Below, in pieces: positions 1 through 34,288 of a DNA stretch of 34,288 bases (the first letter of the stretch is position 1; every line of letters begins with the position of its first letter). This DNA is from Rhodobacteraceae bacterium CG17_big_fil_post_rev_8_21_14_2_50_65_11 (lineage in GTDB: Bacteria; Pseudomonadota; Alphaproteobacteria; Rhodobacterales; Rhodobacteraceae): positions 17,350 to 51,637 of the forward strand of contig PFEX01000168.1 of the NCBI GenBank assembly GCA_002783145.1, given 5' to 3'. The notes beneath the pieces are model-generated. The model did not search any database, was not told where the DNA came from, and was given only the letters and a program-made list of their open reading frames with translations. A program made the translations under genes and the position numbers.

Positions 1-2
1 CG

Positions 3-638
3 CATTTCCTCCCCTATGACTGGGGATATTTCGCCTTCGTCCACGGCACCGATCTGGAAAATCCGCCGACCAGTTTCCGCGATCTGGCGGCCAGCGATCT
101 GCGCATCGTGATCCAGGATCCCCGCTCTTCCACCCCCGGCCTCGGCCTTCTGATGTGGGTGAAAGCCGCCTATGGCGACGAGGCCGGCGCGATCTGGGAA
201 GGGCTGGCCGACAACATCGTCACCGTCACGCCGGGTTGGTCGGAGGCCTACGGCCTGTACCTCGACGGCGAGGCCGACATGGTGCTGTCCTACACCACCT
301 CGCCGGCCTATCACCTGATCGCGGAGGACGATGACAGCCACACCGCCGCCGCCTTCGAGGAGGGCCATTACATGCAGGTGGAGGTTGCCGGGATCGTGAA
401 CGTTACGAACGAGATGGCGCTTGCCCGGCAGTTCATGGCCTTCATGCTGACACCTGCGTTTCAGCAGGCGATCCCGACCACCAACTGGATGTATCCCGCC
501 GCCTTGCCGGCCGGTGACCTGCCCGATGGATTCAACACGCTCGTGACGCCCGAAACCCCGCTGCTTCTGCCCGCCGAAGAGGCGCAGGCGCTGCGCGACG
601 AGGCCCTGGAAGAATGGCGCACCGCGCTCAGCCGCTAG
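3..638 (+). CDS. thiB: Thiamine ABC transporter substrate-binding protein (5' truncated by window edge)
   Basis: Frame is open from base 3 (HFLPYDWGYFAFVHGTDLENPPTSFRDL...), upstream of the listed ATG at 108; directly followed by overlapping ThiP/ThiQ-like permease and ATPase genes. Confidence 0.88.
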   Translation, partial: HFLPYDWGYFAFVHGTDLENPPTSFRDLAASDLRIVIQDPRSSTPGLGLLMWVKAAYGDEAGAIWEGLADNIVTVTPGWSEAYGLYLDGEADMVLSYTTSPAYHLIAEDDDSHTAAAFEEGHYMQVEVAGIVNVTNEMALARQFMAFMLTPAFQQAIPTTNWMYPAALPAGDLPDGFNTLVTPETPLLLPAEEAQALRDEALEEWRTALSR

Positions 639-2179
639 GCGCGGCGCATTGGGCGGGTGCGGCGGTTGCCGCGCTCGTCCTCGTCGCCATTCTCGGCCCG
701 CTTGGCGCGGTGCTGTGGCGGGCGGACGGCGTAGGCGCCCTCGGCCCTGCCGACCTTGCCGCCATCCGCTTCACCATCTGGCAGGCACTGCTTTCGGCGC
801 TGTTCAGCGTGGCCCTGGCCATTCCCGTCGCTCGCGCCCTGGCGCGGCGGCGGTTTCGCGGGCGGGCGGCGCTGATCGCGCTGATGGGGGCGCCCTTTAT
901 CCTGCCGGTGATCGTCGCCGTTCTGGGCCTTGTCGCGATCTTCGGGCGACAGGGTCTGCTGAACGCGGGACTCGCGGCCATCGGCATGCACGGCATTGAA
1001 ATCTATGGGCTGCACGGCGTCGTCCTGGCGCATGTCTTCTTCAACCTGCCGCTTGCGGTGCGGCTGATCATGCAAGGCTGGCTTGCCATCCCGGCAGAGC
1101 GGTTCCGGCTGGCCGCGACCCTTGGCTTCACCTCGCGCGACATCGTCCGCCACATGGAGCGCCCGATGTTGCGGCAGGTTCTGCCCGGCGCGTTCCTGGT
1201 GATCTTTCTTATCTGCACCACCTCTTTCGCGGTGGCGCTGATCCTTGGCGGCGGGCCGCGGTCCACCACCGTGGAACTCGCAATCTACCAGGCCTTTCGC
1301 TACGATTTCGATCTTGGCCGCGCGGCGCTGCTTGGCCTTGTGCAGGTGGCGATCTGCGTGGTGGCGGGCTTGTTGGTGCTGCGCGTGGCGCTGCCGGGCG
1401 GGATGGGAAGCGGGCTTGACCGCCCATTGCAGCGGTTCGATGCGCAGGGCGGCTGGCAACGCGCCGGCGATATGCTGGCCATCACGCTGGCCGCAGCCTT
1501 CCTGCTGTTACCGCTTGGCGCGGTCTTTCTGCGCGGCATCAATGGCGTTGCGGGGCTGCCGGTCAGCGTCTGGCAGGCGGCGGAACGCTCCGTCATCCTG
1601 TCGCTTGCCACCGCCGCCATCGCCGTCGCGCTAGCCCTGCCCATGGCTCTCCTGATCGCGCGGGGACGGGCGAAGGGCTTGCTGGAAACCATCGGGGCGC
1701 TGTCGATCGCGGTTTCGCCACTGGTGATCGGAACCGGGCTGTTCCTGATCCTGCGCCCGCATGTGGCGCCCGGCAACTCCGCGCTGCCGGTTACGGGGTT
1801 GGTAAATGCGCTCTCTGCCCTGCCCTTCCTGCTGCGCGCACTTGTGCCCGCGATCGAGGCGGCGGAGGCCGGATATGGCAGGCTTGCGCAATCGCTGGGG
1901 ATGAGCGCCGCACAGAGGATGCGCCATGTTCTGCTGCCGCGCATACGGCGACCGCTTGGTTTTGGCGCCGGGTTGGCGGCGGCGATGGCGATGGGCGATC
2001 TCGGGGTCATCACCCTCTTTGCCACGCCGCAATCGGGCACCCTGCCGCTGGAGATGTTTCGCCTGATGGGGTCTTATCGCACTGATGACGCAGAGGCCGC
2101 CGCGCTGGTGCTGCTGGTGCTGAGCCTGGCCCTGTTCTGGATCTTCGACCGCGGGGGGCGGGTAAATGCTGCGACTTGA
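614..2179 (+). CDS. thiP: Thiamine/thiamine pyrophosphate ABC transporter permease
   Basis: 521 aa, many TM segments, two binding-protein-dependent permease halves; overlaps thiB end and thiQ start. Confidence 0.88.
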   Translation: MAHRAQPLGAAHWAGAAVAALVLVAILGPLGAVLWRADGVGALGPADLAAIRFTIWQALLSALFSVALAIPVARALARRRFRGRAALIALMGAPFILPVIVAVLGLVAIFGRQGLLNAGLAAIGMHGIEIYGLHGVVLAHVFFNLPLAVRLIMQGWLAIPAERFRLAATLGFTSRDIVRHMERPMLRQVLPGAFLVIFLICTTSFAVALILGGGPRSTTVELAIYQAFRYDFDLGRAALLGLVQVAICVVAGLLVLRVALPGGMGSGLDRPLQRFDAQGGWQRAGDMLAITLAAAFLLLPLGAVFLRGINGVAGLPVSVWQAAERSVILSLATAAIAVALALPMALLIARGRAKGLLETIGALSIAVSPLVIGTGLFLILRPHVAPGNSALPVTGLVNALSALPFLLRALVPAIEAAEAGYGRLAQSLGMSAAQRMRHVLLPRIRRPLGFGAGLAAAMAMGDLGVITLFATPQSGTLPLEMFRLMGSYRTDDAEAAALVLLVLSLALFWIFDRGGRVNAAT

Positions 2180-2855
2180 GGATCTGCGCCTGACGCTGGG
2201 CGGTTTCACCCTGCGCGCCGACCTGTCGGTGGCCCTGGCCAAACGGTTGGCTGTTCTAGGGCCGTCCGGCGGCGGCAAGACGACGCTTCTGAACGTTATC
2301 TCGGGGTTCCTGCGCCCCGATGCAGGCCGGGTGATCATCGACGGGCAGGACGTGACCGACTGGCCGGTGCCGAACCGGCCGCTGTCGTTCCTGTTTCAGG
2401 AGGGCAACCTGTTTCCGCATCTCACCGCCTTCGACAACGTTGCGCTTGGCATTGCGCCAAGCCTGCGCCTGCGCGCGGCGGAGCGGGAGGCGGTAGTGCA
2501 GGCCCTTTCGCAGGTCGGGCTGTCAGGCTTCGGGGATCGGCGGCCCGGCGACCTTTCGGGCGGGCAACGCTCGCGCGTGGCAATCGCGCGGATGCTGCTG
2601 CGCCGCAAACCCCTTGCGCTGCTGGATGAACCCTTCGCTGCGCTCGACCCTGGCCTGCGCCGCGAGATGCTGGCCCTGCTGGGGGATCTTTGCAACGCAG
2701 AGGGTCTGACGCTGGTGATGGTCAGCCACGACCTGCGCGACGCCGAACGGCTTTGCACCGACCTGTGCCTGCTGGAGGACGGCGCGATCGCCCTGCACGG
2801 TCCGCTTGCGCCGATGCTGGCCGATCCGCCGGCTTCGCTGACGCCATGGCTGTAA
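2166..2855 (+). CDS. thiQ: Thiamine ABC transporter ATP-binding protein
   Basis: Walker A GPSGGGKTT, signature LSGGQRSRVAIAR, Walker B LALLDEPFAALD; operon context. Confidence 0.88.
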   Translation: MLRLEDLRLTLGGFTLRADLSVALAKRLAVLGPSGGGKTTLLNVISGFLRPDAGRVIIDGQDVTDWPVPNRPLSFLFQEGNLFPHLTAFDNVALGIAPSLRLRAAEREAVVQALSQVGLSGFGDRRPGDLSGGQRSRVAIARMLLRRKPLALLDEPFAALDPGLRREMLALLGDLCNAEGLTLVMVSHDLRDAERLCTDLCLLEDGAIALHGPLAPMLADPPASLTPWL

Positions 2856-2856
2856 C

Positions 2857-2883
2857 GAAAAACGCGCCCCGGAGGGCGCGTTC
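2857..2883 (-). terminator. Rho-independent terminator at end of the petABC operon (possibly bidirectional)
   Basis: Perfect 9-bp stem AACGCGCCC (2861-2869) / GGGCGCGTT (2874-2882), 4-nt loop; on the minus strand followed by a TTTTT run. Confidence 0.75.
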
Positions 2884-2907
2884 ATCACGTCGGTCGAGGC
2901 GACGGGA

Positions 2908-3702
2908 TCACTGTTCCTTCGCGGCCCGCCTCACCGGGGCCCAAAGCCGCTTGTTGGTGAGGTAGAGCAGCGTCGAGAGGATCACCAACAGGATCACGGC
3001 GGTAAAGCCCAGCCGCTTGCGATCCATCAGGTTCGGTTCCGCTGCCCACATCAGGTAGGCCGCCACATCCTCTGCCATCTGTTCCACGGTGGCCGGGGTG
3101 CCATCGTTGTACTCAACAGCATCCTCCCAAAGCGGCGGCGGCATCGAGATCAGTCCGCTCGGAAAAGCGGTATTTTCATAGAGGACCGCCCCGAACTGTT
3201 CCACCTCCTCGCCGGTATAGCCATGCAGGAGCGAGGCGATGTATTCCGGCCCGCCGATGCCGAAGACGAGGTTGTTCAGCGCCAGGCCGTAGGGGCCGTG
3301 AAAGCCGAGCCGCGCCTTGGCCATCATGCTGAGATCGGGCGCGCCGGCCGCGTCGTTGGCCGGGAAGGTGTCGCCCGGCGTCGCGGTGCGATAATCGCGC
3401 AGATCCGCGTCCCAGACCTCGATGAAGTTCTGGTCGATATAGGCGCGGACCTGATCCGGCGGGATGCCGGGGCCATCCGGGTCCGACAGCGAGCGGATCG
3501 GCACGTAGCGCATACCGTGGCAGGCGGAACAGACCTCGGTAAAAACCTGAAGGCCGCGTTGCAACTGGTTCTGGTCGAAGGTGCCGAACGGACCGTCGAA
3601 GGAGAAGCGGATATTCTCCACGTGGCCTTCGCCAGCCGCGAAAGCCGGCGCACCGGAAAGCGCAACGGCGGTCAGCGCGGTGAGTGCAAGTTTCCTGAAC
3701 AT
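2908..3702 (-). CDS. petC: Cytochrome c1 of the bc1 complex
   Basis: 264 aa, signal peptide, CSACH haem motif ([11 protein letters not shown]), C-terminal TM anchor. Confidence 0.95.
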
Positions 3703-3721
3703 GCGATGCAGTCCTTTTCTT

Positions 3722-5065
3722 TTACTCGGCCGGGGTCGCGGCGGTATCGCCCTTGGACCCGGACTTGCCGTAATGCTCTTTGAAGTCTTCCTCGATCGTG
3801 GCCGGCTGCGGGATCGGCTTTTCGAAAATGCCCAGAAGCGGCAGGATCACGAGGAAATAGGCGAACCAGTAGGCCGACCCGATCAGCGAGATGGTGGAAT
3901 AGGGCGGTTCCGCCGGGCGCGCCCCGGCCCACATAAGCACCATGAAATCGACCGCCAACAGCCAGAACCACCACTTGAACAGCGGACGGTAGCGACCGGA
4001 CCGGACCGACGACGTGTCAAGCCACGGGACAAGGGCCATCACGGCAATCGCCCCGAACATAGCGATCACACCGAAGAACTTGGCGTCAACGATCCCTCCG
4101 GTGATCCAGCTGGCGAACATCACCACCCAGACATCGGAGGTGAAGGCGCGCAGGATCGCGTAGAAGGGCAGGAAATACCATTCCGGCACGATGTGCGCGG
4201 GCGTCGCCAGCGGGTTGGCCTCGATGTAGTTGTCGGGGTGACCAAGGTAGTTGGGCATGAATCCGACGACAGCGAAGAACCCGACCAGCACAACGGCGAG
4301 GGCGAAGAAGTCCTTGATCACGAAATAGGGCCAGAACGGCAGCGTGTCAGAATCGGCCTCCTTGCGGGAGGTGCGCCGCACCTCGACCCCGGTTGGGTTG
4401 TTGTTACCGGTCGTATGGAAGGCCCAGATGTGCACGATCACCAGCCCCGTGATGATGAAGGGCAGCAGGAAATGCAGCGACAGGAACCGGTTGAGCGTGG
4501 CATTCCCCACCGCCGGGCCGCCCAGAAGCCAGGTCTGAATGGCATCGCCGACGAACGGGATCGCGCCGAAGAGGCCGGTGATCACCGTCGCCCCCCAGAA
4601 CGACATCTGCCCCCAGGGAAGAACGTAGCCCATGAAGGCGGTGCCCATCATCATCAGGTAGATCAGCATGCCGATGATCCATGTCACCTCGCGCGGGGCC
4701 TTGTAGGACCCGTAGTAGAGGCCGCGGAAGATGTGGAGGTAAACCGCGATGAAAAACAGCGAGGCGCCGTTCATGTGAATGTAGCGGATCGCCCAGCCAC
4801 CGTTCACGTTGCGCATGATGTGTTCGATGGAGGCGAAGGCCAGATCCACATGCGGGGTATAGTGCATCGCCAGAATGATTCCGGTGACGATCTGCAACAC
4901 CAGACAGAAGGCCAGCACGATGCCCCATATCCACATCCAGTTCAGGTTCCTGGGGGTTGGGATCGTCAGAGTGTCATGCATCAAAGAGACGATGGGCAGG
5001 CGGCGGTGAAGCCATTTCGCGCCGCTCGATTTCGGCTCGTAATGGTCGTGGGGAATACCGGACAT
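3722..5065 (-). CDS. petB: Cytochrome b of the bc1 complex
   Basis: [32 protein letters not shown]..., [14 protein letters not shown] motif; start chosen at 5065, downstream of the petA stop; 447 aa. Confidence 0.95.
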
Positions 5066-5076
5066 ATCTCGCTCCC

Positions 5077-5676
5077 TTAACCCAGAAGAATGGTGGTTTC
5101 GTCGACGAACTCCGCGACGGGAACCGGCAGGTTCTCGGGCGCGGGGCCGCGGCGGATACGGCCCGCGGTGTCGTAATGGGATCCGTGGCAAGGGCAGAAC
5201 CAGCCACCAAAGGCACCGGCACCATCGCCAAGCGGAACGCAGCCAAGGTGGGTGCAGACCCCCCACATCAACAGCCATTCGCCGGTATTCTCGCCCGCGA
5301 AATCGACCATCGTGCGGTTTTCGTCCGTGGCCGGCGCCGCATCACCCACGTTTGCATTGCGGGCGTTGTCATCGACCAGATCGGACAGGTCCACCGCCCG
5401 CCCGGCCTCGATCTCGTCGGCGGTGCGGCGACGGATGAAGATGGGCTTGCCGAGGAACAGCACGGTCAATTGCGTGCCCGGTTCCAGCGTCGTGACATCG
5501 ACCCGCATGGTCGAGGCGGCCTGAACGTCAGCCGATGGGTTCATCTGGTTGACCAGAGGCCAGACGGCAGCACCGGTTGCCACTGCACCTACGCCACCCG
5601 TGGCATAGTACAGAAAGTCGCGGCGGGTGCTGGGATGATCTTCTGCGTGTGACACCGAAAGCGTCTCCCTCATCAA
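5077..5676 (-). CDS. petA: Ubiquinol-cytochrome c reductase Rieske iron-sulfur subunit
   Basis: Tat-type N-terminus ([17 protein letters not shown]), Rieske motifs CTHLGC and CPCHGSHYD. Confidence 0.95.
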
Positions 5677-5867
5677 CGGCCCGAATGGTGGGGCCTAATT
5701 CTGGCGAGGCCGCAGTCTTTTAATGCAGCCATTGATCGGCCTTCTACCGTTGCAGGGGCCTCGCCGTCCAGCAGACAATCGCACACAGGGCGTTCGAATT
5801 GTCGCATTTGTGAACATAGGGCGCTGCTGAACGATGCCAGCAGGTAAAAACGCCGCGCCTTGCAGTG

Positions 5868-6293
5868 TCAGTCAAGCGGGCGCGTCATGGCGCGGTGCCC
5901 GATCCCCGCGTCAAGAAATTCCGGCCCGTGCGCGCGAAATCCCAGCGTTTCGTAAAAGCCGATGGCGTGAATCTGCGAATCGAGCGCCGCTTGTCGAAAC
6001 CCAGCCTGCCGCGCATGTTCCAGCACCACCGACATGATCCGCGCGCCAAGACCTGTGCCGCGCTGCGCGGGCATCACCGCAACCCGCTGCACCTTGGCCG
6101 ATTCGCCCATCGGCAGCAGCCGCGCACAGCCCGCCGGGGCATTGGCGTCACCGGCAAGGAAATGGGTGCAAACCTTATCCAGCCGATCCCATTCCTCTTC
6201 CGGCGGCACGCCCTGTTCGCGCATGAACACCGCTGCACGCACGGCAAAACAGGCGGCACGGTCTTCCGGCGTCAACGCCAGGGCGATCTTCAT
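5868..6293 (-). CDS. GNAT family N-acetyltransferase
   Basis: 141 aa, AVMPAQRGTGLGARIMSVVLEHAR acetyl-CoA-binding motif, FYETLGFRAHG. Confidence 0.85.
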   Translation of the reverse strand: MKIALALTPEDRAACFAVRAAVFMREQGVPPEEEWDRLDKVCTHFLAGDANAPAGCARLLPMGESAKVQRVAVMPAQRGTGLGARIMSVVLEHARQAGFRQAALDSQIHAIGFYETLGFRAHGPEFLDAGIGHRAMTRPLD

Positions 6294-6895
6294 GCCGGGG
6301 GCATCGTCGCGCGCATCGCATCACGTTCCGCAAAGCGCGCCGACCAAGCGGTCAGCGCATCGCGCCCGGCGCGCCAGTCCTTGTCGGGGTGACGGAAATC
6401 GAGATAGCCAAGCGCGCAGCCGACCGCGATCTGTCCCATGTCGAGCGGCCCATGCAGGTGGCTCATCCAACGGGCATCGAGCGCGTCGAGCGCCCGCGTA
6501 ACCTTGGCCCACTGCGCATCGAGCCACGGCTGGTAGCGCATCTCCTCGGGCCTGACGCGGGCCTCGTAGACCATCAGCACGGCGGCCTCCATGATCCCCT
6601 CGGCCGTCGCCTCCAGCGTCAGCGTGTCCCACAGCCGCGCCTCGGGGTAGAACCCCGCCCGGGCGCGCGCATCGAGGAATCGGCAGATCACCCGGCTGTC
6701 ATACAGCGTCGGGCCATCGTCGCGGATCAGCGCCGGGATCTTGCCCACCGGGTTGGCGGCGGCCACTTCCGGCGCGGTGGCGACGGGGGTGGTGGCCACC
6801 TCCTGCATCGCGATGTCGTCCTGGCCGGTTTCCATGAGCAGCACCCGCACCTTGCGCACGAAGGGCGAGGCGAGCGCGCCAAGCAGCGTCATCAT
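6290..6895 (-). CDS. Glutathione S-transferase family protein
   Basis: N-terminal thioredoxin-like SPFVRKVRVLLMETG...NPVGKIPALI...LYDSRVICRFLD; ATGA overlap with the downstream GNAT gene. Confidence 0.85.
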   Translation of the reverse strand: MMTLLGALASPFVRKVRVLLMETGQDDIAMQEVATTPVATAPEVAAANPVGKIPALIRDDGPTLYDSRVICRFLDARARAGFYPEARLWDTLTLEATAEGIMEAAVLMVYEARVRPEEMRYQPWLDAQWAKVTRALDALDARWMSHLHGPLDMGQIAVGCALGYLDFRHPDKDWRAGRDALTAWSARFAERDAMRATMPPA

Positions 6896-7173
6896 GGCCG
6901 GTGCCTCAGCTTGAGCCGCGCAAGCAGCGTGGCGTCCAGCTCCAGCCCGCGCGCAGCGGGACCGGGGCGGAAAAGCCGCCGCCAGCGGAGCCCGGCATTC
7001 ACCTGCCCGGCCTCGCTGTGCAGCGTGGCACCTTCCGGCGTGGCGTCCATGATATCCTCAAGCCGCTCGTCGCGGCGGCCGCGCGCGGTGCCGCGCGCAA
7101 GCGCATAGCCGACAAGGGCGACACCGGCATATCTCACGGCGATCCCGGCCAGCGGGGGTATGGCAATGGGCAT
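6892..7173 (-). CDS. Small conserved-looking hypothetical protein, one predicted hydrophobic segment
   Basis: 93 aa ORF, ATGA-type overlap with the GST gene, collinear with the operon; no recognised domain. Confidence 0.6.
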   Translation of the reverse strand: MPIAIPPLAGIAVRYAGVALVGYALARGTARGRRDERLEDIMDATPEGATLHSEAGQVNAGLRWRRLFRPGPAARGLELDATLLARLKLRHRP

Positions 7174-7221
7174 CTGTCACGTCCTCCTGCCCCCCAAGGT
7201 AGGGGCACCGGGGCGCGCTGT

Positions 7222-7848
7222 CTATTCCCCGTCGCCCACGCCCAGCATCAGCGCCGACAAAAGCGCGGTCTCCTGCCCGATTTCTGCGCCCTTCAGGTGA
7301 GCCGCCGCCGCGATACGCGCCTCTGGCGGCTTGTTCTGGGCCAGCTTCCATGTTCCGTCGACCTCGGCAATGTCGAACCGGAAGGGCCGGATCATCCGCA
7401 TCAGCCGGGCCTGCACATCCGCAGGCGTCTTCCCGAGCGTCCAGGGGGGTTTCGGCAGCAGCCGGTCCTCGAACGCCTCGGTCAGCGTTTCGAGCGAGGC
7501 GCGCAGGTCATCCTCCGGCAGCGGATGCAGAGTGCCGCGCAGGTGAACGGCGACGTAGTTCCATGTCGGCACCTGCCCCGGATCACCATACCAGTCGGGC
7601 GAGACATAGCCATCGGGTCCGGACACCGCAATCACGCCGGGCAACGGTCCGGTCGCGGCGCGCGCAATCGGGTTGGACCGCACGAGGTGAAGATCGGCAA
7701 AGCCCGCGTCACCGGAAAGGGCAAAGGGAACATGCGCGATCAATGGTGCCCGGTCGCCGTTCACACTGAGTGTGCCAAAGCCCCGCTCGCGCGCAAAGCC
7801 GAGATTGCGCACGGCACTTTCCTGCCGGAAAACGGGGTTGGGATGCAT
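7222..7848 (-). CDS. FMN-binding negative transcriptional regulator, PaiB family
   Basis: MHPNPVFRQESAVRNLGFARERGFGTLSVNGDRAPLIAHVPF...HLVRSNPIARA; good RBS (AAGGAGAACCCG) before ATG at 7848; the longer ORF start (8079) runs antisense through the riboswitch. Confidence 0.85.
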   Translation of the reverse strand: MHPNPVFRQESAVRNLGFARERGFGTLSVNGDRAPLIAHVPFALSGDAGFADLHLVRSNPIARAATGPLPGVIAVSGPDGYVSPDWYGDPGQVPTWNYVAVHLRGTLHPLPEDDLRASLETLTEAFEDRLLPKPPWTLGKTPADVQARLMRMIRPFRFDIAEVDGTWKLAQNKPPEARIAAAAHLKGAEIGQETALLSALMLGVGDGE

Positions 7849-7919
7849 CGGGTTCTCCTTGGCCATGATCGGTCGTTTGTGCAGGTTGCGCAGACCGGCG
7901 GCATTTGCAACAAGCACCC

Positions 7920-8065
7920 CGTTCTCAGGGCGGGGCGAAATTCCCCACCGGCGGTATGCGGGGCATTGCCCCCGCGAGCCCGCGAGCGCCCTTGCCACGG
8001 CAAGGGGTCCAGCAGACCCGGTGAGAGGCCGGGGCCGACGGTCACAGTCCGGATGGAAGAGAACG
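7920..8065 (+). promoter_or_regulatory. FMN riboswitch (RFN element)
   Basis: Conserved RFN blocks AGGGCGGGGCGAAATTCCCCACCGGCGGT, GCGAGCCCGCGAGCG, CAGCAGACCCGGTGAGAGGCCGGGGCCGACGGTCACAGTCCGGATGGAAGAGAAC; P1 helix CGTTCTC (7920-7926) / GAGAACG (8059-8065). Confidence 0.95.
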
Positions 8066-8148
8066 AGCAGCGGGCGCACCTTCCAGGGCGCGGCCCCTGC
8101 CCGTGATCGCCTTGGGTGACGTGTCAGTTATCGAAAGGAGATCGCAAG

Positions 8149-8595
8149 ATGACACACACCCGATACGCGTTCGTGAAAGCCAACTGGCATTCCGAGATCG
8201 TGGACCAGGCCCTTGCGGGCTTCACCGAAATCATCCCCGCCAGCGAGGTGGACGTGTTCGACGTGCCCGGCGCCTTCGAGATGCCGCTTCTGGCGCGCGA
8301 CCTTGCCGCTACGGGCCGCTACGGCGCCATCGCCTGCGCTGCGCTGGTGGTCGATGGCGGCATCTACCGGCACGATTTCGTCGCACAGGCCGTGGTCGAC
8401 GGGCTGATGCGGGCCGGGATGGACACCGGGGTGCCGGTGCTGTCGGTGTCGCTGACCCCCCACCAGTTCCAGGAGACGGATCACCACAGGGCAATATTCA
8501 GCGAGCATTTCGTGCAGAAGGGCCGCGAAGCCGCCGAGGCCGCGCGCGGTATCCTGCGCACCCGCGCGACGCTGGCCGGCGACGCGGCGGCCTGA
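8149..8595 (+). CDS. ribH2: 6,7-dimethyl-8-ribityllumazine synthase, type II
   Basis: 148 aa; DVPGAFEMPLLARDLAATGRYGAIACAALVVDGGIYRHDFVAQAVVDGLM and VLSVSLTPHQFQETDHHRAIFSEHFVQKG resemble Brucella-type RibH2; RBS AAAGGAG; preceded by an FMN riboswitch. Confidence 0.92.
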   Translation: MTHTRYAFVKANWHSEIVDQALAGFTEIIPASEVDVFDVPGAFEMPLLARDLAATGRYGAIACAALVVDGGIYRHDFVAQAVVDGLMRAGMDTGVPVLSVSLTPHQFQETDHHRAIFSEHFVQKGREAAEAARGILRTRATLAGDAAA

Positions 8596-8625
8596 CCGCG
8601 ACACCGAGGGCCGTGGCCGCATTTC

Positions 8626-9654
8626 TCACAGCGCAAGCGCCACGGCCACGGCACCGACATAGACGAGGATCAACAGGCTGCTCTCGACCCCGATCCGCGC
8701 CGGGCCGCGCCTTTGGCGGTAGACCAGCCCGGCCAGCAGGATACCGGTCATGATCAGCCCGATCGCGAACCAGTAGACATCGCGCGGGCCGATCGCGTGG
8801 TAGATCGACCCGTCGCGGTAGGCGACATCGGAAAACACGATGAACAGCGTGTCGAAGGTGTTGCCGCCGATGATCCCGCCAACGGCCAGTTGCAAGGCGC
8901 CCCGGCGCACCGCGGCAAGGGTGGTGACCAGTTCCGGCATAGACGTGATCACTGCCGTGACCAGCGCCCCGACAAGGCTCGCCTCCAGCCCGAAACGCAC
9001 GATCAGAACGGTGCCCACGCGGCTGATCACCCAGCCGCACAGCCCCAGCACGACGACAAGGACGACGAACAGCAGGGCAGGGCGCAGGGCAGAGGTGCCG
9101 GGCGCGTTCGCAGGGTCGGGAACATCGCGCCGCGTGTCCGATGTCAGCGTGGGTTTCCACATCGGCCGGGCGTGCATTCTGGATGATAGCCGGGTGCCGA
9201 ACGCATAGGTGACGAACAGGATCAGCGACACCGGGTGCACCCCGAGATAGGCCACATCCGGCCCCGAGATCGCGGCCAGCGGCAGGCTGAGCAGGATGAC
9301 CAGCATGATCGCCTGGAACAGGTTGGTGGCCTCGGCCGCGGTATGTTCGAGATTGGCCCTGCGGTAGAGGATATCGGCAAACGCCAGGAACAGCGTCTGC
9401 ACCGCAATCCCGCCCACCCCGTTGGAGATCGCGAAACTGGCGTCCCCGTCCAGGGCCGCCGCCACCGACACCACGCTGCCGGCAACAGAGGTGGCCCCGC
9501 CCAGCAGGATGCCCCCGGTCACCGCCTCGCCCATGCCGGTGCGATCGGCGATCACGTCGGCAAGCCGGATCGCCCTGATCGCGGCCAGCGTGAGGATCGC
9601 CGCGCTCAGCGCGAACACCCCGATCAGGGGCGCGAGGGCAAGCTCGTCGATCAC
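8626..9654 (-). CDS. Sodium/calcium exchanger family (CaCA) antiporter
   Basis: Multi-TM with two alpha-repeat-like segments (GGATSVAGSVVSVAAALDGDASFAISNGVGGIAVQTL; VTAVITSMPELVTTLAAVRRGALQLAVGGIIGGNTFDTLF); GTG start proposed at 9654; extension to 9753 would overlap dapD. Confidence 0.8.
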   Translation of the reverse strand: MIDELALAPLIGVFALSAAILTLAAIRAIRLADVIADRTGMGEAVTGGILLGGATSVAGSVVSVAAALDGDASFAISNGVGGIAVQTLFLAFADILYRRANLEHTAAEATNLFQAIMLVILLSLPLAAISGPDVAYLGVHPVSLILFVTYAFGTRLSSRMHARPMWKPTLTSDTRRDVPDPANAPGTSALRPALLFVVLVVVLGLCGWVISRVGTVLIVRFGLEASLVGALVTAVITSMPELVTTLAAVRRGALQLAVGGIIGGNTFDTLFIVFSDVAYRDGSIYHAIGPRDVYWFAIGLIMTGILLAGLVYRQRRGPARIGVESSLLILVYVGAVAVALAL

Positions 9655-9703
9655 CGCCCCCTGCCCCGGCGGGTCGGGCGTATTCCCCGGCCCAGGCTGC
9701 GCA

Positions 9704-10531
9704 TCAGTCGCGCAGCAATTCGTTGATCCCGGTCTTGGACCGCGTCTGCGCATCGACCCGCTTCACGATCACCGCGCAATAGAGGTTGAGGTTGTTCTTG
9801 GTCGGCATCGACCCCGAGACCACCACCGAATAGGGCGGCACCTCACCGATGAAAACCTCACCTGTTTCGCGGTCCACGATCTTCGTCGACTTGCCGATGA
9901 AGACCCCCATGCCAAGCACCGAGCCTTCGCGCACGATGCAGCCCTCGACCACCTCCGACCGCGCCCCGATGAAACAGTTGTCCTCGATGATCGTCGGCCC
10001 CGCCTGCATCGGTTCCAGCACGCCGCCGATACCGACGCCGCCCGACAGATGCACACCCTTGCCGATCTGCGCGCAGGATCCCACCGTGGCCCAGGTATCG
10101 ACCATGGTGCCGCTGTCCACATAAGCGCCGAGGTTTACAAAGGATGGCATCAGAACCACCCCCGGCGCGACATAGGCCGACCGGCGCACGATGCAGTGAG
10201 GCACTGCGCGAAAGCCCGCGTCGCGCCATTCCTGATCGCCCCAGCCCTTGAACTTGCTGTCCACCTTGTCCCACCAGTGACCGCCCTGCGGGCCACCGTC
10301 CTGGCTTTCCATGTCCTTGATCCGAAAGCCCAGCAGAACCGCCTTCTTGGCCCATTGATTGACCTGCCAGTCGCCGCTGTCCTGGCGTTCGGCTACCCGC
10401 AGCAGGCCGCTGTCAAGCGCATCGAGCGTTTCCTCGATCGCCTCACGCGTCCGGCCGCCGGTCGCAGGTGTGATCGTGTCACGAATGTCCCAGGCTGCCT
10501 CGATGGCGGTTTCAAGCTCTGCGTTGGACAT
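9704..10531 (-). CDS. dapD: 2,3,4,5-tetrahydropyridine-2,6-dicarboxylate N-succinyltransferase
   Basis: 275 aa, left-handed beta-helix hexapeptide repeats, [44 protein letters not shown]. Confidence 0.95.
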
Positions 10532-10677
10532 CAGCCCCTCCGGTGTTCTGGTTCCGGGGCGATATATCCGACCGGGCGGGGCGGCTCAATCGGCAATGCA
10601 TCACCGGATCTTGCCTTTCGCCCGCCCCGGACGCGCGATAGCGTCGGGCGACTGTCAGATATGAAAGGACGACCCGG

Positions 10678-11523
10678 ATGAACAAAGACGCCCGCGACAG
10701 AATGTTCCGCGACGCTCATTCCGATATCGAGACTGCCCGCCACGTGCCCGAGACACCGCAGACGCGCGCGCCCGCTTACCGGCTGGCCTTCACCGATGAC
10801 GATTTCATGAGCCGCGACGAACTGCGCCCGGTGCGCCTGCAACTCGAACTGCTGAAACCGCAGATGGTGCTGGATGAATACGGGGTCGAATCGACCATCG
10901 TCATGTTCGGCGGCGCCCGCATCCCGGAACCCTCCAAGGCCGAGGGCGCCCGGACCGAGACCCTGAAAGCCCTGTCGCGCTATTACGACGAGGCGCGCCG
11001 CTTCGCCTGCATCATGACCGAGCGCAGCCTCGCCTCCGGACGGCATGAGAACATCATCTGCACCGGCGGCGGACCCGGCGTGATGGAAGCCGGCAGCCGT
11101 GGCGCGGCGGATGCCGGCGGGGTGTCCATCGGGCTCAACATCGTGCTGCCGCACGAACAGGCGCCGAACGAATACGTGACGCCCGACCTGTGCTTCAACT
11201 TCCACTACTTCGCCATTCGCAAGATGCATTTTCTGATGCGCGCCAGTGCGATCATGATCTTCCCCGGCGGCTTCGGCACGCTGGACGAGATGTTCGAAAG
11301 CCTGACCCTGATCCAGACCGGCCGGATGGAAAGGGTGCCGTTCCTGCTGTTCGGGCAGGAGTTCTGGGAAAAGATCATCAACTGGGAAGCCCTCGCCGAG
11401 GCCGGCACGATCAGCCCCGAAGACCTCGACCTCTTCCGCTTCGTGGAAACCGCCGAGGAGGCGGTGGAAGTCATCGACACATGGGGCGACACGGCCCGGC
11501 GCGGGGATATTCCGGGGCGGTGA
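10678..11523 (+). CDS. LOG family protein (TIGR00730-type, putative nucleotide 5'-monophosphate phosphoribohydrolase)
   Basis: 281 aa, CTGGGPGVMEAGSRGA and PGGFGTLDEMFE motifs. Confidence 0.88.
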   Translation: MNKDARDRMFRDAHSDIETARHVPETPQTRAPAYRLAFTDDDFMSRDELRPVRLQLELLKPQMVLDEYGVESTIVMFGGARIPEPSKAEGARTETLKALSRYYDEARRFACIMTERSLASGRHENIICTGGGPGVMEAGSRGAADAGGVSIGLNIVLPHEQAPNEYVTPDLCFNFHYFAIRKMHFLMRASAIMIFPGGFGTLDEMFESLTLIQTGRMERVPFLLFGQEFWEKIINWEALAEAGTISPEDLDLFRFVETAEEAVEVIDTWGDTARRGDIPGR

Positions 11524-11581
11524 GGCCCACCACCCGGCACGGGACTCGCGCGCGGCACACGGGATCGGACACGGGTCCAGA

Positions 11582-11713
11582 CGCCTGTTGCGACAGGGTA
11601 TCGGCCAATGGCTGGCCTGTTACAACGCCGGGCGGCCTCACTCGACCCATGGCATATTGCCCCCCGACGAGGTCCATGCCAGCAAAACCGGCCCCATGAG
11701 AATGGCAGCCTGA
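11582..11713 (+). pseudogene. C-terminal relic of an IS3-like (DDE/rve) transposase
   Basis: In-frame RLLRQGIGQWLACYNAGRPHSTHGILPPDEVHASKTGPMRMAA* resembles the YN..RPH....TPDEVY C-terminus of IS3-family integrase-core transposases; no upstream catalytic domain in the window. Confidence 0.75.
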
Positions 11714-12147
11714 TGGGAAACCCTGATCCACCTTAACTGGGCTGCAGTCTGGTCGAAAAAGCAGGACCACGTCTAACTTGCCGGGTTGGCATTCATGCTA
11801 TTCATGTGTGGGCTGGTCAGGGATCGGTGCGTTAAGAAAGGCAGCACTGAAAACCGGATGAAGCATTTTCGAGGTCAGTTCCGTGACGGGGTCCACATCG
11901 AGAATGCAGCACGGTGTGCGGTGTTTATTCTTTGCGACAAAAGTGCAGCCCGGTTGGCGCGGTCTCTTTACGCCTACACCGGCATTGCGACGAAAGTGGT
12001 TGAATTGCATATAAGCGACGCCGCAGCGCGATAGACTCTGTCGGACGCGTCCCAAGAGACAACCACAGTTCGAAAATTCTAAAACGCCGGTTCCCTGCGC
12101 AAAGCCGCCCCTCGGCCCGAACCAATCCCTCAATCGGGCGCAACCCC

Positions 12148-13017
12148 TCACTCCAGCACCACCTCCACAAGAATGCTCGGCAGAAACGGGCTGTAATTGT
12201 CGTCCGAGACCATGCTGGCGATCAACCGGCCGCGCGCGTCGCGCCAGATGCTCAGCCCTTCGAGGTTTGGCTGGGTGCCATACGCCGACTGCCAGACCAC
12301 CGCGCCGCCGGTCAGCCCCGCTTGCGTCACCTCGAACCGGCGGATCCGGCTGGCGAAGCCAAAGAGCAAGCTGAAATCGCGCTCCAGCAGGTAGAACCGC
12401 CCGGCATCGTCGAAATCCGCGCCGACCGGGCGAAACCGGCCCGAACGCGGGATCGACCCGCTGTCGTCCCATTCGCCCCCGGTGTAACGAAAGACCGGGA
12501 TCGTCGGGCCACGGGACACCTCGGGCAGGGTGTAGAGCGTGCCGGACGCGTCCACCGCCAGGGCCTCCAGCGAGCCGTTGGGCTCCAGCCCTGCCCAGCC
12601 CGGCGCAACGGGCAGGATCGTCTCGCCCGCCCGTCGCGTGACCCGGTGATCGCCCTCGTAAGAGATGAAAAGCTCGCCATCGTCCGTGATCGCCAGCCCC
12701 TCGCTGTCGCGCGCGCCCCTTGGGCCGCGCCGGCCATTTCGCGCCATCAGCACCTCTGGCTCAGCGATGTCCAACGCGCGCACCCGCCCGGTCTCGTCCC
12801 GCGTGATCCGACCGACAAACAAGAACCCACGATCCGACAGCGCGGCAAAGCCGAGCCCGCCTTCGGTGATTTCGACCGCCGACAGCCCGCCAAGCCGCTC
12901 ATCCTCTGACCGCAGGACGAGGCCACCAAGCACGTCGCCCCCGCCAGCCAATGCCGAGAGGGTCACGCCAACGGCCAGCACCGCCGCTACTGCGCGCGCA
13001 ACAGGACGCGCGTGCAT
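12148..13017 (-). CDS. Esterase-like activity of phytase family protein
   Basis: 290 codons, N-terminal signal-like segment, LGGLSAVEI...ALSDRGFLFVG...DSEGLAITDDGELFISYEGDHRV...NLEGLSIW beta-propeller motifs. Confidence 0.78.
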   Translation of the reverse strand: MHARPVARAVAAVLAVGVTLSALAGGGDVLGGLVLRSEDERLGGLSAVEITEGGLGFAALSDRGFLFVGRITRDETGRVRALDIAEPEVLMARNGRRGPRGARDSEGLAITDDGELFISYEGDHRVTRRAGETILPVAPGWAGLEPNGSLEALAVDASGTLYTLPEVSRGPTIPVFRYTGGEWDDSGSIPRSGRFRPVGADFDDAGRFYLLERDFSLLFGFASRIRRFEVTQAGLTGGAVVWQSAYGTQPNLEGLSIWRDARGRLIASMVSDDNYSPFLPSILVEVVLE

Positions 13018-13925
13018 TGCTGCGGCAGGTCGGAAAGCATGATTTCCCCGCGCGCCGGGGCCGGGCGCGCCGGGGCCGGGGGTGCCGGGCCGGGCTGTGG
13101 CGGCGGCGGGCTGATGATGTTGCGCTGCCACACGCGCGCCTCCTCGCAGCCGTCACCGGGCGGCGGCGGGTCCTGTTCGACGCAATCGCTGTTCCCGTCG
13201 GGGCAGTGAAGCCGCACATGGAAATGCGTGTGATGGCCATGCAGCGGCCGGATGTTGCGCAGGTAGGACCGGTCCCCGGTCTCGCGGTCGCACATCCAGA
13301 CCTTGGCGCCGGGAAAGACGAAGATCCGCGCCACCCGCGGGTCGCTGGCCGCCGCGCGTAGAAGGTGCCAGTGCTGTTCCGTCCAGTTTTCCCCGACGAA
13401 GGCGCCACCCGCCCGCCGGGTCGAGATCGACGACAGGCTCTCGCGCCGTTGCCGCGTCAGGGCCAGGTCGGTGGCCGGCAGCATCCAGATATCGGCATCG
13501 AGCCCGCTTTGATGGCTGGCATGCCCGGTCAGCATCGGGCCGCCGGCGGGCTGCGCCAGGTCACCGATGTATAGCCCCTCCCACCCCGGCAGGGTGGCAG
13601 CCGCACGCGACAGGTCGCGCAGGTAATCCAGCAGCTCGGGATGACCCCAGTTGCGGTTGCGAGAAAGCCGCATTGCCTGCCACGTCGGGCCGGTTTCCGG
13701 CAGTCGTTCGGCCCCCTGCACGCAGCCGCGCGCGTATCCGCCGAGGACCGCCGGGCGTGCCGGTTGCGCCGCGCGCACTTGCCCGAACAGCCGCCGCGCC
13801 GGGGTTTCATCCATGTGGCTGGCGGTAACAAGCTGCCGTTCCGCCTCGGTCAGCGGCGCCTCAGCGGTGGCACAGGCGGCCAGCAGCAGGGCCAGAAGAC
13901 AAAGGCAGGCGGCACGCAACATCAT
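12987..13925 (-). CDS. mepA: Penicillin-insensitive murein endopeptidase
   Basis: Lipoprotein-like start MMLRAACLCLLALLLAACAT; SRNRNWGHPELLDYL, GHASHQSGLDADIW, HGHHTHFHVRLHCP motifs. Confidence 0.92.
   Translation of the reverse strand: MMLRAACLCLLALLLAACATAEAPLTEAERQLVTASHMDETPARRLFGQVRAAQPARPAVLGGYARGCVQGAERLPETGPTWQAMRLSRNRNWGHPELLDYLRDLSRAAATLPGWEGLYIGDLAQPAGGPMLTGHASHQSGLDADIWMLPATDLALTRQRRESLSSISTRRAGGAFVGENWTEQHWHLLRAAASDPRVARIFVFPGAKVWMCDRETGDRSYLRNIRPLHGHHTHFHVRLHCPDGNSDCVEQDPPPPGDGCEEARVWQRNIISPPPPQPGPAPPAPARPAPARGEIMLSDLPQQCTRVLLRAQ
13050..13094. repeat. 15-bp tandem repeat in the mepA 3' coding region
   Basis: GCGCGCCGGGGCCGG repeated exactly at 13050-13064 and 13065-13079, with a degenerate third unit 13080-13094; encodes an in-frame Pro/Ala/Arg-rich tract. 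Confidence 0.8.
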
Positions 13926-15292
13926 CACCCGTCTTCCCCGTGCGGTTTCACCCAGATCAGCAAGATCAATCCAAGGCAGAATAACCCGATCAGCGGGCTG
14001 ACCCCAAGCCTTTGATTGCCGGTCAGGTCGGTCGTCACCGCGATCAGCCACGGCGCAAGGAAGGTCGTCGCCTTGCCCGACAGCGCGTAAAGCCCGAAAC
14101 CTTCCGTCATCCGCTTCTGGTTGGCCTGCCGGGTCATCATGTTGCGGCTCGACGATTGCACCGCGCCGCCCGCCGCACCGATGAGCAGCCCGGCAAGGTA
14201 GAACAACTGATCTGGCAGGGCCGACCCCTCGGCCACCGGCACCCCGAACACCGCGTCCGGACCCAACCCCACGATCAGGCAGGCGGTGAAGATCAGAACC
14301 ACGCAGCAGGTCACGATCACCGGCATCGGGCCGAAGCGCCGGTCCGCCCGGCCGCCGACCCAGGCAAAGACCGCCCCGGATATCGCCGCGAGGATACCGA
14401 AGATCGCCACCTCCATGATCGACCAGCCCAGCACGCCGAGCGCGTAGATCCCGCCGAACGTATACATGCCGTTCAGCGCATCTCGGTAGAACATCGAACT
14501 GCCCAGATAGGCCAGCAGGCTGCGGTGTTGCGGCAGCCTCTTGATGGTGTGCCACAAGTCGCGAAGCCCCTGCCCCAGCCGGTAATGCGCCCCCGCCGGC
14601 GGCGGCCCGTCGCGCACCCACAGGAAGAACGGCACCATGAATACCGCGAACCAGATCGCGGTGAGCGGCCCCACCGCCCGGCTATCCTCGCCCCGCGCCG
14701 GGTCGAGGCCGAAGGCCGGCTCAAACCCCGTCATGGTGCGCCCGTCATCCCCGGCCACGAAAAATATCAGCATGAACGCCAGCGCCAGCACCCCGCCGAT
14801 ATACCCAAACCCCCAGCCGGAGCCGGAGATACGCCCAAGCTCTTCCCGTGGCCCGAGGCTCGGCAGGTAGGAATTGGTGAAGATGGTGGCAAATTCCATC
14901 CCGATCAGGCCGATGCCGAAAAACGCCAGCGCCCATGTGGCCGAGAAATCCGCCGGCGCGGTATACCACGTGCCCCATGCCCCGATCACATACAGCGCCG
15001 AGAACAGCCAGACCCACGGCATCCGTCGGCCAGAGGTGTCCGCGACGCTGCCAAGGATCGGTGCCAGCACCGCGATCGTGAGCCCCGCGATGGTCAGCCC
15101 GTAGCCCCAAAGCGCCTGCGCCTCGGCCCGCGCGGCGCCTTCGTCCATGCCACCGGCCATCAGCGCCTCGGCCGCGGTCTGCCCGAAATAGGGTCCGAAG
15201 ATGAAGGTCAGCATCAGCGTGTTGTAAGGCTGACTGGCCCAGTCGAAGAAGAACCAGCCCCAGATTCGTTTTTTCAGTGTAATCCCGGCCAT
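13925..15292 (-). CDS. MFS transporter, UMF1 / Atg22-like family
   Basis: MAGITLKKRIWGWFFFDWASQPYNTLMLTFIFGPYF N-terminus typical of the family; 12-TM hydropathy; stop overlaps mepA start. Confidence 0.85.
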   Translation of the reverse strand: MAGITLKKRIWGWFFFDWASQPYNTLMLTFIFGPYFGQTAAEALMAGGMDEGAARAEAQALWGYGLTIAGLTIAVLAPILGSVADTSGRRMPWVWLFSALYVIGAWGTWYTAPADFSATWALAFFGIGLIGMEFATIFTNSYLPSLGPREELGRISGSGWGFGYIGGVLALAFMLIFFVAGDDGRTMTGFEPAFGLDPARGEDSRAVGPLTAIWFAVFMVPFFLWVRDGPPPAGAHYRLGQGLRDLWHTIKRLPQHRSLLAYLGSSMFYRDALNGMYTFGGIYALGVLGWSIMEVAIFGILAAISGAVFAWVGGRADRRFGPMPVIVTCCVVLIFTACLIVGLGPDAVFGVPVAEGSALPDQLFYLAGLLIGAAGGAVQSSSRNMMTRQANQKRMTEGFGLYALSGKATTFLAPWLIAVTTDLTGNQRLGVSPLIGLFCLGLILLIWVKPHGEDG

Positions 15293-15373
15293 GCCCTGTC
15301 CCTTCGCGCTCCGCAGCGGCAGCATTGAGGCATTCCCCGCATTTGGCAACGGCAAAGACAGCTTTCGCGCGCC

Positions 15374-15904
15374 CTACCCTTCCGGCGGCCAGGGGCGCTC
15401 CGCGTCCGCCGCGATCCAGGCGCGCACCCAGCAGGGCAATTCCGGACTTTCACCCTCCAGACCCATCGCCGCCATCACCCGGTCGGTCGGGACGATCCCC
15501 GCGCGCCCGGTCACGGCAGAACGGTAAAGGATCTGGCTGCAACAGGCGCCGTCCTTCCACATCGATTGTTCGAGATAAATGAACCGGTCGTCCCAGCCGA
15601 CGGCGCGGCTGCGCATCTCCACCACCTCGAAGGCGCGCACCCGCCGGCGGTACCGCACCGAGGCCCCGGCCATGGTCAGCCCCCAACGCTCGCGCCGCAG
15701 CACGCCGACCAACCCGGTGCGGCTCGCCAGCGGGATCCGGCCCAGATCGTACAGCGTCAGGGTGCGCCCGTTATTGAGCTCCATCCACAGGTCGATGTCC
15801 CACGGCCAACACCGATGCCGGCTGACATGGGTGCCGGTCAGCGGCAGGGGCGGGGCGTTGCGGTGGATGGCAAGCTGGTAAGCCATCCGGATAAAGGGAT
15901 ACAT
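15374..15904 (-). CDS. Acyl-CoA thioesterase-like (hot-dog fold) protein
   Basis: HVSRHRCWPWDIDLWMELNNGRTLTLYDLGRIPLASRTGL hot-dog-type segment with catalytic-region D..ELNNGR. Confidence 0.75.
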   Translation of the reverse strand: MYPFIRMAYQLAIHRNAPPLPLTGTHVSRHRCWPWDIDLWMELNNGRTLTLYDLGRIPLASRTGLVGVLRRERWGLTMAGASVRYRRRVRAFEVVEMRSRAVGWDDRFIYLEQSMWKDGACCSQILYRSAVTGRAGIVPTDRVMAAMGLEGESPELPCWVRAWIAADAERPWPPEG

Positions 15905-16043
15905 GCGCGCCTCTTCGCAAGAAAATCGCCCCTGCCTTTACCTGCGTAACGGCAGGGTCAACCGCCTCCGTCGCGTCACGCCCTTGCCTTCGCGCATCGC
16001 CCTCCTTACCTGTGAGCGACATTCAGGAACAACGGACCCAAAA

Positions 16044-16331
16044 ATGCTGTCTCTCTTCCAGATCCTGCTGATGCTCATCTCCATCGCGCAGTTCATCATC
16101 ATCGCCCATATCATCATGAGCTGGCTGATCAATTTCGGCGTCCTGAACCTGAACCAGCCGATCGTCGCGCAGCTTTGGCAGGGGCTTTCGCAACTGCTGG
16201 AACCGCTCTACGGACCGATCCGGCGCATGTTGCCGCCGATGGGCGGGCTGGACCTTGCGCCGCTCATTGTGATCCTCGGCCTCTTCGCGCTGGAAACCAT
16301 CATCCGCAACAACGCGATGACCTTCATCTGA
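16044..16331 (+). CDS. YggT family membrane protein
   Basis: 95 aa, two hydrophobic segments; LSQLLEPLYGPIRRMLPPMGGLDLAPLIVILGL. Confidence 0.92.
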   Translation: MLSLFQILLMLISIAQFIIIAHIIMSWLINFGVLNLNQPIVAQLWQGLSQLLEPLYGPIRRMLPPMGGLDLAPLIVILGLFALETIIRNNAMTFI

Positions 16332-16336
16332 CGCTT

Positions 16337-16425
16337 CTTCTTGGGTGAAATACTCCGGGGGAGCGCGAGGGGGCAGCGCCCCCTCGCCCCGGTCGGGGTG
16401 CGCAGCACCGCGAAACCGGTCTCAG
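16337..16425. repeat. Copy 1 of a bipartite dispersed intergenic repeat, containing a hairpin
   Basis: Module A CTTCTTGGGTGAAATACTCCGGGGGAG (16337-16363) and module B CAGCACCGCGAAACCGGTCTCAG (16403-16425) both recur near 32.9-33.1 kb; between them a perfect 10-bp stem. Confidence 0.65.
16365..16387. terminator. Strong hairpin in the yggT / msrA convergent junction (candidate bidirectional terminator)
   Basis: GCGAGGGGGC (16365-16374) AGC GCCCCCTCGC (16378-16387); no U-tract, so intrinsic termination is not certain. Confidence 0.5.
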
Positions 16426-17096
16426 TGGTCGCCGACGAACGGCGCCGCATCGCCCCACAATTCCGACACCCGCGCATCGCGTCCGCAAGCGTCCCGGTAT
16501 AGCCCGTAGGCAACCGATTTGCGGCGCGGACCAAAGCGCGTCAGGGTCACCTCGTCGCTCCGGTAGTAACCCTGGTGATAGTCCTCTGCCGGCCAGAAAA
16601 CGCTCGCATCGCGGATCGGCGTGACCACCTCCTGCCCCAACGCCGCCGCCGCCTCGGCGATCGCAGCCTCGGCGATGGCGCGTTCCGCCCCGGTTGCGAC
16701 GAAAATCGCGGTGCTGTAGCTGTCGCCCCGGTCGCAAAACTGCCCGCCCGCATCGGTCACGTCGACCGAGCGCAGGAACAGGTGCAGCAGTTGCGCATAG
16801 CTGACCCTGTCAGCGTCATAGGTGATCTCCACCGCCTCCAGGTGCCCGGTGCCGCCGCGCGTGACTTCCCGGTAGGTCGGCGCCTCCACGGTGCCGCCGG
16901 AAAAGCCCGAGACCACTTCGACCACGCCAGCGACCCTTTCGAAATCGCTTTCCACGCACCAGAAGCAGCCGCCGGCGACGACGGTCGTGCGGATCTCCTC
17001 GGCCTCGGCGCGTCCAAGCTGCGCAGCGACGCCCAGCAGGATCGACAGCGCGAGGACAACGGTCTTCAAACTTCGGGTCTTGTGGTGCAGGGGCAT
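16422..17096 (-). CDS. msrA: Peptide-methionine (S)-S-oxide reductase with signal peptide
   Basis: [29 protein letters not shown]...[20 protein letters not shown]...[10 protein letters not shown]-terminal hydrophobic leader [16 protein letters not shown]. Confidence 0.93.
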
Positions 17097-17224
17097 GACG
17101 GTCTCCTCTCGGTTCGCCCCAGACCTGCGCCCGGCATGACCGAATTTCAATGCAAACCCGCGTGAGCCACCGGCTTGCCGGAAGCGCACTGCTTTTATAC
17201 GAGGGGGCAAGGGGAGTTGACGCC

Positions 17225-17935
17225 ATGAAAATCGCGATGTGGTCCGGGCCACGCAACCTGTCGACGGCGATGATGTATGCCTTCGCCAACCGCGCCGATT
17301 GCGCCGTGGTGGATGAACCGTTCTACGCCGCGTATCTTGCCAGAACCAACCTGCACCACCCGATGCGAGACCAGATTCTCGCCGCCCAGCCACAAGATCC
17401 CGAGATCGTGGCAGAGGCCCTGTCCGGCCCCAACCCGGACGGAAAAGATCATTACTATCAGAAACACATGACCCATCACATGGTCACGGGCGTGCCCCGC
17501 GACTGGATGCGAGACGTGGTCAACGTCTTCCTGATCCGACACCCGGCGCGGGTTGTCGCCAGCTACACCGCCAGGCGCGAGGCGCCCGTGCTCGACGATA
17601 TCGGGTTTCGCCAGCAGGAAGCACTTTGCCGCGAGGTGCTGGATTTCGGAGAGCCGATCGTGATCGACAGCCATGACGTCCGCGAACACCCGCGCCTCAT
17701 GCTGGAAAAGTTATGCGAATCCATCGGTTTGCCGTTTTCAGAGGAGATGCTGACCTGGCCACCGGGCGGCCACCGCAGCGACGGTGTCTGGGCGCCGCAC
17801 TGGTATGGCGCGGTCTGGAACAGCACCGGCTTCGCCGGCCCGGAAGGCCCGTTGCCCCGGCTGGACGGCGCAGCGGCGCAGCTTGCCGCGCAGGCGATGC
17901 CCTTCTACGAAGACCTCGCCGCGCGCAAACTGTAA
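17225..17935 (+). CDS. Sulfotransferase-like family protein
   Basis: [24 protein letters not shown]-loop-like start; [14 protein letters not shown] motif. Confidence 0.75.
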
Positions 17936-17941
17936 CCCGCC

Positions 17942-19168
17942 TCAGCCCTTCAGCCGCCGGTTCCGCAGCGCGATAAGCCGCAGGCGCAGCGCGTTCAGGC
18001 GGATGAACCCCGCCGCATCCTTCTGGTCATAAGCCCCGGCGTCATCCTCGAAGGTCACGTGTTCCTCGGAATAGAGGCTGTGATCCGACCAGCGTCCGAC
18101 GCACCGCGCCAACCCCTTGTAAAGCTTCAGCCGAACGGTGCCGGTGACATGGTCCTGACTGGCGTCGATGGCCGCTTGCAGCATCTCGCGTTCGGGGCTG
18201 AACCAGAACCCGTTATAGATCAACTCGGCATATTTCGGCATCAACTCGTCCTTCAGGTGCATCGCGCCGCGATCCATGGTGATCGACTCGATCCCGCGAT
18301 GCGCCTCCAGCAACAGGGTGCCGCCGGGCGTTTCGTAGATGCCGCGCGATTTCATGCCCACGAAGCGCCCCTCGACAAGGTCGAGCCGCCCGCAACCATG
18401 CTTGCCGCCCAACTCGTTCAGCCTGGTCAGCATCTCGGCGGGGGTCACGGGCTGGCCGTTGATCGACACGGCATCGCCCTTTTCGAACCCGATCTCGACG
18501 TATTCGGGATCGTTCGGCGCGTCCTCGGGGCGAACCGTGCGTTGGTAGACGTAGTCGGGCGCGTCGACGGCCGGGTCCTCCAGCACCTTGCCCTCGGACG
18601 AGGTGTGAAGAAGGTTTGCATCGACGCTGAACGGTGCTTCGCCACGCTTGTCCTTGGCAATCGGGATCTGGTTGGCTTCGGCGAAGTCCAGCAGCTTGGT
18701 GCGGCTGGTCAAATCCCATTCGCGCCACGGCGCGATCACCCGGATATCGGGGTTGAGCGCATAGGCCGCCAGTTCGAAGCGCACCTGGTCATTGCCCTTG
18801 CCGGTCGCGCCATGGGCCACGGCATCGGCGCCGGTTGCTTGCGCAATCTCGATCAGGCGCTTGGAAATCAGCGGCCGCGCGATCGAGGTTCCCAGAAGGT
18901 AGAGCCCCTCATACTGCGCGTTGGCACGGAACATCGGGTTGACGAAATCGCGCACGAATTCGTCGCGCAGGTCTTCGATGTAGATGTTTTCCGGCTTGAT
19001 CCCAAGCATCAGCGCTTTTTCGCGCGCCGGGTTCAGTTCTTCGCCCTGGCCGAGATCGGCGGTGAAGGTCACCACCTCGCAGCCGTATTCGGTCTGCAAC
19101 CACTTCAGGATGATCGAGGTGTCCAGACCTCCGGAATAGGCGAGAACGACTTTCTTGGGCGCGGACAT
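17942..19168 (-). CDS. argG: Argininosuccinate synthase
   Basis: [46 protein letters not shown] motifs; 408 aa. Confidence 0.97.
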
Positions 19169-19250
19169 GGGGAAACTCCGGGAAATCGATTGACCGGGGC
19201 GGCGATACCGGGTTTTCAGGGGGGAAGCAAGCCGAGCGGAGGGTGTGCGA

Positions 19251-20030
19251 ATGGAGCATGGGTATCAGATGTTGCGTCACGTGGTGGCGCAGGTTTTCGG
19301 GAATTTCGGACAGGCGGCGCGGCTGACGCTGCTGCTGACCTTCCTGCCGATGGCACTGTTACTTGTGCTGTTCCTGCAAACAGGCGTGCCCTATAACAGC
19401 TTCCCCGGCGGCCGGATGGAACCGGCAATGGCCCCCGGCAGCAATGGCGGTCTGCTGTTTCTCGCCGTTCTTGCCGGCATCGTCGTCAGCGCCATCACCT
19501 ATTGCTGGGCCGCTGTCGGCTGGCACCGCTTCGTGCTTCTGGAAGAACACGGTAACGGCATCGTCCCGCAATGGCGCGGACCGAACATCCTGTCCTATAT
19601 CGGCCGCGCGATCCTGATCGGGGTCGTGGTGATGTTGATCGGCATCGTCTCCGGTATGCTGCTCACCATGATCATGTTTGCCGCGCCCGTGCAGGCAGTC
19701 GGGTTTGTGCTGGCCACCGGGTGGGTCATGGGCATGAGCTGGGTCATCACCCGGATGGGACTGATCCTGCCCGCCGCCGCGCTTGGCAAACCGATGACCA
19801 TCCGCGAAAGCTGGACCGCCACGAAACCGGTTGCAACAGACCTCCTGGTGCCACTGTTTGTCATCGCGGTGGCGATGAACCTGCTCAGCGAACTGATCAT
19901 GCTGCTGTTCACCAATAGCACGCTTGGCATGATCCCGCTGGCTTTCCTCTACTGGATGCAGGTCCTTCTGAACCTTTCGCTGATGACCACGCTCTACGGC
20001 ACACAGGTCGAAGGGCGCCCCCTGACTTGA
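19251..20030 (+). CDS. Multi-pass membrane protein of unknown function
   Basis: About 259 aa with several hydrophobic segments; GTG start at 19245 also possible; divergent from argG. Confidence 0.75.
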
Positions 20031-20046
20031 CCCGCCAAGGCACCGC

Positions 20047-21294
20047 ATGACCGATTTCGCAGACACCGCCCGCGCCGCCACAGCCGCGATGCGCGAGCTT
20101 TTCCCGGCCACGCCGTTGCAACGCAATGCCTTCCTGTCTGATCGCTACGACGCCGATATCTGGCTGAAGCGCGAAGACCTGTCGCCGGTGCGCAGCTACA
20201 AGATCCGCGGCGCCTTCAACGCGATGACCAAGCGCCTGGCCGAAGACCCGGAGCGCAGGCTTTTCGTCTGCGCCAGTGCCGGCAACCACGCGCAGGGCGT
20301 CGCCTTCGTCTGCCGCCATTTCGGGGTCCGGGGCGAGATCTTCATGCCGGTGACGACGCCGCGCCAGAAGATCGACAAGACCCGTGCCTTTGGCGGCGAC
20401 GCGGTCGAGATTCGGCTGGTGGGCGACTATTTCGACGACACGCTGGCCGCGGCGCAGGCGTTCTGCGCAGAAACCGGCGCCGCCTTCCTGTCGCCTTTCG
20501 ACGACCCGGACGTGATGATCGGGCAAGCCTCGGTCGCGGTCGAGATGCTGGACCAGTTGGGCCACGCGCCCGACCGGCTGATCCTGCCGGTGGGCGGCGG
20601 CGGGCTGTCGTCGGGCGTGCTGTCCTATCTCAAGGCGATGGGCGCTGCAACGCGGGTCAAACTGGTGGAACCGGTCGGCGGCATGAGCCTTGCCGCCGCG
20701 TTGAAGGCCGGCCACCCCGTGACGCTGCCGGTGGTGGACAATTTCGTTGACGGCGCTGCCGTGGCGCGGATCGGGGCGGCCCCCTTCGAGGTGCTTGCCG
20801 CGACCGATCCCGGCGATGTTCTGGCGGCCCCCGAAAACCGCATCTGCGTGACGATCTCGGAGCTTTTGAACACAGAGGGCATCGTGCTGGAACCTGCCGG
20901 TGCGCTGGCCATCGACGCGTTGCAGGATCTGGGGGCCGCGATCCGCGGGCAGTCGGTGGTCTGCGTGACCTCGGGCGGGAATTTCGACTTCGAGCGCCTG
21001 CCGGAGGTCAAGGAACGCGCCATGCGCTACCGGGGGGTGAAGAAATACTTCATCCTGCGAATGCCGCAACGGCCGGGTGCCTTGAAGGATTTCCTTGGCC
21101 TTCTCGGGCCCGGCGACGATATCGCCCGGTTCGAATACCTCAAGAAATCGGCGCGCAACTTCGGTTCCGTCCTGATCGGTATCGAGGCCCGCGCCGCGGC
21201 CGATTTCGACGCGCTTTTCACCCGTATGGACGAGCACGGCTTCGCATACCGCGACATCACCGAGGATGAAGTGCTGGCCGAATTCCTGATCTGA
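20047..21294 (+). CDS. ilvA: Threonine ammonia-lyase
   Basis: PLP motif SPVRSYKIRGAFNAM, SAGNHAQGVAF, VGGGGLSSGVLSYLK; C-terminal regulatory segment FILRMPQRPGALKDFL. Confidence 0.95.
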   Translation: MTDFADTARAATAAMRELFPATPLQRNAFLSDRYDADIWLKREDLSPVRSYKIRGAFNAMTKRLAEDPERRLFVCASAGNHAQGVAFVCRHFGVRGEIFMPVTTPRQKIDKTRAFGGDAVEIRLVGDYFDDTLAAAQAFCAETGAAFLSPFDDPDVMIGQASVAVEMLDQLGHAPDRLILPVGGGGLSSGVLSYLKAMGAATRVKLVEPVGGMSLAAALKAGHPVTLPVVDNFVDGAAVARIGAAPFEVLAATDPGDVLAAPENRICVTISELLNTEGIVLEPAGALAIDALQDLGAAIRGQSVVCVTSGGNFDFERLPEVKERAMRYRGVKKYFILRMPQRPGALKDFLGLLGPGDDIARFEYLKKSARNFGSVLIGIEARAAADFDALFTRMDEHGFAYRDITEDEVLAEFLI

Positions 21295-21303
21295 CACCAC
21301 CGT

Positions 21304-21624
21304 TCAGGCCGCGGTGGCGGGCAGGTCGGCACCGAAGCTTGCCACCGATTCCCGAAACAGCCAGTCCAGGTACACCACGTCCACAGGCCGGCCAGCGCCT
21401 ACCTGCCTTTCCGCAGTCGTGCAGGCATCGGCGAAGTCGGTGAAGCCGAGGTTCAGTGCGCTGCCCCGCAAGCCGTGCATCGAATCCGCCCCGGCCATTT
21501 CGGGGTTGTCGCGCAAATCCTGAAGGACGCTCCCCATCTCATCGAGGAACATCGTCACAACCTCGGCGAAATCCTCTTCGCCGATTTCATCGCGCAGATC
21601 TTGCAGTCTTTCACGGTCGATCAC
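21304..21624 (-). CDS. Hpt domain-containing phosphotransfer protein
   Basis: 106 aa from GTG at 21624; MHGLRGSALNLGFTDFADACTTAE matches the Hpt H-x-L-(K/R)-G-S-A signature. Confidence 0.82.
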   Translation of the reverse strand: MIDRERLQDLRDEIGEEDFAEVVTMFLDEMGSVLQDLRDNPEMAGADSMHGLRGSALNLGFTDFADACTTAERQVGAGRPVDVVYLDWLFRESVASFGADLPATAA

Positions 21625-21677
21625 ACATGCCTCCCTCGACCTTTTCGCCCGGATGCTCGATGGGTAGCGGCACGAGC

Positions 21678-21692
21678 TTAACAATCCCTTAC
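21678..21692 (+). promoter_or_regulatory. Candidate CtrA binding site
   Basis: TTAA-CAATCCC-TTAC, one mismatch to TTAA-N7-TTAA, in the 161-bp divergent Hpt / RR-PP2C intergenic region. Confidence 0.55.
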
Positions 21693-21697
21693 AATAC

Positions 21698-21713
21698 TCA
21701 CCGAATTCGGTGA
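21698..21713. promoter_or_regulatory. Perfect 16-bp palindrome, candidate dimeric regulator operator
   Basis: TCACCGAATTCGGTGA is its own reverse complement and lies 5 bp from the CtrA-like site. Confidence 0.5.
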
Positions 21714-21785
21714 CATTTTAGGTTTCACCTCATCTTAACGCCTGCCCCGCCATGCATGTGCAAATGATCGAGAGGGGGGTGGCGC

Positions 21786-23087
21786 GTGCCGGATGATGCA
21801 GGACAAGTGATGACGGGTGGTTTCGCTGTTCCGGGGCCGGGCGGCCTGACGCGACAGTCGCATGTGCTGATCCTTGAAAACAGCCGCGCGCAACGGACAT
21901 TCCTGTCCATGCTGCTGCGCAAATGGGGGCATGACGTGACGGTGTGCGAGCGCCCGGCCGAGGCGCTGGATATTCTGGCGCACCGCGACATCCCGATCGT
22001 GCTGACCGACTGGATGATGCCGGGCATGTCGGGGCCGGACTTTTGCCGGGCCTTTCGCGCGATGCAGCGTGAAAGCTACGGATATGTGATCCTGCTGACC
22101 TCCAAGTCCGCGAAAGAGGACATCGCGCAAGGGCTGGAGGCGGGAGCCGATGATTTCGTTGCCAAACCGGTCAACCCGCATGAACTGCGCGCCCGAATCC
22201 AGGCCGGCGAGCGTATCGTTGCGATGCAGGGCGAACTGGTCAGCCAAAACCGCAAGATCCGCACCACGCTGGCCGAATTGCGCACGCTCTACGACGCGCT
22301 CGACCGCGATCTGCACGAGGCCAAGCGGCTTCAGGAATCGCTGGTGCGTGAAACCTTCCGCACGCTCCACAACGGATCGGTCGCGCTGATACTGCGATCA
22401 TCGGGCCATGTCGGCGGCGACCTCGTGGGGTTCTTTCCGATCCCCGGCAACCGGATCGGGGTGTTTTCGCTCGACGTGTCGGGCCACGGTGTGACGTCGG
22501 CGCTGCTCACCGCGCGCATGGCCGGGCTTCTGTGCACCGCCGCGCCGGAACAGAACGTGGCCCTGGTGCAGATGCGCGGCGGCGACTGGCAGGCGCTGCC
22601 ACCCGATGCCGTGGCGCGCAAGCTGAACGCGATGATGTTCGAGGAGGTAGAAACCGACCTCTACTTCACCATCTGCCTGGCCGAGGTCTGCCTTGACACC
22701 GGCCATGTGCGGATGGTTCAGGCGGGCCATCCGCACCCCGCGATCCAGCACGCCGATGGCACCATCGACTGGGTCGGGGATGGCGGCATGCCGATTGGCC
22801 TGCTGCCGGATGCCCGCTTCGAAACGGTTGAGTTTACCCTCACCCCCGGCGACCGCTTGCTGCTGCATTCCGATGGCTTCACCGAATGTTCCGCGCCGAC
22901 CGGCGGGTTCCTTGATGAAAGCGGCCTTGCCGAACTTCTGTCGCGCAATGCCGCCGCCGCGCCGGAGGATTTCCTGCCCGCCTGCATCGAGGGGCTGGAA
23001 CGATTCGCGGGTCGCGCCGATTTTGACGATGACGTCTCGGCGCTCTGCCTGCATTTCACACCCGAAGACGCGCCCGAAGCCGGCTGA
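21786..23087 (+). CDS. Fused response regulator receiver / PP2C-type (RsbU/SpoIIE-like) phosphatase, RbaY-like
   Basis: REC domain HVLILENSRAQ...IVLTDWMMPGMSG...ILLTSKS...AGADDFVAKPV; PP2C domain GGDLVGFFPI, FSLDVSGHGVTSAL, DDDVSALCLHF. Confidence 0.92.
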   Translation: MPDDAGQVMTGGFAVPGPGGLTRQSHVLILENSRAQRTFLSMLLRKWGHDVTVCERPAEALDILAHRDIPIVLTDWMMPGMSGPDFCRAFRAMQRESYGYVILLTSKSAKEDIAQGLEAGADDFVAKPVNPHELRARIQAGERIVAMQGELVSQNRKIRTTLAELRTLYDALDRDLHEAKRLQESLVRETFRTLHNGSVALILRSSGHVGGDLVGFFPIPGNRIGVFSLDVSGHGVTSALLTARMAGLLCTAAPEQNVALVQMRGGDWQALPPDAVARKLNAMMFEEVETDLYFTICLAEVCLDTGHVRMVQAGHPHPAIQHADGTIDWVGDGGMPIGLLPDARFETVEFTLTPGDRLLLHSDGFTECSAPTGGFLDESGLAELLSRNAAAAPEDFLPACIEGLERFAGRADFDDDVSALCLHFTPEDAPEAG

Positions 23088-23505
23088 CAAACGCCCGGTC
23101 ACCCTCGACCCCAAGCTCGGTTTCCGCCGCGTCCCAAGGCAGGAACACCGGGTGATGCCCCGGCTCGGTCGGCGCACCAAGGCGCAAGCCGATCCGTGCC
23201 ATGTAAACGGTGCACAGCTTCTGCGCCCAGATATCGTAGTCGGGCATGTAGGTGAAACGATGGAACATGCCCAGCCGCCGGGGCGCGTGGATTCGATAGC
23301 CGGTTTCCTCAACCACCTCTCGGTGCAGCGCCACCAGCGGCGACTCGCCCGGATCAATGCCGCCGCCGGGCAGTTGCAGTTCCGCCAGCGGGCGTTGCTG
23401 GAAGGTCGCAAGAATCCCGTCCCCGGCAAGGATGATCGCGTAGGCCCCGCGGCGGGGCGTGTAGCAGCGATCGGGCTGCGGTTGCGGGCCGAAGCGGCGG
23501 TTCAT
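23056..23505 (-). CDS. NUDIX hydrolase
   Basis: Nudix box GGGIDPGESPLVALHREVVEETGY (G-x5-E-x7-REVxEExG); 149 aa; 3' end overlaps the convergent phosphatase gene. Confidence 0.9.
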   Translation of the reverse strand: MNRRFGPQPQPDRCYTPRRGAYAIILAGDGILATFQQRPLAELQLPGGGIDPGESPLVALHREVVEETGYRIHAPRRLGMFHRFTYMPDYDIWAQKLCTVYMARIGLRLGAPTEPGHHPVFLPWDAAETELGVEGDRAFVSRLRARLRV

Positions 23506-23608
23506 CGACAGTCCTTTCGCACCACGCACGGCGGCTTTCGGGTTGGCAAGGCGGTTGCCGCGCATATATGGGCGCGGTATGCCAGCCCGCGTGGCAGAAG
23601 GAAAGCCG

Positions 23609-24613
23609 ATGACCCTCAGCACCAGAATCGCATGGGACGACACCGTCCTGCCCTTCCAGCTCGACCGCTGCGATGTGCGCGGGCGGGTGGCCCGGCTTGA
23701 TGGCACCATGGATCGGATCCTGTCGCAGCACGATTATCCGCGCGGGATCGAGTCTCTGCTGGCGGAAATGTCGCTGTTGACCGCGCTGATCGGCCAGACG
23801 ATCAAGCTGCGCTGGAAACTGTCGTTGCAGGTGCGCGGCGACGGGCCGCTGCGCCTTCTGGCGACCGATATCTACGCCCCTACGCAAGAGGGTGAAAAGG
23901 CCCGCATCCGCGCCTACGCTTCCTACGACAAGGAAACATATGTCGAGGGCGCCGACCCCTTCCCGCAGATCGGCAAGGGCTATTTCGCCATCCTGATCGA
24001 CCAGGGCAAGGGCAACACCCCCTACCAGGGCATCACGCCGATTGCCGGCGGCTCGCTGGCCGGCTGCGCCGAGACCTATTTCGCCCAGTCCGAACAATTG
24101 CCGACCCGCTTCGCCCTGTCCTTCGGCCATAGCCGGGAGGTCGGCGGGCAAAGCGGCTGGCGCGCCGGCGGCGTGATGATCCAGCACATGCCCAAGGCGT
24201 CGCCCCATGCCAGCGGCGAGGGCGGCTCCGGCGAGGGCGGACTGCTGAAGCCTGCCGATTTCCTCTCCGACGACGACGGCGAGAACTGGAACCGCGCCAG
24301 CATCTTGCTCGATACGGTCGAGACGCTGGAGCTTGTCGGCCCGTCCGTCGCGCCCACCGACCTGCTGTTGCGTCTGTTCCACGAGGAAAACCCGCGTGTC
24401 TTCGATGCGCTGCCGGTCGCATTCGGCTGCACCTGTTCTGCCGAAAGGGTGCGCGAAAGCCTGTCGATCTACTCTGCCAGGGACATCGCGCACATGACGA
24501 CGGAGGAGGGCACCGTCACCGCCGATTGCCAGTTCTGCGGCGCGCATTACGTCTTCGACCCGCTGACACTCGGGTTCGAGGCGGTAAAGACACCCGATGG
24601 CCGTGACAAGTGA
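23609..24613 (+). CDS. hslO: Hsp33 family redox-regulated chaperone
   Basis: GYFAILIDQGKGNTPYQGITPIAGGSLAGCAETYFAQSEQLPT; C-terminal zinc motif CTCSAERV...CQFCGAHY. Confidence 0.94.
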   Translation: MTLSTRIAWDDTVLPFQLDRCDVRGRVARLDGTMDRILSQHDYPRGIESLLAEMSLLTALIGQTIKLRWKLSLQVRGDGPLRLLATDIYAPTQEGEKARIRAYASYDKETYVEGADPFPQIGKGYFAILIDQGKGNTPYQGITPIAGGSLAGCAETYFAQSEQLPTRFALSFGHSREVGGQSGWRAGGVMIQHMPKASPHASGEGGSGEGGLLKPADFLSDDDGENWNRASILLDTVETLELVGPSVAPTDLLLRLFHEENPRVFDALPVAFGCTCSAERVRESLSIYSARDIAHMTTEEGTVTADCQFCGAHYVFDPLTLGFEAVKTPDGRDK

Positions 24614-25199
24614 TCTTGACCGCGTGAAGCAGGCCTTGGCCGGGTGCGGCCACGCCTCGTCCGACTATGACCTCAATCCCGGCGTGGACCTTCCAAAGGG
24701 GCGCAGCCTGCGGCCTGCCGCCGTCCTCGTGCCGATCATCGAGACAGATCACGGTGCGCGGGTGATCCTGACCAAGCGCTCCGCGCGGCTGAAACACCAC
24801 CCCGGTCAGGTCGCCTTTCCCGGCGGCGGCATCGACGACACCGACACCGATGCCGCCGCCGCCGCCCTGCGTGAAAGCCACGAGGAGATTGGGCTGGAAC
24901 CCGGCAATGTCGAGATCCTCGGCCAGTTACCGGCGCATGAAACGGTGACCAGCTACAGCGTCACCCCCTTCGTCGGCCGCATCCGTGCGCCCTTCACCCC
25001 GGTGGCGGAAGCGAGCGAGGTGGCAGAGGTCTTCACCGTCCCGCTGCCCTTCCTGCTGACCCCGGCCAGCTACCGCGTCGAACGCCGTCGCTGGCGCGGC
25101 GCGTGGCGGTCCTACTACGTCGCGCCTTACGGTCCCTATTACATCTGGGGCGCAACGGCGCGGATATTGAAGGGGCTGGCGGATCGGGTGGCGCCATGA
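24597..25199 (+). CDS. CoA pyrophosphatase (NUDIX)
   Basis: LTKRSARLKHHPGQVAFPGGGIDDTDTDAAAAALRESHEEIGL motif of NudL/YeaB-type enzymes. Confidence 0.9.
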   Translation: MAVTSDLDRVKQALAGCGHASSDYDLNPGVDLPKGRSLRPAAVLVPIIETDHGARVILTKRSARLKHHPGQVAFPGGGIDDTDTDAAAAALRESHEEIGLEPGNVEILGQLPAHETVTSYSVTPFVGRIRAPFTPVAEASEVAEVFTVPLPFLLTPASYRVERRRWRGAWRSYYVAPYGPYYIWGATARILKGLADRVAP

Positions 25200-26350
25200 G
25201 GCTGAAGGCCGACTGGCTGAACCATCCCGGCACGCAGATGCTCTGCACCGCGTTGCAGGCGGCGGGGTTCCACGCGCTGTTCGTCGGCGGATGTGTCCGC
25301 AACGGGCTGCTTGGACTGCCGACGGATGATATCGACCTTTCCACCGATGCGCGCCCCGACCGGGTGATCCGGATCGCCGAGGCGGCGGGGTTGAAGGCGG
25401 TTCCCACCGGCATCGAGCATGGCACCGTGACCGTGGTGGCCGACGGGCTGGCGCACGAGGTGACGACCTTTCGCCGCGACGTGGAAACCGATGGCCGCCG
25501 CGCGGTGATCGCCTTTGCCGACAAGGTGGAGGAGGACGCGGCGCGGCGCGATTTCACCATGAACGCGATTTATGCCGATGCGGGCGGCCGGGTGATCGAC
25601 CCGCTCGGACACGGGGTAACGGATCTGCGCGCCGGGCGACTGCGCTTCATCGGTGACCCGCATGACCGCATCCGCGAGGATTACCTGCGCATCCTGCGCT
25701 TTTTCCGGTTCCATGCGCTCTACGGCGACGCCGAGGCGGGCCTCGACGCGGATGGCCTTGCTGCCTGCGCCGAGATGGCGGATGGCATCGACCGGCTGTC
25801 GCGCGAACGTATCGGCCACGAAATGCGCAAGCTGTTGCGCGCGCCGGATCCCGCCCCCGCCACCGCCGCCATGGCGCAGGCGGGTGTGCTGCGCCTCGCC
25901 CTGCCCGGCGCCGACCCCGCGCCGTTGCCATTGCTGATCCATGCCGAGGCCGATCTTGGCGTTACGCCCGATCCTTGCCGCCGCCTTGCCGCAATCGGCG
26001 GCACAGACCCGGCCGAGGCGCTGCGCCTGTCGCGCGCCGATGCGCGCCGCGTCGCCCTGCTGCGCGACGCCGCCGCCTCGACCATGGCCGCTGGAGAGCT
26101 TGGCTACCGCGAGGGCTTTGCGGCCGCGCGCGATGTGCTGCTGCTCCGCGTGGCGCTGTTGCAACAACCTCTGACCAGGTCCGACCTTGAGGCCGCGCTC
26201 GCCGCCGACGGGCTGCGCCTGCCGGTGAAACCCGGAGATCTCATGCAGATCGGCCTGTCTGGCCCCGCCCTTGGCAATCGCCTGCGGGAAATCGAGCGGC
26301 GCTGGATCACCTCGGGCTTCAGTCTGACCCGCGCCGAGTTGCTGGCTTGA
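25196..26350 (+). CDS. CCA tRNA nucleotidyltransferase family protein
   Basis: LFVGGCVRNGLLGLPTDDIDLSTDARPD, RRDFTMNAIYAD, RIREDYLRILRFFRFHALYG; ATGA overlap with upstream NUDIX gene. Confidence 0.93.
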   Translation: MRLKADWLNHPGTQMLCTALQAAGFHALFVGGCVRNGLLGLPTDDIDLSTDARPDRVIRIAEAAGLKAVPTGIEHGTVTVVADGLAHEVTTFRRDVETDGRRAVIAFADKVEEDAARRDFTMNAIYADAGGRVIDPLGHGVTDLRAGRLRFIGDPHDRIREDYLRILRFFRFHALYGDAEAGLDADGLAACAEMADGIDRLSRERIGHEMRKLLRAPDPAPATAAMAQAGVLRLALPGADPAPLPLLIHAEADLGVTPDPCRRLAAIGGTDPAEALRLSRADARRVALLRDAAASTMAAGELGYREGFAAARDVLLLRVALLQQPLTRSDLEAALAADGLRLPVKPGDLMQIGLSGPALGNRLREIERRWITSGFSLTRAELLA

Positions 26351-26403
26351 CACACCGCGCCCCCTGACATCCTGTCGGCGGACGCCAGAAACCGGATGCC
26401 CCC

Positions 26404-26982
26404 TTGGACCCGCTTCACGCCTTCGTCTTCGTCGGGCTGTTCTCGCCCGGTCCGAACGTGATCCTGCTGACCGCCTCGGGCGCGCGCTTCGGCTTTCGCG
26501 CAACGCTGCCGCACGTGTTCGGCGTCGCCCTTGGCGTTGGCGTGATCGCGGCGTTGGTCGGGCTTGGCATCGGCGCGCTGCTGCTGGCGCGTCCGGGGCT
26601 GGCGCTGGGGCTGAACCTGATCGCGGCGGGCTGGATCCTGTGGATGGCTTACGCCCTTGTCCGCAACAAGGAGATGTCCACCGGACGCGCGGGCGAACGG
26701 CCCTTCACGCTCTGGCAAGCGGTGCTCTTTCAATGGGTAAACCCCAAGATCTGGGCCGTCGCCATGGCCGCCGCAGCAGGCTACGGCCTCGGCCTTCCCC
26801 CACCGGCCGAGGCGTGGCGCCTCGCCACCGCCTTTTCCGGCATCAATCTTTTCGTCTGCCTGTTCTGGAGCTTCGCAGGCTCCCTGCTGGCCCTGCTGCT
26901 GACCACACCGCGTGCATGGGCAACATTCCGGTTGTGCATGGGCGCAGCCCTTGCCGCCTCCGCGCTGATGGTCTTCTGGTAA
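26404..26982 (+). CDS. LysE family amino-acid exporter
   Basis: FSPGPNVILLTASGARFGFRATLPHVFGVALG; FQWVNPKIWAVAMAAAAGY; apparent TTG start. Confidence 0.85.
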   Translation: MDPLHAFVFVGLFSPGPNVILLTASGARFGFRATLPHVFGVALGVGVIAALVGLGIGALLLARPGLALGLNLIAAGWILWMAYALVRNKEMSTGRAGERPFTLWQAVLFQWVNPKIWAVAMAAAAGYGLGLPPPAEAWRLATAFSGINLFVCLFWSFAGSLLALLLTTPRAWATFRLCMGAALAASALMVFW

Positions 26983-27030
26983 CGCGCGGGCTATATCTGC
27001 GGCAAAAGGCCCCTACCCCCGGCGCGGTGC

Positions 27031-28875
27031 ATGTTTCGGTTCTTCGAAAACCTTGTCGATCCCTTCACGGACTATCCCGAAACGGACAGCCCGCCGGCGG
27101 GGCTGTTTGGCTTCCTGTGGGACTATTCGCAGCCCTTCAAGCGGGTCTTTCTTTATACCGCGTTGATGTCGGTCGTGGTGGCGACGGTGGAGATCTGGCT
27201 GATCCACTACATGGGTCGGCTGGTCGACCTTCTTTCGGGGGCGGAGCCGGCGCAGATGATGTCCGATCACGGGCTGGAACTTCTGGCCGTCGCGGTGTTC
27301 ATCCTGCTGATCCGGCCGATGATCCAGTGGCTCGACGTGGCGCTTCTGAACAACGGGATCATCGTCAATTTCGGCACGCTGATCCGCTGGCGCGCGCATC
27401 GCCACGTGCTGCGCCAGTCGGTTGGCTGGTTCGAGAACGATTTCGCCGGCCGGCTGGCAAACCGCATCATGCAGACGCCCCCCGCCGCCGGCGACGCGAT
27501 CTTTCAGGTCTTCGACGCGATCACCTATTCGCTCGCCTACCTTATCGGCGCGGCGCTGTTGCTCTGGGGCTCCGATATCCGGCTGGTGCTGCCGCTGCTG
27601 GTGTGGTTCGCGCTTTACGCGGCTCTGGTGCGCTGGACGATGAAACGGGTCGGCCCGGCGTCGAAGGCCAGTTCCGACGCGCGCTCGATGACCACGGGGC
27701 GGGTGGTGGACAGCTATTCCAACATCCATTCCGTCAAGCTCTTCGCGCATCACGACCGGGAAATCGACTATGCCCGCGAAGCGATCGAGCATACCCGGCG
27801 CACCTTTGCCGCCGAGATGCGCATCTACACCCTGATGGACGTGATGCTGACGCTGCTCAACGGACTTCTGATCGTCGCGGTGGTGGGCTGGGCGATCTGG
27901 CTCTGGGTGCAGGGGCTGGCCTCGGTGGGCGTGGTGGCGGCGGCGACCGCGCTGACCCTGCGCCTGAACGCCATGACCGGTTGGATCATGTGGGCGCTAT
28001 CCACCTTCTTCCGTTCGCTCGGCGTGGTGTCGGAGGGGATGGAGACCATCGCCCAACCGATCGACCTGCGCGACGCGCCGGGCGCGATGGCGTTGCAGTT
28101 CGAGCGCGGCGAGATCCGGGTTGAGCATGTCAGCCACCATTACGGGCGTGGCAGCGGCGGATTGCAGAACGTGAGCCTGACGATCCGGCCGGGCGAAAAG
28201 GTCGGGGTGATCGGCCGCTCCGGCGCCGGCAAATCGACCTTGGTGAAGCTGCTCCTGCGCTTCTACGACCCCGAACAGGGCCGCATCCTGATCGACGGGC
28301 AGGATATCGCCCGCGTCACGCAGGACAGCCTGCGCCGCCAGATCGGCATGGTGCAGCAGGACAGTTCGCTGCTGCACCGTTCAGTCCGCGACAACATCCT
28401 CTACGGCCGTCCCAATGCGACGGAGGACGAGATGATCGCCGCAGCCAAGCGCGCCGAGGCGCATGATTTCATCCTCGACCTGACCGACCCGCAGGGCCGC
28501 ACCGGCTATGACGCGCATGTCGGCGAACGCGGCGTGAAACTGTCGGGCGGGCAGCGGCAGCGCATCACCATCGCCCGCGTGATCCTCAAGGACGCGCCCA
28601 TCCTGGTGCTGGACGAGGCAACGAGCGCCCTCGATTCGGAGGTGGAATCGCTGATCCAGTCCACGCTTTACGGGGTGATGGAGGGCAAGACCGTGATCGC
28701 CATCGCGCACCGGCTGTCCACCATCGCGCATATGGACCGGATCATCGTGCTCGATGACGGGCGCGTCGCCGAGGAGGGGACACACGAGGCGCTGCTTGCC
28801 CGCGGCGGGCTTTACGCCGGGTTCTGGGCGCGGCAGTCGGGCGGCTTCATCGGCACCGACGAGGCCGCCGAATGA
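27031..28875 (+). CDS. ABC exporter, fused TMD-NBD half-transporter (1)
   Basis: Walker A GRSGAGKST, LSGGQRQRITIAR, Walker B ILVLDEATSALD. Confidence 0.92.
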   Translation: MFRFFENLVDPFTDYPETDSPPAGLFGFLWDYSQPFKRVFLYTALMSVVVATVEIWLIHYMGRLVDLLSGAEPAQMMSDHGLELLAVAVFILLIRPMIQWLDVALLNNGIIVNFGTLIRWRAHRHVLRQSVGWFENDFAGRLANRIMQTPPAAGDAIFQVFDAITYSLAYLIGAALLLWGSDIRLVLPLLVWFALYAALVRWTMKRVGPASKASSDARSMTTGRVVDSYSNIHSVKLFAHHDREIDYAREAIEHTRRTFAAEMRIYTLMDVMLTLLNGLLIVAVVGWAIWLWVQGLASVGVVAAATALTLRLNAMTGWIMWALSTFFRSLGVVSEGMETIAQPIDLRDAPGAMALQFERGEIRVEHVSHHYGRGSGGLQNVSLTIRPGEKVGVIGRSGAGKSTLVKLLLRFYDPEQGRILIDGQDIARVTQDSLRRQIGMVQQDSSLLHRSVRDNILYGRPNATEDEMIAAAKRAEAHDFILDLTDPQGRTGYDAHVGERGVKLSGGQRQRITIARVILKDAPILVLDEATSALDSEVESLIQSTLYGVMEGKTVIAIAHRLSTIAHMDRIIVLDDGRVAEEGTHEALLARGGLYAGFWARQSGGFIGTDEAAE

Positions 28876-30710
28876 TGCACTGGCTCGCCAACCTGATCGA
28901 CGCCTTCCGCCCGGCGGACGGCCCGCCGCCCAACCGGCTTGTGGCCTTCTTCCACTGGTGCCTGACAGGGGCGTGGCCGGTGCTGACGCTGGCCGCGCTC
29001 GTCTCCGGTATCGCCGGCGGGCTTGAGGTGGTCTCGGCCCTCGTCCTCGGCCTCGTCATCGACGCGGCGACGGCAACCGACCCCTCCACGATGCTGCAAG
29101 ACAACTGGCCGCTCCTTCTTACCGGGGCGGCGTTCTTCCTGCTGGCCCGGCCGCTGGCCTTCGCCGCCTCATCTGCCGCCAGCACGCTGGTAGTGGCGCC
29201 GGGGGTGAACGTGCTTGTGCTGCAACGGCTGAACCGCCATACGCTGGGCCAGTCCGTCACCTTCTTCGACGACGATTTTGCGGGCCGCATCGCGCAGAAG
29301 CAGATGCAGACGGCAACCGCGATCACCAACGTGGTGACGGAATTCGTCAACGTGGTGGCCTTCGCGCTCGCGTCGCTCGTCGGCTCCCTGCTGCTGCTGA
29401 TCACCATCGACGGGCGCATGGCGGTGGCCCTTTTCATCTGGCTGATCGGCTATTTCGCCACCATCCGCTGGTTCCTGCCGCGGGTGCGCGCCCTGTCCAA
29501 GGACCGCGCCGCCGCCCGCGCCGTCGTCTCGGGGCGGGTCGTGGACACGATCACCAATATCAAGACGGTCAAACTTTTCGCGCATCACGCGTTCGAGGAT
29601 CGTTCGGCCCTGTCGGCGATGGAACATTACCGCCAGAAGGCGATCGGCTTCGGCGTGATCTCGGCGGGGTTCCGGCTGTCGCTGATGACGGTTGCGGGCG
29701 CCCTGCCGGTGATCCTGATCGGCGGCACCGTCTGGCTCTGGACGCAAGGGGGGGCCAGCCCCGGCGACATCGCGGCCACCGGCGCCGTCTCGATCCGAAT
29801 CGCGCAGATGACCGGCTGGGTCAGCTTCGTGCTGATGACCATCTATTCCAACCTCGGCGAGGTGGAGGACGGCATGATCACCCTGTCGCCCGCGCATGGG
29901 CTGACCGATCGCGACGATGCGCGGGACATCGCCCGCGCGCGCGGGGACATCCGGTTCGAAGGTGTCGGCTTCGCCTATGGCCGCGAGGAGGGCGGCGTCA
30001 CCGGCCTGACGCTCGACGTGCAGCCGGGCGAAAAGCTGGGCATCGTCGGCGCGTCGGGCGCGGGCAAATCCACCCTCGTTGCCCTCCTGTTGCGGCTTTA
30101 CGACGCCGAGGCGGGGCGCGTGCTGCTCGATGGCCACGACCTGCGCAACCTGACGCAGGAAAGCCTGCGCCGCCAGATCGCGATGGTCACGCAGGAAACC
30201 GCGATGTTCAACCGCTCGGCCCGCGACAACATCCGCTATGGCCGCCCCGACGCCAGTGAGGAGGAGGTGATCGCCGCGGCCCGGCGCGCCGAGGCGCATG
30301 ACTTCATCCTCGGGCTTAAGGATCACATGGGCCGCACCGGCTACGACGCCTATCTGGGCGAACGCGGCGTGAAACTCTCGGGCGGGCAGCGGCAGCGCAT
30401 CGCGCTGGCCCGCGCCTTCCTCAAGGACGCCCCGATCCTCGTGCTGGACGAGGCGACGAGCGCGCTCGACTCGGAGGTCGAGGCCGCCATCCAGGACACG
30501 CTGGACGAGGTGATGAAAGGCAAGACCGTGATCGCCATCGCGCACCGCCTGTCCACGCTGGCGCAGATGGACAGGATCGTCGTGCTCGACGCCGGCAGGG
30601 TCGTCGAGGACGGGACGCACGCCGCGCTGCTTGATGCGGGCGGGCTTTATGCGCGCTACTGGAACCGGCAATCGGGCGGTTTCATCGGCACCGGGGTGGC
30701 CGCGGAATGA
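28872..30710 (+). CDS. ABC exporter, fused TMD-NBD half-transporter (2)
   Basis: Walker A GASGAGKST, LSGGQRQRIALAR, ILVLDEATSALD; ATGA overlap with first half-transporter; same C-terminal RQSGGFIGT tail. Confidence 0.92.
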   Translation: MMHWLANLIDAFRPADGPPPNRLVAFFHWCLTGAWPVLTLAALVSGIAGGLEVVSALVLGLVIDAATATDPSTMLQDNWPLLLTGAAFFLLARPLAFAASSAASTLVVAPGVNVLVLQRLNRHTLGQSVTFFDDDFAGRIAQKQMQTATAITNVVTEFVNVVAFALASLVGSLLLLITIDGRMAVALFIWLIGYFATIRWFLPRVRALSKDRAAARAVVSGRVVDTITNIKTVKLFAHHAFEDRSALSAMEHYRQKAIGFGVISAGFRLSLMTVAGALPVILIGGTVWLWTQGGASPGDIAATGAVSIRIAQMTGWVSFVLMTIYSNLGEVEDGMITLSPAHGLTDRDDARDIARARGDIRFEGVGFAYGREEGGVTGLTLDVQPGEKLGIVGASGAGKSTLVALLLRLYDAEAGRVLLDGHDLRNLTQESLRRQIAMVTQETAMFNRSARDNIRYGRPDASEEEVIAAARRAEAHDFILGLKDHMGRTGYDAYLGERGVKLSGGQRQRIALARAFLKDAPILVLDEATSALDSEVEAAIQDTLDEVMKGKTVIAIAHRLSTLAQMDRIVVLDAGRVVEDGTHAALLDAGGLYARYWNRQSGGFIGTGVAAE

Positions 30711-30720
30711 AACGGCGCGC

Positions 30721-30858
30721 ATGGACCTTGAAACCGTCAGTTCAGAGGATTTCGGCCGCAGCCTGACCGGCACCGGCGTCAACCTGCTGACCCGCGACGT
30801 GCGCGGGCTGGCAGGGGTCCATGCGCAGGTCTTCGGCCCGGCAATCCGTAAAGCGTAA
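30721..30858 (+). pseudogene. Truncated VOC (glyoxalase-like) gene, N-terminal ~45 codons only
   Basis: MDLETVSSEDFGRSLTGTGVNLLTRDVRGLAGVHAQVFGPAIRKA* resembles the start of a VOC family protein and then stops. Confidence 0.6.
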
Positions 30859-30897
30859 CAGCTTCCCGCGCCGCGCGTTTGGCGTTATCTCCGCGTC

Positions 30898-32112
30898 ATG
30901 GAAATCACGATTCAAAGACTGGGCCACAAGGGCGACGGCATTGCCGAGGGGCCCATCCTCGCCCCCCTCACCCTGCCCGGCGAAACTGTCGCGGGCGAGG
31001 TTGCGGATGGAAGGATGGACGCGCCGCGCATCCTTACCCCCTCGCCCGACCGCGTCACAGCCCCGTGCCGCCATTTTCGCCAATGCGGCGGCTGCGCGCT
31101 GCAACATGCCTCGGACGATTTCGTCGCCCGCTGGAAACAACACGTCGTGGAAACCGCGCTCGCCGCGCAAGGGCTGACCACCGCGTTCCGCCCGCTTCAC
31201 ACCTCGCCACCGCACAGCCGCCGCCGCGCCACGCTGGCCGGGCGGCGCACGAAGAAGGGCGCGCTGATCGGCTTTCACGCCCGCCGCTCCGACACCATCG
31301 TGCAGATCACCGACTGCCACGTCCTGCATCCCGACCTGATGGCCCCGCTGCCCGCATTGGAGCAAATCACGCGCATGGGCGCATCGCGCAGCGCCACGCT
31401 GGCCTTCGCGCTCACCCGGTCCGAGGCCGGGGTCGACTGCGCCGTGACCGGCGGCAAACCGCCCGACGAAGCCTTGCGCCTCACCCTGCCGCGCTTCCGC
31501 GACCGCTTCGCACGCCTCACATGGGACGGCGAGACCGTGTTCACCGACGCGCCCCCGGTGCAAAGCTTCGGCCCCGCCACCGTTACCCCACCCGCCGGGG
31601 CATTCCTCCAGGCCACGCCCGATGGCGAAGCCGCGCTGCTGGCCGCCATGCAAGAGGCGACGGAGGGCGCGACACATATCGTCGATCTCTTCGCGGGCGT
31701 CGGCACCTTCGCCTTGCCGCAGGCCCAAACCGCCCCGGTCCACGCGGTGGAAGGCGCGCCGGAGATGCTGGCCGCGCTCGCCCACGGCGCACGTCATGCC
31801 AGTGGCCTCAAACCCGTCACGACAGAGGCGCGCGATCTCTTCCGCCGCCCCCTGACAGCCGAGGATCTTGCCCGCTTCGACGCCGCCGTGATCGACCCGC
31901 CCCGCGCCGGCGCCGCGGCGCAGGTGCGCGAACTGGCCGCCGCCGCGATCCCGCGCATCGGTTTCGTCTCCTGCAACCCGGTAACCTTCGCGCGCGACGC
32001 GAAAACGCTCACCGGTGCGGGCTACCGCCTCGACTGGGTGCAGGTCATCGACCAGTTCCGCTGGAGCCCCCATGTGGAGCTTGCGGCGCAATTCACCCGG
32101 CCTCATATCTGA
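30898..32112 (+). CDS. Class I SAM-dependent RNA methyltransferase, TrmA/RlmD (uracil-5) family
   Basis: TRAM-like N-terminus, Fe-S cysteines CRHFRQCGGCALQH, VDLFAGVGTFALP, VIDPPRAGA, FVSCNPVTFARD. Confidence 0.92.
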   Translation: MEITIQRLGHKGDGIAEGPILAPLTLPGETVAGEVADGRMDAPRILTPSPDRVTAPCRHFRQCGGCALQHASDDFVARWKQHVVETALAAQGLTTAFRPLHTSPPHSRRRATLAGRRTKKGALIGFHARRSDTIVQITDCHVLHPDLMAPLPALEQITRMGASRSATLAFALTRSEAGVDCAVTGGKPPDEALRLTLPRFRDRFARLTWDGETVFTDAPPVQSFGPATVTPPAGAFLQATPDGEAALLAAMQEATEGATHIVDLFAGVGTFALPQAQTAPVHAVEGAPEMLAALAHGARHASGLKPVTTEARDLFRRPLTAEDLARFDAAVIDPPRAGAAAQVRELAAAAIPRIGFVSCNPVTFARDAKTLTGAGYRLDWVQVIDQFRWSPHVELAAQFTRPHI

Positions 32113-32137
32113 CCCCGGAACCCGAAGGACGACACGC

Positions 32138-32905
32138 ATGCGGCACTGGTTGCAAACCCGGCTGGAAACGGCGCTTGTGCGCAACACGATCATCGGGGTG
32201 ATCCTGTTCAACGCGGGTATCCTCGGGCTGGAAACCTCCGATTCTGCGATGGACCGCGCCGGCGCGCTGATCGTGGCGCTCGACGGCGTTTGCCTTGCGA
32301 TCTTCGTGGCCGAGCTTGCCGCCAAGCTCTTTGCCTATGGGTCGCGCTTCTTCCGCTCCGGCTGGAACATCTTCGACGCGCTCATCATCGGCATCGCGCT
32401 CATTCCCGGGGGACAAGGCTTTTCGGTGCTGCGCTCGCTGCGCATCCTGCGGGTGCTGCGGGTCATCTCGGTGGCCCCGCGCCTGCGCCGGGTGGTGGAG
32501 GGCTTCATCAGCGCCGTGCCCGGCATGGCAAGCGTGTTCCTGCTGATGGGGATCATCTTTTATATCGGCGCGGTGATGACAACGAAGCTCTTCGGCGATG
32601 CCTTCCCCGACTGGTTCGGCACCCTCGGCCGGTCGCTTTACACGCTCTTCCAGATCATGACGCTGGAAAGCTGGTCGATGGGCATCGTCCGCCCGGTGCT
32701 GGAGCTCTACCCCTACGCTTGGGCGTTCTTCGTGCCCTTCATCCTTGTCACCACCTTCGCGGTGGTGAACCTCGTCGTCGGCCTTATCGTGAATTCCATG
32801 CAGGACGCCCATTCCGAGGAAGAAACCGTCCAGACCAGCGCCTACCGCGACGAGGTGCTGGAACGGCTGAAGGCAATCGAGGCGCGGCTCGACGACAGCC
32901 GCTAG
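32138..32905 (+). CDS. Bacterial voltage-gated sodium channel (NaChBac/BacNav-type ion transporter)
   Basis: S4-like SVLRSLRILRVLRVISVAPRLRRVV; selectivity filter FQIMTLESWSMG; six TM-like segments and a charged C-terminal helix. Confidence 0.9.
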   Translation: MRHWLQTRLETALVRNTIIGVILFNAGILGLETSDSAMDRAGALIVALDGVCLAIFVAELAAKLFAYGSRFFRSGWNIFDALIIGIALIPGGQGFSVLRSLRILRVLRVISVAPRLRRVVEGFISAVPGMASVFLLMGIIFYIGAVMTTKLFGDAFPDWFGTLGRSLYTLFQIMTLESWSMGIVRPVLELYPYAWAFFVPFILVTTFAVVNLVVGLIVNSMQDAHSEEETVQTSAYRDEVLERLKAIEARLDDSR

Positions 32906-32925
32906 CCGCGCCTCGGTCCGGCTTT

Positions 32926-33117
32926 CATCTTGGCCAAGATACCTCCGCCTGAGGCATCCCCCCCCCGCGCCATCCCGCGCAATCCCGCGCAGGCGCCGCC
33001 CCGGCACACCGCCCAATCAGATATCCCGTGGCAACGCGGCCAGAGGAGGGCCCCGCAGGGGCTTGACGAGGGGCGCCCGCGGGTCGACGCGCGCCAGCGT
33101 GGCGAAACCCGTTTCAG
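32926..33117. repeat. Copy 2 of the bipartite dispersed intergenic repeat
   Basis: Module A CATCTTGGCCAAGATACCTCCGCCTGAG (from 32926, containing perfect palindrome ATCTTGGCCAAGAT at 32927-32940) and module B CAGCGTGGCGAAACCCGTTTCAG (33095-33117). Confidence 0.6.
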
Positions 33118-33180
33118 GTACACAGGTGGTGCGCGCGGGGTATCGCCCGCTGTAGAGGGCCGCCCCGTTTCAGCGCCGCC

Positions 33181-34288
33181 CTACGCCTTGCTCCGCAGCG
33201 TCGCCACGCCCAGCACGTCGAGCACCTTCGCCTCGATATGCTCCGCGTTCATCGCCGCCGCCGCGTACATGTCGACCGGGCTGGCCTGGTCGATAAAGAT
33301 ATCGGGCAGAACCATCGAGCGGAATTTCAGCCCATGATCGAACACCCCCGCTTCCGCCAATACCTGCGCGACGTGGCTGCCGAAGCCGCCGACCGCGCCT
33401 TCCTCGATGGTGATCAGCGCCTCGTGCTCCGCTGCCAGCCTCAGAACAAGCTCTGAATCCAGGGGTTTGGCGAAGCGCGCATCGGCAATCGTCGGATTGA
33501 TCCCCTTGGCCGACAGCGCCTCGGCGGCGTCCATGACCTCTTTCAGACGGGTTCCGAAAGACAGGATCGCAACGTCCTTTCCCTTGGCGATCATCCGCCC
33601 CTTGCCGATCTCCAGCACCTCGCCACGCTCGGGCATCTCCACGCCCACGCCCTCGCCGCGCGGGTAGCGAAAGGCGATCGGGCCTTCGTCATGTGCCGCC
33701 GCCGTCGCGACCATGTGCACAAGCTCGGCTTCATCGGCCGCCGCCATGACCACGAAGCCCGGCAGGTTGGACAGATACGCCACGTCGAACGACCCTGCAT
33801 GCGTCGCCCCGTCCGCGCCAACCAACCCGGCGCGGTCAATGGCGAATCTGACCGGAAGCCGCTGGATCGCCACGTCATGCACGATCTGGTCGTAGGCGCG
33901 TTGCAGGAAGGTGGAATAGATCGCTGCAAAGGCCTTCATTCCGCCCGCCGCCAGCCCGGCGCAGAATGTCACCGCGTGCTGTTCGGCGATCCCGACATCG
34001 AAACAGCGGCGCGGAAACCGCTCCCCGAACAGGTCAAGGCCGGTGCCGTCGGGCATCGCGGCGGTGACGGCGACGATTTTCTCGTCGGTCTCGGCCTCGC
34101 GGATCAGGCTCTGCGCGAACACCTTGGTATAGGAGGGCGCATTCGACGGCGCCTTCCTCTGCTTCCCCGTCACCACATCGAACGGGGCGCGTGCGTGGCC
34201 CTTGTCCGGCATCTGCTCCGCATGGCTGAAGCCCTTGCCCTTCTGCGTGATCGTGTGGATCAGGATCGGCCCGTCGGCCCGCGCCTTG
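33181..34288 (-). CDS. dxs: 1-deoxy-D-xylulose-5-phosphate synthase (5' end beyond window)
   Basis: [53 protein letters not shown]; frame open to the window edge. Confidence 0.95.

Follow-up and report, generated by a model that had tools for sequence, protein, structure and literature searches.

CtrA-type promoter boxes between divergent hpt and rbaY genes point to a probable phosphorelay-linked partner switch in Rhodobacteraceae

Described systems and the hpt-rbaY locus

In Rhodobacter capsulatus, transcripts of rbaY, rbaV and rbaW (rcc00181, rcc03323 and rcc03324) drop more than 2-fold in a ctrA mutant. Mutants in rbaV and rbaY produce less gene transfer agent (GTA) and survive stationary phase more poorly, and the RbaV/RbaW switch has been linked to both of these traits (PMC3999984). 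That work names neither an Hpt protein nor promoter sites, and it left open where RbaY obtains its phosphate and in what way the rba genes are controlled by CtrA. In the portions of a D. shibae account drawn on here (PMC6473078), the neighbours Dshi_3485 and Dshi_3484 are called “possibly interacting” and equated with rcc00180/1, and a CtrA site is predicted at the Hpt gene Dshi_3484; the same portions report no second box, promoter geometry or co-occurrence evidence. A relay of related design is the HptB-HsbR-HsbA system of P. aeruginosa, in which a regulator of REC-PP2C type receives its input from an Hpt protein and removes phosphate from an anti-sigma antagonist (PMC6482189). The promoters activated by CtrA in R. 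sphaeroides, including those of its fla2 genes, start transcription 23–24 nt after the CtrA box, always with an A at −11, and in the CtrA-controlled flgB2 and fliI2 promoters the half-sites are spaced 6 bp apart (PMC6180460).

The window analysed here, meaning the whole stretch of 34,288 nucleotides from a Rhodobacteraceae bacterium, contains two divergent genes separated by a 161-bp gap between the GTG start codons at 21624 and 21786. On the minus strand, hpt (21304..21624) encodes a single-domain Hpt phosphotransfer protein of 106 aa (PF01627, E 2.9e-7). Its acceptor histidine, His50, is intact in an HxLKGS-like motif (HGLRGSALNLG) and is invariant in 36 orthologues. On the plus strand, the rbaY orthologue (21786..23087), with its GTG behind GAGAGGGGGG, encodes an N-terminal receiver (PF00072, E 2.9e-23) followed by a C-terminal SpoIIE/PP2C phosphatase domain (PF07228, E 2.9e-42). 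Pfam agrees with a preliminary description of this DNA that had named the flanking genes as a divergent Hpt protein and REC-PP2C phosphatase. Its placing of the phosphatase in the RbaY type is likewise borne out by the two domains, by family-wide similarity and by an rbaV-rbaW pair in the same genome. We regard the genes as putative orthologues of R. capsulatus rbaY (rcc00181) and its neighbour rcc00180, and of Dshi_3485 and Dshi_3484 (Hpt) in D. shibae; for R. capsulatus RbaY, the assignment draws on family-wide similarity and gene neighbourhood, not on direct comparison with its sequence. The nearest named relatives by RbaY identity are Rhodobacteraceae bacterium W635 (87%) and Nioella species (78–79%).

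The locus shares with R. capsulatus the REC-PP2C phosphatase and the overlapping rbaV-rbaW pair elsewhere in the genome, and CtrA-dependent transcripts and the presence of a GTA are listed as further likenesses (PMC3999984). With the D. shibae pair, in the cited part of that account, it shares a REC-SpoIIE protein adjoining an Hpt, a predicted CtrA site at the Hpt gene and a suggested interaction of the two proteins (PMC6473078). The nearest worked-out analogue of Hpt-RbaY would be the route from HptB through HsbR to HsbA in P. aeruginosa; we liken the pair to this system and to CrsR-CrsA of Shewanella (PMC6482189). HsbR and CrsR, however, carry a third kinase/anti-sigma domain, whereas Pfam finds two domains in the window phosphatase and no third kinase/anti-sigma domain, and that activity would here belong to the separate RbaW, encoded elsewhere. 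With two domains only, the window protein would work like the HptB-HsbR/CrsR relay without being a member of it.

Since the gene pair and the predicted CtrA site at the Hpt gene appear in the cited part of the D. shibae account (PMC6473078), and ctrA-dependent rbaY transcripts were reported from R. capsulatus (PMC3999984), the CtrA-regulated phosphorelay and partner-switching input suggested in the preliminary description is largely published. The present analysis extends this published scheme with sharper, testable wiring; it is not a new system.

Paired boxes and promoter geometry

Sites matching TTAA-N7-TTAA with at most 1 mismatch occur twice in the whole window, both inside the 161-bp gap (0.52 expected by chance). 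Site A (21678..21692, minus strand; TTAACAATCCCTTAC on the plus strand, GTAA-N7-TTAA on the hpt strand) is the CtrA-like site reported in the preliminary description, and it is conserved in orthologous promoters beyond chance. It does not stand alone: there are two boxes, one per gene. The site already reported belongs to hpt, and the better-conserved site B before rbaY (21724..21738, plus strand; TTCA-N7-TTAA, TTCACCTCATCTTAA) had been missed. Both were located by scanning the window and by conservation.

REC-PP2C orthologues, accepted at E < 1e-40, were found in 189 of 249 family genomes, sampled at nearly one per genus. The promoter set comprised 125 upstream regions, or 120 once near copies were removed. 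The exact pattern TT[AC]A-N7-TTAA occurs in 103/125 promoters and in 98/120 of the non-redundant set, against 0.5 in dinucleotide shuffles. At other spacers, the site B box is seen in 0 to 3 of the 120 promoters, apart from 9 at N13. The position of site A holds a looser conserved box, with TTAA-N7-TAA in 23 and TTAA-N7-TTA in 13 promoters (shuffles below 1), and this enrichment is confined to spacer 7 in the 120 promoters. The hpt strand of many relatives instead has a 6-bp form, TTACC-N4-GTTAAG, matched at 8 or more of its 10 positions in 49/120 promoters (shuffles about 1.6). Both boxes depart from TTAA-N7-TTAA in this way, B by its TTCA half and A by the 6-bp form in many relatives; what is conserved, as in CtrA-activated promoters, is a direct repeat of TTAA type whose halves are spaced 7 or 6 bp apart. 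Site A starts 46–47 bp before the start of site B in 30 of the 39 located cases. Each box is directed towards a single gene, A towards hpt and B towards rbaY. Directly upstream of site B, a TTTTAG block (21716..21721, plus strand) is conserved in rbaY promoters: of 98 promoters, which were placed independently of the block, 39 have TTTTA at −8 relative to site B, and at no other offset in these 98 does TTTT reach 5 or more.

The distance from box to −10 element is also conserved. When orthologous promoters were positioned by the box alone, 66% of 98 rbaY promoters had an A at +13 after the box, and the share among 49 hpt promoters was 61%; in both sets the neighbouring positions are A-poor. 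A related box, ATACC-N4-GGTAAG, stands in the unlinked rbaV promoter (20 genomes), where 90% carry A at +13 and 95% carry T at +17. Binomial values for the +13 A, with kinship ignored, are 9e-18 for rbaY, 9e-8 for hpt and 2e-9 for rbaV. Across orthologues, the box and the −11 A lie at a fixed distance, as in CtrA promoters, and because this spacing is that of R. sphaeroides, transcription starts are predicted near 21654 for hpt and at 21762 for rbaY (PMC6180460). In the window, the −11 A is exact for hpt, where it falls at 21665 within the predicted −10 element TACCCA (21661..21666, minus strand), and one base off for rbaY, whose predicted start on the plus strand lies at +24 after site B and whose expected −11 A is found at +14 (21752), not +13. 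In its divergent layout, its 6-bp box variant, the A at −11 and the predicted starts 23–24 nt behind each box, the region resembles the fla2 promoters of R. sphaeroides (flgB2p-fliI2p and fliF2p-fliL2p); those, however, serve flagellar genes, and here each gene has a single box, with about 46 bp from one to the other (PMC6180460).

The rbaV promoter is strongly conserved (L201-L220, 20 genomes, e.g. L219), with the consensus ATACCG-NTTG-GTAAGGATTGNCGTCTAG and the same box-to-−10 distance as hpt and rbaY. Its copy in the genome of the window (L201) is degenerate, with the left half affected. A search for full CtrA sites upstream of rbaV gave just one near form in the 20 genomes, the degenerate 6-bp form being present instead.

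Co-occurrence and partner genes

The preliminary description had suggested the neighbouring Hpt as a possible phosphodonor for the receiver of the phosphatase; the two genes are kept together. Hpt is encoded divergently beside rbaY in 122/125 loci and co-occurs with it across the family genomes. At cut-offs picked after the fact, Hpt (E < 1e-20) and RbaW (E < 1e-7) are each present in 178/189 genomes with RbaY and in 0/60 genomes without it; at 1e-12, the counts for Hpt become 183/189 and 1/60. The joint loss of adjacent genes proves little by itself, since neighbours can be lost without interacting, and RbaW, encoded elsewhere, is a more telling partner than the adjacent Hpt. For RbaY, the best ArgG tree, covering 79 of the 249 genomes, calls for 19 changes; no fewer than 4 are required on well-supported branches. 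A kinship-corrected test gave no pair in the opposite direction for Hpt or RbaW, with 4 supported pairs, too few for significance, which this test cannot reach because the ArgG tree is poorly resolved. Three genomes (G015, G027 and G057) have a more distant REC-PP2C match and no Hpt match at all, and may reveal a phosphatase subgroup working without this Hpt.

The genome of the window encodes a CtrA with 75% identity over 227 residues to Caulobacter CtrA, as well as ChpT. Two further genes, for a CckA-like PAS-HisKA kinase and for a sigma factor of RpoH type, each have TTAA-N7-TTAA upstream, and this motif is only weakly enriched in the genome relative to a reversed control (13 vs 9). An overlapping rbaV-rbaW pair (L193) is present, as in the RbaY system, with STAS (E 2e-17) and HATPase_c_2 (E 5.2e-18) matches, and so are GTA/phage family proteins. 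TIGR02218 has two strong matches (L199 and L200, on contigs C175 and C152); two in one genome could perhaps represent a GTA cluster and a related prophage. A separate observation concerns a soluble-looking hybrid kinase with HATPase, receiver and Hpt domains (L186, gene from 1561), which has a perfect TTAA-N7-TTAA site upstream (1501-1515 of L186) and is a possible feeder of Hpt or RbaY.

A proposed wiring and its alternatives

Taken with the described systems, these observations make it likely that hpt and rbaY are divergent targets switched on by CtrA and that Hpt phosphorylates RbaY, which acts on RbaV/RbaW. The gap would then be a divergent pair of CtrA-activated promoters, in which CtrA~P at site A would turn on hpt and at site B would turn on rbaY, each box lying just upstream of its own predicted −10. 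Hpt would relay phosphate from a histidine kinase, probably a hybrid one, to the receiver of RbaY. Phosphorylated RbaY would dephosphorylate the STAS protein RbaV and free it, and this dephosphorylation would shift the RbaV/RbaW partner switch. CtrA binding, the direction of phosphotransfer and RbaV as the substrate are what we infer in this scheme. A bolder version, about as likely as not, makes Hpt a phosphodonor dedicated to RbaY and has CtrA act directly, by the same geometry, as activator of hpt, rbaY and rbaVW; the whole would form one coherent CtrA-built phosphorelay-to-partner-switch module that Rhodobacteraceae retain or lose together. With a conserved Hpt beside rbaY, two promoter boxes and the shared occurrence of Hpt, RbaY and RbaW, both questions left open in R. 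capsulatus come within reach of a direct test in a model strain.

The adjacency of the two genes might also result from a shared regulator alone. CtrA would still activate both, and Hpt would serve a receiver other than RbaY, for instance by branching off the CckA-ChpT-CtrA relay or acting as a sink for its phosphate. A divergent promoter region common to both genes suits this reading, and the published wording, in the cited part of the D. shibae account, goes no further than quoted above (PMC6473078). We nevertheless find it unlikely, as genomes with Hpt or RbaY hardly ever have one and not the other, and an Hpt-fed REC-PP2C protein is proven in P. aeruginosa (PMC6482189). The boxes themselves could belong to some other regulator, or to a sigma factor, that recognises a comparable half-site of TTAA type, which would accommodate the TTCA first half, the 6-bp form at hpt and the conserved TTTTAG block beside site B. 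This is quite improbable given the dependence on a spacer of exactly 7 bp, a box-to-−10 distance matching that of proven CtrA promoters and the occurrence of the 6-bp form in flgB2p/fliI2p of R. sphaeroides (PMC6180460). The ctrA-dependence of rbaY transcripts in R. capsulatus (PMC3999984) and the CtrA site predicted at Dshi_3484 in the cited part of the D. shibae account (PMC6473078) likewise speak for CtrA.

Our preferred reading, with CtrA at both boxes and Hpt feeding RbaY, has no part for the perfect 16-bp palindrome TCACCGAATTCGGTGA (21698..21713), which is most likely a chance feature. Its exact self-complementarity was correctly reported in the preliminary description, which had a second, dimeric regulator bind it. 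A lineage-specific operator through which such a regulator acts on both promoters would account for the perfect symmetry midway between boxes A and B, and for six copies with at most 2 mismatches in the same genome (about 0.8 expected by simple arithmetic). We rate this idea as very improbable. The palindrome is missing even from the closest sister genome (L006), and none of the other 119 orthologous promoters contains it within 4 mismatches (best 5), a distribution equal to that of shuffles. A genome scan for similar sites fared no better: the ten near copies examined all lie within open frames of at least 150 codons, several of them in recognisable genes, and none is in a promoter. The palindrome is neither conserved in orthologous promoters nor repeated in other promoters, and it was rejected as an operator. 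Long palindromes are no commoner in orthologous promoters than in shuffles, where perfect ones of at least 16 bp arise about 0.4 times per 120 promoters, and the single perfect 16-bp palindrome in the window compares with about 0.5 expected in 34 kb by simple arithmetic. A terminator was also considered; a consensus scan does place a hairpin at this position, but chance alone would give 0.8 such sites in the stretch. Kinship with the rbaV promoter motif, which has the same ACC...GGT outline, was rejected because the spacing differs and the rbaV promoter of this genome is without its left half.

Elsewhere in the window, an FMN riboswitch (RF00050, 100 bits; 7917-8068) immediately precedes a gene for 6,7-dimethyl-8-ribityllumazine synthase (8116-8595), as an ordinary ribH leader.
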